Part shown: piece by piece, positions 1 through 64,000 of the stretch | Layout of the letters: every line of letters begins with the position of its first letter | How positions within the stretch are numbered: position 1 is the stretch's first letter | Assembly (NCBI RefSeq): GCF_002208135.1 | Contig: NZ_CP021647.1 | Location: 933,501 to 997,500 of the forward strand | Direction: 5' to 3' | Length of the DNA: 64,000 nucleotides | Source: Pseudoalteromonas piscicida | Lineage (GTDB): Bacteria; Pseudomonadota; Gammaproteobacteria; Enterobacterales; Alteromonadaceae | The notes under the pieces: generated by a model | Databases searched by the model: none | Told to the model about the DNA's origin: nothing | What the model saw: only the letters and a program-made list of their open reading frames with translations | Translations under genes and position numbers: made by a program

Positions 1-1
1 A

Positions 2-379
2 AGCTACAAAGCAGCGCTGCAAATTAACTCTCCGAATGATTTAGCAAGGTGCAATCTTATTCACCATGACGATGACAAAGTAAGCTGGGAGCAATGGTTT
101 GAGTCTCAAGGGATATGCGGTTCAAGTATTTGCGCCAAAGGCCCACACACTCGAGTCTCTTCTAACGATATGGCACTGAGTGCAGCGCTTAAAGGCCAAG
201 GTGTGGCAATCGTTTCCAAAGAGCTATTTTTAGACTTTCAACAAGCTGGGCTTATTGTGCAGCTTTTTGATATCCCTCACCCTGTGGTATGGCAACGCTA
301 TGTGTTATTTGATCCCTATTCACCAAAAAGAGTTCGGATCCAAGTATTTATTGATTGGCTTATTAACCACTTGCCATAA
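2..379 (+). CDS. LysR-family regulator, C-terminal part (5' truncated by window)
   Basis: An open frame runs from the window edge to the stop at 377-379 with no start codon needed at 170. The visible part is about 125 residues of a LysR effector-binding domain. It contains a GcvA-like stretch (LIHHDD, then SWEQWF), a central segment ending in NDMALSAAL, and KGQGVAIVSKELF, which is the usual order of the second lobe. The HTH is outside the window, so targets cannot be judged. The next gene starts 168 bp downstream on the same strand. Family assignment is confident; function is not known. Confidence 0.85.
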   Translation, partial: SYKAALQINSPNDLARCNLIHHDDDKVSWEQWFESQGICGSSICAKGPHTRVSSNDMALSAALKGQGVAIVSKELFLDFQQAGLIVQLFDIPHPVVWQRYVLFDPYSPKRVRIQVFIDWLINHLP

Positions 380-547
380 AGCCTAGTTATGGCTCATTCA
401 TTGAGCCACTTTCGTATTATTTCATTAATGCGGGAGTAAATGTGAACCTGAAATAAATATTAAACTAAAATTTAACATTGCTGAATTAGACTCCGTTCCC
501 GCAAGGAAAACTAGCAAGGATGCCAACATTCAAATACCGAGGAAACG

Positions 548-2254
548 ATGAAAACCTATACTCTCACGCCAGCTGTGTTGATGCTCATGAGCAGCGTCGC
601 CAAGGCGCAGCCCGAAGTTCACTACGAGTCTTGTAAGTCCACTTTTAACTATCTAGCCGCACAGTATCAAGGGACGACGGATAAAAATAATTCAGGTTCA
701 CAGTGGTGCTATTTAAAACAAAGCATTGAAGGTGCAACATGGGGTCATGTCAGAACAGAAACCATCCCAGAGTTCAAAACGGTAACCGGAAAAGCGTGTA
801 AAACGCCATCGGAGTATCAGGGTGAAAAGTTTTATGGCTGTACAACCCGAAATCACACCGCACCTTGGTGTTATGTTGAGGACGGCGGCTGGGAAGAGTG
901 TCAACCAGAAGCTCCGCCTGCGCTATTAGCTCACACTCAACCCTTACAAAGTAAGCGATTAGATAGAGTTGCGCTAGGCTCATGTTTCAAAACCAAAGGA
1001 GATATGCCCGAAGCGCTCGCTAAGCTTATTGGCCAACAACCGGACCTGTTTCTTTGGTTAGGGGACAATATTTACGCAGATACCACCGATATGGCAGTGA
1101 TGCGCCAGAAGTACGATGATAAAAAGAACAATAGTGAGTATCGCAAGTTTTTAGAGGCTAAGATCCCAGTGATGGCGACTTGGGATGACCATGATTTTGG
1201 TTGGAACAATGAAGGCAAACATTACCCACAGAAAGTAAATGCACAGAAAGAATACTTGCGTCACTTTGATGTCGATAAGGCTGATCCAAGACAAAATGGT
1301 CAAGCTGGTATTTACGAAGCCAAAATGCTGGGTGGCTCGGGCGAAACCACGCATGTGATAACATTGGATGCCCGTTACTTCCGCTCTCCCACTTTTTCAA
1401 GTTACGGTGCGTGTGAAGGTGAAAGTAGCACCATATTGGGAGAGGCGCAGTGGCAATGGCTTGAGCAAGAGTTACAAAAACCTTCGGAAATCAAGCTTAT
1501 TGCAAGCGGCATTCAAGTGCTGCCCCCGCTACATCAAGGCAGAAGTAAAACTAACTACTGTGCTTATGGAGACGGCAAAACATTTAATGCTGCCATCGCG
1601 TCATTAGAAGAGACAAATATGTCCGGGACAAGTTATGAGTCTTGGGCTGAAATGCCTGCGCAAAGAGAGCGCTTGCTAAGGTTAGTACAAAAATCGGTGA
1701 ACGAAGGGAAGACTAAAGCCGTTGTGTTTTTGTCTGGCGATCAGCATTGGGGAGAGCTTCTGCAAAAGACAATTCCAGCAAGCAGTACATATGGTCAAGC
1801 GGTTAATGTCTATGAAGTGACGGCATCGGGGTTTGGTCAAAACTGGCCTTATCATATTGAAAATCCATTAAGGTTGCCGATTTACGCAGACGACAAAGGG
1901 GATGGCAATTTTGCCAAAGCATGTCAATTACCATTCAAATATGCAGGTGTAACTTATCAAGGTTGTATCACCCGAGACAACGATAAACCTTGGTGTTATA
2001 CCCAAGTGGATGATAGCCAAAAAGGCATCGAAGGTGAGTGGGGCAATTGCGCGCCAGCTGGTGCCAGTATTCCAACCGGACGAGTTGGCGTGATAAGCAA
2101 AGACATCGCAAGGTTGACAACATCTAACCGCCATTTGATTAATAAATCGGGAAGTAATTACGGCTTGATAGATATTGATTGGCAAAATCGTGAACTGAAA
2201 ATGTCTATTGAAACGGCAAACGAGGAAGCGGTTTCGACTATTATCAAATTTTGA
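548..2254 (+). CDS. Exported PhoD-like phosphatase with fibronectin type II-like modules
   Basis: This 568-residue protein has a signal peptide (cleavage near VAKA-Q at 20) and is probably secreted or periplasmic. The core matches the PhoD/alkaline phosphatase D family: GSC at 144-146, LGDNIYAD at 171-178, TWDDHDFGWN at 211-220, and SGDQHWGE near 400. These motifs carry the metal ligands in the family. Cys/Trp-rich modules resembling fibronectin type II repeats lie at about 29-67, 84-118 and 457-500 (patterns such as CQLPF...GC...PWCY...WGNC). The third sits inside the phosphatase domain, before the conserved NYGLIDIDW end. The start ATG has GAGGA upstream. The substrate is probably a phosphate mono- or diester; the modules may bind a matrix or glycan, which is inference. 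Confidence 0.8.
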   Translation: MKTYTLTPAVLMLMSSVAKAQPEVHYESCKSTFNYLAAQYQGTTDKNNSGSQWCYLKQSIEGATWGHVRTETIPEFKTVTGKACKTPSEYQGEKFYGCTTRNHTAPWCYVEDGGWEECQPEAPPALLAHTQPLQSKRLDRVALGSCFKTKGDMPEALAKLIGQQPDLFLWLGDNIYADTTDMAVMRQKYDDKKNNSEYRKFLEAKIPVMATWDDHDFGWNNEGKHYPQKVNAQKEYLRHFDVDKADPRQNGQAGIYEAKMLGGSGETTHVITLDARYFRSPTFSSYGACEGESSTILGEAQWQWLEQELQKPSEIKLIASGIQVLPPLHQGRSKTNYCAYGDGKTFNAAIASLEETNMSGTSYESWAEMPAQRERLLRLVQKSVNEGKTKAVVFLSGDQHWGELLQKTIPASSTYGQAVNVYEVTASGFGQNWPYHIENPLRLPIYADDKGDGNFAKACQLPFKYAGVTYQGCITRDNDKPWCYTQVDDSQKGIEGEWGNCAPAGASIPTGRVGVISKDIARLTTSNRHLINKSGSNYGLIDIDWQNRELKMSIETANEEAVSTIIKF

Positions 2255-2261
2255 TGTTTCG

Positions 2262-2292
2262 TTATCAGCTGAGCGAAGTGCTTAGCTGATAA
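2262..2292 (+). terminator. Stem-loop after the PhoD-like gene
   Basis: A 13-bp stem (TTATCAGCTGAGC against GCTTAGCTGATAA, one G-U pair) with a short loop starts 7 bp after the stop codon. There is no T-run, so it may be a weak terminator or an mRNA 3' stabiliser. Confidence 0.45.
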
Positions 2293-2406
2293 GGTAGTAA
2301 CTCTTTGTAAACTATCAAAATAAAATGTATATTACGTGCAATCTAGGAAGAAAGCAGGTAAACTGCACCTCGGATAGTACCTCAGGCAAATTAAAAGGAC
2401 ATTAAT

Positions 2407-2643
2407 TTGAAATTTGTTATTTCACTTTTACCCGCACTTTTTTTGACTAAATTAGTTTTTTATCTTACTGATTTTGAATATTTTTTATTCGATGACCCCT
2501 TCAATTTTGGTAAATTGCTCATTGATATCAGCGTTTTTGGATTCTTTTATTTTATCGCTGTTTTAGTTTATGAGTACTTCTTCGGCGAAAAGTTGGAGCT
2601 CAAGCGCCAAGTATCGAGCAAAAGAACTAAGGGTTCAATGTAA
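2407..2643 (+). CDS. Small hydrophobic membrane protein, unknown
   Basis: A 78-residue protein starting with TTG, preceded by AAAAGGA at a workable distance. Two hydrophobic stretches (about 3-20 and 38-60) suggest two membrane segments, and the C-terminus is basic (KLELKRQVSSKRTKG). Aromatic residues are frequent (FEYFLFDD, FFYFIAVLVYEYFFGE). It ends 2 bp before the end of the convergent MgtC gene. I do not recognise a family. The TTG start and lack of homology evidence leave moderate doubt that it is expressed. Confidence 0.5.
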   Translation: MKFVISLLPALFLTKLVFYLTDFEYFLFDDPFNFGKLLIDISVFGFFYFIAVLVYEYFFGEKLELKRQVSSKRTKGSM

Positions 2644-2645
2644 GT

Positions 2646-3086
2646 TTATTGTGAGCTTGAAGGCTTTTTATAAGGTTCAAGTAAGCGAAATACCATAAAG
2701 CCGACCGCGCTCAATACAATTGCGATTTCATATCGTTGATATGCGCTTGAGATCCCTATTGCCCCGGTTAACCAAATACCCGCTGCGGTTGCCGTACCAT
2801 GTGTGGAATTATCGTTTTTTACAATTGAGCCGCCACCAATAAAACCAATTCCAGTAATGACACCATACATTACTCTCGCTTGCGCTTCATGTGACTCAAA
2901 GACATCCATACTTGTTAAGATAAATGCACAACAGGAAATGGCGACCAAAGGGAATGTCCTAAGCCCAGCGCTATCGGAGCGACTTTCTCTATTAATTGCT
3001 AAGGGTAACGTAAGTAAAAACGCAAAAATAATTTGGTAAAAGTGATACCAAATGAGTGCTAAATCAAGATTAATCCAATCTGGCAT
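2646..3086 (-). CDS. MgtC/SapB-family inner membrane protein
   Basis: The 146-residue protein has four hydrophobic segments and the MgtC core pattern IGFIGGGSIVKND followed by GTATAAGIWLTGAIG. The family includes virulence-linked MgtC, which modulates ATP synthase and magnesium homeostasis, but many short members like this one lack the C-terminal ACT-like domain and have no proven role. The start ATG is preceded by AGGAGAT. It is divergent from the small YqaE-type gene at 3189. Family call is firm; physiological role is open. Confidence 0.85.
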   Translation of the reverse strand: MPDWINLDLALIWYHFYQIIFAFLLTLPLAINRESRSDSAGLRTFPLVAISCCAFILTSMDVFESHEAQARVMYGVITGIGFIGGGSIVKNDNSTHGTATAAGIWLTGAIGISSAYQRYEIAIVLSAVGFMVFRLLEPYKKPSSSQ

Positions 3087-3188
3087 TATTTATCTCCTAT
3101 ACTGTTATTGGGTTAATGCAAAAGGCATTCCTTTGAGTTGGCATAACCCATGCAGAATAAAAGCGTCTATAACTTTTAGGAGAGAACA

Positions 3189-3347
3189 ATGGATTTATTG
3201 AGGATCATCATCGCAATTCTGCTTCCACCACTTGGCGTGTTCTTACAAGTCGGTCTTGGCGGGGCTTTTTGGTTAAATATTTTGCTGACATTGTTGGGTT
3301 ATATACCGGGAATTGTGCATGCAGTGTGGGTGATCGCCCGTCGGTAA
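3189..3347 (+). CDS. YqaE/Pmp3-family small membrane protein
   Basis: A 52-residue protein starting MDLLRIIIAILLPPLGVF and containing LNILLTLLGYIPGIVHAVWV. This is the complete Pmp3/YqaE (UPF0057) signature with two transmembrane helices joined by a short Gly-rich turn. AGGAGAG lies just upstream of the ATG. Members are stress- or salt-inducible plasma membrane proteolipids in bacteria, plants and fungi. It stands alone and is divergent from the MgtC-family gene. Confidence 0.9.
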   Translation: MDLLRIIIAILLPPLGVFLQVGLGGAFWLNILLTLLGYIPGIVHAVWVIARR

Positions 3348-3453
3348 AAAGCACACAACAAGTAACAATAACACGGTAAACTTTGCAGGGTATGTACTAA
3401 TATCTATTTGATTTAATCGTTAAAAAGTGGTCACTTAATTAAGTCAACAGGTA

Positions 3454-4059
3454 TTATCCTGCAAAGATCTCTAACACAATCGGCATTACTGAAAGCACAA
3501 GTAATGCCGCCATCACAAAATTAAACCATCTACGACTTTGCTCATTTTTTAACACATGCTTAAGTGAAGAACCAAACACCAGCCAAACACCAACACAAGG
3601 AAATGACACCAGTAGAAAGACGGTGGTGATCATCAAGTTTTGACTCATAAAGTCTGCGCCAGCGGAGGTATAAGTTGAAATGGCCCCTATTGCCACAATC
3701 CATGCTTTTGCGTTTACCCACTGAAATAGCGCGCCTTTTAAAAACGAAAAAGGTTGGGGGGTTGAGTCTGCATCTGCTGTGGGCGAGGACATTGCGACAA
3801 GGTAGGCAAGGTATAGAAGATAAATGACGCCAATGCACTTTAAAATAAAGTGCAAACTAGGAAATAACTCAAAAAGCTGCGCAAAACCCAAGCCGACCAG
3901 CAAAAGCATAATCGAAAAGCCCACACAAATACCGCTTAACAGCGGAATGCTCCTCTTTAAGCCAAAATTAACACCGGACGTCATTACCATAATATTGTTT
4001 GGTCCAGGTGTTACGGAAGACGCAATTGCAAATAAAGTGATAGCAACCAAATAGTCCAT
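3454..4059 (-). CDS. LysE/RhtB-family amino-acid exporter
   Basis: A 201-residue integral membrane protein with about six hydrophobic segments. The N-terminus carries the LysE-family signature SVTPGPNNIMVMTSG, and residues near 130 (WVNAKAWIVAIGA) match the conserved NPKAW-like loop. Members export amino acids or their analogues by proton antiport; the substrate cannot be read from sequence. It is divergent from the zinc lipoprotein gene, with the two Zur-like boxes between them, but no box is clearly placed for this promoter. Confidence 0.88.
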   Translation of the reverse strand: MDYLVAITLFAIASSVTPGPNNIMVMTSGVNFGLKRSIPLLSGICVGFSIMLLLVGLGFAQLFELFPSLHFILKCIGVIYLLYLAYLVAMSSPTADADSTPQPFSFLKGALFQWVNAKAWIVAIGAISTYTSAGADFMSQNLMITTVFLLVSFPCVGVWLVFGSSLKHVLKNEQSRRWFNFVMAALLVLSVMPIVLEIFAG

Positions 4060-4217
4060 TAAGTAGTCCTTTTTATGCAGCCGGAGTGTTATATCAAGGC
4101 ATTTACTATCTGCAGTTTAGCCTCTGTCTGATAGTGCCAATTGGATTTAATACCTTACTATTGAGTTTGCGTGCAAAATAGTCAATAGGTGATTAGTCGA
4201 GGTGTTGTTTTTAGTTT

Positions 4218-4255
4218 TGTTATAAGATAACATACCTAAAGTTATGGTATAACAT
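4218..4255 (+). promoter_or_regulatory. Two tandem Zur-like boxes
   Basis: Two inverted repeats are visible: TGTTAT-AAG-ATAACA at 4218-4232 and GTTAT-GGT-ATAAC at 4241-4253. Their centres are 22 bp apart, about two helical turns. The half sites match the gammaproteobacterial Zur core (TGTTATANTATAACA). They lie 22-60 bp before a His-rich lipoprotein gene, where bound repressor would block transcription when zinc is sufficient. Confidence 0.75.
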
Positions 4256-4277
4256 AAATAAAAATAGGATCTCTCTC

Positions 4278-5630
4278 ATGGTATTAAAAGGTAAACTTTT
4301 GGCAGTTGCCATTTCCGCAATTCTTCTTTCTGCATGTGGTGGTACTGAACACACAATCGTAAAAGTAGACCCGCCAGCACAAGATAATGGCAATGATGAC
4401 GATGGTCATGATGATCACGATCATGGAGATGCGATCACAGACGCAAATGGTCGCCTATTAGTCACTAGCGCAGAAAGTAACGTTGTGAATGTGTACTCAA
4501 CGGCGGATAAATCGCTTCTCGACTCGATTGGCGTTACACACTATCCGAAATATGTATATAGCTCTGAAAATCACCGCTTTGCTGTCTTGGTACAACGTGA
4601 CCAAGGTTTAGTAGAATTTATTGATGGTGGTTTATATGAAGAGGAGCATGGCGACCATCACCATACTCATGAAGAGGCGCCTGCACTTGCTTCGTTTCAT
4701 TTAGAATCAGTGAAGCCAACACACGTTACAGTGGGTGAGTCTGGTATTGCCGTATTCTCAGATGGCGACAAAGACAGCCAACAGAATGCCAGTGCTGCAA
4801 TGTTCACTGAAGCGCATATTAGCGGCGAGCAAAGCGAAGTCGCTGCGTTACATTACGACACATACATGCACGGTGCGGCGCAAGCTCGAGGCGAATTTCT
4901 AATTAGCACGATCAGAGATCCTCAAACCGAAACCTCTCTACCTTCGCAAATTGGTTTATATCATGCGCATGGTGATCATTTTCATCAAGAGCAGGTATTT
5001 AACGTAAGCTGTCCAGCACTTCACGGCAGTGCACAAAATGAAGAAGCAGTGGCATTTGGTTGCGGTGATGGTGTTGCGCTTATCACTCAGCAAGGCGAAA
5101 GCTTTAGTGCAGTAAAACTAGCCAATCCAGATTACTTTGCTGAAGGGCAGCGAATTGGCACCCTTAAAGGCCACCATGATGCAGAGCAGTTTATCGCATC
5201 AGCAGGTAATGATGTGCTGATGGTTGATCCAGAGCATGGCCATATAGAGAAGCTTGAATGGCAAGTAAGTGATAACTATCGCATTGCGAGCTTTGGATTT
5301 AGCTTTGCGGGTGAGCATGTTGTGGTGATGGATACCGCAGGTAAGCTCAGCATTTTTGCCGGTCATGATCATGATGGCGAGCACCATTTTGAAGCCGCAG
5401 GAGAAGTACAAGTTAGTGATGCTGATTTAACTACGATGCCAGAAGGTCACGGCTTCCAAATTACATTTTCTCATTCAGAGCAAGCGGTATATGTGAGCGA
5501 CCCAATCGCAAAACAAATTAAAAAGTTTGATTTAGAAGAAGCCAAACTGGTAGACACGTTTGAACTAGATTACGTACCAGAAAAACTAGTATGGCTTGGT
5601 ATTGCAGCGGAGGAAGCCCACGAGCATTAA
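4278..5630 (+). CDS. His-rich AztD-like zinc-binding lipoprotein
   Basis: The 450-residue protein begins with a lipoprotein signal (LLSAC, Cys20). A flexible Asp/His-rich stretch follows (DDDGHDDHDHGD, about 41-52), and a second His cluster (HGDHHHTHEE) lies near 125. The rest looks like a beta-propeller, with repeated blades such as VYSTADKSLLDSI and VYVSDPIAKQIKKFDL. This combination resembles AztD, the periplasmic chaperone that passes zinc to an ABC-transporter binding protein, although AztD is soluble and this protein appears lipid-anchored. Two Zur-like boxes sit directly upstream and support a role under zinc starvation. No znuABC or aztABC genes are adjacent. A zinc role is likely; the AztD assignment is by appearance. 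Confidence 0.7.
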   Translation: MVLKGKLLAVAISAILLSACGGTEHTIVKVDPPAQDNGNDDDGHDDHDHGDAITDANGRLLVTSAESNVVNVYSTADKSLLDSIGVTHYPKYVYSSENHRFAVLVQRDQGLVEFIDGGLYEEEHGDHHHTHEEAPALASFHLESVKPTHVTVGESGIAVFSDGDKDSQQNASAAMFTEAHISGEQSEVAALHYDTYMHGAAQARGEFLISTIRDPQTETSLPSQIGLYHAHGDHFHQEQVFNVSCPALHGSAQNEEAVAFGCGDGVALITQQGESFSAVKLANPDYFAEGQRIGTLKGHHDAEQFIASAGNDVLMVDPEHGHIEKLEWQVSDNYRIASFGFSFAGEHVVVMDTAGKLSIFAGHDHDGEHHFEAAGEVQVSDADLTTMPEGHGFQITFSHSEQAVYVSDPIAKQIKKFDLEEAKLVDTFELDYVPEKLVWLGIAAEEAHEH

Positions 5631-5686
5631 TACTTAGCTAACTCATGTAGTCCCTGACAATTTTTAACACTGTAGATAGTGGCTTT

Positions 5687-5719
5687 GCCACCTTAGTTAA
5701 GCTAAGGTGGCTTTTTTTT
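5687..5719 (+). terminator. Rho-independent terminator of the zinc lipoprotein gene
   Basis: A perfect 10-bp stem GCCACCTTAG/CTAAGGTGGC with a 5-nt loop is followed by eight T residues. It ends 11 bp before the next start codon, so the GNAT gene downstream depends on its own promoter or on read-through. Confidence 0.9.
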
Positions 5720-5730
5720 AAGGAAAAAAT

Positions 5731-6183
5731 ATGAGAATTAGACCGGCCACTATCGACGACCTAACCACGCTTCTAGACTTAGAACAGCGAGTGATTGAAG
5801 CGGAGCGACCCTATAACCCAACAATCAAATCACAAGACGCCAAATACTATGATCTTGAAAAATTACTCACCTGTTCAAATACGTTAGTGGTTGTCGGTGA
5901 AGTGTCAGAGCAAATAGTGGCTACAGGATATGTGCAGATAAGAGCATCTAAACAGCAGTTACAGCATACGCAGCATGGTTATCTTGGTTTTATGTATGTA
6001 ACACCAGAGCATCGTGGTAAAGGTTTGAATCAAGAGATCATGGAGCACTTAATCGCTTGGTGTAAAACCCATAACGTCAACGACTTTTACCTTGACGTAT
6101 ACAGTAGTAACGCCGCTGCAATTCGTGCTTATGAAAAAGCGGGATTTACACCTTGCCTGCTTGAAATGAAGCTACACCTCTAG
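5731..6183 (+). CDS. GNAT-family N-acetyltransferase
   Basis: A 150-residue single-domain GNAT protein. Motif A is visible as LGFMYVTPEHRGKGLNQEIM (about 90-109, with the R/Q-G-K-G acetyl-CoA loop), followed by a RimI-like end (LDVYSSNAAAIRAYEKAGF). The start ATG follows AAGGA. Substrate is unknown; the closest general resemblance is to RimI-like or small-molecule acetyltransferases. It is convergent with corA, with 12 bp between the stop codons. Confidence 0.85.
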   Translation: MRIRPATIDDLTTLLDLEQRVIEAERPYNPTIKSQDAKYYDLEKLLTCSNTLVVVGEVSEQIVATGYVQIRASKQQLQHTQHGYLGFMYVTPEHRGKGLNQEIMEHLIAWCKTHNVNDFYLDVYSSNAAAIRAYEKAGFTPCLLEMKLHL

Positions 6184-6195
6184 ATTGACCAAAGA

Positions 6196-7152
6196 TCACA
6201 GCCAACCTTTGTGTTTAAAGAATAAATAAGGAGCAAAACCAGAGAGCAGCATAATAGCAATGGCAAAAGGATAGCCCCATGCCCAATTTAGCTCTGGCAT
6301 ATTATTAAAATTCATCCCATACACACTGGCAACCACAGTGGGTGGCAAAAATACGACAGAGGCAATGGAGAAGGTTTTAATAATTTGGTTTTGTTCGATA
6401 TTGATAAAACCCTGCGTAGAGTCCATCAAAAAATTCACTTTATCGAAGAGAAAGGCGCAGTGCGACATTAGGGTTTCGATATCTCGTGTGACTTCCCGTA
6501 GCGTTTCTCGCTCCTCAGATTGCACCCCCACATGGCGCATTAAAAACGAGATATTGCGCTGCGTATCCATCAAACATAAGCGCACTTTACCGTTGGCATC
6601 TTCTAGCCTTGAAATACGACTAACAGCTTCTTCTAGATCTGAGTCTTCTTCCTCAAGCACATAGGCACTGAGCTTTTCAAGCTGGTGGTGCATATCCTCA
6701 AGCATATCCGCATGGTTTTCGACTTTTTGGTCGAACAAAGTCACTAATAGCTGTTTTGGGTTATCGCACGCCACTTGCCCTTTACGCGCACGCAGTCGCA
6801 GCAATCTAAAATCTGCAAGTTCGTCATCGCGAATGGTTAATAAGCAGTTCTTTTGTAATAAGCAGGCGACGGTCACCGTATTAAAACGCCCGTCATTGGG
6901 AGACATAAACAAAGCGTGTACATGCAGACCTTCGCTGTCGATAAAACAGCGCGAAGAGGCTTCAATTTCCTCTACATCATCCGCACCAGGAAGGGTAATA
7001 TTTAGCGTGTTTGCCAGGGCAACTCGCTCCTCCTCAGTGGGATTAATAGTATCTATCCAATGGGCGTTTTTGATTGCTATTTCAATCGGGGTGTCGGCGC
7101 TTGGTTCCATTTCGGAAATTACACCGTGTTCAATCGAAAAAAACCTCAGCAT
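6196..7152 (-). CDS. corA: CorA magnesium/cobalt transporter
   Basis: The 318-residue protein aligns by eye along its full length with E. coli CorA (316 residues). It has an N-terminal cytoplasmic domain containing DVEEIEASSRCF, a long helical stalk (KVRLCLMDTQR, KVNFLMDSTQGFINIEQNQIIK), then two C-terminal membrane helices. The selectivity signature YGMNFNNMPEL lies at the end of the first helix, and the basic C-terminus reads FKHKGWL. CorA forms a pentameric Mg2+ channel of the inner membrane. It is single and complete, convergent with the GNAT gene. Confidence 0.95.
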   Translation of the reverse strand: MLRFFSIEHGVISEMEPSADTPIEIAIKNAHWIDTINPTEEERVALANTLNITLPGADDVEEIEASSRCFIDSEGLHVHALFMSPNDGRFNTVTVACLLQKNCLLTIRDDELADFRLLRLRARKGQVACDNPKQLLVTLFDQKVENHADMLEDMHHQLEKLSAYVLEEEDSDLEEAVSRISRLEDANGKVRLCLMDTQRNISFLMRHVGVQSEERETLREVTRDIETLMSHCAFLFDKVNFLMDSTQGFINIEQNQIIKTFSIASVVFLPPTVVASVYGMNFNNMPELNWAWGYPFAIAIMLLSGFAPYLFFKHKGWL

Positions 7153-7237
7153 CTCATTACTCTACACGACGACTCTTTGGCAAAGTATAAGAGTGAATGT
7201 ATTAATCAACAATGACAATCCAAGTATTATCCGCAGA

Positions 7238-7729
7238 TTATTCAGCTTGATAGGTGTAGATATTACGCGCCGCAACCGAGTTATTCATGATTGTTGTATA
7301 ATTAGCAATCAATTTAAAGCCATGGCGCTGAAATAAATGATTCACTGCTAAGGCATCTACTCGACAACGAGTGTGGATAGGTTGGCGAGTAGCGGCTAAG
7401 GTGTCTTGCAGTAATTGCTTGCCAATTCCTTTGCCGCGAATATTCGCATCAACCATAAAGTTCGAAATATATAGGCCTGACGTAAGATCAAAGCGCGCCT
7501 TATCTTTAAAATGGGCGATTGGCACTAGCGACAAACTGCCTATAAGTTGCTTTGTTGAGTCATCAAAAATAACACGCACTTCGCCTTCTTCGATTTCCTT
7601 TTTCATAAGCAAGTGAATGGCTGCTTGGTCTATTTCTTCATTGCGTGGTGGCGCTGAAAAGGTCGCGATGTATAGCTCAGTAAGCTGCTCAACAATATCG
7701 CGGGTTGGAGTAGAGATTATTTCAATCAT
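7238..7729 (-). CDS. GNAT-family N-acetyltransferase (last gene of TetR operon)
   Basis: A 163-residue GNAT protein. The acetyl-CoA loop is seen in YISNFMVDANIRGKGIGKQL (about 90-109), followed by RCRVDALAVNHLFQRHGFKL, the usual beta-bulge end. Its start overlaps the end of the TetR gene by 4 bp (ATGA), so translation is probably coupled. The hydrolase-TetR-GNAT operon context suggests a detoxification or lipid-related substrate, but this is inference. Confidence 0.83.
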   Translation of the reverse strand: MIEIISTPTRDIVEQLTELYIATFSAPPRNEEIDQAAIHLLMKKEIEEGEVRVIFDDSTKQLIGSLSLVPIAHFKDKARFDLTSGLYISNFMVDANIRGKGIGKQLLQDTLAATRQPIHTRCRVDALAVNHLFQRHGFKLIANYTTIMNNSVAARNIYTYQAE

Positions 7730-8349
7730 GCAGATACGCTCCGTGTTTTTGGATCAGCTTGGTAACTTTCAAGTAAGTGCTCAATATTACGTTTAAACAA
7801 CTCGCTGGCATGTTCTGTTAGTACCGTATTTTTCGCTATCGCATGGCCTAGATACAAGTTGTATAGCTCATACGCCGCGCACTGCGCATCAAGCTCAGGA
7901 TGAAAAATACCGCTTTCTATCCCTTGCACGATTTTATGCTTAATATAGCTAAATAATCGGTTATGTTGCTCGGTAACTTTGGTATGAATAGGGCTGTCTG
8001 TATGGCAATTAAACTCAACCAACGCTTTGATAAACGGGCAAGTTGAATGTGGCTCATTAAATAGTTCACGAGTCCAGTCGGCCCATATAGAAAAGAGCAT
8101 TTTGAGTTGTACTAGGGGGTCTTGGTGTCGTGCCGGTGCGACGACATGCAGCATAAATTGATCTTCACAGTAATCGAGGATCGCCAACTGCATATCTTCT
8201 TTACTGTCAAAATGCGAGATAAGCCCGCTGCGAGACAAGCCACAAAGCTTTGCCATAGAACCAATAGTGACTTCTATCAAGCCATATTGGCTACTAAAGC
8301 GCATACCTTGCTCTAAAATGGTTTGTCTCGTTCTCTCGCCTTTGTTCAT
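7726..8349 (-). CDS. TetR-family repressor
   Basis: A 207-residue TetR protein. The N-terminal HTH is recognisable: RTRQTILEQGMRFSSQYGL, then VTIGSMAKLCGLSRSGLISH and FDSKEDMQ, which is the TetR helix-turn-helix. The C-terminal ligand domain resembles TetR_C-type proteins of the AcrR group (FIKALVEFNCHTDSP). A GTG directly before the ATG is also possible. It lies between the hydrolase and GNAT genes. Two near-identical 16-bp sites in the operon promoter are probable operators, so autoregulation is likely. Confidence 0.9.
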   Translation of the reverse strand: MNKGERTRQTILEQGMRFSSQYGLIEVTIGSMAKLCGLSRSGLISHFDSKEDMQLAILDYCEDQFMLHVVAPARHQDPLVQLKMLFSIWADWTRELFNEPHSTCPFIKALVEFNCHTDSPIHTKVTEQHNRLFSYIKHKIVQGIESGIFHPELDAQCAAYELYNLYLGHAIAKNTVLTEHASELFKRNIEHLLESYQADPKTRSVSA

Positions 8350-8352
8350 CAC

Positions 8353-9213
8353 TTATGCAGTTATTCTTTGAGTAATACGTTGAATAACGCCAGTATCGCC
8401 TAAAATGCGGCGATGTCCAAGGCCTGAGGTTTGGATTAAACGTTCAGGAGTGGCTGCGATAAGCGACTCTACGTGTTCAAATGGCGCAAATCGGTCCTCG
8501 GTATCGTGAATAAATGTCGGCTCAAACTTACGTACACCGTCGTGGAATTTATCTCGGATCAAATGCCAATGCGTGCCATATCTTGTGGTGATAGCGCCCA
8601 ATACTTGGTGTAGCATTTTTTCAGAAATGCCCGCCCGCGCGACCCGCTCAAACATCAGCTCAAAAAACTGCACGGGAGTTGCAACATTAATAACCACGCG
8701 ATTTTCTAGGCGATAATCCGGTAAGTTCATCAGCGCCACAGCGCCCATAGAATGTCCCACCAAAGCTACGATATCATGGCGATCGGCTTCTAGCTTCTCA
8801 ATCAAAGTATCCAGTGCCTCAACAAAAGCCAGCAAATGGGCTTGCTTACCATGAGATTGTCCATGCCCAACATGATCAACCGCCACAACACAAAATCCCG
8901 CTGCAACGAGTTCTGGGATCAAAGTATCAAAGCAACTGCTGTTATCGGCCCAACCATGACTTAATACGACGGTCTTCGGGCCAAGGCCAAACACGTTTAC
9001 ATGAACGCGACCGAGCGAGGTAAGAATATTGAACTCACCATTGGGTTTTTTATTTTTAAACTGATATTGACGCTTACCATGCGGGCTCATCAGTAGTACC
9101 TGACCTAACCTCGAAGTAATAGGTGGCGCAAGCGTGCACATAAGCCCTGTGACACCCCGACTTATCTTGGTAATAAGCGACCCGTCTTTGTCATTAAAGT
9201 AGCTGAATTTCAT
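8353..9213 (-). CDS. Alpha/beta-hydrolase
   Basis: A 286-residue alpha/beta-hydrolase. Visible landmarks are the oxyanion strand VVLSHGWADNSSCF (about 84-97), the nucleophile elbow VGHSMGAVAL (GHSMG, Ser near 155), an acid in FIHDTEDRFAPFEH, and a late His in GLGHRRIL. It is the first gene of a three-gene operon with a TetR repressor and a GNAT enzyme, under a promoter with two presumed TetR operators. Probably an esterase or lipase-like enzyme induced by its own substrate; the substrate is unknown. Confidence 0.87.
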   Translation of the reverse strand: MKFSYFNDKDGSLITKISRGVTGLMCTLAPPITSRLGQVLLMSPHGKRQYQFKNKKPNGEFNILTSLGRVHVNVFGLGPKTVVLSHGWADNSSCFDTLIPELVAAGFCVVAVDHVGHGQSHGKQAHLLAFVEALDTLIEKLEADRHDIVALVGHSMGAVALMNLPDYRLENRVVINVATPVQFFELMFERVARAGISEKMLHQVLGAITTRYGTHWHLIRDKFHDGVRKFEPTFIHDTEDRFAPFEHVESLIAATPERLIQTSGLGHRRILGDTGVIQRITQRITA

Positions 9214-9229
9214 CCTGACCTCTAAAAAA

Positions 9230-9277
9230 GAACACTTGTACTTTTATTAAAATAGAACAGTTGTACTTTTTTGTAAA
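9230..9277 (-). promoter_or_regulatory. Promoter with two TetR-type operators
   Basis: On the minus strand a -35 TTTACA (9272-9277), a 17-bp spacer and a -10 TATTTT (9249-9254) precede the hydrolase gene. Two near-identical sites, GAACAgTTGTACTTTT at 9255-9270 and GAACAcTTGTACTTTT at 9230-9245, are spaced 25 bp apart. The first fills the spacer and the second lies just past the -10, ideal for repression. Confidence 0.75.
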
Positions 9278-9301
9278 GCATAACAATCACCTTTTAATGT
9301 T

Positions 9302-9435
9302 GCAGCTGGTTTACCCTGCGACACCTCCGCGTAGGAGCTGGTTTACCCAGCGATACACCTCCTCGTAGGAGCTGGTTTACCCAGCGATACACCTCGCGTA
9401 GGAGCTGGTTTACCCAGCGATACACCCAGCGATCT
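9302..9435. repeat. REP-like tandem array (33-34 bp units)
   Basis: Three close copies of a unit beginning GTAGGAGCTGGTTTACCCAG start at 9331, 9365 and 9398, after a degenerate copy at 9302. Each unit ends with GCGATACACCTC or similar. The same GTAGGAGCTG core recurs in the 148-bp repeat at 58938. It lies between the hydrolase promoter and the HTH-membrane gene cluster and holds no ORF. Confidence 0.85.
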
Positions 9436-9606
9436 TTTTAAAACGCCGGCTGCGGATTACTCACGGCTATGAGGGGCATACCCTCAATAAGGTTTGTCTT
9501 TAAAGAGCGGTTAAACGTGAAAAACGATGAAAATGTTTCAAATTACGTAAAGTTGGTGAAGTATTGAGTGTTTTATTGTTTTTTCATTGCAATTTATCGA
9601 GAGAAG

Positions 9607-9648
9607 CTTGTCTTTATATTTAACTAAATGTAATGTTTGGGTTAATTT
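9607..9648 (+). promoter_or_regulatory. Conserved upstream element of HTH-membrane gene A
   Basis: CTTGTCTTTATATTTAACT is followed by ATGTAATGTTTGGGTTAATT. Near-copies stand at 10755 and 12213, each 72-74 bp before an MQTPEEYEVSQRIG start. It probably contains the promoter (TTGTCT, 17 bp, TAATGT) and perhaps a site for the encoded HTH proteins. Confidence 0.6.
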
Positions 9649-9680
9649 CAAGGGAGCTAACGTAAAGCAATGGTGGACAG

Positions 9681-10556
9681 ATGCAAACGCCAGAGGAATA
9701 TGAGGTAAGCCAGCGGATAGGTAGGTTAATACTTGGGTTAAAGCGTATCAGAGGTATGACCCGAGAAGATGTCTGTAAACGTTTAGGTATAGGCTCGCGC
9801 ACGTTAGACAATTACTTAAACGGAGTGAGCTCTTTTAAACTTGGGACATTGTTAAAGTTTGCAGATCTTTGCAAGGTAAAGCTGGCTGATATTTTGGATG
9901 ATACCGAGGCGCTGAAGCGTTTGTATCCAGAGAATATTAAAGACAAAGGCAATATCTTTTTGTTATTTACGGGCTATTTTGTCGGCGTTATGGTGCTTGA
10001 ATTTACCTTATTTGCTTTTCTTATTTTGTTATTGTTTTATGCGCGTAATGACAAGAATAGCCAAAGCATTGTTGCAATTTTTATATTTGCTTTTTCGTTA
10101 GAAATCGTTGTTGCGTACTGGTTGAATTATGTCGTCTTCCCAGCTATTGAAAGCTATTACATTGAAAATATCTATGCTTTTGCAACTCAACTTTTACTGA
10201 GTTTGCTGTTGGCGCTAATGATCAAATACAGAATGTTTTTAGGTGCGTGGTTTACCAAAGGGAATTCAGCCAGCATTTTTGAGAAGAACCAAGTAGATGC
10301 GCCGCTTTATGCACTCGCATGCACTTTAGCTTTGATTGATTTTGCTGCATTGATGGAAAACTTTATCCGTAACCTAGAGTGTTTAGGTATAAATGAAGAA
10401 GTTGCCAAACCATTTTGGGAGCTGACCTTTATTTATGATTACTTTGCTTATATCAAGGCCGTGCCTTATCTGCTCTGCATGTTTGTTTTATACGCAGGAA
10501 TAACAGCGCGCCGTAAGCAGGTTTTAAACAAAGCAAATGCTGCGCCTACACAATAA
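9681..10556 (+). CDS. HTH-membrane protein A (XRE-type HTH plus about five TM helices)
   Basis: The 291-residue protein has two parts. Residues 8-75 form an XRE-like HTH (RIGRLILGLKRIRGMTREDV, then GIGSRTLDNYLNGVSSF and LLKFADLCKVKLADIL). From about residue 95 there are five or six hydrophobic helices with family motifs: ESYYIENIYAF, KGNSASIFEKN, and a terminal acidic/aromatic block (ALMENFIRNLECLG, FWELTFIYDYFAYIKAVP). No family with known function is recognised. It resembles a membrane-tethered regulator whose helices may sense a membrane signal. It is first of five tandem loci and is preceded by the conserved upstream element. The ATG is the start shared by all paralogs. Confidence 0.75.
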   Translation: MQTPEEYEVSQRIGRLILGLKRIRGMTREDVCKRLGIGSRTLDNYLNGVSSFKLGTLLKFADLCKVKLADILDDTEALKRLYPENIKDKGNIFLLFTGYFVGVMVLEFTLFAFLILLLFYARNDKNSQSIVAIFIFAFSLEIVVAYWLNYVVFPAIESYYIENIYAFATQLLLSLLLALMIKYRMFLGAWFTKGNSASIFEKNQVDAPLYALACTLALIDFAALMENFIRNLECLGINEEVAKPFWELTFIYDYFAYIKAVPYLLCMFVLYAGITARRKQVLNKANAAPTQ

Positions 10557-10754
10557 TGTGAAGATTTTCCCATAAAAATAGAGAAGTCTGTGTGTTTTTA
10601 ATTATTGATTTTAATGGTCTGCAAAACAACAAATAAGCAGATTTAGCGAGGGTTGCTTAAATCGATTGATACCAAAAATTCAAATATAATGATAAATTTG
10701 TTTCTGTTTTGGGTTGTTTTGCGAGTGTGCACCTAAAAATAGTACTGTCATCTA

Positions 10755-10796
10755 CTTGTCTTTATATTTAACTGGATGTAAACTTTTGGTTAACTT
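10755..10796 (+). promoter_or_regulatory. Conserved upstream element of HTH gene B
   Basis: Second copy of the element: CTTGTCTTTATATTTAACTG, then ATGTAAACTTTTGGTTAAC, 73 bp before the MQTPEEY start at 10828. It diverges most in the ATGTAA-GTTAA part. Confidence 0.55.
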
Positions 10797-10827
10797 GGTT
10801 GGGGTGATTGAGAGATATGGTGGGGCG

Positions 10828-11139
10828 ATGCAGACGCCAGAAGAATACGAGGTAAGCCAACGTATCGGCCGACTGATACGGGGGCTAAAGCGCAAGAAAG
10901 GGATGACCCGAGAAGAGGTTAGCCGGCGTTTGGGTGTGGGTGACAGGACCCTTGATAACTATTTAAATGGCTCTAGCTCCTTTAAGCTAGGGACATTGCT
11001 TCGGTTTGCTGAAATCTGTAAAGTAAAGTTATCAGACATTTTAGAAGATACAGATAAGCTCTCTGGCCTGTATGGAGAAAAACATGAGGAAAAGAACAAT
11101 GAAGGCTGCACAGAAAAAGCCAATAAAAATAGCCCTTAG
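10828..11139 (+). CDS. HTH-only paralog B1 (soluble half of a split locus)
   Basis: A 103-residue protein with the same HTH as its neighbours (RIGRLIRGLKRKKGMTREEV, VGDRTLDNYLNGSSSFKLG, SDILEDTDKLSGLY). Instead of running on into membrane helices it ends in a hydrophilic tail (EKHEEKNNEGCTEKANKNSP). The start at the shared MQTPEEY is preferred over the ATG-like codon at 10714, which lies upstream of the conserved promoter element. It is followed by two small peptides and a membrane protein that corresponds to the missing half, so HTH and sensor functions may be carried by separate proteins here. Confidence 0.7.
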   Translation: MQTPEEYEVSQRIGRLIRGLKRKKGMTREEVSRRLGVGDRTLDNYLNGSSSFKLGTLLRFAEICKVKLSDILEDTDKLSGLYGEKHEEKNNEGCTEKANKNSP

Positions 11140-11221
11140 TCACTTATTGTGTAAACAAGTTTATGGTGGTTTGGGCTTGAGGAAAGGGGATAGCATAAAG
11201 CCTCTCCACCAGAAAAGTTGA
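11099..11221 (+). CDS. Small double-glycine peptide 1
   Basis: A 40-codon ORF beginning MKAAQKKPIKIALSHLL and continuing CKQVYGGLGLRKGD. GAGGA sits 8 bp before its ATG, a strong ribosome site. It overlaps the end of the HTH-only gene in another frame. It shares LCKQV[Y/F]GG with the next peptide. The pattern resembles a GG-type leader as in secreted bacteriocins or RiPP precursors, but no maturation or ABC export gene lies in the window. A decayed duplicate is an alternative. Confidence 0.45.
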   Translation: MKAAQKKPIKIALSHLLCKQVYGGLGLRKGDSIKPLHQKS

Positions 11222-11237
11222 ATTGCTGAGGTGTATC

Positions 11238-11405
11238 TTGAAAAGTTTATTTAGCCTGATTTTGTCAACGGGTCGAAAGAAGCCCAAAACCTCAACACTT
11301 AAACGTTCACTCTGTAAACAAGTTTTTGGAGGGTCGGGCATGAGCACGGGAAACGGTCCAAAGAATGAACAGGCTTCTGCAACACAAGAAAAGCCTAAAG
11401 TGTAG
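11238..11405 (+). CDS. Small double-glycine peptide 2
   Basis: A 55-codon ORF from TTG (GAGGTG just upstream). It reads MKSLFSLILST, then KKPKTSTLKRSLCKQVFGG, then a hydrophilic, Gly/Ser/Lys-rich tail. The first residues match the start of the following membrane protein (MKSLFNLALLT), and the middle matches peptide 1. This suggests a tandem duplication of a unit made of peptide plus membrane-gene start. It could be a secreted peptide or a remnant. Confidence 0.4.
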   Translation: MKSLFSLILSTGRKKPKTSTLKRSLCKQVFGGSGMSTGNGPKNEQASATQEKPKV

Positions 11406-11413
11406 GGTTTGTT

Positions 11414-12034
11414 ATGAAAAGTTTATTTAATTTAGCTTTGCTAACTAGCATTGTAGCCACAGTATCTGTGTCGTTTGTAAGTGTAACGATCCTTGAACTT
11501 TTGATTCCGATTGCATTAATTATCTTAGTTCTTTTATCAAAGGATGATGTAAATAGTCAATTATTGACTTTGTGTTTTACATTTGTATTTACCGTGTCAG
11601 CTGTGGCGTTATTTATACTTAAAACAGTGGTTTTTCAGCTTGTTGAAAGCTATTTTATACAAAATATTTACGCATTTTCTATTCAGCTTACACTTAGTTT
11701 ATTAATGCTTTTTCTACTAAAGCACAGAATGACAATTGCTGTGATACTAACCAAAGGAAAATCAGCTTCTGTATTTGAAAAGAATTATGCAGAGGGGCCA
11801 CTTTATTTTCTGGTTCTTACAATGGTTTTTATTGATTTCGCTGCATTAATGGAAAACTTCCTTCGTAACTTAGAGCTACTTGGTCTTAATGAGGAAACTG
11901 CAAAGGTGTTTTGGGAAGTAACCTTCTTCTTCGATTACTTTGCTTATTTAAAGGCTGTTCCAATATTTTTATGTGTGCTCCTTCTTTATATTGGTTTAAT
12001 CGTAAGAACCAAGAGACAACCAATTCAAAACTAG
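11414..12034 (+). CDS. Membrane-only paralog B2 (membrane half of a split locus)
   Basis: A 206-residue integral membrane protein, collinear with the C-terminal two thirds of the HTH-membrane paralogs. Conserved motifs are ESYFIQNIYAFSIQLTLSLL, KGKSASVFEKN, ALMENFLRNLELLG and KVFWEV...DYFAYLKAVP. It lacks any HTH; its start ATG follows GTAGGGTTT. With the HTH-only gene 275 bp upstream it makes the equivalent of one full paralog. Function unknown. Confidence 0.7.
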   Translation: MKSLFNLALLTSIVATVSVSFVSVTILELLIPIALIILVLLSKDDVNSQLLTLCFTFVFTVSAVALFILKTVVFQLVESYFIQNIYAFSIQLTLSLLMLFLLKHRMTIAVILTKGKSASVFEKNYAEGPLYFLVLTMVFIDFAALMENFLRNLELLGLNEETAKVFWEVTFFFDYFAYLKAVPIFLCVLLLYIGLIVRTKRQPIQN

Positions 12035-12048
12035 TCTGATATCTGAGT

Positions 12049-12083
12049 AAGCGTAATATATCTCCGATATTGCGCTTATTTCT
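12049..12083 (+). terminator. Stem-loop after locus B
   Basis: AAGCGTAATAT pairs with ATATTGCGCTT (one G-U) around a 7-nt loop, then ATTTCT. It lies 15 bp after the stop codon and is a plausible weak terminator separating locus B from the C-D-E operon. Confidence 0.55.
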
Positions 12084-12212
12084 ATATTCTAACTTCTCCT
12101 TACGATAAAGAATACATTATGTTACCTCATCATCTTAAGCGTAATTGTGACAGGTGTATCGTCGCTACCTATTTGAATATGTGCGCTATTTCATAACAGA
12201 AGTGTGATTCCA

Positions 12213-12254
12213 CTTGTCTTTATATTAAACAAAATGTAATGTTTGGGTTAATTT
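12213..12254 (+). promoter_or_regulatory. Conserved upstream element of the C-D-E operon
   Basis: Third copy: CTTGTCTTTATATTAAAC, then ATGTAATGTTTGGGTTAATT, 72 bp before the ATG of gene C. Genes D and E lack it, which fits one promoter for C-D-E. Confidence 0.58.
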
Positions 12255-12284
12255 TTTGATTTGGTTAAAGGGAAGTGTAGGGCG

Positions 12285-13148
12285 ATGCAAACGCCAGAAG
12301 AGTACGAGGTAAGCCAACGCATAGGGCTGCTAATAAAAGGTCTAAAGCATAAACGCGGGATGTCGCGAGAAGATATATGCCGCCACCTCGGGATTGGCAT
12401 GCGAACGCTAGACAACTACCTCAATGGTGTTAGTTCCTTCAAGCTTGGTACGTTAATGAAGTTTGCTGACCTCTGTAGAGTCAAGCTTGCCGATATTTTA
12501 GATGATACCGAAGCGCTCTCACGACTATATCCAGACAATATGAAGGACAAAGGCAGTATTCTTACATTGCTTTTGGGTTCTTTCGCTTCCGTTATGCTCT
12601 TTGAATCCGTTTTCTTAGTTTTACTAATTTTACTGCTTTGCTACTCACATAAAGATAAAAATAATCAATGCATAGTTGCTATTTTTGTTGTGGTCTACGT
12701 GCTAACTAATATCGGTGGCTACTGGCTAAACTATGTCGTTTTTCCTGCAGCTGAAAACTATTATATGCAAAATGTATATGCATTTTCACAGCACCTATCA
12801 TTAAGTCTGTTACTACTCTTTCTGCTCAAGTACAGGCTGATGTTCTCGGTATTGATTACTCGAGGCAAATCGGCAGCTGTTTTCGAAAAAAGCCTTATTG
12901 AAACTCCTCTCTACTTTTTGGCTACGCTGCTAGTTGCTATAGACTTTTTGGCGTTAATAGAGAACTTTATTCGTAATCTAGATCGGTTAGGAGTGGATGA
13001 GGAAAAAGCTAAATTATTCTGGGAGTTAACCTTTTTTTATGATTACTTTGGATATCTCAAGGCTGCACCATTATTGCTTAGTTTAGTACTCCTCTATGCA
13101 GGAATACTCGCACGGAAAAGAAATACGCAGCAGCCCCAAAGCGCGTAG
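12285..13148 (+). CDS. HTH-membrane protein C
   Basis: A 287-residue paralog with the XRE-type HTH (SQRIGLLIKGLKHKRGM, GIGMRTLDNYLNG) and about five membrane helices with the family motifs (ENYYMQNVYAF, RGKSAAVFEKS, ALIENFIRNLDRLG, FWELTFFYDYFGYLKAAP). The ATG at 12285 is chosen because it is the start conserved in all paralogs. The first gene of an apparent C-D-E operon; gene D starts 44 bp after its stop. The first roughly 280 bp are almost identical to those of D and E. Confidence 0.75.
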   Translation: MQTPEEYEVSQRIGLLIKGLKHKRGMSREDICRHLGIGMRTLDNYLNGVSSFKLGTLMKFADLCRVKLADILDDTEALSRLYPDNMKDKGSILTLLLGSFASVMLFESVFLVLLILLLCYSHKDKNNQCIVAIFVVVYVLTNIGGYWLNYVVFPAAENYYMQNVYAFSQHLSLSLLLLFLLKYRLMFSVLITRGKSAAVFEKSLIETPLYFLATLLVAIDFLALIENFIRNLDRLGVDEEKAKLFWELTFFYDYFGYLKAAPLLLSLVLLYAGILARKRNTQQPQSA

Positions 13149-13192
13149 AAATAAGTCGATAAGTAAATCACGGAATAAGGAGGTGGCGGGCG

Positions 13193-14062
13193 ATGCAAAC
13201 GCCAGAAGAGTACGAAGTAAGCCAGCGCATAGGGCTACTAATAAAAGGTCTAAAGCATAAACGCGGGATGTCGCGAGAAGATATATGCCGCCACCTCGGG
13301 ATTGGCATGCGAACGCTAGACAACTACCTTAATGGTGTTAGTTCCTTCAAGCTTGGTACGTTAATGAAGTTTGCCGATCTCTGCAGAGTTAAACTCGCCG
13401 ATATTTTGGATGATACCGAAGCGCTCTCACGACTATATCCAGACAATATGAAAGACAAAGGCAGTATTCTTACGCTTATCTTGGGATCTATTGCTGGGTA
13501 TTTTCTTATTTTCGAATCTATCGTATTCCTCCTTCTATTATTTTTGTTTTTTTGCTGTTACAAAGATAAGAATAGTCAAACTATCACAGGCATTTTCCTT
13601 TTTATTTATGCACTTGAGGTCGCTGTCGCATATCTCTTGAAGTTCATTATTTTCCCAGCGGTTGAAAGCTATTATATCGAGAATATTTATGCTTTTGGAC
13701 TGCAGTTAACTCTTAGTCTCATGTTACTGTTTTTGCTTAAACATAGAATGACGATTAGTGTATTTTTAACTCAGGGAAAATCTGCACCTGTATTCGAAAA
13801 AAATGGTATAGAAGCCCCAATTTATCTTTTGGCAATGACGTTAGCACTTATCGATTTTTTGGCTCTAATGGAAAACTTTATTCGAAATTTAGAGCGCTTG
13901 GGGGTTAATGAGGAAACAGCAAAGGTATTTTGGGAGGTGAGATTCTTTTATGATTATTTCGAATACCTCAAGGCAATCCCAATTTTTCTCTGCATTGCTT
14001 TACTCTATGTTGGGTTTATCGCGCGAAGAAATGCTCCGCTACATGTTAGAGTTACACTGTAA
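13193..14062 (+). CDS. HTH-membrane protein D
   Basis: A 289-residue paralog. The HTH half is the same protein sequence as in C up to about residue 95. The membrane half has its own sequence but keeps the motifs ESYYIENIYAFGLQLTLSL, QGKSAPVFEKN, ALMENFIRNLERLG and KVFWEVRFFYDYFEYLKAIP. GGAGGTGGCGGGCG directly precedes the ATG, a better ribosome site than in its siblings. Second gene of the C-D-E set, with no promoter element in the 44-bp gap upstream. Confidence 0.75.
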   Translation: MQTPEEYEVSQRIGLLIKGLKHKRGMSREDICRHLGIGMRTLDNYLNGVSSFKLGTLMKFADLCRVKLADILDDTEALSRLYPDNMKDKGSILTLILGSIAGYFLIFESIVFLLLLFLFFCCYKDKNSQTITGIFLFIYALEVAVAYLLKFIIFPAVESYYIENIYAFGLQLTLSLMLLFLLKHRMTISVFLTQGKSAPVFEKNGIEAPIYLLAMTLALIDFLALMENFIRNLERLGVNEETAKVFWEVRFFYDYFEYLKAIPIFLCIALLYVGFIARRNAPLHVRVTL

Positions 14063-14121
14063 CTTTAGTAATAACAGGTTCAGTACTAATTGATAGTTTA
14101 ATATAAAAGGATAGTGAGGCG

Positions 14122-14988
14122 ATGCAAACGCCAGAAGAGTACGAAGTAAGCCAGCGCATAGGACTATTAATAAAAGGTCTAAAGCATAAACGTGGGATGT
14201 CTCGAGAAGATATATGCCGGCACCTCGGGATTAGCATGCGAACGCTAGACAACTACCTCAATGGTGTTAGTTCTTTTAAGCTTGGTACGTTAATGAAGTT
14301 TGCCGATCTCTGCAGAGTCAAGCTTGCCGATATTTTAGATGATACCGAAGCACTCTCACGACTATATCCTGACAATATGAAGGACAAAGGCAGTATTCTT
14401 ACGCTTATCTTGGGATCGGCTTTTGGCGTCATTATTTTTGAATCTACTTTATTTATCTTATTGTTAGTTTTGTTCTTTTACTCTTACAAAGACAAAAATA
14501 GTCAGCTACTGACGCTATGTTTTGCCGTGCCTTACTTTCTTGCAATTGTAGCGATATATACGCTTCACATCGCGATCTTCCCTGTTGTGGAAAGCTACTT
14601 TATAGAAAATATATTTGCGTTTTCAATTCAGTTTTCTCTCAGCCTACTATTGCTCTTTTTACTCAAGCGTCGTATCGAGATAGCTGTTATTTTAACTCGG
14701 GGAAAATCGGCTTCTGTCTTTGAGAAAAACTATGCTGAAGGGCCATTATATTTCCTGGCAATTGTTTTAGCTCTCGTAGACTTTCTGGCCTTGATGGAAA
14801 ACTTTCTCCGTAACCTAGATAGAATGGGTATAAACGAAGAAACCGCAAAGGTGTTCTGGGAAGTAACCTTTTTTTATGACTATTTTGCTTACTTAAAATC
14901 GGTGCCCATGTTGCTGTGTGTCACGGTACTTTATATCGGTTATATCGCACGTAATCAAACATCGCGAGCAGCTGAAAATGTCCTGTAA
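14122..14988 (+). CDS. HTH-membrane protein E
   Basis: A 288-residue paralog, last of the array. The HTH half is identical to C and D except for Ser in place of Gly in GISMRTLDNYLNG. Membrane motifs are ESYFIENIFAFSIQFSLSLL, RGKSASVFEKNYAEGPLYF (nearly as in the membrane-only protein B2), ALMENFLRNLDRMG and KVFWEVTFFYDYFAYLKSVP. It starts 59 bp after gene D and ends before a hairpin at 15042. The membrane half is closer to B2 than to C, so HTH and membrane halves have different histories. Confidence 0.75.
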   Translation: MQTPEEYEVSQRIGLLIKGLKHKRGMSREDICRHLGISMRTLDNYLNGVSSFKLGTLMKFADLCRVKLADILDDTEALSRLYPDNMKDKGSILTLILGSAFGVIIFESTLFILLLVLFFYSYKDKNSQLLTLCFAVPYFLAIVAIYTLHIAIFPVVESYFIENIFAFSIQFSLSLLLLFLLKRRIEIAVILTRGKSASVFEKNYAEGPLYFLAIVLALVDFLALMENFLRNLDRMGINEETAKVFWEVTFFYDYFAYLKSVPMLLCVTVLYIGYIARNQTSRAAENVL

Positions 14989-15037
14989 CAGTGTATGAAA
15001 AGTGGAAGCTACAACTGAGTACACTTTATTTCTAGCG

Positions 15038-15065
15038 AAAAAAGAGTGCTAGTAGTAGCACTCTT
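15038..15065 (-). terminator. Terminator of the 77-residue gene
   Basis: A perfect 10-bp stem AAGAGTGCTA/TAGCACTCTT with a 4-nt loop. On the minus strand the stem is followed by a T-run, so it ends the gene at 15102-15335; it could also stop transcription from the HTH-membrane operon. Confidence 0.85.
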
Positions 15066-15101
15066 GTCAATGCAAAACTCAACAGCAATAACCTTTAGTT
15101 G

Positions 15102-15335
15102 CTAGTCCATGCTTGGGGCGCTGGAATACACCAACTCAATTAGGTTATTCATCGTTCTTGATTTTTGCATATAAGCCTTTTCCATATGGGCAAGCTCTTG
15201 TAGTTCAAATAAGGTCGTTTCTACGAGTGCCAGCCATTTTTCTGTGGTGTCTGGTACCGCTTCACTTTGCTTTGTTGCTTTTTTTAGTGCGTCGTAATAA
15301 ATAGTTAAGTCACGATATTGGCTTTGATAGTCCAT
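15102..15335 (-). CDS. Small helical cytoplasmic protein, unknown
   Basis: A 77-residue protein, predicted to be mostly helical and polar (TEKWLALVETTLFELQELAH, AYMQKSRTMNNLIELVYSS). It has no signal peptide or membrane segment and no recognised domain. A clear terminator lies 37 bp downstream, which supports it being a real gene. Small helical proteins of this type often act as dimers, but nothing here points to a partner. Confidence 0.6.
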   Translation of the reverse strand: MDYQSQYRDLTIYYDALKKATKQSEAVPDTTEKWLALVETTLFELQELAHMEKAYMQKSRTMNNLIELVYSSAPSMD

Positions 15336-15423
15336 TGTTGTTCCAACCCGTCTCTTTTAATTTACAGCAAGGTAACAGGAATTCTCAGCAGAAATCTGCG
15401 GAAAATATTTTTTTTACAACTTT

Positions 15424-16321
15424 TTAATTCGAAAGATAATTAATATTAGCAAAGGCGGAGATCACATCTTTCGCAAAAGCAATGCGAGGGTGTTTTAACG
15501 CGCCCTTTTTCCATACCAAATAGATATTGTTTTCGGGGCCTACAGGGCCAAGTTGGATCAGTTCACCTGCTTTTATGAGATCTCGGCAGAGATAATCGGG
15601 AAGGACGGAGTAACCTATTCCAGAGCGAATGATGTTAGCAATTGCTCTAATGTCTGGACAAATAGCGATCACATTAGAGTTGCAGCTCGCATTAAATACA
15701 CGGTCAAAGTATTGTCTAATCAAAGGTAAGTCTTGGTCGTACGTGACGACGTTATAGCTTGAGAGTAAGTCGGCGGTAATATCGCTGTCTTGAATTTCTC
15801 GGCCCTCTAAACGGTTCATCACTAGCCACAGTTGTTCTTTATCTAGAACGAGATAGTCAAAGGTTGTGGGTCTGGCGCAGAGGCGGCAATGGCGATGTCG
15901 GCGGTGTCGTTTATTAGTGCGTCGAAAATGTTAATTTTATTGCCAATATGAAGTACCACGTTAATGTTGCCTGCTTGCAATAAGTTGGCGATTTGTGGAC
16001 CGGAGACAAAGCTTAAATACTCCGCGGGGCCAGCAATATTTAGTGTGCCAAACACCGCGTTGGAGCGTGCTCGAATTGAGGTGATCTTCTGCTCTAAAAT
16101 ATCGATATGACCAGATACCTGCAGCGCTAAGTCATGTGCTGTTGGCGTTGGCTTTACCCTCTTGCTTGGCGTTCAAACAGGGCTTTTCCTACTACCGCTT
16201 CCATGGTTTGAATATGTGCAGTGACAGCTGGCTGCGACATCCCCAAGTTGGCCGCTGCCTTGGTGATATTTTTGCAGCGGTATACTTCCACAAAGGTTTT
16301 TAGTTGGGTGAGATGAGACAT
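15424..16321 (-). pseudogene. LysR-family regulator interrupted by two apparent frameshifts
   Basis: Starting at ATG 16321 the minus strand encodes a LysR HTH (LTQLKTFVEVYRCKNITKAA, NLGMSQPAVTAHIQTME). The frame breaks near 16155 (after FERQARG) and again near 15862 (after PDPQP); the effector domain continues in other frames (TLNIAGPAEYLSFVSGPQIA, then YLVLDKEQLWLVMNRL). Adding one G and one T to short homopolymers restores a full LysR of about 300 residues. It is divergent from the yqhD-like gene, the usual place for its regulator. It may be intact in the living cell if the breaks are sequencing errors. Confidence 0.8.
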
Positions 16322-16533
16322 AAAACACTCGAGCCATAAATATTCTGATTGCTCCTACCAATTTATCCGAATTCTCCCATGTCCGCAAATCGCCTAAGCT
16401 ATTCGACATTGAGCCGGTACACGGAACTAGAAAGCGAAAAGGAATAGAAAATACGATGGCGGAGGTTACCACTATTGAATATCCTAAGCTCTGATCACCT
16501 ATCTACCGAATATTAAACAGTAAGGAATTGAGC

Positions 16534-17688
16534 ATGCTTAATTTTGTATTTAAAAATCAAACCGAAATTCTTTTTGGTAAAGGCCAAATGAGTGAAATCA
16601 CCTCACGATTACCGGAGGCTGCAAAGGTGCTGCTACTGTACGGCGGCGGCTCGATTAAAAACAATGGTGTATACGACCAAGCCATGAGCGCATTGACTGG
16701 TGTTGAGGTTGTGGAATTTGGTGGTGTGGAGCCAAATCCAACATACGAAACACTAATGCAAGCGGTCGCGACGGCAAAGCAAAACAATGTGAACTTTATT
16801 CTTGCGGTTGGCGGCGGCAGTGTGATTGACGGCGCAAAGTTTGTTGCGGCAGCTTTTAATTTTGATGGTGAGCCTTGGGACATTTTGGTAAAAGGTGCAA
16901 GCTTTAGCAACCCGTTACCGATTGGTGCTGTGCTTACTTTACCTGCGACAGGCTCTGAGAGTAACGGCAACTCAGTAGTTACTAAAAAGGAAACTTCGCA
17001 AAAGCGTGCGTTTTCGTCACCGACGGTACAGCCGCAGTTTGCGGTACTTGACCCAGAATACACCTATTCACTACCGCCTCGCCAAGTGAGTAATGGAGTA
17101 GTGGATGCGTTTGTTCACGTGATTGAGCAGTATTTAACGTATCCAGTAAATGCGCCACTGCAAGACAGATTTGCAGAAGGTATTTTACAAACGCTTATCA
17201 GCGAAGGGCCAAAGGCGTTAAGCGAGCCTAACAATTATGATGTAAGAGCAAACGTTATGTGGTCTGCAACTATGGCGCTAAATGGTCTTATTGGTCAAGG
17301 TGTGCCACAGGATTGGTCAACGCATATGATTGGTCACGAGCTAACGGCATTGTATAACCTTGACCACGCGCAAACGCTTGCGATTGTATTACCTGCGGTG
17401 ATGTATGTGCAACGAGACAAAAAAGCCGAGAAAATCAAGCAACTTGGTGAGCGTGTATTTGGTATTACAGCCGCAGACGAAGCACAGCAAATTGACCAAA
17501 CGATAAAAGCAGTTCAAGACTTTTTTGAATCGATGGCGGTGCAAACGCGTTTAGCTGATTACCAATTAGACGAAAAAGCAGTACAAGAAGTTATCGCTAA
17601 TCTAGAAAAGAACGGCATGACGGCATTAGGTGAGCACGGCGATATTGATTTAGCGAAGGCGAAAGAAATTTTAATGTTGGCGTTGTAA
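16534..17688 (+). CDS. yqhD: YqhD-like iron-containing alcohol dehydrogenase
   Basis: A 384-residue Fe-ADH family enzyme that reduces aldehydes with NADPH, protecting against reactive aldehydes. Nucleotide-binding GGGSIKNNGVY and AVGGGSVIDGAKF are present. Metal ligands are seen in DAFVHVIEQYL and in HMIGHELTALYNLDHAQ. The start ATG at 16534 has TAAGGA 7 bp upstream; the TTG at 16528 overlaps that site and is rejected. The divergent LysR gene is its probable regulator. Close in pattern to E. coli YqhD throughout. Confidence 0.9.
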   Translation: MLNFVFKNQTEILFGKGQMSEITSRLPEAAKVLLLYGGGSIKNNGVYDQAMSALTGVEVVEFGGVEPNPTYETLMQAVATAKQNNVNFILAVGGGSVIDGAKFVAAAFNFDGEPWDILVKGASFSNPLPIGAVLTLPATGSESNGNSVVTKKETSQKRAFSSPTVQPQFAVLDPEYTYSLPPRQVSNGVVDAFVHVIEQYLTYPVNAPLQDRFAEGILQTLISEGPKALSEPNNYDVRANVMWSATMALNGLIGQGVPQDWSTHMIGHELTALYNLDHAQTLAIVLPAVMYVQRDKKAEKIKQLGERVFGITAADEAQQIDQTIKAVQDFFESMAVQTRLADYQLDEKAVQEVIANLEKNGMTALGEHGDIDLAKAKEILMLAL

Positions 17689-17705
17689 GCTTATTAAAAT
17701 CACAA

Positions 17706-17735
17706 GAGCAGGCGGATCAGCGTCTGCTCCTGTTT
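17706..17735 (+). terminator. Terminator of the yqhD-like gene
   Basis: GAGCAGGCG pairs with CGTCTGCTC (one G-U) around a 6-nt loop, then CTGTTTTAG. It lies 18 bp after the stop codon. Confidence 0.75.
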
Positions 17736-17893
17736 TAGCCCAGATAACATACGCAAAAATTGCGTGATTGATATCGCTTTAAACACAAAACTTTTATCTA
17801 TTATTGAAATTAGTTGAGTGAAATACTTGGTTTACCTCGCCTATCTTCAGTGCTAATCTACGGCAGTATTCAAAAAAGTTTAAGGAGAATTTG

Positions 17894-17944
17894 ATGATTG
17901 TTTTATTGAACCACCCGGTAAAAGTTGTAGCTAGGTGTGATTAG
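17894..17944 (+). CDS. Putative 16-residue leader peptide upstream of rsgA
   Basis: ATG with an ideal TAAGGAG site encodes MIVLLNHPVKVVARCD and stops at TAG. Its codons 6-10 form the 5' arm of an inverted repeat whose 3' arm lies further down the leader. Position, strong ribosome site and short length suggest a regulatory leader peptide; it is 135 bp before rsgA. There is no run of one amino acid to suggest classical attenuation. Confidence 0.55.
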   Translation: MIVLLNHPVKVVARCD

Positions 17945-18019
17945 TAGACTCTAACTTTCGTCTCTTCTAAATTTTTACTCCTTTTACCCGGTGTGATGCC
18001 TAACAGGCTTCTCCGGGTC
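17911..18019 (+). promoter_or_regulatory. Alternative hairpins in the rsgA leader
   Basis: CACCCGGTAAAAG (17912-17924, inside the leader peptide) can pair with CTTTTACCCGGTG (17981-17993). The second arm can instead pair with CCGGGT at 18014-18019, around an inner GCCT-AAC-AGGC hairpin. The two pairings exclude each other, as in translation-controlled leaders. No T-run follows, so control of translation or mRNA stability is more likely than termination. Confidence 0.5.
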
Positions 18020-18079
18020 AATGATATTCATTAACCCTGCTTGATTTTTGCAGTCTTTCTGCATTTTTGAGATTTTATA

Positions 18080-19123
18080 ATGAATACATCTTATTCGCCA
18101 ACACAGCTTGGTTGGCAAGCATTTTTTCAACAGCAACTGACACTAACAGAATTGGAATCATCAATTCTTGGCCGCGTGATAGCGCACCACAGAAGTAATT
18201 ATTTAATCCAGTTGCAATCTCGGCAAATTTCTTTAGCTACTCATGTATCACTGCCTAGTATGACGGTTGGTGATTGGGTTTTGTTAGATGAAAATTATCA
18301 ATTTATTAGGCTATTATCCCGCAAATCGGTTATTTCAAGGAAAGCTGCGGGCAGTAAAGTTGCCGAGCAATTGATAGCCGCAAATATTGATAGTCTGTTT
18401 ATTGTTTGCTCGCTAAATCAGGATTTTAATCTAAACCGGATCGAACGTTACTTAGCACTGGCTAACGAAGCGCAAGTGGAGCCAATTGTTGTTTTGACCA
18501 AGAAGGATTTGGTTGACGGTTGGCAACAGCAAGTACAACTCGTTCAGGAGTTGGACCCATTTTTGACAGTCGAAGCGATAAATGCGTTGGAGACGAGCTC
18601 CGTTGAGTGTCTAAAAGCTTGGTGTAGCACGGGAAAAACGTTGTCATTTGTAGGTTCATCTGGTGTGGGTAAATCCAGCTTGGTGAACACGCTGTTAGAG
18701 TGTAGAGAGCAGCTCACCGGCTCAATCCGTGAAGATGATGCAAAAGGGCGGCACACGACAACCGCTCGCTCGTTACATTTTATGGACAATGGCTCAGTGT
18801 TGCTCGATACGCCAGGAATGAGGGAGATCCAACTCGCCGACTGCCAACAAGGGCTCAGTAAAACATTTGCAGAAATTGAAGTGTTAGAAAGTGCCTGCCG
18901 TTTCAGTGATTGCTCACATCAAAATGAGCCCGGATGTGCTGTTCAGCAAGCGATAGAGAGTGGAGAACTTGAAGTTAGGCGCTTCAACAACTTCATAAAA
19001 CTAAGAAGTGAAAATCAAAGAAACAACGCCAGCCTGAAAGATAAGAGAGACAAGGAAAGAGCACTTGCAAAGAAGTATCGTTTTGTACAAAGCGATACTA
19101 GAAGACTAAAAAAGGGCTACTGA
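18080..19123 (+). CDS. rsgA: RsgA ribosome-maturation GTPase
   Basis: The 347-residue protein is a circularly permuted GTPase that matures the 30S subunit. An N-terminal OB-fold (SILGRVIAHHRSNYLIQL, SMTVGDWVLLDE) is followed by TKKD (G4) before GSSGVGKSSL (G1) and DTPGMRE (G3), the permuted order typical of RsgA. The C-terminal zinc motif is seen as ACRFSDCSHQNEPGC, then a basic tail. No good ribosome site precedes the ATG (GAGATTTTATA), so the structured leader upstream may control translation. A terminator follows. Confidence 0.92.
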   Translation: MNTSYSPTQLGWQAFFQQQLTLTELESSILGRVIAHHRSNYLIQLQSRQISLATHVSLPSMTVGDWVLLDENYQFIRLLSRKSVISRKAAGSKVAEQLIAANIDSLFIVCSLNQDFNLNRIERYLALANEAQVEPIVVLTKKDLVDGWQQQVQLVQELDPFLTVEAINALETSSVECLKAWCSTGKTLSFVGSSGVGKSSLVNTLLECREQLTGSIREDDAKGRHTTTARSLHFMDNGSVLLDTPGMREIQLADCQQGLSKTFAEIEVLESACRFSDCSHQNEPGCAVQQAIESGELEVRRFNNFIKLRSENQRNNASLKDKRDKERALAKKYRFVQSDTRRLKKGY

Positions 19124-19151
19124 GCAGTACTAGCTAGTTCTGTTTTATCTT

Positions 19152-19190
19152 AAACCAAAGTGGACTCGCTCCACTTTGGTTTTTGCTTTT
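19152..19190 (+). terminator. Terminator of rsgA
   Basis: Perfect 13-bp stem AAACCAAAGTGGA/TCCACTTTGGTTT, 5-nt loop, followed by a T-rich tract. Confidence 0.92.
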
Positions 19191-19300
19191 CTACACTAAA
19201 GTACGGCTAAAGCGAAAAGCGGCTAAAAAGACACCCATTTAAATTAGAAAAAATAGGGGGTGAGGCACTTAACGCTGTGATCACTCAAAAGCTATGTAAA

Positions 19301-20055
19301 CTAAAAAGTAAATTCTAGATCTTTAATAACTCTCGATTGGATACCCCTAATTAAACTATTGTCTTTAAGTGCACCGGAAAAGCTGCCTGTTCTAACTCTT
19401 TGAACTTCTAGATCAAATTCACATGGTTTTGAAGTTGCAATCTGGTCTAGATCTATGAGGCTAGCGCTTTGTGCATTGAATGTCTTGCTTGTCGAGTTTC
19501 CATATTGTGTTGAGAAAGAGCCTGTCACTAACCCGCCCGTTTTATTTGAACATGCATAGTTAACGATAAGAGATGTCTCACTCGCTGAGTCTATTCCATC
19601 AATATGAATTTCAATATCTTCATCATATCGAAAAGTTTTTTCTGCTTCGGGGTAAGTATTAGAAAGCCTAAAGGAAGCTCAACTGACGCTGAAGCATTTT
19701 CTTCTTTCTTCCGATTAAACTGGATAGTATATAGGCTGTTACCAGTTACAACAGAGGATCTGCCCTCGTAATCAATATCTAGAATGTCAGTATCCTTAAT
19801 CAATTGGATCGTCTGATCATTTACGATCGCTCTTAGTGTATCGCCTTCGCTTAAGTTTACATTAGAGCCGAACGAGTCCCCAACATTTAACTCGGCCACA
19901 ATTCGGGCTCTTTCTCCATTTGAATTTATTGATATATCCGCACTAATTGCATTTGTTTTCAACAGATCAGATTCTGTTTCAGATGTGCAGGCCGTGAGAA
20001 ATGTGCTGATACTGGCTACAGTTATAGGTAGCAGATAAAGTTTGACTGGTTTCAT
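19301..20055 (-). pseudogene. Lipoprotein of unknown function, one apparent frameshift
   Basis: The 5' part (20055 to about 19680) starts with a lipoprotein signal (LTAC, Cys23) and continues with a polar beta-rich domain (AELNVGDSFGSNVNLSEGD). The frame breaks near 19678. In another frame the protein goes on (RLSNTYPEAEKTFRYDEDIE, then LIVNYACSN and TSKPCEFDLEVQRV) to a stop at 19301. Adding one A restores a single product of about 250 residues. I do not recognise a family. It is single, 160 bp from the M48 protease gene, and has no obvious partner. Confidence 0.65.
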
Positions 20056-20214
20056 TTTTTACCCGTGATTCATTTAAAAACAGATTCTCCAATTTAGAAA
20101 CAGGGATTACAAGTTAAAAAATGTAAAGAGCTTGTACGGCATAATGAAATAATTAATGTTAATGGTTTGGGGTATTTAACAAACTTTTAGTGTATTAGTA
20201 CTGTTTTTTAAGGA

Positions 20215-20988
20215 TCATGGCTTTTGTCGCAGCAGTTCAATTCGTTGTTCAAAGCTTGGGTGTGTGCTTAACCAATTATGCTGCTCATCGCTTTCCTTGG
20301 CGAGTTTTTCGAATATAGCGATCATCGCATCACTATTGCCATACAGCGTCATTAGCTTGTTGTGGGCGTACAAATCAGCCTCGAGCTCAGCTTGTTGAGA
20401 GTAATTTTGGTTGATACCTAACATTGCGCCCTGCATCATAAGATCTGAGAGCGCAGAGATGTCACCCAATACGACACTCAAACTGACAAATACGATAGAC
20501 GAGCTCACCAGGGATTCCATGACGTGATTATGCTCGACATGACCAATCTCGTGGAGTAACACTGCGCTAAGCTCTTGCTGAGTAGATGCCAGTTCGACCA
20601 TGTTATCGGTGATCACAATGCTACCATTGGCCAATGCCATGGCGTTGGCTTTCTCTTTCCACTGCCTAAATTCAAGTTTAAATTCACGTTTACTCGATGC
20701 ATTGGCGCCAAGCAATGAGACAAATAAAGCGCGAGTCTCTTGCTGTTTGATTTCACTTAGTTTTGATTCAGAAAATTCCGAATTATCTAGCTCATTTAGG
20801 CTACCTTCGTCGATAATTTGGTAGATTTGTTTGGGCAATGAGGCTGAGATCTCTTCAGCGAAGTAAGGTACACCTTTGGTGTAAAACTGATAACCACTAA
20901 ATAAAACGACCACAACCGTGGCCGCTATAATCCAAAGCCACTGCGTTTCTTTAGATTGTTTGATTCTGTTGTGTATCTTTGAGCTCAT
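20215..20988 (-). CDS. Membrane-anchored M48-family metalloprotease
   Basis: A 257-residue protein with one N-terminal membrane helix (about 17-35) and an M48 peptidase domain. The zinc site is HEIGHVEHNH at 146-155, and a third ligand is in QQAELEADLYAHNKL near 200. The family includes HtpX, BepA and Oma1-like proteases, which degrade or refold membrane and periplasmic proteins. Its start overlaps the end of the TM2 gene by 38 bp, so the two are co-transcribed. The downstream YidD/TM2/DUF4177 context also concerns membranes. Confidence 0.87.
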   Translation of the reverse strand: MSSKIHNRIKQSKETQWLWIIAATVVVVLFSGYQFYTKGVPYFAEEISASLPKQIYQIIDEGSLNELDNSEFSESKLSEIKQQETRALFVSLLGANASSKREFKLEFRQWKEKANAMALANGSIVITDNMVELASTQQELSAVLLHEIGHVEHNHVMESLVSSSIVFVSLSVVLGDISALSDLMMQGAMLGINQNYSQQAELEADLYAHNKLMTLYGNSDAMIAIFEKLAKESDEQHNWLSTHPSFEQRIELLRQKP

Positions 20989-21337
20989 CTAGTACTTCTC
21001 GCATCACATCGATGTTGTATTTTCTGACTATTTTTTGGCTATTAAATAGCTGAGGTAGCTCAATTAAAAACACTAAAATTAGCAGTATCCAGCCATAAAA
21101 GAGAATAAGCGCAAGCCCTATTAGCATCAAGGTGAGGTTAATTGCACCACGTGCGGTTTTACCCAGATAAAAGTGATGTAAACCAGCGGCAAAAAAGTAA
21201 TTGAGTACGGCGTAAGTATCAGGATCTTTTACTAGCTGTTCTTCCAGTTGGTAGTACTGCTTGCGCGCTTCAGGACTTAGCTGAGCAACTTGGTTCCTCA
21301 ACGCCTCTTCTTGTTCTCTTAATGCTATTTCGTCCAT
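20951..21337 (-). CDS. TM2-domain membrane protein
   Basis: A 128-residue protein with a polar N-terminal helix (ALREQEEALRNQVAQLSPEA), then a TM2-like domain of two helices (YFFAAGLHHFYLGKTARGAI, LIFFYG-type second helix), with the family pattern G-x-HxFYLG. A C-terminal tail reads SQKIVRKYNIDVMREVLDEL. TM2 proteins have no established bacterial function. It lies between yidD and the M48 protease, overlapping the latter. Confidence 0.82.
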   Translation of the reverse strand: MDEIALREQEEALRNQVAQLSPEARKQYYQLEEQLVKDPDTYAVLNYFFAAGLHHFYLGKTARGAINLTLMLIGLALILFYGWILLILVFLIELPQLFNSQKIVRKYNIDVMREVLDELKDTQQNQTI

Positions 21338-21350
21338 GTAAACTCCTAGG

Positions 21351-21587
21351 TTACGGTAGAGGATCTGGCTTTACTTCAATACAGTCGGGGTCATTGCAAC
21401 GCCTGATACGGCAATAGCCAATACGCACGCCTTTAAAGAAGCCGTATTTTTCGATTGCTTGATAGGTATATTCAGAACATGACGGCGTAAAGTTACAACT
21501 TATATTGAAGTGGGCTTTTGCTCCACCATTCGCTTGATAGCGGCGAATGGCAGACAAAGCAAAACGTTTAAGCACGTTTACGACCAA
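21351..21587 (-). CDS. yidD: YidD membrane-insertion efficiency factor
   Basis: A 78-residue protein with the whole YidD signature: FALSAIRRYQ near the start, NFTPSCSEYTYQAIEKYG with the conserved Cys, and GVRIGYCRIRRCNDPDCIE at the end. YidD helps YidC insert inner-membrane proteins and is usually next to rnpA/yidC; here it is in a different setting, between a DUF4177 gene (20-bp overlap) and the TM2 gene. Possibly a second or relocated copy, which the window cannot settle. Confidence 0.93.
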   Translation of the reverse strand: MVVNVLKRFALSAIRRYQANGGAKAHFNISCNFTPSCSEYTYQAIEKYGFFKGVRIGYCRIRRCNDPDCIEVKPDPLP

Positions 21588-21792
21588 GTGTTAAGATCAC
21601 GGCTTCGCGGCTCCAAAATAGCATAAAACGTTTGTTTTCGATAACTTGGAAAACAAGCTGCCAGCCATCTTGTGCTTCCATATTTAAAGTTGCTTCAAGC
21701 TTTTTTAACGGTAATCCACTAGAGCCAAGTAATAGTGTGCCGCAGCCACCTTCAACCACATGGATAACTTTATATTCGTCGTATTGGGTCAT
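21568..21792 (-). CDS. DUF4177-like small protein
   Basis: A 74-residue protein with the DUF4177 look: YDEYKVIHV at the start, then LEATLNMEAQDGWQLVFQVIE and RFMLFWSREAVILTLGR. It overlaps yidD by 20 bp. The start ATG has CAGGGA upstream; a MITE-like element ends just 19 bp before the ATG, so the native promoter is displaced or lies inside the element. Function of the family is unknown. Confidence 0.75.
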   Translation of the reverse strand: MTQYDEYKVIHVVEGGCGTLLLGSSGLPLKKLEATLNMEAQDGWQLVFQVIENKRFMLFWSREAVILTLGRKRA

Positions 21793-21811
21793 AATACATC
21801 CCTGATTTAAT

Positions 21812-22078
21812 TAGGGCCTGTTGACCTTTCAAGTTTGTTTTTGCAGCAGTTTGATTGGTATTTATACAAGGCAGAGCCTGCGTAGCATAGTTATTCTATG
21901 TAAGTTAGGCGATAACACAGTAGAAATGCCAATCAAGCGCTGCCCTTTGGGTTCCCCTGAGTGCGCTTTGTTCATTGTTGCTCAACTTTTGCCTAGATTA
22001 CTAGGCGACAAGTCGAGCGTCGCGATCAAAACACACTCAGGAGAACAAAAATCAAACAGCAAAGGTCAACAGGCCCTA
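21812..22078. mobile_element. MITE-like element, copy 1
   Basis: A 267-bp non-coding element with perfect 18-bp terminal inverted repeats (TAGGGCCTGTTGACCTTT and its complement), flanked by TA-like ends. Internal inverted repeats include GCAGCAGTTTGATTG/CAATCAAGCGCTGC and CCTGAGTG/CACTCAGG, so the whole element can fold into a long nested hairpin. About 85-90 percent similar by eye to the copy at 32269. No transposase is present. Confidence 0.82.
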
Positions 22079-22166
22079 GAGTAAGTGAGATTTTATTCTA
22101 TAGTAGCCAAGTAATCGCGACAATAGCGATTTCGTTGTTATTTTTTAATTACAACAAAGTTTGGTA

Positions 22167-22883
22167 TTACTCATGAATAAAGCAAGATGTAGCCCCGAGT
22201 GACCACTCTACAACGGCTTTAGCATGAAGCTTGGTAGTGTCGTAAAGAGGGATTTGAGTATGAACTTGTTGAACGAGTAAACCAATTTCGGTGCAACCTA
22301 AAATTACCCCTTCAGCCCCTTGTTGATAGAGCGCGTCGATGATGTCTAGATAAGTTTGCCTTGAGCTTGCGTTGACTTCACCGCAACATAATTCGTCATA
22401 AATTATGTCGTGAACCAAAGCTTGCTGGTCGTTATTGGGAGTTATTACCTCAATGCCGTGAAGGTCTTGCAATCGTGCTTTATAAAAGTCTTGCTGCATC
22501 GTAAATCTCGTACCTAATAGTGCGATGCGTTTTACGCCGTCATCTTTAAGTCGCTTCGCGGTTGCGTCGGCAATATGCAGTACTGGCAATCCTGACGCTG
22601 CGCTAATTTCACCTGAGATTTTATGCATGGTGTTGGTACAGATCACAATGGCATCAGAGCCTGCAAGTTTCAACGAAGTAGCAGCGCTCGCTAAAATGGT
22701 CGTCATTTTTTGCCAATCACCAGCTGCTTGAAGCTTTGCAATTTCGGCAAAGTCGACGCTAAACAAGCAAAGCTTGGCACTGTGTAGCCCGCCAAGCTTT
22801 GCTTTCACTGTTTGATTGATAAGCTGGTAGTAGCTTTGTGTTGACTCCCAACTCATACCGCCAATTAGCCCAAGTTGTTTCAT
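22167..22883 (-). CDS. Aspartate/glutamate racemase family protein
   Basis: A 238-residue cofactor-independent racemase. The family start KQLGLIGGMSWESTQSYYQL is clear. The two catalytic cysteines lie in AIVICTNTMHKIS (near 82) and VILGCTEIGLLV (near 196). The first half keeps LIGGMSW and the second keeps LLGTRFTM, as in aspartate racemases (YgeA type). It stands alone between the MITE-like element and the PepSY gene. D-amino acid production is likely; the exact substrate is not shown. Confidence 0.9.
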   Translation of the reverse strand: MKQLGLIGGMSWESTQSYYQLINQTVKAKLGGLHSAKLCLFSVDFAEIAKLQAAGDWQKMTTILASAATSLKLAGSDAIVICTNTMHKISGEISAASGLPVLHIADATAKRLKDDGVKRIALLGTRFTMQQDFYKARLQDLHGIEVITPNNDQQALVHDIIYDELCCGEVNASSRQTYLDIIDALYQQGAEGVILGCTEIGLLVQQVHTQIPLYDTTKLHAKAVVEWSLGATSCFIHE

Positions 22884-22946
22884 AGTGATTGCTCGTTATT
22901 TGCTGATAATAACGACAATAACGGATCTGGATTGAAACTTGAACAG

Positions 22947-24080
22947 TCAGCTTAAGGCGAGTTGACGGTTTTTCTTACTCTTGAGTTTTTTACGCTTTCT
23001 TTGCCACCATAAATATAGTCCAGTAAAACCAAGTAATACGGGGGCGAGTCCCATAATGCACCAAATTATTTTACTGGTAAGCCCTGCAAAGTGGCCAAAG
23101 TGGAGTTTTCTAAAACTGTCGATCACTCTATCTAAAGTAGACGCCGTTCGAATATCGTAGGCAAAAGTTTGTGTACCAGATTGCGCATCAAAGCTAACCG
23201 TTGCCGCATAGTTACTAATGAACGGATTGGCATCAGCCACGCTGCCAAAAATGGTGATGTTGGTTTGCTCTGGCTCAAATGGAAATAGCCAGTAGGTTGG
23301 TCTAAGTCCGTCAACCGCACGATGGCTTTGGGCCATCATGGCATCAAAGTCTAGAGAGTGGTTAAACATTGCCTGGCTGACAATATGGTGCTCATCTTCT
23401 TGGTGTTCAAAAGCCTCGTGATAATACTCTACCGCATTAAAATAAACGCCAGTAATGCCGAGTGCGAGCAATACCGGCGCACTCCAAATGCCAATGACTT
23501 TATGCAGGTCACTCATAATGACGAGCCGAGGAGCATGTCGTCTAAAACTAAAAAATCGTCGCCAAAAGCGCCGATATATAACTAAGCCGGAAACACCAAG
23601 CAAGGTAAAAAGTATGGCCACAACTAAACCGATAACGACGCCCATGTGTGGAAAGGTTTCACTCACGTCATCAAGCAGTAAGGTGTAATGTAGGTGCAGA
23701 ATAAAATCAGTAAAGTCGCTGTGAATACCCACAGGCTCGCTAAGCATTTTGCCTGCGTAAGGATCTAGATACGTTTTAAACCAAGTGTCTGTACCATGCT
23801 TTAATAAATAGACTCTATCAGCTTCATAGCCGTCATCGAATATTTCCCAGCTACCAATCTCATAATTTGGATGGGTGTCTGCGACATAGTTGATGAGCGC
23901 ATTCATGGGCTGACGTTGGATGTCTTGGTCCTGATAAGTTAATGTTGCTTGCTCTGGAAGCAATAGGCTATCGATCTCGAATTTAAACACCAACATGCTA
24001 CCTGTGACAGACATAATGGCGAGCGGCAGCATCGCTATTAATGCCATTGCACTGTGCCATTTAAATAGTGTTTTACGCAT
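22947..24080 (-). CDS. PepSY-associated TM protein (iron-uptake reductase-like)
   Basis: A 377-residue inner-membrane protein of the PepSY_TM family: helix 1 (HSAMALIAMLPLAIMSVTGS), a periplasmic PepSY-like part, then LHLHYTLL, GVSGLVIYRRFW, SDLHKVIGIWSAPVLLALGI and a last helix ending YLWWQRKRK. Conserved His residues may bind haem. The ATG at 24080 follows AAAGGAAAAC and is preferred over the upstream start. It is directly downstream of a TonB siderophore receptor, where such proteins are thought to reduce ferric siderophores. Confidence 0.83.
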   Translation of the reverse strand: MRKTLFKWHSAMALIAMLPLAIMSVTGSMLVFKFEIDSLLLPEQATLTYQDQDIQRQPMNALINYVADTHPNYEIGSWEIFDDGYEADRVYLLKHGTDTWFKTYLDPYAGKMLSEPVGIHSDFTDFILHLHYTLLLDDVSETFPHMGVVIGLVVAILFTLLGVSGLVIYRRFWRRFFSFRRHAPRLVIMSDLHKVIGIWSAPVLLALGITGVYFNAVEYYHEAFEHQEDEHHIVSQAMFNHSLDFDAMMAQSHRAVDGLRPTYWLFPFEPEQTNITIFGSVADANPFISNYAATVSFDAQSGTQTFAYDIRTASTLDRVIDSFRKLHFGHFAGLTSKIIWCIMGLAPVLLGFTGLYLWWQRKRKKLKSKKNRQLALS

Positions 24081-24148
24081 TGTTTTCCTTTGAGTTAAAG
24101 CTATTGAGTTAAAGCTAAATGAGAATGAATAAAGGGATGAATTAACAA

Positions 24149-24192
24149 GGACACCCACCTCAATGCTTGCTGAAGCGTTAAGGTGGATGTCC
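24149..24192. repeat. Palindromic intergenic repeat (GGACACCCACC type)
   Basis: GGACACCCACCT pairs with AGGTGGATGTCC (one mismatch) around an inner GCTT...AAGC pair. The GGACACCCACC arm also forms the hairpin at 37671-37709. It lies between the TonB receptor and the PepSY gene and may process or attenuate the shared transcript. Confidence 0.65.
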
Positions 24193-24228
24193 GTTTAAAT
24201 CCTTCCGTATGCTCTCCTTGGTGAGTGA

Positions 24229-26334
24229 CTAAAAGCGATAGTGGAGACCAACATCGGCTTTGCGCTCAGCCCCCATCCAGCAGTTGCTTTCGTCATAGCA
24301 TGCGCCAACGTATCGCTTGTCACTGAGGTTGCTGATGCTAAAAGTGATCCTGGCTTGTTCGCTGAGTTCATAATCAAAGGCGATGTCGAATAAGGTATAG
24401 GATGGCACGGTATCTGAGTTGTATTTGCCAACATAACTCTCGCCAACATACCGAGCACCAACACTCACTTTAAGTGCGCTTAACAGGCTTGGATAATAGT
24501 TTAACCAAAGCGATGCGGTGTTATCTGCAACCCATACTAGGCGTTTTCCTATCAAATCTTGGTCTAATTCGTTTTTAGTGACCTTTTGGTCTAAATGCGT
24601 TGCGTTGAACTGCACATTGAGTTGTTCGTTAACGGTGTGAGAAGCCTCAAGTTCAATACCCTTGGACAGGATTTCACCGGCTTGGGTTTTCGTGACAAAA
24701 TCTTTGCTGTTAATGATTTCGTTTTGTTTGGTGAGATCAAATACCGCAAATGTGAGTTGTGTATCGCGAGATTGATATTTAACGCCAAGTTCCCATTGTT
24801 CTGCTTCTGTTGGCTTGAAGGCTTGTTGAGTGACGCTATCTTCTCCTGCAACGGGTTCAAATGACTGGCTATAGCTTACGTAAGGTCGCCAACCAGAATC
24901 CAGCTGATAAAGTGCGGCAATTCTTCCGGTGAGTTGGGTGTCATCAATATTTGATTCCGTTTGCCACTCGGTGCCAGCGTAGTTTTTGTCGGCAGTAACT
25001 TCACTGGTGAAACTGTCGTATCTAATACCTGCCAAAAGGGTCAACGCTGATATTGTTACTTCGTCTTGGATGTAAAACGCACGGTTACTTTGTTCAATAT
25101 CGTGCGCTTCGGTATAGAAGTTAAGTGGCAAAGCGCTGACATCAAACGCTGCATAATTGGGCGCTGCTAGATTAATGCTTGGTGTGCCTGTCCCGAGTGT
25201 ATCCCAATATCCTACGGTTGAGCTTAAGGTTTTGTATTCAAAACCCAAGAGCAAGTGATGTGATGAGCCACCAACCGTAAAGTTAGTAGACAATTGGTTG
25301 TCTAAAACATAGCCATGTTGCGTTTCATCGGTTTTATATGCTGCACGGGCAAGTATGGTATCACTATCAGCAATTAAGTTTTGGTTGTAGGTATTTTGCT
25401 GCAGGCCTTCTGCATCGGTGTAACGCCAGTTGGCAAATAAAGACCAATCGTCGGATAAATTATGCTCCAGCTTTAGCCCGGCCATTAGCGTTGTTCTATC
25501 AAAATTAGACCAATTGATATCGCCTGCAAATGCATCGGTATCTAGATAACCGTAACTTGCACGCGTGAGTGTACCAACACTATGTAAGGGAGTGGACGGT
25601 ATGGCTTTGGGATCGTCTTGGTAATAAAGCTGTGCGGTTAGCGCCGTATCATGGTTAGGTTGCCAGCGCAGTGAAGGCGCAAACACAGTGCGTTCTTCTT
25701 CCGTTGTTTTTTGTTGACCATCACTTGTTCTTGATATCGCAATGGCGCGATAGCTTAATTCATCGGTGATCACACCTCCATGATCAACGCCGATTTCTTT
25801 GAGTGCTCTGCTACCGAGTCTTAGGCGAACCTGGGTTTGCTCAGTGCCATTGGCAAGCTTTGCGATTTGGTTAACCATGCCGCCTGGCGGTGCTGAGCCA
25901 TAAAGTACTGACGCTGGGCCTTTTAGCACCTCAATGGTTTCGGTGGCAAAGGCATCAACTTGAGGATATAAATTCCAAAGATTGTTAGATTGCAGTTCTA
26001 GGCCATCGTAATAATTTCGATAAGACTCAAAACCTCGAATTGTGTATTGATCAAAAATGGTGACCGTACTGCGGCTCTCTGGAGTGATACCAGAAACATA
26101 GCGTAACGCAGCATTGACCGAGTCTGCCTGGCGTAGCTGCAGGGTATCTTGATCTATATGAGAAATAGAAAAGGGCGCGTTGATTGGTGCTAAAGACGAC
26201 TTGGTTCCGGTACTTTTATATTGGCTGCCCTGAACTGCTATTCGTTCTAACTCATCTATTTTGTTTTCATTGGCACTCGTGGTTTGAGAAAGCAGTGACA
26301 GGCACACTGCGGCATAGAGCGTGTTAATTTTCAT
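24229..26334 (-). CDS. TonB-dependent siderophore receptor
   Basis: A 701-residue outer-membrane receptor with signal peptide (LLSQTTSA-NE). The plug has APINAPFSISHIDQ, NAALRYVSGITPES, YTIRGFESYRNYYDGL and VEVLKGPASVLYGSAPPGG-like motifs (as IEVLKGPASVLYG); the barrel ends in LHYRF with terminal Phe. The pattern is that of the FhuE/FpvA/FiuA siderophore group, not of haem or cobalamin receptors. The ATG at 26334 begins a normal signal peptide. A Fur-like box is 16 bp upstream. It is followed by a PepSY gene and preceded by an AraC regulator, a complete siderophore uptake set. Confidence 0.9.
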   Translation of the reverse strand: MKINTLYAAVCLSLLSQTTSANENKIDELERIAVQGSQYKSTGTKSSLAPINAPFSISHIDQDTLQLRQADSVNAALRYVSGITPESRSTVTIFDQYTIRGFESYRNYYDGLELQSNNLWNLYPQVDAFATETIEVLKGPASVLYGSAPPGGMVNQIAKLANGTEQTQVRLRLGSRALKEIGVDHGGVITDELSYRAIAISRTSDGQQKTTEEERTVFAPSLRWQPNHDTALTAQLYYQDDPKAIPSTPLHSVGTLTRASYGYLDTDAFAGDINWSNFDRTTLMAGLKLEHNLSDDWSLFANWRYTDAEGLQQNTYNQNLIADSDTILARAAYKTDETQHGYVLDNQLSTNFTVGGSSHHLLLGFEYKTLSSTVGYWDTLGTGTPSINLAAPNYAAFDVSALPLNFYTEAHDIEQSNRAFYIQDEVTISALTLLAGIRYDSFTSEVTADKNYAGTEWQTESNIDDTQLTGRIAALYQLDSGWRPYVSYSQSFEPVAGEDSVTQQAFKPTEAEQWELGVKYQSRDTQLTFAVFDLTKQNEIINSKDFVTKTQAGEILSKGIELEASHTVNEQLNVQFNATHLDQKVTKNELDQDLIGKRLVWVADNTASLWLNYYPSLLSALKVSVGARYVGESYVGKYNSDTVPSYTLFDIAFDYELSEQARITFSISNLSDKRYVGACYDESNCWMGAERKADVGLHYRF

Positions 26335-26349
26335 TGTACTATTACTATG

Positions 26350-26373
26350 GATAATGAGAGTGATTCTTATTAT
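26350..26373 (-). promoter_or_regulatory. Fur-like box
   Basis: GATAATGAGAGTGATTCTTA followed by TTAT is close to the Fur consensus GATAATGATAATCATTATC in its left half and centre. It covers the region just upstream of the TonB receptor start, where iron-loaded Fur would repress. Confidence 0.55.
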
Positions 26374-26398
26374 ATATAGTTGCACGATTCAGTTTTGT

Positions 26399-27241
26399 CT
26401 AAGAGTGCACTCGTTGCGAAATTTGCTTGGGTGAAAGAGAAAATAATTGCTTAAAACGACGGCTAAAGTGTGCCTGATTTTTAAATCCGCTATCAATAGC
26501 GATTTGATTTAATGATGCGGAGCTATTGAGTAACTCAAAATAAGCGCGAGTGAGTCTGGTGCGGATCAGATATTCACTGGCACTCAGATCAGACGAAGCA
26601 AATAATTTGTGGATATAACGTTTAGACCAGCCAGAATACTCACATAGCATGTCGATACAAAATGCTTCATCACTTGCATGTGTAGAGATGAGCCGTTTTA
26701 ACTCCGCTAGTGGCGACGTTGGCAATTGGGTCGGTTGGCAAGTACTTAGATGCAGTACAATTTCATCTTCAAGCCATTTTGCCGCTGTTGAATTTAACGC
26801 TGTGGCGGTTAAAGCGCTTTTGAATAACGCTGGTAAGCTTGGGGGAATAGTCAGTGCTTGTCCATGCAAAAGCCGCTTGCCGGTTCGAGATGCTAACCAA
26901 TTGATTGGAAAATTGAAACTAACGGCGTGGTATTGTGTAGGAAGGTGAAACACATGTTTTTGATTTGCTTCAAGATAGATTAATTGCGTTAGATCAGCAC
27001 GCTGCAAGGATTGCTTAGTCAGCCACCAACCATTTCCTTCCGTGATAAGAATGAGACTACCATAGTTTTCAGGCATCATCGCCGCTGTTTGCGTAGTGCG
27101 ATGGTAAATAATGCCATCGAGCTTTACTTGCGAGATGCTACTGAAGATGAGCGGCACTTCTGTGTGTAGTTCACCGTCAGACACATGGTCATAAAACCCT
27201 TGATGTAATAATTGGCTATAGAGATCTAGTACAATACTCAT
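26399..27241 (-). CDS. AraC-family regulator of iron uptake (PchR-like)
   Basis: A 280-residue AraC protein. The N-terminal sensor has LILITEGNGWWLTKQSL and AVSFNFPINWLASR. The C-terminal double HTH reads IDMLCEYSGWSKRYIHKLF and LNQIAIDSGFKNQAHFSRRF, followed by KQLFSLSPKQI. Its place directly upstream of a siderophore receptor suggests it activates that receptor when the siderophore is bound, as PchR does. The ATG 27241 is preferred over the upstream TTG; there is no strong ribosome site for either. Confidence 0.85.
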   Translation of the reverse strand: MSIVLDLYSQLLHQGFYDHVSDGELHTEVPLIFSSISQVKLDGIIYHRTTQTAAMMPENYGSLILITEGNGWWLTKQSLQRADLTQLIYLEANQKHVFHLPTQYHAVSFNFPINWLASRTGKRLLHGQALTIPPSLPALFKSALTATALNSTAAKWLEDEIVLHLSTCQPTQLPTSPLAELKRLISTHASDEAFCIDMLCEYSGWSKRYIHKLFASSDLSASEYLIRTRLTRAYFELLNSSASLNQIAIDSGFKNQAHFSRRFKQLFSLSPKQISQRVHS

Positions 27242-27334
27242 TAAAAACAAAAATGGCGGCTCAAACGAGCCACCACTGTACTTGTTTTTTCAATAAATCC
27301 CAAACGAAATTAGATTTATTTGTAATAAATCTAA

Positions 27335-29200
27335 TTAGTAGCTAGCAACGAGTGTTACACCTGAGAAGCTTGAGTAGCCTCGCAACTTGATGTAATAAGT
27401 TGCACCTTGGCCTGAATTTAAGCTGCAAGATTCATTATTACCATTTAAGAACGGACGACAGTCATAGGTTGATGTCGTAGGTGCCGCACCTTTTCGAACA
27501 TATAAGTCTGCATCGCCAGAGCCGCCAGAGCTTGCTACTGTCAAGGTTACATTTGCTGGAACATCAATGGTGTACAGCAACTCTTGGCCAGATGCACCAG
27601 CTAAGCCACTTACTGGGATGCCATTTTCTAAGCAGTTGCTACCACAGCCACCTGGATCAGATGAGTAAGTACCAGTGAGGGTCGCATTTGCATACGCAGC
27701 GTAGCCATTTAGCATCACATACCAATCACCAGCAGTTGGATTGGTGAAATCGCATGATTCATTATTACCATTTTGGAAAGGGCGACACGCATAGCTATTT
27801 AGTGTTGGTTGAGTGCCTTGCTGTACATAAAGGTCGGCATCGCCAGTACCACCAGCTAGCGAGAAGTTCAGCGCGCTAGCCCCTGCTGGAACCACCAGCT
27901 TATAGAAGGTTTGCTGACCAGATGCACCAGATGCACTGACACCTTGGCCGTTAACTAGCTCTGTTATTGGATCTGGATCTGGGTCCGGATCAGTACCACC
28001 AGCTAGCGTGTAAAGTAGTTCATTAGGCGAGCCGCTTTGCGGGTTAGACACTTTACCTTTTGATGAGCGTTGGCTCAGCAAGCTATCAATTTGTGACGGG
28101 CTTAGACTTGGATTTTCATCCAAATATAGCGCGACAGCACCCGCAACGTGCGGTGCGGCCATCGAAGTACCGCTGATGGTATTGGTTGATGTATCTGAGT
28201 TATACCAAGCAGAAGTAATGCTTGAGCCCGGTGCATAAATGTCTAAGCAGTTACCATAGTTTGAGAAGCTAGAGCGTGCATCGCTGCTGGTGGTTGAGCC
28301 AACCGTGATTGCATTGGCTGCACGCGCAGGTGAGTAGTTACAGGCGTTGCTATTGTCATTCCCCGCTGCAACAACAAAGCTAACGCCTGAAGCAACTGCG
28401 TTGTTTACTGCATCATCAACCGCTTGAGAAACGCCACCACCCAAACTCATGTTGGCAACTGACGGGCCTGATGCATTGTTTTTAACCCAATCAATACCAG
28501 AGATAACGCCTGAATACGAACCAGAACCGTTACAACCTAATACTCTAACCCCAACGATGTTGACGTTCTTCGCTACACCATATTCACCACCACCAATTGT
28601 GCCAGCAACATGGGTGCCGTGACCGTTACAGTCTGTTGCATCATTGTCATTATCAACAAAGTCATAACCATGTGATGCACGGTTACCAAATTCATTGTGA
28701 CTGATGCGAACACCGGTATCGATAACATAAGCCGTTACGCCAGTACCATCAAAGTCATAATGATAGTTTGAGTTTAGTGGTAAGTTACGTTGATCCACAC
28801 GATCTAGACCCCAAGTTGGATTAGCTTGGTCGCCACTTGCCGTGATAGCTGGGGTTACTGTAACCACTTGGTCTTGTTCGATATAGTCAATATTTGGATT
28901 ATTAAGAAGCCCTTTTAGTTGTTTTGCAGACGCGTTAATCACCACACCGTTTAGCACACCACCAAACTCTTTTGTAATACTCACGTTGTGTTTGTTCTGT
29001 AACGCTTTAGCTTGCTTATTAGCGAAGGCTGCAACCGCTTTGCTGTCTTTGACATTTAAGACAGAAGGTGTTGTGAACACCACAATATATTGATCTTCGA
29101 TTGCTTTGTTTGACTCTACGCTAAGAATTTTAGCGGCTTGTGCGTTGACTGAAGTCAAGCCTGCTAATACTGCAAAACTAATAGCACTTAATTTACGCAT
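27335..29200 (-). CDS. Secreted subtilisin-like serine protease with two PPC domains
   Basis: A 621-residue preproprotease. A signal peptide (to about 22) is followed by an I9 inhibitor propeptide (DQYIVVFTTPSVL...IDYIEQDQVV). The S8 catalytic domain has Asp in AYVIDTGVRISH, His in DCNGHGTHVAG and Ser in ISGTSMAAPHVAGA, typical of the proteinase K/aqualysin group. A DPDPDPDP linker leads to two PPC domains with repeated QQGTQPTLNSYACRPF- and RKGAAPTTSTYDCRPF-like segments. It is a major exoprotease candidate. Its promoter is in the AT-rich upstream gap. Confidence 0.93.
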   Translation of the reverse strand: MRKLSAISFAVLAGLTSVNAQAAKILSVESNKAIEDQYIVVFTTPSVLNVKDSKAVAAFANKQAKALQNKHNVSITKEFGGVLNGVVINASAKQLKGLLNNPNIDYIEQDQVVTVTPAITASGDQANPTWGLDRVDQRNLPLNSNYHYDFDGTGVTAYVIDTGVRISHNEFGNRASHGYDFVDNDNDATDCNGHGTHVAGTIGGGEYGVAKNVNIVGVRVLGCNGSGSYSGVISGIDWVKNNASGPSVANMSLGGGVSQAVDDAVNNAVASGVSFVVAAGNDNSNACNYSPARAANAITVGSTTSSDARSSFSNYGNCLDIYAPGSSITSAWYNSDTSTNTISGTSMAAPHVAGAVALYLDENPSLSPSQIDSLLSQRSSKGKVSNPQSGSPNELLYTLAGGTDPDPDPDPITELVNGQGVSASGASGQQTFYKLVVPAGASALNFSLAGGTGDADLYVQQGTQPTLNSYACRPFQNGNNESCDFTNPTAGDWYVMLNGYAAYANATLTGTYSSDPGGCGSNCLENGIPVSGLAGASGQELLYTIDVPANVTLTVASSGGSGDADLYVRKGAAPTTSTYDCRPFLNGNNESCSLNSGQGATYYIKLRGYSSFSGVTLVASY

Positions 29201-29966
29201 TTTGTTGTTCCTTGCATGTTGTTTTGTTTAATTGTGTTTACCAGTCTCAAGGTTATGAACTTACCTAGCTGCTGTAGATGCGTTATCCACCAAAGTTCAA
29301 CGCTTGGTTGCGTTTGTTTTAAGATAATGAACAACGCCAGCTAAATAAAAATTGCACATAATTTCGACTGGTTACACTAGGATAGAAGCAAAGCTTAAAA
29401 AATAAACAAAAAATACAAAAAAAATTTACAATGTGTTTTTAAATGCATAGATTAGCTGGCCAAATAAGCAAGAGGTTTATTCTTATTCTATATATATTAT
29501 CAATAAATACAGTTGGTTAGTGTTGATTTTAGAGAGAGGTAACGATACAGGGAAAGTGGGGTAAATAGGCTGGAAAAATTCCAAATGAGTATAGGATATG
29601 TTGTTTTTGTTAATTTATCTTTACGTTTAAGCTTGGCTTTTGACTTTTGAATTCTAAACAAGGACAAAGCCAATCAAGGTGAAAACCATGCTTATTATTA
29701 AACTTGGTTGAGACAGCATTAACTTCTCTTTGATCCTCATTTTCTATGCCGCTTTGTTGAATATCGCGGTTATATAACCTGAGGTTTGGATAAGGAATGT
29801 TCCAACTCATTGTTTCTAAAGAATAACTTAGTTTTCTTCCTTGTCTAGCCAGAGAGTTTTAGGGAAAACACCGCTTCCGCGTCCTGCTCTCGCTAAGGTA
29901 CCTACATCCTGTAGGCAAGGCGAATTTACGCACCAATAGCTGGCTATTGGAAGTGAATTCAACGCA
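29201..29966. other. Long intergenic region, no convincing gene
   Basis: 766 bp without a supported gene. The left half is very AT-rich and holds the protease promoter. The right part (about 29840-29966) has repeat-like sequence with the hairpin CCAATAGC-TG-GCTATTGG at 29932-29949. A 66-codon frame at 29610-29810 has no ribosome site and no recognisable content. Confidence 0.6.
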
Positions 29967-30020
29967 GTTAGCGCTAAAACTGGCTGCTAGAAAGGCATTA
30001 ATTATCAGCAGCTCAGGTTA
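29967..30020 (-). repeat. 54-bp dispersed repeat, copy A
   Basis: On the minus strand this reads TAACCTGAGCTGCTGATAAT ... CTAGCAGCCAGTTTTAGCGC (54 bp). A copy with a few differences is at 46381-46434. Its edge supplies the stop codon of bufC, so the element sits immediately after that gene. Confidence 0.75.
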
Positions 30021-30803
30021 TATAGCAACTTTAAAGCCACTAAACCATCCCAAGTTAAGCCCTTTTTGCAGTAACTGCATCACCACTGCTGTGCCTTTTG
30101 CTAAATCATCACTTTGCTCGGCAGCGTATTCACAGACAAAACTAAACGGCAGCGCATTCATCATGCTTTGTAGACAAGTAAATTCGGCTTCCGTTAACGA
30201 GTGATACCCAGTGCGCATATCGCGCTCTCGGGCGAGTATCCAATAGTTCGGTTTAGTGGACACTTCTGGGACTGGTGTACTGTTTTTTAACGCTTGCCAG
30301 CTGTCGACCGCATTACGTGTAAATCCCAATAAGTGAACGCTGGGGTGAAAGGTAAACTGCAAGTTTGGAAATTGTGCTGCTGCGATTTTTTGTAGATGCA
30401 CAAGTCCCAACTGAGGCGCATCTTCTGCGTCAAAAGCACTGAGTAATGTACGTTCAAATTGTGCGATTTCAGTAAGGATTGGGTAGTGCTTAAATGGCTC
30501 AAATTGACTTAAATACTCAGGAAGCGCATCGCCAAATTGGCGTAATGAAGTCGAGCGCGAAGGAAAGTGCTGCAGATAGCCTGCAAACATTTCGTCAAAC
30601 AGCGCATCACCCAAATAAAAACCAAGTATTTCATGATCTTGTTCTAATACCTTTTTTAATCTGATGTGGTAAGCGTTAGTGTATATTTGTGCACGTTGCG
30701 CGACATTGAGGCCGTTTTGATATGCAATTTCAGTCATTAATTGGCTGTCATCGCCTTTAAGCATCGCAATAAAGGCGTGTTGCAGCGCGGCGAGATCAGC
30801 CAT
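30018..30803 (-). CDS. bufC: BufC/HvfC-like partner protein (DUF2063)
   Basis: A 261-residue protein of the DUF2063/HvfC group. Typical features are the N-terminal LQHAFIAMLKGD and RAQIYTNAYHIRLKKVLEQD, then a middle EQFARTLL-like segment (AQFERTLLSAFDAED). These proteins bind the leader of the precursor peptide and help the DUF692 enzyme modify it. Its start overlaps bufB by 8 bp. The last gene of the bufABC operon; its stop lies within a dispersed repeat. Confidence 0.87.
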   Translation of the reverse strand: MADLAALQHAFIAMLKGDDSQLMTEIAYQNGLNVAQRAQIYTNAYHIRLKKVLEQDHEILGFYLGDALFDEMFAGYLQHFPSRSTSLRQFGDALPEYLSQFEPFKHYPILTEIAQFERTLLSAFDAEDAPQLGLVHLQKIAAAQFPNLQFTFHPSVHLLGFTRNAVDSWQALKNSTPVPEVSTKPNYWILARERDMRTGYHSLTEAEFTCLQSMMNALPFSFVCEYAAEQSDDLAKGTAVVMQLLQKGLNLGWFSGFKVAI

Positions 30804-31626
30804 ATGTTCTCCAACTGCTCGGGGCTATTCCTTTGGCCAAGTTTAGCTCTTGTAACAACCCCGCGAGTTTAGGAAAATTATCGTCACGTTCAATCATGGT
30901 ATTAATGGGGGATCTGTTTTGGGTGTATTGTCGATATAAACTCCACACCGCTTCACAAATTGGTTGGTCATGTGTATCTATAATATGCGTCCCAAAATCG
31001 CTATGGCCGGCCAAGTGGATTTGTGCGACCGCTTGCGTTGGTATGGCGTTTAGGTAAGTCATTGGATCGAATTGATGGTTGCGCGAGCTTACATACACAT
31101 TGTTGATGTCGAGCAATAGCTGACATCCTGTACGGAGATGTAACTCCTTCAAAAATTCCCATTCAGTCAGCTCAGATTGTTTGTAGTTTAGATAACTTGA
31201 GACATTTTCAAAGATCATTGGACGCTCAAGGTAATCTTGCACTTGTTTGATTCTTGTGCAGAGGTGTATCAGCGCTTCTTCAGTGTAGGGAAGAGGCAAT
31301 AAATCATGGCTACTAAATTCGCCTAAGCTACTAAAGCAAACGTGATCTGACACCCATTCGGGTTCGACCCGTGCTATGGTGCGTTTAAGTTGAGCGAGGT
31401 AATTCATATCAAGAGGTGAGGTGCTGCCTATCGACATCGACACCCCATGCATCACAATGGGGTAGTGCTCTTTAATCTGCGATAGGTAATACCAAGGCTT
31501 GCCGCCGTCGACAAAGTAATTCTCAGAGATAATCTCAAACCAGTCCACTTGCGGTCGAGTGTCGATAATAGAGTCAAAATAACACGTGCGTAGGCCAAGA
31601 CCAAAGCCCAGAAAGGGTACTGACAT
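30796..31626 (-). CDS. bufB: BufB, multinuclear iron-dependent oxidase (DUF692)
   Basis: A 276-residue DUF692 (MNIO) enzyme. The family start FLGFGLGLRTCYFDSIIDTR leads into DWFEIISENYF. Metal ligands are visible in MHGVSMSIGST, WVSDHVCFSS, FENVSSYL, LLDINNVYVSSRNH and IHLAGHSD. The MNIO family modifies cysteines in bufferin-type precursors to give copper-binding thio-heterocycles; this is known for the family. It overlaps bufC by 8 bp and follows bufA by 146 bp. Confidence 0.92.
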   Translation of the reverse strand: MSVPFLGFGLGLRTCYFDSIIDTRPQVDWFEIISENYFVDGGKPWYYLSQIKEHYPIVMHGVSMSIGSTSPLDMNYLAQLKRTIARVEPEWVSDHVCFSSLGEFSSHDLLPLPYTEEALIHLCTRIKQVQDYLERPMIFENVSSYLNYKQSELTEWEFLKELHLRTGCQLLLDINNVYVSSRNHQFDPMTYLNAIPTQAVAQIHLAGHSDFGTHIIDTHDQPICEAVWSLYRQYTQNRSPINTMIERDDNFPKLAGLLQELNLAKGIAPSSWRTYG

Positions 31627-31772
31627 AGTTTCGCTCTTTTAATGCATAGTGCGTGTTTATCTTTTGCAACATTAATCTTGATAGATAAACACGCGCTGAG
31701 GTTAAAGCAGCCGGCTTAATTTACATGATCGATAGTGAGAATGAATTCTCACATTGATTATGTTGAAGCGTA

Positions 31773-32222
31773 TTAGCTTTTCGCTTTGCCGCCGATATCA
31801 GCACAAGCTTTTGCTGGCATGCTGACAAATCCAGTCCCTTTGCAAGAAGCGTGTCCTGCACATGCATTGCTTGCGGTTTTACAATCGTTATGGCCCCCGC
31901 ACACGTTGACATCGTGACAGTGCACTAGGTCTGATTTTGCGACACTGCCAACCCAAGCGTCCTTCTGATTACCACCGACATCGCTACACGCTTTGCTCGG
32001 CATGGCAACAAAGCCTGTGCCTTTGCAAGAAGCTTGCCCTGAGCAGGCATTGCTCGCTGTTTTACAATCGTTATGTCCACCGCAAATATTGACGTCATAA
32101 CAATGCACTAAATCTGTTTCAGCTGCCGCGGCTTGCGCACTCGTGGAGTTATTTTCTGTGCTATTACAACCCACTAAACCTGCTACCATCATCGCCATTG
32201 CAGCGCCCGTTAATGCTTTCAT
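31773..32222 (-). CDS. bufA: BufA2-type bufferin precursor with two core repeats
   Basis: A 149-residue Cys-rich precursor. The ATG 32222 is chosen because GAGG lies 9 bp before it; the ATG five codons earlier lacks a site. A signal sequence ends in a possible lipobox (GLVGC). Two near-identical repeats of about 45 residues follow: HCYDVNICGGHNDCKTASNA...ASCKGTGF and HCHDVNVCGGHNDCKTASNA...ASCKGTGF, each with six Cys. This is the BufA2 bufferin pattern, a copper-buffering RiPP modified by BufB/BufC. The usual DoxX-like BufD is not adjacent. A MITE-like element sits 46 bp upstream. Confidence 0.85.
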   Translation of the reverse strand: MKALTGAAMAMMVAGLVGCNSTENNSTSAQAAAAETDLVHCYDVNICGGHNDCKTASNACSGQASCKGTGFVAMPSKACSDVGGNQKDAWVGSVAKSDLVHCHDVNVCGGHNDCKTASNACAGHASCKGTGFVSMPAKACADIGGKAKS

Positions 32223-32268
32223 GTTTTTAATCCTCATTGTTATCTATTAACGTGCTTAGCTTCGGCCA

Positions 32269-32533
32269 AGGGGCTGCTTATCTTTCAAGTTTGTTTTTGC
32301 AGCAGTTTGATTGCCATTTATACAAGGCTGAGCCAGCGTAGCATAGTTGTTCTATGTAAGTCTGGCGATAACACAGTAGAAATGCCAATCAAGCGCTGCC
32401 CTTCGGGTTCACCTGAGTGTGCTTCGTTCTTTGTTGCTCAACTTTAGCTTAGCCCACTATGCGGCAAGTCGAGCGCCGCGATCAAAACTCACTCAGGAGA
32501 ACAAAAATCAAACAGCAAAGGTAAGCAGCCCCT
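32269..32533. mobile_element. MITE-like element, copy 2
   Basis: A 265-bp copy of the element at 21812. The internal sequence is very similar (TTTGTTTTTGCAGCAGTTTG, then TAGCATAGT, GCGATAACACAGTAGAAATG and CTCAGGAGAACAAAAATCAA). The terminal repeats AGGGGCTGCTTA...TAAGCAGCCCCT differ from copy 1 but still pair with each other. It is placed just upstream of bufA in the same relative orientation as copy 1 has to its downstream gene. Confidence 0.82.
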
Positions 32534-32618
32534 GGGATTATCGAAACGCAGTCACGTTATAAAAGACCTAGTAACCGCAAGATCCATTTCAGTGTAGAAG
32601 AAAAAATGCAGGGTAAAG

Positions 32619-33611
32619 TTAAATCTTACGAAAATAGGAAGGCGTTAATCCCGTCCAACGCTTAAATGCACGGCGAAAATTAGTGATGTCGCTAAATTGT
32701 AAAGCGGTTGCAATTTGTTCATTGGAATAGCCTTGCTCGGTTACGTAAAACATGGCTTGTTGACGATGCAGCCTGTCTTTTTCGTTGATAAAAGTAGTTT
32801 GATGTAGCTTGAGTTTGCGTTTAAAGGTTGCGGCACTCATGCCCATCATTTCGGCGATTTGCTCACTATGATATTTAGGATACTTTAACTGTAAGCGGTG
32901 CAGCTGAGCGAGAAACCCACGCTGTGGTGAGGGCAAGGCTTTTAACTGTCGAGCCACCAAATAGGGGAAAGTGCCAACTTGTTGCTGCGCTAAAGCTTGG
33001 TTACTCATTACAACGGAGAAATCACTGTGATCAAAGCTGTAAGCTAGGTGTATATGGCTAAGGTATTGCGCGACTTCTTTTGGCTTTGTGTAAGGAAACT
33101 GCAACGTCAATGTGGTTTCAGGGCTGCGCCACTTAAGGTAGCCACAACAAAGGCTTGCCATTGCTTCGCATAAAAATCGCGTGACCGCAGGCTTACCTTC
33201 TGCAATGGCGGGTGAAAACAGTAAATGGCAGCTTGTTTCTGACTGGAGTTTTCTAACGTGGTAAAAAGGCAATATATTCAAACCTTTAAGCAGTAGTACT
33301 TTGAGTAATTGCTGTATGTTGTGGCAATTAAATAACAGCTCGGCATGGTGACTGATTAGCGTATTAAGTAGGTATTGACCGTAAATAAAACTGACTTCCT
33401 GACAGCTCGCCTGACTGACAAGGTTGCTTACTATTGTTTCAAACTGCTCATAACTAATGGAGGTTGAACTGGAGTGCAGATCGGTATAAAACAGCTTACT
33501 GCCTTTCAAAATGACGTCTGCATGTACACCACGCTGGGAAGCCAACTCCACCAAGGGGAGCGCAAAGTAGCGACTCGCAAGTTGTTTTGTCTGGCACTCA
33601 AAATAGGACAT
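32619..33611 (-). CDS. AraC-family regulator with AraC-binding-type N-domain
   Basis: A 330-residue protein resembling the OruR/ArgR-like AraC group. The N-terminal part reads FALPLVELASQRGVHADVIL and SYEQFETIVSNL. The C-terminal HTH has HSEQIAEMMGMSAATFKRKL and SNEQIATALQFSDITNFRRAF, then KRWTGLTPSYFRKI. Its start overlaps the stop of the upstream gene by one base, so it is co-transcribed with the degenerate GGDEF gene. Target genes are unknown. Confidence 0.86.
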   Translation of the reverse strand: MSYFECQTKQLASRYFALPLVELASQRGVHADVILKGSKLFYTDLHSSSTSISYEQFETIVSNLVSQASCQEVSFIYGQYLLNTLISHHAELLFNCHNIQQLLKVLLLKGLNILPFYHVRKLQSETSCHLLFSPAIAEGKPAVTRFLCEAMASLCCGYLKWRSPETTLTLQFPYTKPKEVAQYLSHIHLAYSFDHSDFSVVMSNQALAQQQVGTFPYLVARQLKALPSPQRGFLAQLHRLQLKYPKYHSEQIAEMMGMSAATFKRKLKLHQTTFINEKDRLHRQQAMFYVTEQGYSNEQIATALQFSDITNFRRAFKRWTGLTPSYFRKI

Positions 33612-34519
33612 TAAGTCGTAGCGACCTTGGTCTGATTCAGCTGGTTCACAAGCTTTGCAATCAGAGGTTCAAATCCACAGTATTTGTCATTCACTTCGAT
33701 ACAGCTCCATCTCACTGCACTATATTGTGGCTGGTTTTGACCGTCATCATGGTTGGCATGACGGGCGATAAATTTGGCTGCACGATTGGCAAAAGCTTGG
33801 GCTTGGACATCGTTGGTTTGTGGGTGAATGACCACAAATTTATCCGCTGCAAAACGACAAAGCAGGTCACTCTCTCGCATGCTCAAAGAGAGCATATCGG
33901 CAATATCGCGTAGTAACTGATTACTTTTTTGCATACCATGCTGGCGAGAATAAACGGCAAAATCACATATATCGAATAGCGTTAAGCAAAATGGGCTATT
34001 GCCATTGGCAAGGCGAGATTGTTCGTGGCTGACTTGGTTTTGCATATACTCAACGCTGTAAAGGCCGGTGACAAAGTCGGTCATGCTGTGGTCACGATAA
34101 AAACGCTCTTTTTTCATTAAGGTTTGATTGAATATGCTTTGTTCTTTATACCAGTAATAGGCTGAAATACTCATCAGCACCATGCCAAAGCAAGCAGGGA
34201 TCGCTTCAAAACTAGTTAAATAATGGGGCGTGAATACCACCATCTCATCCAAAAAATCCCACAACATAGAAACATACATGGCACTCAACCCTGCAAACAG
34301 TAGGTTAGTGACGAGCCCTTTTGGTCGAGTGAGCAAGGTCACCGCAATCCAAATCAGTGTCATCAGCGTGAGGCCACCTTCACCAATGCTATCGAGCCAA
34401 TTGACGTCCGATAGTGGTCGCAGTACTGAGGTATAGGCCGTGATGGTAATTGCAACCAGTGTGAGTCCCACCAGTAGCAACCACCGCGATTGATGAAGTA
34501 AAAAAGGCTGAAGTTTCAT
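33611..34519 (-). CDS. Membrane protein with degenerate GGDEF domain
   Basis: A 302-residue protein with several N-terminal membrane helices (about 10-155) and a C-terminal GGDEF-like domain. DFVTGLYSVEYM and FDICDFAVYSRQHG match the diguanylate cyclase start. The active site reads CRFAADKFVVIHP where R-GGDEF is expected, so it is probably not an active cyclase. It may bind GTP or c-di-GMP or act by partner contact. The ATG 34519 is preferred over an upstream TTG. It is in an operon with the AraC gene downstream. Confidence 0.78.
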   Translation of the reverse strand: MKLQPFLLHQSRWLLLVGLTLVAITITAYTSVLRPLSDVNWLDSIGEGGLTLMTLIWIAVTLLTRPKGLVTNLLFAGLSAMYVSMLWDFLDEMVVFTPHYLTSFEAIPACFGMVLMSISAYYWYKEQSIFNQTLMKKERFYRDHSMTDFVTGLYSVEYMQNQVSHEQSRLANGNSPFCLTLFDICDFAVYSRQHGMQKSNQLLRDIADMLSLSMRESDLLCRFAADKFVVIHPQTNDVQAQAFANRAAKFIARHANHDDGQNQPQYSAVRWSCIEVNDKYCGFEPLIAKLVNQLNQTKVATT

Positions 34520-34823
34520 GTTTGTTGCCTGGTCAAAATTTAGAGCGATATAGTAAAAATTTGTGCTTGGTGCTGATAGGGTCAATTTAGCTCAGCAAAG
34601 GCGATGTTTTTATGACAGAAACCGCAACATTTTTGAATAACAGCAGCGAGGAAACCAGTTGTTATTCAGAGTTCAGGTTGAATATTGTTGTCAAAAACCA
34701 AAGGAGTGGGGGTCATATCGGCTCAAATTCACGCGTTCGGCTGGCATAAACGCCCTGTTATAGGCTGCAGTGCACTCAAGTGAAATAAACGCGTCACGTT
34801 TTCGCACTAGGGTAGCCGCGACG

Positions 34824-34842
34824 TTTTAGCGGGGCGCTAAAA
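34824..34842 (+). promoter_or_regulatory. Short palindrome before the TonB receptor
   Basis: TTTTAGCG-GGG-CGCTAAAA, an 8-bp perfect palindrome 26 bp before the receptor ATG. It may be an operator or a leader hairpin. Confidence 0.4.
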
Positions 34843-34868
34843 TTCTACTCAACCTGTGCGAGCAAATA

Positions 34869-37657
34869 ATGAAAAAAAATATACCGACAAGCTTTACGCT
34901 TTCTGCCGTTGCGATGATCTGCGCTGGACTGACGTTAAGCTCAGCTGCAACTGCTAATACCCTAACTGGACAAGTCAGTTCAGTTTCGCAAAAGAGCCAC
35001 TTTCAAGGGGCAAAAGTGGTGATCAAAGAATTAGACAAAACCCTTATCTCGGAGCGAGATGGCCGCTTTATGGCAACGAATCTTCCAGCGGGTAATTATA
35101 CGCTTGAGATAAGTTATCTTGGCGCTGAAACCGTGACTAAAAGCATCACAATTACTGATAACCAAGTCACCGATGTTCAAGTACAGCTTGGTTCTCAATC
35201 GGGCCAAATGGACGATATTATTGTTGTGGGGCAAAGAGCCGGACAAGCCGGTGCATTAAACCGACAAAAAAATGCCCTTTCACTTAAGTCCATCGTCAGC
35301 GCGGATTCCATCGGTCAGTTGCCGGATCAAAACGCTGCAGAAGCACTGCAACGTTTGCCCGGACTTTCAATTCAACGAGATCAAGGCGAAGGACGTTTTG
35401 TGGCAATTCGCGGGATCGACCCAAATCTCAACAACGTGACCATCAACGGGGCCAACGTGCCTTCTCCTGAAGCGGGTGTGCGTTCGGTGGCGATGGATGT
35501 CATCCCAAGTGAGTTAGTGCAAAGCCTAGAGGTGAGCAAAACGGTAACACCGGATATGGACGCATCAGCTGTGGGGGTAGCATCGAAGTAAAAAGCCTCA
35601 GTGCGTTTGACCGAGAAGGGCAGAGCTACAGCGTGACGCTGCAAGCCTCACACAATGAACAGGTAAGCGAGACCAGCCCAAAAGCGTCGTTTAGTTTTAC
35701 CGATGTTTATGCCGCAGGCAAAGAGTTGGAGGTTGGGGTTGCAACGGCGGTATCTTGGTTTGAGCGTGAGTTTGGTTCTCATAATATGGAAACCGATGGC
35801 GGCTGGATGGAACTAGAAATGGACGATGTGAGCTCAGTAGAAGCAGTGAGCTTCTTTGGTGCTGAGGAAATGGAGCAGCGCCACTATCGTATTACGCGAG
35901 AGCGTTTAGGGGCGGCGTTGAACCTTGATGTGCATCACAAAGGGTTTAACAAATACTACTTACGCACGCTCTACAGCAAGTTTTCTGACGATGAATTTCG
36001 TCAACGCAATGAGTACAAGTTTGACAAAGGCGATGTATTTGCCGATGAGCTAAGTCAAAATGCGGCCTATTTCTCAGGTACGAAAATGGATAGAGACACC
36101 AAGGACAGATATGAAGAGCAAAGCATTTTATCTGTGGTTTTGGGCGGCGAAAACTTAGTGCAGGATTGGTTTATTGAATACAGCATCGGTTATTCAAAAT
36201 CAGATGAAAGCGAACCAAATCGCTTGGATACCTCATTTGCTGGAGAAGATTTTGCGCTAGGGTATGTACTTGATGGTAAGACACCTTCGCTTGCGGCGGA
36301 TGAAGCTTCCCAGCAGCTTAGCAATTTTGAAATCGACGAAATTGTCTGGGAGAACAACCTAAGTGAAGATGAAAATACCAGCTTTAGACTGGACTTAACC
36401 AAAGACTTCATCTTACTTGGTCACAATGCGCAAATTAAATTTGGTGGTAAATATGCCGACCGTGAAAAGTTTAACCGCGTTGACGCCAAGCTATATGACG
36501 GTGGCTTTGATGACCTAACGGCGAAAGACTTTACGGCCAATGAGCCTGAATATGATCTTGGGGCCTTTGGTCCGGGGTTAAGTCGCAGCCAGATCCGCGA
36601 CTACTTCTACAGCAACCGTAGTGCCCTTGAGCTAAACTCGCTTGAAACTGACATTGAAACACAAGGTCGCTCATACACCAGTGAAGAAACCGTCACCGCG
36701 CTCTATGCCATGCTGACGGTCGAAATTGATAAACTCAATGTTATTGCAGGTTTTAGATACGAAGACACCGATTATGCAACGAGTGGTAATCGTGTTGAAC
36801 TCATTAATGATGAAGTGAATGACGTTGAACGCGTCGAGATCAACCAATGGCAAGTTGAAGATAGCTACGACCATTTATTACCAAACTTAACATTACGCTA
36901 TGAAATCAGCGACAAACTGATCACTCGTTTTGCCTATACACAGACTCTTGCGCGTCCAAGCTTTGAAGATGCAGCAGCATTTCAAATCATAGAAACAGAG
37001 ACCACAGAAGATGATGACGAAATTGAAATTGAGCGTAAAGCCGAAGTCGGCAATCCTGACTTAGACCCTTACAAATCAACAAACTATGACCTCTCGGTAG
37101 AATATTATCCCGGCGCGATTGGCGTGTTATCCGCAGGCGTTTTTCACAAAAACATCGATAATTTTATTGCCAAAGCCGAGGTGCAAGATAATGGTCAGTG
37201 GCAAGGCTATAAAGAAGTTATTCAAAGTGTTAATGGCGGCGCCGCTGAACTGACAGGGGTAGAGCTTGCATACACGAAGAACTTTAAAAATGGTTTGATG
37301 CTCTCAGCCAACGGCACATTTATTGATGCTGATGATAACTTACCAAACCAATCCGACACGGTGGGCAACCTGATGTTTGGTTATGAAAATAGCCAAATAA
37401 GCGCAAGGTTAAGTGCGTCGTACAAGAGCAAAAGCTTTTTGTTTGAAGAGAACAAGCAGCGCGTTTTCCAAGACGACCATCTGCAACTCGATTTAAGCAT
37501 GAAGTACTTTTATACCGAGCAAACTCAGCTTTACTTCAACGCGATTAATTTAACTGACGAGCCGATGAGCATTTATCAAGGCGACACTCGTTACAACTAC
37601 CAATACGAAACCTATGGTCGTTCATTTGAGCTTGGAGTAACGGTAACCTCCTTCTAA
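34869..37657 (+). pseudogene. TonB-dependent receptor with CNA-like domain, one apparent frameshift
   Basis: The first 240 codons (34869-35591) give a signal peptide, a carboxypeptidase-like domain (TGQVSSVSQKSHFQGAKVVI, RFMATNLPAGNYTLEISYLG) and the plug (SADSIGQLPDQNAAEALQRL, RFVAIRGIDPNLNNVTING). The frame breaks in the G5 run at 35573-35577, where a sixth G would give AVGGSIEVKSLSAFDREG. It continues to 37657 with the barrel (TLARPSFEDAA, GNPDLDPYKSTNYDLSVEYY) and the terminal FELGVTVTSF. Repaired length is about 930 residues. A metallophosphatase follows 99 bp later, pointing to uptake of phosphorylated compounds or other ligands. Real decay, slippage or read error are all possible. Confidence 0.82.
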
Positions 37658-37670
37658 GGGAGAAGTAATA

Positions 37671-37709
37671 GTGGGTGTCCTTGTAAAAGCATTTTAAAAG
37701 GACACCCAC
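37671..37709 (+). repeat. Palindromic intergenic repeat (GGACACCCACC type)
   Basis: A perfect 12-bp stem GTGGGTGTCCTT/AAGGACACCCAC with an inner TAAAA/TTTTA pairing. It lies between the TonB receptor and the phosphatase and shares its arm with the hairpin at 24149. It is not a terminator in the strict sense (no T-run). Confidence 0.7.
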
Positions 37710-37756
37710 CTTATTTATATACAGGAGGATGCAGTGGTAACACTGTGTCGGTAACA

Positions 37757-39016
37757 ATGAAAATAACATCAGTAGCTATACTATTTGCGCTTAGTGGCGC
37801 AGCGCAGGCCGCAGAAAATATTAACTTTTTGGCCTTTGGTGATGGCGGCTATCACCCCGATTATCCAAAAACAAAGCACATAAAATCGCCTAAAAATAAG
37901 GCTGAGTTTATTGCTGCTGAAAATGCGGATTGGCTAGAAGAACATCGCCCACTCGAAGAGTTTAATCATGCGCCTATCTATGTTTATCCGGGAACCGAAA
38001 CCGCAACGGAGGAAACCGGTGCGTTGGTGGTTGGACAGGCAATGGCCTCTTTGTGTGATAAAAAGCAATGCGACTTTGCCATTCAGCTTGGTGATAATAT
38101 CTATCCTGACGGTGCGGCGGCTAACGATGGCAAAGATGACCAAAAGCGTATGGATGACTTGATTTTAGGGCCGCTAAAGCCGCTGCTTATTCAAAATCCA
38201 AAGTTGGTCGTGTACTCAGCATTAGGCAATCACGACTGGAAGACATCTCGTCGCGGCGTGAAACTACAGACCGAGTGGATGGCTAAGCAAACTAATTTTC
38301 ATATGGATGGCAAAGGTTATTACAGCTACATCCAAGGTGAAAAAGGCAATGATGTCGAATTTTTTGTGCTTGATACCAATATGTTGCTCTCAGGTCAGCA
38401 TTATTACGAAATTCCACTAAAACCGGACGGTAGTGAGCAGGGACTGGCGAGTGCACTGGCAAGCGGACAAGCCGAAGTCGAAGACATTGAAAAACATGAG
38501 CAACCCGTTAATGGTGAAGATCACAGACAATTGGCGTGGCTTGCAAATGGACTGAAAAACTCAACCGCAAAATGGAAAATTGTGTATGGACACCATGTAC
38601 TTTGGTCTATTGGAGGCACCAAGTATGACGAAGCGCATGTATTACGCCGCTTAATCTTACCCGAATTATGTGAGTACGCAGATGCATATATCGCAGGCCA
38701 TGAGCATGATTTGGAACTGTTAACGGACGACTGCTCGCGTGTACTCCCCGCAAATACAAAGCCTAAGTTACCACTTATTATCAGTGGCGCCGCGTCAAAA
38801 ATGCGTGGCACGCATACACCGCTTGCTAACTATCAAGAAAAGCGTTACCCAGAGTACGACCTAGTCTGGAATAAAGCTTTTACTTGGGGCTTTGCGCATA
38901 TCGAATTAGACAACCAAAAAGACATGCTAAATGTGTCGTTTTACTCAACGCCAAACGATTTAAGCGGTCAGCTGGTGCCAGAGCAAAGCTTTAGTTTTTC
39001 TCACCGTAGCGAGTGA
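37757..39016 (+). CDS. Periplasmic metallophosphatase (purple acid phosphatase-like)
   Basis: A 419-residue exported metallophosphoesterase. Signal peptide ends at SGAAQA. The calcineurin-like metal motifs are present in order: FLAFGDGGYHPDYP, FAIQLGDNIYPDGA, VYSALGNHDWK, IVYGHHVLWSIGG and YIAGHEHDLELL. The start is uncertain: the ATG 37757 is used, but a GTG at 37745 is in frame; an AGGAGG at 37723 is too distant for either. The gene follows a TonB receptor with an intervening hairpin, so the two may work on one substrate, hydrolysing phosphate esters at the cell surface. Confidence 0.83.
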   Translation: MKITSVAILFALSGAAQAAENINFLAFGDGGYHPDYPKTKHIKSPKNKAEFIAAENADWLEEHRPLEEFNHAPIYVYPGTETATEETGALVVGQAMASLCDKKQCDFAIQLGDNIYPDGAAANDGKDDQKRMDDLILGPLKPLLIQNPKLVVYSALGNHDWKTSRRGVKLQTEWMAKQTNFHMDGKGYYSYIQGEKGNDVEFFVLDTNMLLSGQHYYEIPLKPDGSEQGLASALASGQAEVEDIEKHEQPVNGEDHRQLAWLANGLKNSTAKWKIVYGHHVLWSIGGTKYDEAHVLRRLILPELCEYADAYIAGHEHDLELLTDDCSRVLPANTKPKLPLIISGAASKMRGTHTPLANYQEKRYPEYDLVWNKAFTWGFAHIELDNQKDMLNVSFYSTPNDLSGQLVPEQSFSFSHRSE

Positions 39017-39228
39017 CAAATCAATAGGCGATAAACATACGCTGTTAAGCGCTTAGAAAAGTGTGGAACTAACGTGCAAAATGTAATGGTAGGTAATTAG
39101 TAACTTGAGTTACCATGATATAAGTGTAGGTAAATCAACAATGCAAGTAAGCCATATTTACAATAACTATTTAAAGTTAATGCAAAAGAGTCAGTAAATC
39201 AGGTTTCCTGAATGTGCACAGGCTCAAA

Positions 39229-39262
39229 ATAGTAAGCCACCGATTTAAGCGGTGGCTTACTA
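39229..39262. terminator. Bidirectional terminator
   Basis: A long perfect stem TAGTAAGCCACCG/CGGTGGCTTACTA with a 7-nt loop between convergent genes. Confidence 0.85.
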
Positions 39263-39273
39263 TTGCAAAGGGT

Positions 39274-39876
39274 TTAATCATTTTGCTTTGTGGGTTGCTT
39301 TATTTTATGGATTAGAAAGAACAAAAATCCTATAAAAACGATATTGATGAAAGCCATGATAAGGGCTACTTGATCCTCTGAGTGCCCGCGAAAGTCAGAC
39401 AGCAAATCAGCAAAGATAAATAGGCTATAAAACGTACCTGCTATATTTAAGCCCCATCCTACAAAACGGGATGTCTTTACAAGCTGAGTGTAATCGCCAA
39501 GCTTTGCCATAATAAAGTGATACCCATACATCACACCAACGGCTGCCATCATTAAGCCGACTGCTGCATTGTCGCCTCGTTTATTTAAATAATATGCATC
39601 AAAACATAAAGCACCAACTGCAAAGGTGCTTATCAAAATAACAATGGCTTTAATCAAAAATTCAGCGACTGGGTTGGGCTCTCGCGTTATTGAAACTTGA
39701 GATCTTGTCATTGTAACTTGCTGACCATTCCGTATTACTTGTTGCGGCTGTTGTTGATAAGCTTGACCATATTTGGGTTGTTGATTTGGTGCACTCACAT
39801 CACTGATTGCACGAGTGGGCGTTCCTTCATCTAGAATATGCTCAACGCATTTCTTAATTAACTTTTTTATTGTCAC
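39274..39876 (-). CDS. Membrane protein resembling the TM region of the T6SS effector; immunity candidate
   Basis: A 200-residue protein with a Gln-rich polar N-terminal half (KYGQAYQQQPQQVIRNGQQV) and about four membrane helices. The segment CFDAYYLNKRGDNAAVGLMM...FIMAKLGDYTQ resembles AFDAYYAYKRGDVWATTGNL...PMVLAKYSRAA in the pore-forming part of the neighbouring effector (about residues 980-1040). Two roles fit: an immunity protein that blocks the pore by mimicking its helices, or a truncated relative of the toxin. Last gene of the cassette, 33 bp downstream of the other candidate immunity gene. Confidence 0.55.
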   Translation of the reverse strand: MTIKKLIKKCVEHILDEGTPTRAISDVSAPNQQPKYGQAYQQQPQQVIRNGQQVTMTRSQVSITREPNPVAEFLIKAIVILISTFAVGALCFDAYYLNKRGDNAAVGLMMAAVGVMYGYHFIMAKLGDYTQLVKTSRFVGWGLNIAGTFYSLFIFADLLSDFRGHSEDQVALIMAFINIVFIGFLFFLIHKIKQPTKQND

Positions 39877-39909
39877 AAAAACTCCTTGTTATAGAGATTA
39901 ATTCGAGTA

Positions 39910-40857
39910 TCACCAAAACTCTTTGTCTAGTGGGCGGTTATTTTTTAGGTCGTAAAAGGGGGCTTGTTTTACTAAATCTTCACCTAATATGATTATTTTA
40001 TCTTGCTCCGTAAAGTCACTGCTTTCGATTACCTCTTGCCAGCCTTTGTAAAAGGATGCAGGTATAGTTTGTGTGTTATCCATAAAACGATGGATTTCAC
40101 TCCACAGCTCCATGCTATCTTCTAAGTCTCTTGGCTCCCAGTCGACAGGGTACATAGGTTGATGGCGAAGATGTTTGGGGTAGCGCTTTGGTACCAAATA
40201 GGCCATATTAAACTGCACCCCTCGACCTGCGGAAACTTTACCGATATACAAATCAACCTCATCTAACGCTAACGAAAAGGTACTAACATTGTTACCAATG
40301 GGAAAGGTAACAAGGCCACTATGGCGAAAGAAATCAACACGGAGTACTTCAGCTGAAGTGCGTCTTATATGAGAAGTACGAATGAATATAAGTGTAGCGA
40401 GTACGCTGAGCGTACCACCTAACCAGAGAAATCTTGGATCAGGATTATGAAAATAACTCCAATAGCAGATCGCCACAACTAATATTGCCATATAAGCAAA
40501 AGCTGCATTTGAAAGCTTATCGATACGATCAAGGTCAACACTCACTAACTTAATACTTTTGTTTGAGGCCATAAGGCTATTTTGCGACAGTAAGAATCGA
40601 CTGTTTAACTGAGCTGGTACTCGCTCAAATCCCCCCTTTACTTTTTTACGTCTTGGTACAGAGTCTGCTATTGGTAGTAACGGGGTCTCTTCCACCGGTC
40701 GACCAAAATCAATGGGTGGTAAATTGTCCTCCGTATGCTCTTTTATCTCTAGCGGTGCTTTGGGCGCTACGTCGGTTTCCATTACCTTACTTACTATTTT
40801 TTTGAGTAAAATAGCAGATAGGACTGTAAACGTTTTTAGATTTAATTTTTCTCTCAT
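39910..40857 (-). CDS. Membrane protein, probable T6SS immunity protein
   Basis: A 315-residue protein. The N-terminal 100 residues are polar (PIDFGRPVEETPLLPIADSV); two membrane helices follow near 125-165 (FAYMAILVVAICYWSYF, FLWLGGTLSVLATLIFI), then a soluble C-terminal domain (RHSGLVTFPIGNNVSTFSLA). It starts 11 bp after the effector stop and is membrane-located, as expected for immunity to a VasX-type pore former. I do not recognise its family. The order PAAR-like, effector, immunity supports the call. Confidence 0.6.
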   Translation of the reverse strand: MREKLNLKTFTVLSAILLKKIVSKVMETDVAPKAPLEIKEHTEDNLPPIDFGRPVEETPLLPIADSVPRRKKVKGGFERVPAQLNSRFLLSQNSLMASNKSIKLVSVDLDRIDKLSNAAFAYMAILVVAICYWSYFHNPDPRFLWLGGTLSVLATLIFIRTSHIRRTSAEVLRVDFFRHSGLVTFPIGNNVSTFSLALDEVDLYIGKVSAGRGVQFNMAYLVPKRYPKHLRHQPMYPVDWEPRDLEDSMELWSEIHRFMDNTQTIPASFYKGWQEVIESSDFTEQDKIIILGEDLVKQAPFYDLKNNRPLDKEFW

Positions 40858-40868
40858 TATTTGGCCTT

Positions 40869-43800
40869 TTAGTTTAATAGCCTTTGTAGCAACCCAGCTG
40901 CACTTAAACCATAATCATCGATCTCTACCTCTACGGTTTGTTCACTCCAAAGCCGTGCTTCTGAAATATTGCCATCTTGATCGCGCTCTGGAGCTGGTAG
41001 CCTAAACTCTTGACTCGAGTTTGGGCTAATGGTTTGCCCCTTACCAAGGGGTATTTTGTACAACGCATACGCAGTTTTAACTTTGTGCAGTTTAGCTTGT
41101 CAAAATAAGGGTACAGCGCAGTTTCGTCGAATTGTAACTGAAACCCGGTAAACTGAGGACTAACGGTAATTTTGACATGTTCCCAGAAGTGATCGATTGC
41201 GGTGGAGGCTTGCCCCTTTGCCGCTGTACTTAGCAAAGATTGCCATGGTTTATTGGAAGCTACGGGTTTAATATCGAACTCTAGGTCTAAATAACCCAGT
41301 TGAGATGCAGGAATATGCCCTGGAACCTGCATATTAAAGTTTACGATATGAAATTTACCACGTTTTGATATTTTATCAGCAACACGTGAAAAGGTGTTGA
41401 GCTGCATCACCTGGGATTCAGCCATAATAGATGGGGCAAATAGCGCGTCATAAAGTGCATGCAGAGCATATTCTGGGTGAGCCTGCCAAGAATAGGTTGG
41501 GTTGTCTGCTAGTAGCTTTTTTTCGCCACCTTCAAAGGCATTTTTACCCCAAGGGCAGACGGTTAACCAGTTTTCGAGCGGATCTTTATGGATTAAATAG
41601 AGTACACCGTAGCCTATAAGTACTGCTATTAGACCATAGATACTCAACCTGCCAAATTGTAACATAACTGCAGCACGAGAATATTTGGCCAACACCATAG
41701 GTAGGCTATCTATTGCCATTCCCGCAAAACCAGCTGTCACAAGTAAGTTTCCTGTGGTTGCCCACACATCGCCCCGCTTATAGGCATAGTAAGCATCAAA
41801 AGCAGATATGGTCGCACTGTATGCTGAGGCAAGTAAATTTAATCTACTCGTCCATTTCATTAACGACGCTTTACTCGAAAAGGTTGGCCCATATTTTTGT
41901 TGTGCGCTATTACTTCCAAAAACACGCCTATGGTGTTCAAAGGCGGCATATTGTCGTGGACTTAGCAAACCGGACCGCATTTGTGTAATTGCAGAATGCA
42001 CTGAATAATGAATTGCAGCTAAATCAGAAGCGGTTCCAACTAAGTCTGCAAATTTTCTATCAAATTTAAAATCATAACTTGAAACGACCTGCCTCACATT
42101 TGCAATTTCAAAGATATATAAAGCACCTAATACACCCACCATTCCTCTTTTTAGCGACTGGCTGGATGCGGCCTCGGTAACAACTTTATTTTGCCATTTC
42201 TCTAGGTTTGCTGTGCGCTCTGCGAGATTTTTGATAGTGGTGTGTTGGGTTTCTAACTCAGTTGAATAGTGTTTTGCATTTTGTACCGTGTCATCATAAA
42301 TTTGTTTTGCCCTTGCTGCTGAGGCTTCAGCAGACAAATCGGCGCCGGTTGCTTTAACCAAATAGGCAATGACTTTCTCTTTACTTTCAATAAAGGTGGT
42401 TGTTTGCGCTCTGTCTAACGATTGGGTTAGGAGTTCAAGGCGTTTATTCAAGTTCAAAACATCTTCCAGAGACACCTTATGGCTGGCGCCGCCGTATTTT
42501 ATATTGACGTTTCGCTTTCTGTTCGCTCGTATCACCTGATTTAATTCTTTCACTTGCTTCTCGGCAGAAAGCTGGCGAGATTTGGGGTCAAGCGGCATGT
42601 AACCTTTAGGAAAGTTACCATTTATATAATCGGAGACCCTCATTTCGACTTCAACAAGGTGCCCGGGTGTTGAGATATCTACTAATCGCATCAGTGGCTG
42701 TAATACATCCGCTTTTGCATCAATCAATTTTGCAAAAGGGTATTTGTGCCATGCATTATTGAGCTTTACGAAGGTCGAAACTTGTCTTTGAGCTCGTGTA
42801 ACCGACGCTTTTGCTGCTGCAAACTTGGTCTCAAGGCGTTGTAATCGTGCTCTTTCAACTTGTATCTTTGCGTCTAATTCTGCAGCTTTGAGTTGATGTT
42901 CTTCAGGAGTCAAACGCGATAGTTCAGACTTTCGTTGTTCATACTCAGCTTCTTTTTTTGTCAGCTCATCAAGCGCTTCATCTCTTGCAAGTTCGGCCTC
43001 TTTCAGTGCCTTTTGAGTTTGTTCATACTGCTGTTGAGTTGCGTTTGTTGCTGCTTGTGTCGCAGATTTTTGTTGACCTAACGTCCCTTTGTGACTCGAA
43101 AGTTTATGGGCGATATCGGGGATCTCAAATACACTAACGGCTAAACCAAAAATCACCTGAGAAAGCCGCCTGCCTAATTGCTCTCCTTCATTCCAATCTA
43201 TTAATTCCTCTTGTTTATGGATCTTTTTGATTTTTGCGCTCGTAAGCTTAAGCTCAAAGCGGTTAAAGTCACGCTTTTCGTATTCACTTAGCTTATTTCC
43301 CGTAGGTTTTGGAAATAAAAACTGCGCAATTTCTTTTCCTGGTTTGCTTGGATGTTGATCTAGACATTGCAGAATAAAGTCTTGTCCTCGGTGGCCGCTA
43401 CTTAGCATGTGCCAAAACTCTTTGTCTCTGTTAATTTGAGCTATTTGCGCTGCTGGGTGGGGCTTCAAAACCAAAAATAGATCGGTGAGTAAGTCATAGG
43501 CTTCAAAAAACCTTAAGTCAGTTTGATGCGCATAATCTTTAAAGCACTCGGTAAATCCAGCGGCTAACGATTCTTGATCGAGAAAGTTAATGAGTTCATC
43601 AGTGAGCTCCGCTATATTTTCAGCAAGTTCTCGAAATGTTTTTTCCTGCAAAAACTCAAAAAAAGCCTCTTCATCTAAGCATTCTGTTCGCCATTCTTTA
43701 AGTTTGTTGGCAAAGTCGATGGCGTCTTCATCCGATTCGACTAGCTTTTCATCAGATGACTGTATTTCTATGTCTTTATCTAAAACGGCGTCCGTTTGCA

Positions 43801-44776
43801 GATAGAAAGTTTGCAGCATGTAAACTGCAAGCTCGTATTTATTACGTTGCTGATAGTCGATTTCACCTGTTTCGCTGTTTACACCAGAGAGGTGGTTCAT
43901 AAGCGCTTCAATTTCAACCACCAAACTTTGAATTTTCACCACATACATTCGAGCCACATGGATCCCGTCAAAAATCGGCACTTGGGCAATTTTATCGCGC
44001 TCTGGCAGGTGCAGTTTTTGATGAAGTGTGGGGGTGTTAACTACTTTGCCTTGGTCGTTAAAGCCTGTAGCAAATTGCCCTAAGTTATCCAGCTTAGTCA
44101 TGCGCTGTGCTCTGAGCGCAGCTGCATCTCCTGGGGTGGGGCAATGTCTTTCTTCGTCAGCGAGTGGCGTGCCGGTATTTAAACGTGGATCCTGTTCATT
44201 AAAACCACCAAACAACAAGATCTGCTCCCATGACCACTGCACTTCAGACCATGCAATTTCTACGCTTACTTCGTTACCATTTAGTTTATGCGGGACGAGA
44301 ATGCTGCTGGTTGGCTTACAGGTTGCTGCACGCGTGCCTTGCGGTCGTGAGTTTGGCTTATTGGCCGACTTTTTCCAACTTAAAAAACCTTTTTGCCAAT
44401 ACAAATTCACATCTGAGAATAGCGCCGGAGCGTCAAAGTCTTCAGGTTCGATAACTTGTAGCTCACGCCATAAATAGCCATCGACATAAATATAGATAAA
44501 TCCGCTGGTTACTGGAGAGGCTGATTGTAGTTGCTGCTCTGGCGTGTCGTATAAAAATGGATAAATGTGTACCAGCTCAATGTCGGCATCGCTGCTTTGT
44601 TGGTCTACCGTGTTTGAAGTGTAGAGGGGAACCTTATAATAGCCTTCTTTTGTGCCATCAACCGAGGTGTCTTTGAGCATCAAAGAGACCACTTCTTTGT
44701 CGCTTGCATAGCCCTCAAAAACAAGTTCTCTAAAATTACTGTTAGCATTGGTTTTGGTTGGTAAAGTGTGGCTCAT
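40869..44776 (-). CDS. VasX-type T6SS pore-forming effector (one apparent frameshift near the 3' end)
   Basis: A protein of about 1300 residues. The N-terminal 160 residues match the VasX/BTH_I2691-type N-domain (ELVHIYPFLYDTPEQQLQ, SGFIYIYVDGYLWRELQVIE). A coiled coil spans about 560-660 (QTQKALKEAELARDEALDEL), and two hydrophobic regions lie near 890 and 960-1050. The frame ends early at 40931 in a nonsense tail; adding one A near 41097 restores KVKTAYALYKIPLGKGQTIS and continues to the stop at 40869. VasX-like effectors open pores in target-cell inner membranes. It overlaps the PAAR-like gene by 4 bp and is followed by two membrane proteins. Confidence 0.8.
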
Positions 44777-45531
44777 CCTATCTTCACCTCTTCATCGCTA
44801 GGTTTGCTACTACCCGACACTTTTATATTGATTTTATTCGTACCGTCTTGGTTTAATGGCTCTGCGCCAAGCACTACATCAAGGCCTGCAGGAGTCGCAC
44901 CGCCGGGCTGGCTCAATGGTGCAGGGGGCGTATTTTTATTATTAGATACCATTAAATCTCCCTGCCTAACCGCCGGTTTTCCCTCTATGTAAACATCAAA
45001 GCTGCCTTGCAGAAACTCTGCTTTTTTACCCAATGTTCGACTAGCGATACCTTTTTTATTACCGGGTTGGTCTCCCGTACTTTTTGAAAAGTTAGACTTG
45101 ATATTGGCCGCACCGTTACCTTGAATTTTTACTGAGCTGGCAACGCTTGCGGCGTCTGATGAGCGAGCAATGTTACCGTAGGGAATAGGCAAAACCACTT
45201 TGCCTATCTTAGTCAAACAAACGTCTACTGTGCTTAACACACCGCCGCTGCCACTATGCACAGCGGTTCTACCGTTAATGAGAACGTTCGCGTTTGACAC
45301 GATAGACGCTTGTCTGGCTTCGGCTTCAAAATCTCTGGCAACATCACTCTCAGTTCCTACTTGCCAACCCAGTTTAAGGGTTACTAAGTCTAAGAATGCT
45401 TGTGGGTCGCTAATAGGCAGATTAACATCCATCCCCGGTATTGGCTCAATATGCGGTAGAACAGCCGTTTGGTTTTGTTCATCCCACTGTGGTGGGTCGA
45501 TTATGTAGTCAGGAATAAACGCATTGACCAT
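44773..45531 (-). CDS. PAAR-like DUF4150 protein (T6SS spike tip/adaptor)
   Basis: A 252-residue protein with the DUF4150 core: VLINGRTAVHSGSGGVLSTV, VVLPIPYGNIARSSDAASVA, STGDQPGNKKGIASRTLG and EGKPAVRQGDLMVSNNKNT. DUF4150 proteins fold like PAAR tips and load effectors on the VgrG spike. It overlaps the effector start by 4 bp and follows a small gene by 5 bp. No hcp, vgrG or structural T6SS genes are nearby, so this is an orphan cassette that would use a system encoded elsewhere. Confidence 0.86.
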   Translation of the reverse strand: MVNAFIPDYIIDPPQWDEQNQTAVLPHIEPIPGMDVNLPISDPQAFLDLVTLKLGWQVGTESDVARDFEAEARQASIVSNANVLINGRTAVHSGSGGVLSTVDVCLTKIGKVVLPIPYGNIARSSDAASVASSVKIQGNGAANIKSNFSKSTGDQPGNKKGIASRTLGKKAEFLQGSFDVYIEGKPAVRQGDLMVSNNKNTPPAPLSQPGGATPAGLDVVLGAEPLNQDGTNKINIKVSGSSKPSDEEVKIG

Positions 45532-45536
45532 TTGGC

Positions 45537-45797
45537 CTAAGTTAAATCGCCGTATTTAGCTCTTTCGATCTCTTCTAAAAAGGCTTGCTCTCCCGCAGCA
45601 CGGTCGGGAAATATCGCAATACGATAGGCTTGTCCCAGCGCTTGATTTCGCTTTGCACTGATATTTAATGGCAGTAGGGCTGGATTGTTGTGTCGCCAAG
45701 AAGCAGAACCTGAGGTTCGTAATTTGGCAGTTTGCGCGTCGACATTGTATTGCACGCTCTGGGCTTTGTTGCCTGCACCGGCGCCGATAAAGCTCAT
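45537..45797 (-). CDS. Small SWRHNNP-type protein, first gene of the effector cassette
   Basis: An 86-residue protein. The segment SGSASWRHNNPALLPLNISA, followed by YRIAIFPDRAAGEQAFLEEI, resembles the SWRNNNPGN...FAIFPDYETG motif of a domain often found with phage- and T6SS-like proteins. Here it stops soon after that motif, so it looks short. It is 5 bp before the DUF4150 gene and downstream of the 11-bp tandem repeat. Possible role: small chaperone, or a remnant of a longer protein. Confidence 0.55.
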   Translation of the reverse strand: MSFIGAGAGNKAQSVQYNVDAQTAKLRTSGSASWRHNNPALLPLNISAKRNQALGQAYRIAIFPDRAAGEQAFLEEIERAKYGDLT

Positions 45798-45862
45798 TGT
45801 GTTGTCCTTAAATTATTCCTTTAGTCGCAGTTGTATTGACTTTATCTAATACAAACGGCGTA

Positions 45863-45950
45863 ATTGTCTGCGCATTGTCTGCGCATTGTCTGCGCATTGT
45901 CTGCGCATTGTCTGCGCATTGTCTGCGCATTGTCTGCGCATTGTCTGCGC
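45863..45950. repeat. Eight perfect 11-bp tandem repeats
   Basis: Unit ATTGTCTGCGC is repeated eight times without change, then a partial TTTGTC. It lies 66 bp before the start of the T6SS cassette, within its promoter region. Being perfect, it is likely to vary in copy number; each unit adds about one helical turn. An ORF through it is a translation of the repeat. Confidence 0.95.
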
Positions 45951-46097
45951 TTTGTCAAAGTGTGAATTATTGTGAGCGTTTATTAACGTGAGCTGTATAA
46001 AGCAAGTGCGAGTGGCAATGAAGGTGGAAGTGAGTGGATAAACCACCTTACTAATGCAAAGTGGTTTGGGTCGACTTGGATTGATAACTTCTGGGAG

Positions 46098-46313
46098 TTA
46101 GGCAAAGCTTTCGTTGATGAGTTCTGCGCTATAGCCTGCATTACGAATAATGGCGATAACGTCGTCTTCTCCTTTGGTGCTTGAAATTTCAACGATTTTA
46201 TCATCTAGGCGGACATTCACTTGCGCTTGGCTATCAGCCGCTTGCATTGCTTCTGTGATTGCTTTTACGCAGTGACCGCAGACCATTTTTTCTACTCTTA
46301 GTCTTAACATCAT
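46098..46313 (-). CDS. copZ: CopZ-like copper chaperone
   Basis: A 71-residue single heavy-metal-associated domain. The metal site is MVCGHCVKAITEAMQ, and the fold ends with DVIAIIRNAGYSAELI. It delivers Cu(I) to CopA-type ATPases. It is divergent from copA, and its own promoter has a CueR-type architecture at 46342-46372. Confidence 0.9.
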   Translation of the reverse strand: MMLRLRVEKMVCGHCVKAITEAMQAADSQAQVNVRLDDKIVEISSTKGEDDVIAIIRNAGYSAELINESFA

Positions 46314-46341
46314 TATTTCCTTTGTAGATTAAAGAGTTTGC

Positions 46342-46372
46342 ACTGTGAAGCTTCCCTTGATGGTAAGGTCAA
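46342..46372 (-). promoter_or_regulatory. CueR-type promoter of copZ
   Basis: On the minus strand: TTGACC (-35, 46367-46372), a 19-bp spacer, then CACAGT (-10, 46342-46347). The spacer contains the dyad ACCTTACC...GGGAAGCT. The overlong spacer is the mark of MerR-family activators such as CueR. Confidence 0.8.
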
Positions 46373-46380
46373 CTAATATT

Positions 46381-46434
46381 TAACCTGAGCTTCAGATAAT
46401 TAATATCTCTCTAGCAGCCAGTTTTAACGCTAAC
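46381..46434 (+). repeat. 54-bp dispersed repeat, copy B
   Basis: TAACCTGAGCTTCAGATAAT ... CTAGCAGCCAGTTTTAACGC matches the copy at 29967-30020 (minus strand) with a few differences. It fits exactly between the divergent copZ and copA promoters. Confidence 0.75.
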
Positions 46435-46438
46435 TTGT

Positions 46439-46469
46439 TTGACCTTACCATGAGGGTAAGGGTTAGTGT
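46439..46469 (+). promoter_or_regulatory. CueR-type promoter of copA
   Basis: TTGACC (46439-46444), a 19-bp spacer, TAGTGT (46464-46469). The spacer holds ACCTTACC-ATGA-GGGTAAGGGT, a CueR-like dyad. Transcription would start near 46476, so the ATG there cannot be the working start and the ATG at 46506 is used. Confidence 0.85.
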
Positions 46470-46505
46470 CCAACAATGAGAATTAACGCGTTTGCGGAGA
46501 TAGAA

Positions 46506-48884
46506 ATGGACAAGGTAATAAAATTTAATGTATCGGGCATGACATGCGCCTCGTGCGTTGGCCGAGTTGAGAAAGCCTTAGAGAAAGTGTCTGGCGTTGT
46601 CAGTGCCAGTGTTAACTTAGCTTTGGAAGCGGTGTCTGTTGAAGGCAGTGCGGAAGTGTCGGCATTGGTGAGTGCGGTAAAAGATGCAGGTTACAAGGTC
46701 AATACCAGTGAAGTGCAATATCAAGTTAAAGGCATGACTTGCGCGTCTTGTGTGAACCGAGTGGAAAAGGCGGCGCAAGCATTACCGCAGGTAATTAAAG
46801 CCGAGGTCAATTTAGCGACTGAAAAGCTTACCTTAACTTTAGTGGCAGAATTACCGTTCGCTGAAATAGAAGCCAAGCTTAACGACGCCGGTTACACCGT
46901 GGTGCAGCCACAAGCAGGCTCGGATGAGTTAAACGAACAAGTTGCAGCAACTCCCTTTTATCGCGCTGATTGGTTCCCGGCAGTGGCGTCACTGACGCTC
47001 ACTCTACCTATGGTGTTACCCATGTTTGCCATGTTGTTTAACCAAAACTGGATGCTCCCTGCATGGATGCAATGGGCACTGGCAACACCTGTTCAGTTTT
47101 ATTTTGGTGCGCGTTTTTATCGTGCTGGATGGGGAGCAATAAAAGCGGGAACGGGGAATATGGATTTGCTGGTGGCCATCGGCACCAGTGCAGCGTATGG
47201 TCTGTCAGTGTATTTGTGGTGGACATTCAGCGGTGAGCATGGCGCTCCGCATTTATACTTCGAAAGCAGCAGTGCCGTGTTGAGCTTGGTACTGCTGGGT
47301 AAGTATCTTGAACACAGAGCCAAGCTGCGTACAACCAGCGCCCTTAAAGCGCTTGAAAGCTTAAGGCCAACATCGGCTATGGTCTGGCGTGATAACAGTT
47401 GGCGAGAAGTCCCAGCTGGGGCAGTAAAAAGTGGCGAACGACTATTGATCAAACCTGGTGAGCGTATACCGGTTGATGGCGTTGTAGTTGAAGGTCACTC
47501 ACAGGTAGATGAAGCGCTTATCAGCGGTGAAAGCGTGCCTGTTTATAAAGCACAAACAGATAAAGTGACTGGTGGTTCGGTGAATCTTGATGGCGTGCTT
47601 GAAGTGGATGCAACCAGTGTTGGCGCGGAATCGACCCTAGCCAAAATTATTCGCTTGGTAGAGCAAGCACAAGGCGCGAAAGCACCAGTGCAAGCGTTGG
47701 TGGATAAAGTGAGTGCGGTATTTGTACCAGCAGTACTAGTGATTGCGCTTATTACATTTTTTGCATGGGGCCTCAGCACGGGAGATTGGCCAACGGGTAT
47801 TCTTAATGCAGTGGCCGTTCTTGTTATTGCTTGCCCGTGTGCGCTTGGTTTAGCAACACCAGCCGCGATTATGGCAGGTACTGGCACTGCCGCGCGCTAT
47901 GGGATCTTAGTAAAAGATGCTGGTGCACTGGAGCAAGCAACTACCATCGATATGGTAATTTTTGATAAAACCGGCACGCTTACGGTGGGCAAACCTGAGC
48001 TTAGCAATATGCACACTTTTACGTATCATCAAAACGACGTGTTACAGCTAGCGGCATCGTTACAGCAATACAGCGAACACCCGCTTGCCAAGGCTGTGGT
48101 CAATAAGGCACAAGAAAAGCAATTGTCATTACTTCCTGTAAGCGACTTTAAAGTGGTGGCGGGTAGAGGCGTTAAAGCACAATACCAAGATAAAACAGTC
48201 TATTTGGGGAGCGGTTTTTGGATGCAAGAGTTAGGCTTAACCTTGCCTGCGCTACCAGAAGAAATACCCGGCGCTTCTTTATCTTGGTTAGTGAGCCAAA
48301 ATAGTGAACTGAGTTGCGAGTTTTTGGCGCTATTCTACTTTACTGACGAGCTTAAAGCTCATGCCTATACCGCGGTCAAACAGCTTAAGCAGCAAGGAAT
48401 TAAAGTTGCAATGTTGACCGGAGACAGCCAAAGTAGTGCACAGTACAATGCTAAATTGCTGGAGCTGGACGATTATAAAGCGCAAGTACTGCCAGAGCAC
48501 AAAGCTGAGTATATTGCTAATGCCCAACAGCAAGGTTACTGTGTGGCAATGGTCGGCGACGGGATCAATGACGCCCCAGCGCTGGCACAGGCTGATCTGG
48601 GTATCGCAATGGCAACCGGTACGGAAGTGGCGGTAAGCGCGTCGGCAATGACGCTGATGCGCGGCGAGCCAAGCTTAGTGGCATCTGCTTTAGCGATGGC
48701 AAAATTAACCTATCGCAAAATCAAGCAAAATCTATTTTGGGCATTTATCTTTAATGTCATTGGCATTCCATTGGCAGCACTGGGTTACCTTAACCCTATT
48801 TTTGCAGGTGCGGCGATGGCGGCCAGTAGTTTACTAGTCATTAGCAATGCGTTGTTATTGCAACGTTGGCAACCAAAGGAGTAA
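46506..48884 (+). CDS. copA: CopA Cu(I)-exporting P1B-type ATPase
   Basis: A 792-residue copper ATPase. Two N-terminal metal-binding domains each have GMTCASC. The membrane part carries VLVIACPCALGLATPAA with the CPC ion site. The phosphorylation site DKTGTLT, the HP motif in YSEHPLAKAV and the hinge GDGINDAPALAQAD are all present. It pumps Cu(I) to the periplasm. The start at 46506 has GGAG upstream and lies after the predicted transcription start. It is followed by cueR 5 bp downstream, and copZ is divergent. Confidence 0.96.
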   Translation: MDKVIKFNVSGMTCASCVGRVEKALEKVSGVVSASVNLALEAVSVEGSAEVSALVSAVKDAGYKVNTSEVQYQVKGMTCASCVNRVEKAAQALPQVIKAEVNLATEKLTLTLVAELPFAEIEAKLNDAGYTVVQPQAGSDELNEQVAATPFYRADWFPAVASLTLTLPMVLPMFAMLFNQNWMLPAWMQWALATPVQFYFGARFYRAGWGAIKAGTGNMDLLVAIGTSAAYGLSVYLWWTFSGEHGAPHLYFESSSAVLSLVLLGKYLEHRAKLRTTSALKALESLRPTSAMVWRDNSWREVPAGAVKSGERLLIKPGERIPVDGVVVEGHSQVDEALISGESVPVYKAQTDKVTGGSVNLDGVLEVDATSVGAESTLAKIIRLVEQAQGAKAPVQALVDKVSAVFVPAVLVIALITFFAWGLSTGDWPTGILNAVAVLVIACPCALGLATPAAIMAGTGTAARYGILVKDAGALEQATTIDMVIFDKTGTLTVGKPELSNMHTFTYHQNDVLQLAASLQQYSEHPLAKAVVNKAQEKQLSLLPVSDFKVVAGRGVKAQYQDKTVYLGSGFWMQELGLTLPALPEEIPGASLSWLVSQNSELSCEFLALFYFTDELKAHAYTAVKQLKQQGIKVAMLTGDSQSSAQYNAKLLELDDYKAQVLPEHKAEYIANAQQQGYCVAMVGDGINDAPALAQADLGIAMATGTEVAVSASAMTLMRGEPSLVASALAMAKLTYRKIKQNLFWAFIFNVIGIPLAALGYLNPIFAGAAMAASSLLVISNALLLQRWQPKE

Positions 48885-48889
48885 ACGTC

Positions 48890-49300
48890 ATGGAAAAACT
48901 GATCACAATCGGTGAAGCCGCGCAGCGTACAGGACTCTCTGCAAAAATGATCCGCCATTATGAGGCAAGCGGGCTACTAAAGTGCAGCAAAAGAAGTGAA
49001 GCGGGTTACAGGCTGTACGACTCGCAACAATTACAATTACTAGGTGTGATAAAGCAAGCACGAAAACTAGGGTTTCCTATTGCGCAGATCCAATCTTTAC
49101 TCGATTTGTTACAAAATCCAGACCGTACTAGCCGTGAAGTCAAATCGATAGCGCAGCATCATTTGAATGAGATTGAGCATAAAATCAATGAACTTCAGCA
49201 AATGCGTGAGACCTTGAAACAACTGTCGGACAACTGTAGTGGTGACGAAAATGCAAACTGTCCAATTTTAGATGGGCTTTGCCAAAATAGCCTAAAATAG
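48890..49300 (+). CDS. cueR: CueR copper-responsive MerR-family activator
   Basis: A 136-residue MerR protein. The HTH (TIGEAAQRTGLSAKMIRHYE, then SGLLKCSKRSEAGYRLYD) is followed by a dimer helix. The C-terminal metal loop reads CSGDENANCPILDGLCQ, matching CueR with two ligand cysteines. The ATG 48890 follows AAGGAG; the upstream start lies inside copA and is rejected. It would regulate the copA, copZ and, by site similarity, the 52849 promoter in this window. Confidence 0.94.
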   Translation: MEKLITIGEAAQRTGLSAKMIRHYEASGLLKCSKRSEAGYRLYDSQQLQLLGVIKQARKLGFPIAQIQSLLDLLQNPDRTSREVKSIAQHHLNEIEHKINELQQMRETLKQLSDNCSGDENANCPILDGLCQNSLK

Positions 49301-49325
49301 CTGAAGGTTAGAATAACCAAACGTT

Positions 49326-49362
49326 AAAAAGCCAGTCTTCAATTAAGAAGACTGGCTTTTTT
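49326..49362. terminator. Bidirectional terminator between cueR and the aminotransferase
   Basis: AAAAAGCCAGTCTTC/GAAGACTGGCTTTTTT with a 6-nt loop; T-runs on both strands. It separates two convergent transcripts. Confidence 0.95.
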
Positions 49363-49378
49363 GTTGTGCAGAATAGCG

Positions 49379-50673
49379 CTAAGCCTCAAGTAATAGTCTT
49401 GACTGGGTAAGTGCGAGCAGTGCACTTTGTAATCTTGGCAGCGCCGTTTCAATTTCACTCGGTGAAATAGTACAAACGGCAGCGCGATACCAAAGCTGTG
49501 ACGCTTTAGAGCGACAGCCAAAGCTGGCGAATGGCACCAGTGCTAACCCTGCGCTATCAATTAAATAACGACTAACTTGATCTGCATTTTCGAGTACGTT
49601 TCCGTTGGGTGTTTCCATATTGATGGCGTCGATCTTCAAGGTCATATAAATGCCGGCATTTGGTATAAATGAATCGATTGCCATGCCTGCGCTTTTCATA
49701 TCCTGAACACCCTGATGCAGTACCGCCATTGAGGCTAGTATTTTTTCTTTAAAGCCGGCTAAATAACTTTGTAGGTAGGCTTCATTTTGAAATAACACCG
49801 CAGTGGCAAGTTGCTCTGCCGTCGGGGCCATTGCACCTATATGTTCTTGGATCACCTGCATTTTTGCTATCACTTCGTGTGGGCCTGTCGCCCACCCAAC
49901 TCGAATACCTGTTGCGGCAAAAGCTTTGGTGCCGGCATCAACCACTATTAAGTAAGGCTTGATATCTGGGCAAAGCGACGCTGGATGATAATGCTCAACC
50001 TCTTGCATTGTCAGCATCCAGTACACTTGGTCGTAGATCACATAGAGTGGTTTGGCGTTTATAGTTCTGCGGCGCGCGTTTTCTGCGACAACCATGTCGC
50101 AGATTTCACTGAGCTGTTGCTTTGAAAACATAGAGCCGTTCGGGTTTTGTGGTGAGCATAAGGTGATAAGGCGCGCGTCAGATATATGCGCTTGAAGCTG
50201 TTCCGCTGTAGGTAAAAACTGATTTGCTACGCTGGTTTCAATTGGCACGTGCTTGCCACCACACATAGTGGTGTAAAACATGTTATTCCAAGAAGGAACA
50301 GGGTAGATCACCTTGTCATCTGCGCTCACTGTAGCGAGCATCGCAGAATACAGCAAAGGCCTTGCACCGCCAGAGATCAGCATCTCTGTGTCTGGGTTGT
50401 AGCTGACGTCAAAGTGCTTTTTAGTTTGTTTTGCTACTTCATCGCGAAGTGATAACACCCCCTCAAGTGGGGGTAATCGTTATGCTTATTCTCGTAAGCT
50501 TGCTGGATCTGTGCGGTAAGGTAGTCGGGCATCGGAAATTGTTGCGTGTCAAAATCTCCAATGATCAAATCACAAATTACCTTCCCCTTTGCAAGCTGCT
50601 CCTGCACGTAAAACTCAAGGTGAATAATGTCCGAGTAATCAAGTGCATTGGCTAAATTCGATAAGTTTTCCAT
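49379..50673 (-). CDS. PLP-dependent class I/II aminotransferase, one apparent frameshift
   Basis: The N-terminal 70 residues (50673-50470) read up to AYENKHNDYP. The frame breaks in the C5/G5 run at 50469-50473; one more base gives YPPLEGVLSLRDEVAKQ and continues to 49379, about 430 residues in total. The fold-type I core is clear: SGGARPLLYSAMLAT, LCSPQNPNGSMFS, YVIYDQVYW, VVDAGTKAFAATGIRVGW with the PLP lysine. This is an aspartate-aminotransferase-like enzyme. It is third in an operon with an unknown protein and a cysteine desulfurase behind a CueR-type promoter. Its substrate may be an amino or keto acid of the same pathway, which is inference. Confidence 0.8.
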
Positions 50674-50722
50674 TGTTATATTTTTCTCCTTAAGTATCTA
50701 ATTGGGAATAATTTAGTATTAT

Positions 50723-51931
50723 TTAGAGAAGTAAAGTGAGCGCCGCGACTTCTCTAACCTTGTTGAGTGCGAAGTCAATTTCGGCTTCTGTAGTATGCCT
50801 GCCTAGGCTAAAGCGTATGGTTGCCTGTGCCAGTTCATCCGATAGCCCAAGTGCGGTTAATACGTGGCTTGGCGATAGGTTGCTTGACGAACAAGCTGAG
50901 CCAGTACTGACCGAAATGCTCTTCTTTAATAAGCTCAGCATTTTTTTACCGTCGGTGTCATGAAAAGAGACATTACAAACATGCGGGAGTCTTTCTTCGC
51001 TCATGCCATTGACTTGCACCTGTTGTAGCTCCAATAAACCATCTTCTAGCTTGTCCCTTAGCTGTTCAACTTTGTCAATTGCGCCATTGCTTAGTTCTCG
51101 CTGTGCAAGTTCCACTGCCTTGGCAAAACCAACAATGCCAGGTACATTTAACGTGCCACCGCGTAGCCCTTGCTCGCTTCCACCACCGGTGATCTGCGGC
51201 CTAATATCAACCACTCTATTGCCATGCTGATGTCTTAAATACAGGCCGCCAACCCCTTTAGGGCCATAAATTTTGTGTGCTGAGCAAGTTAAAATATCAA
51301 TAGGGCAAGTGGTTAGATTGATATCAACCTTGCCAAGCGCTTGTGTGGCGTCAGACATAAATAGAATGCCATGTTGCTTTGCAATAAAGGCAATGTGTTC
51401 GATTGGATTAATGGTGCCAATTTCGTTATTTGCGTACATCACGGTGATTAAAATTGTTTCAGGCGTGATTGTGGCCTTCATTGCGTCGATATCAAAGCTG
51501 CCATCAGGTAACGGCTCAAGATAAGAAACGCGAGCGCCTTCCTGTTCTAGATCTCTAAGTGTTGCAAGCGTTGCAGGGTGCTCAATCGACGAAGTAATAA
51601 TGTGCTTGCCTTTGTGATTACAAGCACGAAACACGCCGCGGATCCCTAAGTTGTTGCTTTCAGTCGCGCCAGAAGTAAAGATAAAATTTTCAGGTTGTGC
51701 GCCAAGGGCGTCTGCAATTTTTTCACGGGCTTGTTCGACCGCTTTATGGGCGTTCCAGCCATGTAAACCATACATGCTCGCAGCATTACCAAAGTCGTTA
51801 CAAAAGTAAGGTAACATGGCTTGTAACACTGCTTCGTCGCACGGCGTTGTGGCGTTGTGATCTAAATAGATAGGAAAGCGTAGCGACGCTTCAGTGGTGG
51901 ACTTACTCTCTAGTGCTGTAATGAGTGACAT
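50723..51931 (-). CDS. NifS/IscS-type cysteine desulfurase
   Basis: A 402-residue PLP enzyme. Start ATG 51931 follows CGGAGA. Family features are YLDHNATTPCDEAVLQAML, FTSGATESNNLGIRGVF, the PLP lysine in TCSAHKIYGPKGVGGLYL, and the catalytic cysteine in STGSACSSSNLSPSHVL. It removes sulfur from cysteine and passes it as a persulfide. There is no iscR, iscU or iscA beside it, so it is probably a dedicated sulfur donor for this operon and not for general iron-sulfur assembly. 49 bp separate it from the aminotransferase gene. Confidence 0.9.
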   Translation of the reverse strand: MSLITALESKSTTEASLRFPIYLDHNATTPCDEAVLQAMLPYFCNDFGNAASMYGLHGWNAHKAVEQAREKIADALGAQPENFIFTSGATESNNLGIRGVFRACNHKGKHIITSSIEHPATLATLRDLEQEGARVSYLEPLPDGSFDIDAMKATITPETILITVMYANNEIGTINPIEHIAFIAKQHGILFMSDATQALGKVDINLTTCPIDILTCSAHKIYGPKGVGGLYLRHQHGNRVVDIRPQITGGGSEQGLRGGTLNVPGIVGFAKAVELAQRELSNGAIDKVEQLRDKLEDGLLELQQVQVNGMSEERLPHVCNVSFHDTDGKKMLSLLKKSISVSTGSACSSSNLSPSHVLTALGLSDELAQATIRFSLGRHTTEAEIDFALNKVREVAALTLLL

Positions 51932-51988
51932 AAAAATCTCCGTATAAAATTGGGGCAACAGGCAAATTGAAGCGGATAGGTGCTTGCG

Positions 51989-52849
51989 TTACGCTTCGCA
52001 AGCTCCGGCTAGGGTGCTGGTTTGGGTGTTAATGGAATAATCTTCCATATCAAAGTCAGACAAGAAGATATTGGAGATCTTAACGATATTGTCGCCTAGG
52101 CTTTCGTCTTGTAGGAAAAGTCCTAACGCCACTTCAGTACCATTCATGACCTTGTGAAAGTCATCCATTTCAGAGAAGTCCATAATGTGGAATACCCCTG
52201 CCTGAGGGTTCATTTTCAGTGCTTTTTGATATGTATCTTTATAGTGCTGCGCCATGATAAGCGGGCATTTTGCAGTCCATATATCCTTATCTTTTGATTC
52301 AGCTAAAACGATGTCTACTCCCTTACTGTTTTCGAAGAGAATTTTGGTCACACCGTTGCTCGTTGCGAGTGACAATTGTGGGAAACTTGCTAAATCTTGC
52401 GAGATGATTTTACGTAACGATTGGATACCACGGTTTTTACAATTGCGCTCCCCCTGAAGTACTAAGCGGTCGCGCTTTACAATGCTGTAATCACTTAATA
52501 CGACTTCTAGCTCGTCAGGTAATGGCGCAAGTCCTTGACTGTCGGTGGTCATTGCTGGGGATGCAGAAATATCACAAGATTCACTACCACACTGCAAACC
52601 TAGATCGTCTATCAACACGCCAAGCACTACTTTAAGTTTTTTCTTGTGCTCTAGAATCGCGTTGTTCGCGACACTTAACACCTTTACCATTGAATCGATT
52701 GAGAATTCAGTAGCGGAATAACGCGGATCAAAATGCCCACCTTCTAGATAAAAGGCGGAGACAGTCGGATAGTGTTCAGCGACATCCATGCGGATCATCT
52801 CTAGAAGTTTTTGCTCTACTTTTCCAACCATTTTTTCTTTTAATTTCAT
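51989..52849 (-). CDS. Unknown 286-residue protein, first gene of the copper-linked operon
   Basis: No family recognised. It is soluble, mixed alpha/beta by appearance, without a signal peptide or membrane helix. Cys pairs occur in LGLQCGSESCDIS and at the C-terminus (LAGACEA); RLVLQGERNCKNRG and MDFSEMDDFHKVMNG are other notable segments. Starts ATG 52849 with a second ATG at codon 7; no strong ribosome site. It is directly downstream of a CueR-type promoter and precedes the desulfurase by 57 bp. A role as a pathway enzyme or sulfur carrier is possible but not shown. Confidence 0.7.
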   Translation of the reverse strand: MKLKEKMVGKVEQKLLEMIRMDVAEHYPTVSAFYLEGGHFDPRYSATEFSIDSMVKVLSVANNAILEHKKKLKVVLGVLIDDLGLQCGSESCDISASPAMTTDSQGLAPLPDELEVVLSDYSIVKRDRLVLQGERNCKNRGIQSLRKIISQDLASFPQLSLATSNGVTKILFENSKGVDIVLAESKDKDIWTAKCPLIMAQHYKDTYQKALKMNPQAGVFHIMDFSEMDDFHKVMNGTEVALGLFLQDESLGDNIVKISNIFLSDFDMEDYSINTQTSTLAGACEA

Positions 52850-53040
52850 TTCGTTAGTCTCTATCTGTAGTTGTGTTAAAGGTGTTTAATACCTTTGAGT
52901 AACGGCCTAATTAGTTTGTTTACCGACAAGCATGTGCCAAAGCGGTAACGCACGAAGTAATTAATTTCCATGCCCTACTAACAAAGTGAGGTTAATAAAA
53001 AGTCAACTTCACCTTAAGGATGAATCTGCCAAGTTAAATA

Positions 53041-53071
53041 ACTGTAAAGATTGCCACGGTGGTAAGGTCAA
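53041..53071 (-). promoter_or_regulatory. CueR-type promoter of the desulfurase operon
   Basis: On the minus strand: TTGACC (53066-53071), 19-bp spacer, TACAGT (53041-53046). The spacer starts TTACCACCGTGGCAATCTT, giving the left half site ACCTTACC as at copA and copZ and a weaker right half. It lies about 190 bp before the unknown gene. The rest of the 635-bp divergent gap holds the phased repeats at 53389 and no gene. Confidence 0.75.
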
Positions 53072-53388
53072 TGTTTGTTTTCGCAAAAGTTGAGTTTTTT
53101 AGAAGTTTTTTTGTGAATCATTCATTTCAATTGTTTTAATCGAGTCAGCGCTAATTGGTGAAAAAGAAAACCAAGATCATGCTAAGTGGCTTGTTTAATT
53201 AATAAACATCTTTTAGGCGGAATAAGAAATCAGAAGGACTATGCCGATTTCTTCACCGAGTTGAGTCATTGCCGTTTGCACGGCATTTGCGTTAATTAAA
53301 ACAAACGCGATTAGCTAAGCGTTTTTGGCTAAAAACATTTGAGTTACATATCTATGTTGATTTAGTGAAACGTGGTTTTTGTACTCGC

Positions 53389-53425
53389 TGTAATGTCTCT
53401 GTAATCCGTTGTAACTCGGTGTAAT
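53389..53425 (+). promoter_or_regulatory. Four helically phased TGTAAY repeats
   Basis: TGTAAT, TGTAAT, TGTAAC and TGTAAT start at 53389, 53400, 53410 and 53420, on one face of the helix. They end 59 bp before the oxidase start. They resemble an array of activator sites, but the regulator is unknown. Confidence 0.5.
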
Positions 53426-53484
53426 AGCTAAAATCATCACCCTTACATATGCTTTTGAGTAATAGCCTAAAGGAGCATAGTAAA

Positions 53485-55359
53485 ATGAATAAAGAACTAG
53501 ATATTGCCATTGTGGGTGGCGGTGTATCGGGCGTGTATAGTGCATGGCGCCTTCAACAAGAACTTGGCGATACCCATCGCATAGGCTTATTTGAATATAG
53601 TGACCGTATCGGTGGTCGCTTGTATAGTCGTACACTTCCGGGGTTACCCAACGTTGTGGCTGAGCTAGGCGGAATGCGCTTTATTCCGGACGATCATGTG
53701 ATGGTGAGTACGCTGGTGGAGGAGCTAAACCTCCAAACCAAAGACTTTCCAATGGGCTCAAAGCTGCCGTTGTACCCATCAAATGGAGAATGCTCCCCTG
53801 AAGCGGGCAGTGAAAACAACCTATTTTATCTACGCGGGCAATATTTTAGATATCGTGATTTCGCCGAATGCCCAGACAAAATCCCATACCAGCTTGAAGA
53901 ATCAGAGCGAGGTTATGGACCCGAAGATCTTCAAGTTAAAGTCATGAACCTCATCTGCCCGGGCTTTGCCGATATGTCACTTGCAGAGCAGATGAAAGTC
54001 AAAGTATTCGGCAAGGAAATTTGGCGCTTTGGCTTTTGGAACCTGCTTGAGCATGTATTGAGTAATGAAGCATACCTCTTTATGAAAGAAGCAGGTGGCT
54101 ACGATGCTAATGTCGCGAATGCCAGCGCGGTTACTCAGTTGCCAGCTACTGAATATAGCGATGATACGGTATTTAAGACTCTCAAAGATGGTTTTCAGGC
54201 GTTACCGCTGAAGTTATGTGAAGAGTTTGCCGCGGCACCAGGCTGCCTTGAAAGCAGTAAACGCGTTAATATGCTAAATCGACTCGCAAAAATTGAGCTG
54301 CATGATTGTGGCGAGTATCGTTATGTACTCACTTTTCAACCAACACAAGTGAATAGCAGTGGGAAAGTGGTTGATAAAGATGCCCCCGCATATAGCGTCA
54401 AAGTGAAGCGGCTTATTTTGGCTATGCCAAGACGCTCGCTTGAGCTAATTGAATCGCCGTTCTTTGATGACCCTTGGTTAAAAGAAAACATTCCGTCTGT
54501 ACTTATCCAAAAGGCGATTAAGATGTTTATGGCTTACGAGCAACCTTGGTGGCGCAGTTTGGGTCTTGTTGCAGGTCGTTCTGTCACTGACTTACCAATC
54601 CGTCAAACCTATTACATGGGCACGGAATGCGACCAAAAAGAATGCCTTAAATACGGGACAGACGACGAAGGCAAACGGGTGTGTAAAAAAGAGCACACCT
54701 ATGGTGAGCCTAATACCAACTCGCTGCTAATGGCTTCTTACAATGATATTGGCACCATCCCTTACTGGAAAGGGTTAGAAAAGGGCGAGCATTACCCAGG
54801 CTTTATGCCAGCCTATGGTGCACAAGGCTATACCGAAAACGAGATAGTACCTAAAAATCAGTATCAAATTACCACGGGGATGGTGGAAGCGGCACATCGC
54901 CAAATTCAAGCATTACATAATCAAAAAGCGCTCCCAATGCCATATTCTGCAATCTACCAAGAATGGGGAGATGACCCTTATGGTGGTGGCTGGCATGAGT
55001 GGAAAGCCAATTACCGTCTTGATGAGATCATGTGCAGAATGCGCCACCCTGTCGCGAGTGAAGAAATCTATATTGTTGGCGAAGCGTACTCCTATGAACA
55101 AGGTTGGGTGGAAGGCGCGCTAAATACGGCTGAATCGACATTGGCTGAGTTTTTTGCTTTACCTACACCTAAGTGGTTATCTAAAGACAAAGCCCAGTAT
55201 GAACAGTGGCTTAAGTCACACCATAACTACCTACCAGTAGATTGCCGTAAAGGTGGATGCTCATGTCAACATTCTGAGCAACAGCCAAATGCCAGTTCAA
55301 AGACACTAGACAAAGTCACTGAGTTTGCTTATCAAGGTATTAATCATGAGTACCGCTAA
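53485..55359 (+). CDS. L-amino-acid-oxidase-like FAD flavoprotein
   Basis: A 624-residue flavoprotein of the amine oxidase/LAAO family. The FAD-binding motif IAIVGGGVSGVYSAW (about 7-21) is followed by FEYSDRIGGRLYSR and ELGGMRFIPDDH; the C-terminal FAD contact is in EIYIVGEAYSYEQGWVEGAL. It deaminates amino acids to keto acids with H2O2 in known relatives, several from Pseudoalteromonas. The C-terminus has a Cys-rich tail (CRKGGCSCQH). ATG 53485 follows AAGGAG. Its end overlaps the decarboxylase gene by 14 bp. The keto acid would be a fitting substrate for the next enzyme. Confidence 0.82.
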   Translation: MNKELDIAIVGGGVSGVYSAWRLQQELGDTHRIGLFEYSDRIGGRLYSRTLPGLPNVVAELGGMRFIPDDHVMVSTLVEELNLQTKDFPMGSKLPLYPSNGECSPEAGSENNLFYLRGQYFRYRDFAECPDKIPYQLEESERGYGPEDLQVKVMNLICPGFADMSLAEQMKVKVFGKEIWRFGFWNLLEHVLSNEAYLFMKEAGGYDANVANASAVTQLPATEYSDDTVFKTLKDGFQALPLKLCEEFAAAPGCLESSKRVNMLNRLAKIELHDCGEYRYVLTFQPTQVNSSGKVVDKDAPAYSVKVKRLILAMPRRSLELIESPFFDDPWLKENIPSVLIQKAIKMFMAYEQPWWRSLGLVAGRSVTDLPIRQTYYMGTECDQKECLKYGTDDEGKRVCKKEHTYGEPNTNSLLMASYNDIGTIPYWKGLEKGEHYPGFMPAYGAQGYTENEIVPKNQYQITTGMVEAAHRQIQALHNQKALPMPYSAIYQEWGDDPYGGGWHEWKANYRLDEIMCRMRHPVASEEIYIVGEAYSYEQGWVEGALNTAESTLAEFFALPTPKWLSKDKAQYEQWLKSHHNYLPVDCRKGGCSCQHSEQQPNASSKTLDKVTEFAYQGINHEYR

Positions 55360-57109
55360 CTTTACGGTTGCCGACCATTTACTGTGGCGGCTAAAGCAGT
55401 TGGGCCTTGATAAGGTGTTTCAAGTGCCTGGTGACTATGTGCAAGAATTTATGACCGCTCTGGATAATTTTCCTGGTATTGACGCAGTAGGCGATGTAAC
55501 CGAACTGGGAGCAGGCTACGCAGCGGAAGGGTATGCCAGATACCGAGGAATTGGCGCAGTGTCGGTGCAATACGGCGTGGGCACGTTTAGTGTATTAAAC
55601 GCGATTGCTGGCGCTTACGTCGAGCGTAACCCCGTTGTCGTTATATCGGCAAGCCCGTCGGCTGAAAATCGTGTAGATATTGAAGAAACAGGCGCGTTAT
55701 TTCATCACTCTACCGGCGACTATAGCGCTGATAAAAAGGTGTTTGAAAATGTCACTGTTGCCAGTGAAATTCTTTCGGATCCCGCTTCTGCTCCTGAGAT
55801 TATTGATAATGCGTTAAGCCTTGCCATGAGTGAAAAGCGGCCTATTTATCTAGAAGCGTGGCAAAACGTGTGGGGCGCAGCTTGTGATAAACCAGATGGC
55901 CATTTAGTGATCCCAAAACCGGCATCTCATCCTGCGATGATGGCAAGTTTACTAGATAAAGTAATCAACCGACTCAAAGAGGCTAAGAAGCCACTGGTGT
56001 TATTAGGGATCGAAATTACGCGGCTTGGCATACAAAGGGAAGTCGAAAACTTGCTCTGTAATCTCAATATTCCGTATACCACGACGACGCTAGCCAAATC
56101 AGTATTAAGTGAGGCGCAAGGGCTTGGGAAGGCGTTGTTTGTTGGCACCTATGCGGGTGAAGCTTCATGGCCTGAAACGTTTGATTTTGTTAGCAAACGA
56201 GATTGCATTTTAGCGTTGGGGGCAATATTCACCGACGATTACCTGACCATGTTAAAAACACAAGGTAACGAATTGATCCGCGTGAATATGGGCGAAGCAA
56301 GAATTGGTAACTGCGAGCGTTTTAGTGGTATTGATTTAGCGCAGTTCATTGATGATTTAACGGTGTATATTGAGCATTACCCCATGCAGCATCGTGCGCT
56401 TTGCCCGTTGCCGGAAAACCCCTATTTGAACAGTCCCGTACAAGATTGCGATGCCATCACCTACGAAAACTTCTTTTGCACATACCAAAAGCAGCTAGCC
56501 CAATGCGAAAAGGTGCGTGACTTCAATCTTATTTTGGGCGAAAGCTCATCGCTTTATATGGCGGCGCGTTTAACTGGTATTGAAGAGAGCCGCTTTATTA
56601 GTGATGCTGCTTGGGGGTCGTTAGGCCATGAAACCGGTTGTTCACTTGGCACAGCCTTAGCTGACCATCGACGTAGTGTTGTGGTTGCAGGCGACGGTGG
56701 GTTTATGATGATGTGCCAAACACTGTCTAGCATTAGTCATAACAAACTCAATACTGCTGTGTTTGTAATGAGTAACCAAGTGTATGCAATTGAGCAGTCG
56801 TTTGTTGATATCTGTGCGTTTACTCCTGCGGGCGCATTTGCACCATTTGATGATCTTCATCGTTGGGACTATGAATCATTAGCGAATGCGTATTTTGTCG
56901 AATATTTGCATGTAGAGACCGTCGCGGATCTAAATGGGGTTTTTGCTACGCTTCATGAAAACCCATGTAAGCCGTACCTCATTAAAGTGAATATTGATAA
57001 GAAAGATCTCGCACCTGCGATTCAAGATCTCGCCGAAGCCATTACCGGTAAAAAAGTGGACGACTGTCCATGTGGAAACAATAAAGCGCAAGGAAACAAT
57101 AATGCCTAA
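55346..57109 (+). CDS. ThDP-dependent 2-keto-acid decarboxylase (PDC/IPDC-like)
   Basis: A 587-residue ThDP enzyme. Pyruvate/indolepyruvate decarboxylase hallmarks are FQVPGDY (27-31), the activating Glu in TELGAGYAAEGYAR (Glu53), the His pair LFHHSTGDY (120-121), a GDGGFMMMCQTLSS...SNQVYAIEQ ThDP site, and a late Glu in IEQSF. It removes CO2 from a 2-keto acid to give an aldehyde, or could condense it with another aldehyde. The C-terminal tail (DDCPCGNNKA) has a CPC motif. It overlaps both neighbours (14 and 8 bp), an operon with likely coupled translation. Confidence 0.88.
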   Translation: MSTANFTVADHLLWRLKQLGLDKVFQVPGDYVQEFMTALDNFPGIDAVGDVTELGAGYAAEGYARYRGIGAVSVQYGVGTFSVLNAIAGAYVERNPVVVISASPSAENRVDIEETGALFHHSTGDYSADKKVFENVTVASEILSDPASAPEIIDNALSLAMSEKRPIYLEAWQNVWGAACDKPDGHLVIPKPASHPAMMASLLDKVINRLKEAKKPLVLLGIEITRLGIQREVENLLCNLNIPYTTTTLAKSVLSEAQGLGKALFVGTYAGEASWPETFDFVSKRDCILALGAIFTDDYLTMLKTQGNELIRVNMGEARIGNCERFSGIDLAQFIDDLTVYIEHYPMQHRALCPLPENPYLNSPVQDCDAITYENFFCTYQKQLAQCEKVRDFNLILGESSSLYMAARLTGIEESRFISDAAWGSLGHETGCSLGTALADHRRSVVVAGDGGFMMMCQTLSSISHNKLNTAVFVMSNQVYAIEQSFVDICAFTPAGAFAPFDDLHRWDYESLANAYFVEYLHVETVADLNGVFATLHENPCKPYLIKVNIDKKDLAPAIQDLAEAITGKKVDDCPCGNNKAQGNNNA

Positions 57110-58877
57110 ACCATCCAATAAACCTATCCCAGAATCTCAGTTAGACGAAGCACAAAAGCGTATTGACCGCTACTGGCGTGCGACACAAGAATTTATACTC
57201 GCGTTAGAAAGTAAACACGGTTTTTCCGAAAAGCAGCTACTTACGTTATTGCCAACGGGGGATACTTCGATGGAGCGCTTTAGAGAATATCAAGCTAAAG
57301 CGCTTATCTTTAACACACGATTGCAGTTTTCGCCCTCGGTGATTGTGATGTGTAACAATACCGATGATGTAATGCGCGCCTATCAGGAAGCAATAGCATT
57401 TAACTTACCTATTCGAGTGCGATCTGGCGGTCACGATCATGAAGGCGAGTGCACCGGCACTGATGTGGTGCTACTTGATTTAAGCGGTTTAAAAGATTTC
57501 TCCATCGAGAAACAAGGCGATGACTATATTGCCCATATTGGCTCGGGCTATCGCTTTTACCAATTAGTCCCAAAGCTTGCCGCATCTGGCTATAAAGATA
57601 TTCCGCCGTTAACCATTCCGCACGGCACTTGCGCCACAGTCGGGTTAGCTGGCTATATTCAAGGCGGTGGTTGGGGCCCGTGGACGCGAGCGAAAGGGAT
57701 GTGCTGTGAGTCACTGGTTGGTGCGACCGTTATTCTACAAAATGGTTCGAGAGTCGAGGTCTCTGAAACCGAAAATAAGGAGATTTTATGGGCACTGCGC
57801 GGAGGCGGGGCGTTAAGTTATGGGATTGTGACAGAGTTTAGAGTCAAAGCCTTTAAGCTGCCTGAAGAAATCCACCGCTTTGAAATTAACTGGAATAATG
57901 AGGCGGTTGGCTCTACGGACTTAGCCACTTGGCAGCTACTCAGCCAGTGGGAAGATGCGATTAACGACACGGGTAAGGGTACCGAGAACTTAGTTGGGAC
58001 TAACCTAAAAATCAACGCAATCCCGGATATTAGCGAATGTGAAAAGTCACCGGGTTACGAAAAAACCTTAACGCATCCAAGCACTATGTATGGTTATTGG
58101 CAAGGCTCAGAAGCGGAGTTAACTCAGTTTGCTAAACAGTATTTTCCTGCAGCTAAAGTACAGGTGACAGGCACGGACACTAAGCAAAATTATAGCGAAG
58201 CATTGATGTCTGACTGGTCGCGAAACTCCTTGGCTAACCTTAAAAAACTGGGGTTAAAAGGGACGCTTGCCGCAAGTGTAGATGGTAAACCATTTACACC
58301 AGATTTTGATGCCCCAGCGCCGCATAAAATTACCTCAAAGTTAGTGCGACAGTCAGGCCTTACCGAACAAGGCAAGTTAGCGCTATTACGCTCACTCACA
58401 TCGCCTTTACTGTTTGCGCAAAATGCCCCACTTGGACTATTTAGTTATGTCACCTTAGGAGCGATAGCGGGTGAGTTTTATGCTGAAGATACACGAGATG
58501 AGGCGAAAGACCGTGTTGCCTTCCCGTATACTACTGCGCAGTACACCATTCAATACCAAACTTGGTGGAATACCGAGTTACAATACGACGGCAGCTACGA
58601 TAGCAAACGCCTTGGTCAAGCAAATCCGGTATACCGTTATGTAAATCGTGCACTTGATTGGATTGAAGTAAGCCGCGACACCTGTATTGAAGGTGCATAC
58701 GGCGCGTTTATCAGCTTTAAAGACGCATCCATCCCGACGAAAATCTACTTCCAAGAGAATTACGAAAAACTCATTGAAATCAAAGAGGAGTATTCGGGTT
58801 TCACAGTTAAATTAGACTGTGGTGAAGAGGTTTACGTCAACTTTAATCGCCTTAGAACCCGTAAGACAATTATTTAA
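57102..58877 (+). CDS. FAD-linked BBE-type oxidoreductase
   Basis: A 591-residue flavoprotein of the berberine-bridge/vanillyl-alcohol oxidase type. The FAD domain has VRSGGHDHEGECTG (His111, the 8-alpha-histidyl site) and HGTCATVGLAGYIQGGGWGP (Cys177, the 6-S-cysteinyl site), so bicovalent FAD is expected. The C-terminal end (EEVYVNFNRLRTRKTI) matches the BBE segment. The ATG 57102 follows AAGGA and overlaps the decarboxylase by 8 bp. Such enzymes oxidise alcohols, amines or ring systems in secondary metabolism. Substrate is not known. Confidence 0.85.
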   Translation: MPKPSNKPIPESQLDEAQKRIDRYWRATQEFILALESKHGFSEKQLLTLLPTGDTSMERFREYQAKALIFNTRLQFSPSVIVMCNNTDDVMRAYQEAIAFNLPIRVRSGGHDHEGECTGTDVVLLDLSGLKDFSIEKQGDDYIAHIGSGYRFYQLVPKLAASGYKDIPPLTIPHGTCATVGLAGYIQGGGWGPWTRAKGMCCESLVGATVILQNGSRVEVSETENKEILWALRGGGALSYGIVTEFRVKAFKLPEEIHRFEINWNNEAVGSTDLATWQLLSQWEDAINDTGKGTENLVGTNLKINAIPDISECEKSPGYEKTLTHPSTMYGYWQGSEAELTQFAKQYFPAAKVQVTGTDTKQNYSEALMSDWSRNSLANLKKLGLKGTLAASVDGKPFTPDFDAPAPHKITSKLVRQSGLTEQGKLALLRSLTSPLLFAQNAPLGLFSYVTLGAIAGEFYAEDTRDEAKDRVAFPYTTAQYTIQYQTWWNTELQYDGSYDSKRLGQANPVYRYVNRALDWIEVSRDTCIEGAYGAFISFKDASIPTKIYFQENYEKLIEIKEEYSGFTVKLDCGEEVYVNFNRLRTRKTII

Positions 58878-58895
58878 CAGTGTTAAATGTGAAGA

Positions 58896-58928
58896 GCAAA
58901 AAGCCAGTATCGGCTTTTTGCTTGGTTT
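58896..58928 (+). terminator. Terminator of the flavoprotein operon
   Basis: GCAAAAAGCC/GGCTTTTTGC with a 6-nt loop, 18 bp after the stop, followed by a T-containing tail. Confidence 0.75.
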
Positions 58929-58937
58929 CACCTTGAG

Positions 58938-59420
58938 GTAGGAGCTGTTTTACACAGCGATCTTGTTGTTTTTATGTCGGGCTTTGGGCTTAGGTTAGAG
59001 GGATAAATTCTTCAACGAGTATTTGTCGGAACACATAAACCCTCGGCGGGTAAACCGCCTCCTACAAGTGTGCTTTCACTACGGAGTAGGAGCTGTTTTA
59101 CACAGCGATCTTGTTGTTTTTATGTCGGGCTTTGGGCTTAGGTTAGAGGGATAAATTCTTCAACGAGTATTTGTCGGAACACATAAACCCTCGGCGGGTA
59201 AACCGCCTCCTACAAGTGTGCTTTCACTACGGAGTAGGAGCTGTTTTACACAGCGATCTTGTTGTTTTTATGTCGGGCTTTGAGCTCACGTTAGAGGGAT
59301 GGTTTCTTTAACGAGTATCTGTCGGAACACATAAACCCTCGGCGGGTAAACCGCCTCCTACAAGTGTGCTTTCACTACGGAGTAGGAGCTGTTTTACACA
59401 GCGAGCTTGTTGCTTTTATC
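58938..59420. repeat. Tandem 148-bp repeat with REP-like ends
   Basis: Three units of exactly 148 bp start at 58938, 59086 and 59234, with a fourth, partial one at 59382. Each begins GTAGGAGCTGTTTTACACAG and contains, near its end, CGGCGGGTAAACCGCCTCCT, an inverted relative of the start. The third unit has several substitutions. The core is shared with the array at 9302. No gene is inside. Confidence 0.95.
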
Positions 59421-59452
59421 ATGTATTTCACGCAATAGAGATAGAAAGTATT

Positions 59453-60010
59453 TTAAATATCTAACACCACCACTTCCATTTGTTCTTGCGTATCGTAAGG
59501 TTGGATCTGCATTTTTATTTGGCTCTCTGAAACTAACTCCAACTGACCTTCTGCGGCTTTGTATTTGCTATGAACAACCTTTACCGCGTGAATACCAAAC
59601 CCGATTTCTCGCTCTAAGCGTAGAACTAACCCAAATGAGGTGGTGGCACCGCCGTTGGTTCGGTAAAGCACATAGCTATCGTCATTGACGTTCAGTCGAT
59701 TAAGTTCGGCAAAGGAGTAGTCGACGCCGCTTCGTTTTATCTCGGAATAATCACCAGCGGCAAAGATGAATACGATGAAACTCGGCACTGCTGCCGCCAA
59801 AGCGACTAAGAAGCCAGACACTTTGAGTAACTTGGTGCGTCGAAATAACGACCACAGCAACACTGAAGCGGGTAAGGTGATAGCCAGTATCATAACGAAA
59901 AGGTAATTATGCTGAGGAGCCGCAAATCTTAATTCCCAAGGCAAATTACTCATATTAAGGATGACTAGTAATACAACAATGACCAGCGCAATACTTGAAA
60001 ATCGTTTCAT
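59453..60010 (-). CDS. Membrane protein of unknown function
   Basis: A 185-residue protein with three hydrophobic segments near the N-terminus (SIALVIVVLLVILNMSNL, LFVMILAITLPASVLLWSLF, GFLVALAAAVPSFIVFIFAA) and a soluble C-terminal part (SYVLYRTNGGATTSFGLVLR, EREIGFGIHAVKVVHS). No recognised domain. It sits 52 bp after the DUF2000 gene, same strand, so they may share a transcript. Confidence 0.65.
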   Translation of the reverse strand: MKRFSSIALVIVVLLVILNMSNLPWELRFAAPQHNYLFVMILAITLPASVLLWSLFRRTKLLKVSGFLVALAAAVPSFIVFIFAAGDYSEIKRSGVDYSFAELNRLNVNDDSYVLYRTNGGATTSFGLVLRLEREIGFGIHAVKVVHSKYKAAEGQLELVSESQIKMQIQPYDTQEQMEVVVLDI

Positions 60011-60062
60011 AAATTAAATCTAAACAATAACCAAATCAGTAATACCAAAAATAAGCCTCAGG

Positions 60063-60506
60063 TTATTTAAACAAGCTGAATTTCCCTGTAAATTTTTTAA
60101 GCTCCGTGCTATCGCCAAACATGCAAATGCCAAAGTACTCTAAGTCTTGTTCTGGTGTTTCAGCGGTGGCCTTTACTTGCTGTTCGGATGTGCCAACAAT
60201 CATGGTATTTGTAAAGTCGGTAAAGGGAATTTTACGAGCCTCAAGCTCTGCCCGTACCTTTCTAATTTTATTACTGTTATCCGCTTTAAGCACAATAAAA
60301 GGATAGTGTGAGATGGAAGGGTGAATACCGCCCTCTGCGTCTTGATACGGTAAAAAGCAGAGCTCATCAGTATTACCTATTTGGTCAACGAGCCCCGCGG
60401 TCATATGGCCAAGCGCATTGAAAAGTCGACCAAGTTCAACTTTTTTATTGAGCACAGTAACGAATCGCTTTGAGTTCTCGTCCGGTAAAGTGGAAAAATC
60501 AGTCAT
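60063..60506 (-). CDS. DUF2000-family protein
   Basis: A 147-residue protein. ATG 60506 follows AAGGA and is preferred over an upstream start. The DUF2000 pattern is recognisable: RFVTVLNKKVELGRLFNALG, then HMTAGL, then HYPFIVLKADNSNKIRKVRA, DFTNTMIVGTSEQQ and YFGICMFGDSTELKKFTGKF. The family has a peptidyl-tRNA-hydrolase-like fold; its function is unknown. Confidence 0.82.
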   Translation of the reverse strand: MTDFSTLPDENSKRFVTVLNKKVELGRLFNALGHMTAGLVDQIGNTDELCFLPYQDAEGGIHPSISHYPFIVLKADNSNKIRKVRAELEARKIPFTDFTNTMIVGTSEQQVKATAETPEQDLEYFGICMFGDSTELKKFTGKFSLFK

Positions 60507-60604
60507 AGGCTTCCTTGAGTTAGAAAAGTGGCGCTTAACCATATCATATTAAAAATATCACTGCGCTTTGGTTTAGATAATTGATTGTAATTCCTTAAAA
60601 TTTC

Positions 60605-61618
60605 CTAAGGAGAGACAGTAAATTTTGTTAGGCCAATCAGTTGTCCTGAATTGGTGACAACGTGTACCGCCCACTTTCCTGCTGAATCTGCGGGAAAATT
60701 GGTCTTATGGCTCCAAGCTCGATAACCTTTCTCGCGTCCACCGCTGATATTTAAAGGAATTCGGTCAACCACTTGTTTGTTGTGTACCCACACATGAAAT
60801 ATCTTTTCATTCAGTCCCCGTGGTGCTTTTACCGCGCTCCAGGTATACAAGCCTTGAGCATGCAGCGAATGGGTATTGAGATGTTGAATACTGTTCATTG
60901 GCTTTCGCTGCTCTCTATCAACTTCATAGGCCAACGCAATGTCGGTGAGTCGTAAGGCTGCAGGGGGAACCCAGCTGCGTAGCTGCCACAAACCGGCGCT
61001 GAGTGCACTTAACAGCAGAGCTAACAAAGGGAAACGCCACCATCTTGCGTGTGGCATGACATTGGCAAGGCTCGGTAGGGTAAGCACAATGGCGGTAACT
61101 AGCGCTATTTGTATGCTTTGGTCGGTGGTAAGATGAAGTAAAATAGGTAGCGTAACTGAAATCACAACAAACAAAGCAAAATTATGGAATACCATAAACA
61201 GCACGTTGTGCCGGGCTAGCTTTTTGTAATATATCGGGTCCACAACGGAGATAAACGCGCAGAGTGCAATTAAGCAGGTAAACGCGGCCTGTGGATGGTT
61301 CCATGTCGTGGCAGCCAAGAAAAAAGGCAGTGCGAAGAATAGGCTTTCTTGTTGCACCATTTGTAGGGCAAAGCGCATAAAGTTGGGCGATAACACAATG
61401 CCAAATCGTTGTTCAACTTGGTCGCGTAGCCAGTTATCAATAATAAGCCACAGCCAACTGGTGAGTAAAAGCAGAGCGATGATCTGTGAAAATGACTCTT
61501 TCCGTTCAACCAATATAAAGCTCGCTATACCGCTACAAAAAGCCAGTAGTGCCATCAGACCCGGCCACTTCTGCATCATCAAAATAAATTTTGTTATTAG
61601 GTTTTTGAAATAACGCAT
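60605..61618 (-). CDS. Membrane protein with DUF5924-like and DUF2914 domains
   Basis: A 337-residue protein with about eight membrane helices in the first 220 residues (LMALLAFCSGIASFILVERK, IIALLLLTSWLWLIIDNWL, ALVTAIVLTLPSLANVM) and a C-terminal DUF2914 domain (GLYTWSAVKAPRGLNEKIFH, VWVHNKQVVDRIPLNISGG, WAVHVVTNSGQLIG). DUF2914 is usually exported and often carbohydrate- or cell-surface-linked. Function not known. Confidence 0.8.
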   Translation of the reverse strand: MRYFKNLITKFILMMQKWPGLMALLAFCSGIASFILVERKESFSQIIALLLLTSWLWLIIDNWLRDQVEQRFGIVLSPNFMRFALQMVQQESLFFALPFFLAATTWNHPQAAFTCLIALCAFISVVDPIYYKKLARHNVLFMVFHNFALFVVISVTLPILLHLTTDQSIQIALVTAIVLTLPSLANVMPHARWWRFPLLALLLSALSAGLWQLRSWVPPAALRLTDIALAYEVDREQRKPMNSIQHLNTHSLHAQGLYTWSAVKAPRGLNEKIFHVWVHNKQVVDRIPLNISGGREKGYRAWSHKTNFPADSAGKWAVHVVTNSGQLIGLTKFTVSP

Positions 61619-61864
61619 TGAAATAGAACTTGCTTGCTGATTTTACCATTGAAGCATCTTAACCATGAATGCAATATGAGCTTGAATGCACTATAGATTT
61701 GTACATTTAGCATTCGCAAGGGGAGGTTTTCAGCTCTTGATTTTAGATTCGCGAGATCTCTTGTTTGATCACAAGTCTATCAACCTGTGTTTTCCGTTGA
61801 TGCAAAAAGTGATTGGCTGGAGTACAAAGTTGACATGTTGCGCTTTGACTCCAAGCCTATAGCG

Positions 61865-62329
61865 TTATAGTTTGCTGGTTAAAGGCTCAGACTTGCCAAT
61901 CAATTTGCTTGAGCTTTTACCTGTTTTTTGATGAATAGCAACAAAGTATTCGATTGGATATTTCAGTTTTGATAGCACCATTTTAGGTGCATTTCGACTT
62001 ATATCGACAGGCGTAGGCCAAGTGATAGAAACATTTCCAGTCTTATTGTCAAGAATGCATGGGGGAATCGTACCTTTGAAGCTAGTTACAGATGTTCCGT
62101 CGGTATTGGCAAATAAAACTGAGCAAGTATACAGCTTGTTTTCTGGACTGAAGTTCTCAATAGCGTAATCGAAAGAAACTTTAATTTCATGTTTTCTTTG
62201 CTGTAAATTGCCAATCTCTTCAACTTCTAGATTGGACAGTGATGCAGTGCTTATTTCTATTTGAGAATAATCTGTTGTTGCGCAACCGCTGAGGATGAGC
62301 AGTGATGCTAAAACAGGTAATACTTTCAT
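61865..62329 (-). CDS. Lipoprotein of unknown function
   Basis: A 154-residue protein. ATG 62329 follows AAGGAGA and begins a lipoprotein signal (LLILSGCATT, Cys16). The upstream start would place a long hydrophilic segment before the signal and is rejected. The mature part looks beta-rich (HEIKVSFDYAIENFS, NKTGNVSITWPTPVDIS). No family recognised. A stand-alone gene. Confidence 0.75.
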   Translation of the reverse strand: MKVLPVLASLLILSGCATTDYSQIEISTASLSNLEVEEIGNLQQRKHEIKVSFDYAIENFSPENKLYTCSVLFANTDGTSVTSFKGTIPPCILDNKTGNVSITWPTPVDISRNAPKMVLSKLKYPIEYFVAIHQKTGKSSSKLIGKSEPLTSKL

Positions 62330-62478
62330 TATTTTCTCCTTAAAATAAAGTTTGTAATAAGTAATTGAAACCTTAAATAATTTGTTTTTGGTCAAAGCTT
62401 GCTTAATGAAAGATAGCGTGACGTGTAGATTTGCATGATAGGAAAAGGTAACGAAAAATTAAACTAGTGTCACTATAT

Positions 62479-63060
62479 TTATACAAACAAGCTGTACATC
62501 GCAGGTTTTAGCGGCTGTAAATGTATTTTGATTTTTTCGCGAATGTCACTCGACTGGTTTTGGCTTAACTTAAAAGCGCCATGCATCGTATTGATTTTAA
62601 TCTTGAAAAAGTTAATGGCGTTAAACAGCGATTGGCGCTGATTGGCAGGCACGCTATCAAGCTGCCAATCAGTATTTGAAAACTGCTCAAAATGCGTTAT
62701 CTGCGCTTGCATTGACGCGTATTTTTCATCATCAGTAGTAATAAGCGCGAGCTCACCTTCAACTATCACATTTGCATACAACCACGTGGGGAGCTTTATG
62801 TCAGGGATAACCGCGGGTGAGAGGTAATGATCTTCACAGTGGAAAACTGCTTGAATAACACCGTCCGCGTGGAAAATTGGGTTATCTTTTGTAGCGTGTC
62901 CAAGTAAATAAGCATGGTCATCACTTAATGTTAGCGGTACAAAAACCGTCTTTATCTTGCCTTCCTGTATCACCGTCAGCGTGGCCAGCGGGTGTTTCGA
63001 GATCACAGATCTGAGTATGTTTGGATTGCTTTCAACGTAGTAGTTTCTTGGGTAGCTCAT
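62479..63060 (-). CDS. PaiB-type FMN-binding protein
   Basis: A 193-residue PaiB-family protein. Features are ISKHPLATLTVIQEGKIKTV, VFHCEDHYLSPAVIPDIKL with PTWLYANVIVEGE, and a C-terminal YSLFV. PaiB is an FMN-split-barrel protein first described as a negative regulator of sporulation and protease genes in Bacillus; in many bacteria it is associated with acetyltransferases (as PaiA/PaiB). It overlaps the GNAT gene upstream by 4 bp, consistent with that pairing. Confidence 0.88.
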   Translation of the reverse strand: MSYPRNYYVESNPNILRSVISKHPLATLTVIQEGKIKTVFVPLTLSDDHAYLLGHATKDNPIFHADGVIQAVFHCEDHYLSPAVIPDIKLPTWLYANVIVEGELALITTDDEKYASMQAQITHFEQFSNTDWQLDSVPANQRQSLFNAINFFKIKINTMHGAFKLSQNQSSDIREKIKIHLQPLKPAMYSLFV

Positions 63061-63632
63061 AACTTTTCCTCCAACCTCGCTTTCACTTCAGGCCACATCT
63101 CGTCGGTGATGGCGAATCGTGCTGTATTACGGTAACTTCCGTCGGGCAGGCGTCTATCTTTTAACGACAAGCCTTCAAAATGGGCACCGAGGCGTGCGAT
63201 AGCATTACGAGACTTATGGTTACATTCATGCGTTTGAAATTGCACTCGCACTAGTCCAATCGCCTCAAAGGCATATTTGAGCAACAGATATTTGGTGTGG
63301 GTGTTGACATGCGTGCGTTGAAATTCTGTACCAATAAAAGTATGGCCGATTTCGGCACTTAGGTTGAGTTTATCAAGTCTAAACAAGCGGCTATTACCAG
63401 CCAGTTTACCTGAATCTTTATCTATGATTGCAACAACAAGTTGTTCGCTTTCATCAAACTGCGCAGAGCCGTAAAACCATTGCTCTATGGTTTTTAGATC
63501 GCGACAATAATTGTTAAATACCCACTTCCAGATCTCAGCTTTTTTGCCACGAGCCAATAACTCAGGTAAATGCGCGGCTTCAAGCGGAGTGAGCTTGACG
63601 CGATTGGATTCTAAGGTTTGTTTTGAAAGCAT
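63057..63632 (-). CDS. RimJ/RimL-type GNAT acetyltransferase
   Basis: A 191-residue GNAT protein. Typical segments are VKLTPLEAAHLPELLARGKK, GHTFIGTEFQRTHVNTHTKY, LVRVQFQTHECNHKSRNAIA and LGAHFEGLSLKDRRLPDGSY. This is the RimJ/RimL and PA3944-like group. ATG 63632 has GGA upstream; a second ATG five codons earlier is possible. Its stop overlaps the PaiB start. The divergent MocR-type gene may regulate the pair. Confidence 0.85.
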   Translation of the reverse strand: MLSKQTLESNRVKLTPLEAAHLPELLARGKKAEIWKWVFNNYCRDLKTIEQWFYGSAQFDESEQLVVAIIDKDSGKLAGNSRLFRLDKLNLSAEIGHTFIGTEFQRTHVNTHTKYLLLKYAFEAIGLVRVQFQTHECNHKSRNAIARLGAHFEGLSLKDRRLPDGSYRNTARFAITDEMWPEVKARLEEKL

Positions 63633-63728
63633 CAATATTCCATTCATTCTGCGTTTTTAATGCTTGCATATTGCGCTGATTTTGGTTGATATAAAACAAC
63701 CAGATTTAATAACTTAATTAGACCAGTT

Positions 63729-64000
63729 TTGATTTCTATTAGCCCAAAAACACAGTCTCAAGACGCTAAACATAAACGCTTAGCAGATGTTTTACGCTGC
63801 GCCATTACCGAAGGTAAACTCACACCCGGTGACAAACTTCCTTCGGCCCGAAAGCTGGCTGAGTTACATGGTATGAACCGGCACACGGTGATGAATGCCC
63901 TACAAAACTTGGTAGCTGAAGGCTGGCTGGTGGTTAAAGAGCGTAGCGGCTATCGAGTCAATGCTGAGCTACCTATTTTCAGTAGCCAACAGATAACTTC
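63729..64000 (+). CDS. MocR/GntR-type regulator, N-terminal part (3' cut by window)
   Basis: The visible 90 codons form a GntR winged HTH: RLADVLRCAITEGKLTPGDK, LPSARKLAELHGMNRHTVMN and LVAEGWLVVKERSGYRV. The sequence then runs on as in MocR proteins, which fuse this HTH to an aminotransferase-like domain, but that part is beyond the window. The start is uncertain (TTG 63729 is used). It is divergent from the GNAT-PaiB pair, a frequent arrangement for its target genes. Confidence 0.7.
   Translation, partial: MISISPKTQSQDAKHKRLADVLRCAITEGKLTPGDKLPSARKLAELHGMNRHTVMNALQNLVAEGWLVVKERSGYRVNAELPIFSSQQIT

Follow-up and report, generated by a model that had tools for sequence, protein, structure and literature searches.

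A cysteine desulfurase and a protein of predicted synthetase fold under a CueR-type promoter in Pseudoalteromonas piscicida: a cassette that may make a sulfur compound against copper

In a 64,000-nucleotide stretch of the Pseudoalteromonas piscicida genome (contig NZ_CP021647.1, positions 933,501 to 997,500; hereafter the window), we found next to the copper-export genes a three-gene operon that, to judge from its promoter, very probably belongs to the CueR regulon. This operon, which we call the cassette, encodes an undescribed 286-residue protein (U286; 51989..52849, minus strand), a cysteine desulfurase (50723..51958, minus strand) and an aminotransferase-like protein (49379..50673, minus strand). 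Since it is very probably CueR-regulated, a copper-linked sulfur function is the best reading of the operon: the cassette is probably switched on by copper and may make a sulfur compound against it. An earlier note, made from the sequence, had joined the cassette to a divergent trio of genes as one copper-induced pathway. Its observation is borne out in large part, and family profiles agree with all the gene classes it named (286-residue unknown, cysteine desulfurase, aminotransferase, amine oxidase, TPP decarboxylase and FAD/BBE protein). What is not borne out is the six-gene pathway; two modules had been joined.

As the note had said, copA and cueR adjoin the cassette. The product of copA (46476..48884, plus strand), a copper-exporting P-type ATPase, scored 559.1 bits against TIGR01511 (cut-off 397), and that of cueR (48866..49300, plus strand; likely start ATG at 48890), a Cu(I)-responsive activator of the MerR family, scored 154.4 bits against TIGR02044 (cut-off 147.4). 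Another CueR-regulon neighbour is a copZ-like copper chaperone gene (46098..46313, minus strand), a 71-residue reading frame with an MVCGHC motif recognized by eye. A promoter pattern scan placed CueR-type boxes upstream of both the copZ-like gene (46342..46372, minus strand) and copA (46439..46469, plus strand).

The cassette is headed by the promoter described in the note, TTGACC and TACAGT with a 19-bp spacer (53041..53071, minus strand). The locus resembles a CueR regulon in its CueR-family regulator and in its 19-bp-spacer promoters, whose palindrome is like that of CueR promoters described in an excerpt of the published account (PMC1526738). The search pattern, built from the three CueR-type sites of the window, finds these three there and averages 0.01 sites over 100 shuffles. 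Genome-wide, with up to two mismatches allowed, the cassette box is one of three. It was kept in all nine aligned rows (eight genomes), and the DNA flanking it had diverged while the box stayed.

The cassette, as identified by sequence, is common to distant bacteria. Its third gene encodes an aminotransferase in type I cassettes, found in Pseudoalteromonas, Deefgea and Pantoea, and an EamA-family protein in type II cassettes, which suggests a small exported product. Within Pseudoalteromonas, U286 occurs in 9 of 108 genomes. The rows NC201 (L006) and G460 (L041) are one genome and were counted once. A single-sequence search of 369 genomes of the class returned only the window's own copy; among plasmids U286 was found only in Pseudoalteromonas NC201, and phages and viral contigs gave no match. 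The neighbourhood comparison that the note had proposed for the 286-residue protein showed the desulfurase adjoining it at 9 of 10 loci; the tenth lacks the cysteines C87 and C92 of U286. All three cassette genes are under purifying selection (dN/dS 0.03–0.08). In P. piscicida 2515 the cassette segment (49365..53375) is cleanly absent from the same locus, the collinear flanks meeting at L068 11891–11897 with the trio still in place.

CueR-type boxes lie upstream of the type I cassettes of Pseudoalteromonas, Deefgea and Pantoea (0 of 1000 shuffles in every case), the three lineages from which the CueR association is drawn. CueR itself is at 198.5 bits in Pantoea and just over the TIGR02044 cut-off in Deefgea (147.7 and 147.5 against 147.4 bits). 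Upstream of the three type II cassettes no CueR-type box was better than chance in the shuffle test, and none of the three type II genomes has a CueR over the cut-off. The chemistry of U286 and desulfurase is therefore not tied to copper. We fixed the promoter score used here after picking out the candidate boxes by eye, and took its half-sites from the literature and the window, so that it is to some extent circular for the window and for 36Y; this circularity does not apply to Deefgea or Pantoea. Scanning at threshold 15 gave two weaker sites in the window (score 16), one of them inside the U286 leader, and one site each in L082 and L075 (score 15), neither upstream of U286. A first score was discarded: its palindrome register was wrong, and it did not work on the positive controls either (copA: window 429, Deefgea 245 of 500 shuffles). 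It gave enrichment nowhere (cassettes, of 500 shuffles: window 386, L078 462, L080 320, L081 32, L083 487, L084 448, L075 361, L082 332; trio 484).

U286 gave nothing above cut-off in Pfam (best E 0.007) or NCBIfam, and no match better than chance in PADLOC (best E 0.038) or, by phmmer and profile, in the PDB (best E 0.7), where synthetases were absent up to E 10. A first structure model, built from near-identical sequences, was of no use (pLDDT 35); the one used was built from seven diverse sequences. In this single model U286 takes the fold of a class I aminoacyl-tRNA synthetase catalytic domain, with which residues 24–272 align, ArgRS being nearest; the Foldseek TM-scores are low (0.43–0.46). 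Comparison by hhalign with E. coli ArgRS and with E. coli CysRS, one sequence each, gave a probability of 0.1 and no detectable homology. Clear HIGH and KMSKS signatures could not be made out from the sequence alignment; G37-G38-H39 and K233-V234-x-x-G237 are invariant in the seven-member alignment, as are C195 and many other polar residues. U286 has no tRNA- or anticodon-binding domain, for which 286 residues leave no room, and cyclodipeptide synthases were not among the 50 fold matches listed. U286 is predicted to be an undescribed enzyme with the core shape of a tRNA synthetase. The C87/C92 pair, on a flexible loop in the model, is present in six of the seven aligned members, all of them adjoining a desulfurase, and lost in the seventh, which has no desulfurase neighbour.

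The desulfurase (likely start ATG at 51931) has the PLP fold of PF00266 and an aligned catalytic cysteine loop, SACSS. It resembles IscS and NifS, its best NCBIfam matches, in fold, PLP family and active-site loop, but differs in lying under every family cut-off among the best 25 of its 44 NCBIfam matches; the IscS/NifS/DndA equivalog cut-offs were missed at 440.1/548, 431.8/643.2, 439/530.75 and 402.1/480 bits. It also differs in that the desulfurases of the three type I cassettes are closer to one another (61–71% alike) than to the genome's closest paralogue (43–45%), one of three own-genome rows (L088), an unrelated reading frame, having been left out. None of the three cassette genes has a scaffold, ferredoxin or chaperone identity in Pfam or NCBIfam.

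For the third gene, a PLP fold-type I aminotransferase (PF00155), the note had the class right and the start wrong: comparison with relatives moves it from GTG 50458 to ATG 50673. The gene is broken in this genome by a one-base frameshift near 50458, at a run of C, and is in a single frame at all ten other distinct loci examined (7 + 3). Its best NCBIfam match is GntC, over a C-terminal piece only and at 135.6 bits against a cut-off of 415; in Deefgea, aspartate transaminase matches better than GntC. At E ≤ 1e-60 a search of 394 genomes of the order returned only the window's own gene, and plasmid matches other than NC201 were less than 60% identical (those listed, 26–29%).

The explanation that we favour, tentatively and at slightly less than an even chance, is that CueR induces a three-gene cassette for a copper-handling sulfur metabolite. 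A rise in Cu(I) would lead CueR to turn on U286, the desulfurase and the aminotransferase. With ATP, U286 would activate an amino acid or a related acid at its carboxyl group. The desulfurase would pass cysteine sulfur as a persulfide to C87/C92 on the U286 loop, and the attack of this sulfur on the activated acid would give a small sulfur compound, for example a thio acid. The aminotransferase might prepare or trim this compound, which would most likely bind or remove copper. The gene set, partner conservation and promoters in three distant lineages come from sequence, and the fold from prediction. In favour of this explanation are the conserved CueR box, one of three genome-wide; the tracking of boxes with CueR in type I, with neither in type II; the coupling of the desulfurase neighbour to C87/C92; and the class I synthetase fold, purifying selection, clean absence in 2515 and the EamA gene. 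It is weakened by a synthetase link that is one predicted model with low TM-scores, unclear signatures and no sequence homology, by the frameshifted aminotransferase, by the type II cassettes without a CueR box and by the revision of the promoter score. An extension of it, which we consider rather unlikely, is that U286 founds a new family in which the core of a class I synthetase has become an ATP-dependent sulfur inserter, thiolating an amino acid from the persulfide on its two-cysteine loop; versions under CueR control would yield a thio-amino acid that binds copper, and those linked to an exporter would secrete a relative. Arginine is a possible substrate because ArgRS is the nearest fold.

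Copper damages iron-sulfur clusters, and the cassette might simply supply sulfur under copper stress, the sulfide or persulfide precipitating copper or repairing clusters and U286 acting as sulfur acceptor only. An IscS/NifS-like desulfurase with its active-site cysteine and the cysteine pair confined to U286 members beside a desulfurase would fit; we nevertheless regard this as unlikely, since the three genes include no scaffold, ferredoxin or chaperone, the third encodes an aminotransferase or EamA-family protein, and the synthetase-like fold and many invariant polar residues of U286 exceed what an acceptor needs. Marginally less likely still is a copper-inducible thio-modification of tRNA or protein fed by the desulfurase. 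U286 would then be comparable to GluQ-RS, a class I synthetase core that works on its own, but an aminotransferase or EamA exporter is unexpected there, and the third genes differ between cassette types, neither being a tRNA enzyme. The mycothiol cysteine ligase MshC, CysRS-like and of class I, differs in that U286 has a desulfurase partner and a loop cysteine pair, and PDB searches by sequence with U286 did not find it. Fluopsin C of Pseudomonas aeruginosa, a copper-induced, cysteine-derived, copper-binding sulfur metabolite, is the kind of product proposed here; to our knowledge its pathway includes neither a synthetase-like protein nor a desulfurase, which the cassette has.

The CueR regulon is known for genes of efflux, oxidase and chaperone proteins. 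The desulfurase and synthetase-like enzyme go beyond these, and keyword searches of the literature matched neither such a pair in a CueR regulon nor the cassette itself. If our explanation is true, sulfur-metabolite biosynthesis joins the bacterial copper response, and a synthetase-fold enzyme is paired with a desulfurase, a pairing absent from the searches made. The system is small and tractable: two proteins and one promoter, a natural strain without the cassette at the locus (2515) and, beyond the genus, two independent lineages. It is also set apart from an adjoining putative L-arginine oxidase operon, with which annotation by proximity would have merged it.

This divergent trio encodes an L-arginine-oxidase-like flavoprotein (53485..55359, plus strand), a TPP-dependent 2-keto-acid decarboxylase (55346..57109, plus strand) and an FAD/BBE-type oxidase (57102..58877, plus strand). 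Given in-frame ATG starts, the genes overlap by 14 bases (55346–55359) and 8 bases (57102–57109), in agreement with the note, which had read all six genes as one copper-induced route in which an amino acid becomes a keto acid, then an aldehyde and finally a sulfur metabolite. Among 108 Pseudoalteromonas genomes, eight, all closely related to that of the window, do have homologs of the six side by side. Elsewhere the modules are separate: of the 108, at least 15 have the trio (eight genomes with weaker BBE matches excluded), it lacks U286 in seven genomes and at the same locus in 2515, and three genomes have the cassette with no close oxidase (the oxidase alone was sought). Moreover, we could find no CueR-type site within 300 bases upstream of the trio. 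GntC is an enzyme of an arginine derivative, and its match to the aminotransferase, together with the arginine-type oxidase and the predicted ArgRS-like fold of U286, might link the modules; that match is far under its cut-off, however, and the Deefgea enzyme is nearer to aspartate transaminase. On the presence and absence pattern we rejected the single pathway, which we now consider very improbable.

By its sequence the trio appears to be an L-arginine oxidase module, apart from the cassette. The oxidase aligns over nearly its full length with PT-AROD of Pseudomonas sp. TPU 7192 (8t8a, E 1e-232), including the ATEYS loop and Q350 and E493 (PDB chain numbering), given as substrate residues in the available part of the PT-AROD report (PMC11694665) and invariant in eight trio oxidases. 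At E ≤ 1e-100 a search of 398 genomes of the phylum returned only the window's own oxidase, and viral contigs gave none. Unlike PT-AROD, it is accompanied by a decarboxylase and a BBE-type oxidase. In the latter, which is under the PF08031 cut-off (18.9 against 20.6 bits), a His and a Cys align with glucooligosaccharide oxidase and PpBBE, upholding the bicovalent type that the note had assigned; we take these to be the flavin-linked residues. The decarboxylase aligns the Asp, Glu, His-His and Glu of keto-acid decarboxylases, presumably functional, and its best NCBIfam match is indolepyruvate decarboxylase (TIGR03393). The trio might accordingly turn tryptophan into a product like indole-acetic acid, and P. 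flavipulchra makes 6-bromoindolyl-3-acetic acid, its genome paper naming an indolepyruvate decarboxylase in the portion available (PMC3853003). We find this quite improbable, as the match reaches 243.7 bits against a cut-off of 946 and the oxidase is close to PT-AROD, with Q350 and E493 kept. As an arginine module, the trio would convert arginine to 2-ketoarginine and then 4-guanidinobutanal, with oxidation next. These first steps resemble the L-arginine oxidase/dehydrogenase pathway, which in the accessible part of its description runs from arginine through 2-ketoarginine to 4-guanidinobutyrate (PMC2242806); the trio differs in having, beside the oxidase gene, what would be a dedicated decarboxylase and a BBE-type oxidase.

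The window lies on the smaller of the two contigs of a 5.3-Mb Pseudoalteromonas genome, and its gene order runs from a copZ-like gene (−) through copA-cueR (+) to the cassette of U286, cysteine desulfurase and aminotransferase genes (49379–52849, −) and then the divergent trio (53485–58877, +), encoding an L-arginine-oxidase-like flavoprotein, a TPP-dependent 2-keto-acid decarboxylase and an FAD/BBE-type oxidase. CueR of the window passes the curated cut-off (154.4 versus 147.4 bits), and the 286-residue U286 is 98.6% identical to that of Pseudoalteromonas sp. NC201. The earlier note had named the gene classes of cassette and trio correctly, but had misplaced the aminotransferase, which starts at the ATG at 50673 and has its frame shifted by one base at a C run (50440–50673, −). 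This gene is in a single frame in all seven distinct relatives and in all three further cassette loci (36Y, Deefgea and Pantoea); in the window it may be broken or mis-sequenced, by a fresh break or a sequencing error. One subgroup of relatives carries a 289-residue ORF between U286 and the trio (L008, 7986–8855; L010, 9089–9958); the insert with this ORF also occurs in a third relative, L043, and is not present in the window. On the far side of copA, relatives have a 341-residue gene (L008, 16366–17391; L010, 561–1586) whose C-terminal part looks PAAR-like by eye, and which is possibly part of a secretion system.

The six genes had been proposed to form one pathway. They instead fall into two separable modules, as the trio occurs without the cassette and the cassette without a close oxidase. 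Among 108 Pseudoalteromonas genomes, U286 is present in 9 and a BBE match at E ≤ 1e-30 in 33. We examined the neighbourhoods of 25 of these 33, and the full trio was found in 15 (the window, seven relatives with the cassette and seven without), a lower bound because the other eight genomes, with weaker BBE matches, lie outside this set. For the remaining 10, whose BBE proteins are 34–51% identical, neither oxidase nor decarboxylase was found within the stretch; these stretches with distant BBE-type relatives (L051–L060) come from other Pseudoalteromonas. Cassette and trio occur together in eight genomes. In P. piscicida 2515, copA-cueR and the trio are present, and 49365–53375, which holds all three genes of the cassette plus its promoter, is missing between collinear flanks; U286 was not found in this strain's plasmid-collection record, to which the search was confined. 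Conversely, a close oxidase was not found in three cassette carriers: the top match in P. piscicida 36Y is 30% identical (E 6.5e-31), and nothing at E ≤ 1e-20 turned up in Deefgea salmonis or Pantoea coffeiphila.

A CueR-type promoter (TTGACC, 19 bases, TACAGT; 53041–53071, −) is directed at U286, and the stretch between the copZ-like gene and copA has two further sites of this kind. In a whole-genome scan these three were the sole matches at ≤2 mismatches, their zero mismatches being by construction because the pattern was built from them; allowing 3 mismatches added two matches, and a reversed control pattern gave two at ≤3. The box was kept throughout an alignment of the U286–oxidase intergenic regions (9 rows from 8 distinct genomes), with one base changed in two rows, and its flanks diverged or contained a 1.1-kb insert.

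A U286 profile run against 394 genomes of the order found one strong distant relative, G1168 (E 5e-38), where a desulfurase gene and then an EamA-family gene come after U286; five further matches (E 0.01–0.09) were treated as chance. A genome-collection scan with this profile matched 25 stretches, 9 of which encode relatives: four from Pseudoalteromonas, one each from D. salmonis, P. coffeiphila and Serratia marcescens, and two from metagenome bins whose labels, Sphingobacterium and Gracilibacteria, may be wrong. These counts are lower bounds, because the scan sees only sequences holding one of two short peptide patterns. With G1168 included, there are 10 distinct loci. Across them (three of the Pseudoalteromonas loci being checked on contigs from the neighbourhood set), a desulfurase adjoins U286 in nine; the third gene is an aminotransferase in six (type I: Pseudoalteromonas, Deefgea and Pantoea) and an EamA-family gene in three (type II). 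The Deefgea cassette adjoins its own copA and cueR, and is 64% (U286), 70% (desulfurase) and 61% (aminotransferase) identical to the window group. The relative in the Gracilibacteria bin (L082, 3838–4584) is without the C87/C92 cysteine pair; a desulfurase was not found in the stretch examined, which runs near the contig end.

The 300 bases ahead of each gene were scored for promoters that combine a 19-bp spacer and a CueR-like palindrome, with 1000 dinucleotide shuffles as background. The half-site consensus drew in part on PMC1526738 and in part on the window itself; the score was settled after an earlier version, in the wrong register, had failed, also on the positive controls. The type I cassettes scored (window, 36Y, Deefgea and Pantoea) each gave 0/1000 shuffles, as did the two positive controls, the copA genes of the window and Deefgea. 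The corresponding 300 bases yielded 444/1000 for the type II cassette of Serratia, 630/1000 for that of the Sphingobacterium bin, no candidate for G1168 and 378/1000 for the Gracilibacteria relative; upstream of the trio, no CueR-type candidate was found. Across the 14.8 kb of the Pantoea locus, the sole site at the reporting threshold was the box of U286. CueR scored 198.5 bits in Pantoea and, barely over the 147.4-bit cut-off, 147.5 in Deefgea; among the three type II genomes, G1168 had a match under the cut-off, and the other two gave none at E ≤ 1e-25. Since the window and 36Y have one common ancestral site, the type I cassettes count as three independent lineages, on which the copper association rests, and putative copper control recurs across them. 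One type II genome without a CueR match at E ≤ 1e-25 is G1193 (L083), titled Serratia marcescens; we presume such absence to be unusual for that group, and its label or assembly is perhaps doubtful.

The cassette desulfurases are 61–71% alike within type I and 57–63% within type II (three compared in each), versus 36–42% across types; the nearest own-genome paralogue reaches 43–45% against type I, and the SAC loop is kept in all six cassette desulfurases. For the divergent aminotransferase, none of the other 393 genomes of the order gave a match at E ≤ 1e-60; among NCBIfam families, the window piece matches GntC best (135.6 of 415 bits) and the Deefgea protein aspartate transaminase.

The gene set and promoter of the cassette are established at the level of sequence, and U286 is predicted to have a synthetase-like fold, a link that is structural only. 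Most likely, Cu(I)-CueR would turn on the three genes, U286 would use ATP for acid activation, the desulfurase would load the cysteine loop of U286 with sulfur, and sulfur transfer would yield a small compound that binds or removes copper. The make-up of type II, with its EamA-family gene and without a copper promoter, argues for a small, exportable product of U286–desulfurase chemistry and for copper control as a type I addition.

As for the trio, the Asp, Glu, His-His and Glu of keto-acid decarboxylases, which we take to be catalytic there, are matched in an alignment with its decarboxylase, and the BBE protein shares the aligned His and Cys of glucooligosaccharide oxidase. The trio oxidase has the L-arginine oxidase PT-AROD as a close relative (777 bits); it retains the ATEYS loop, and Q350 and E493 line up (PDB chain numbering). 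These residues follow PMC11694665, whose printed loop numbers are offset by 7 from the PDB chain. The trio would convert arginine first to 2-ketoarginine, then to 4-guanidinobutanal and finally to an oxidised product, two of these steps yielding hydrogen peroxide; the route is apparently a variant of the arginine oxidase pathway outlined in PMC2242806. Tryptophan remains a rival substrate because P. flavipulchra makes 6-bromoindolyl-3-acetic acid, according to PMC3853003; the decarboxylase fails the indolepyruvate decarboxylase cut-off. The trio genes have dN/dS values of 0.06–0.07 (versus L010). Those of the cassette, each versus 36Y and L010, are ~0.07 (U286), 0.03–0.04 (desulfurase) and 0.08 (aminotransferase, C-terminal part); selection on both modules is purifying.
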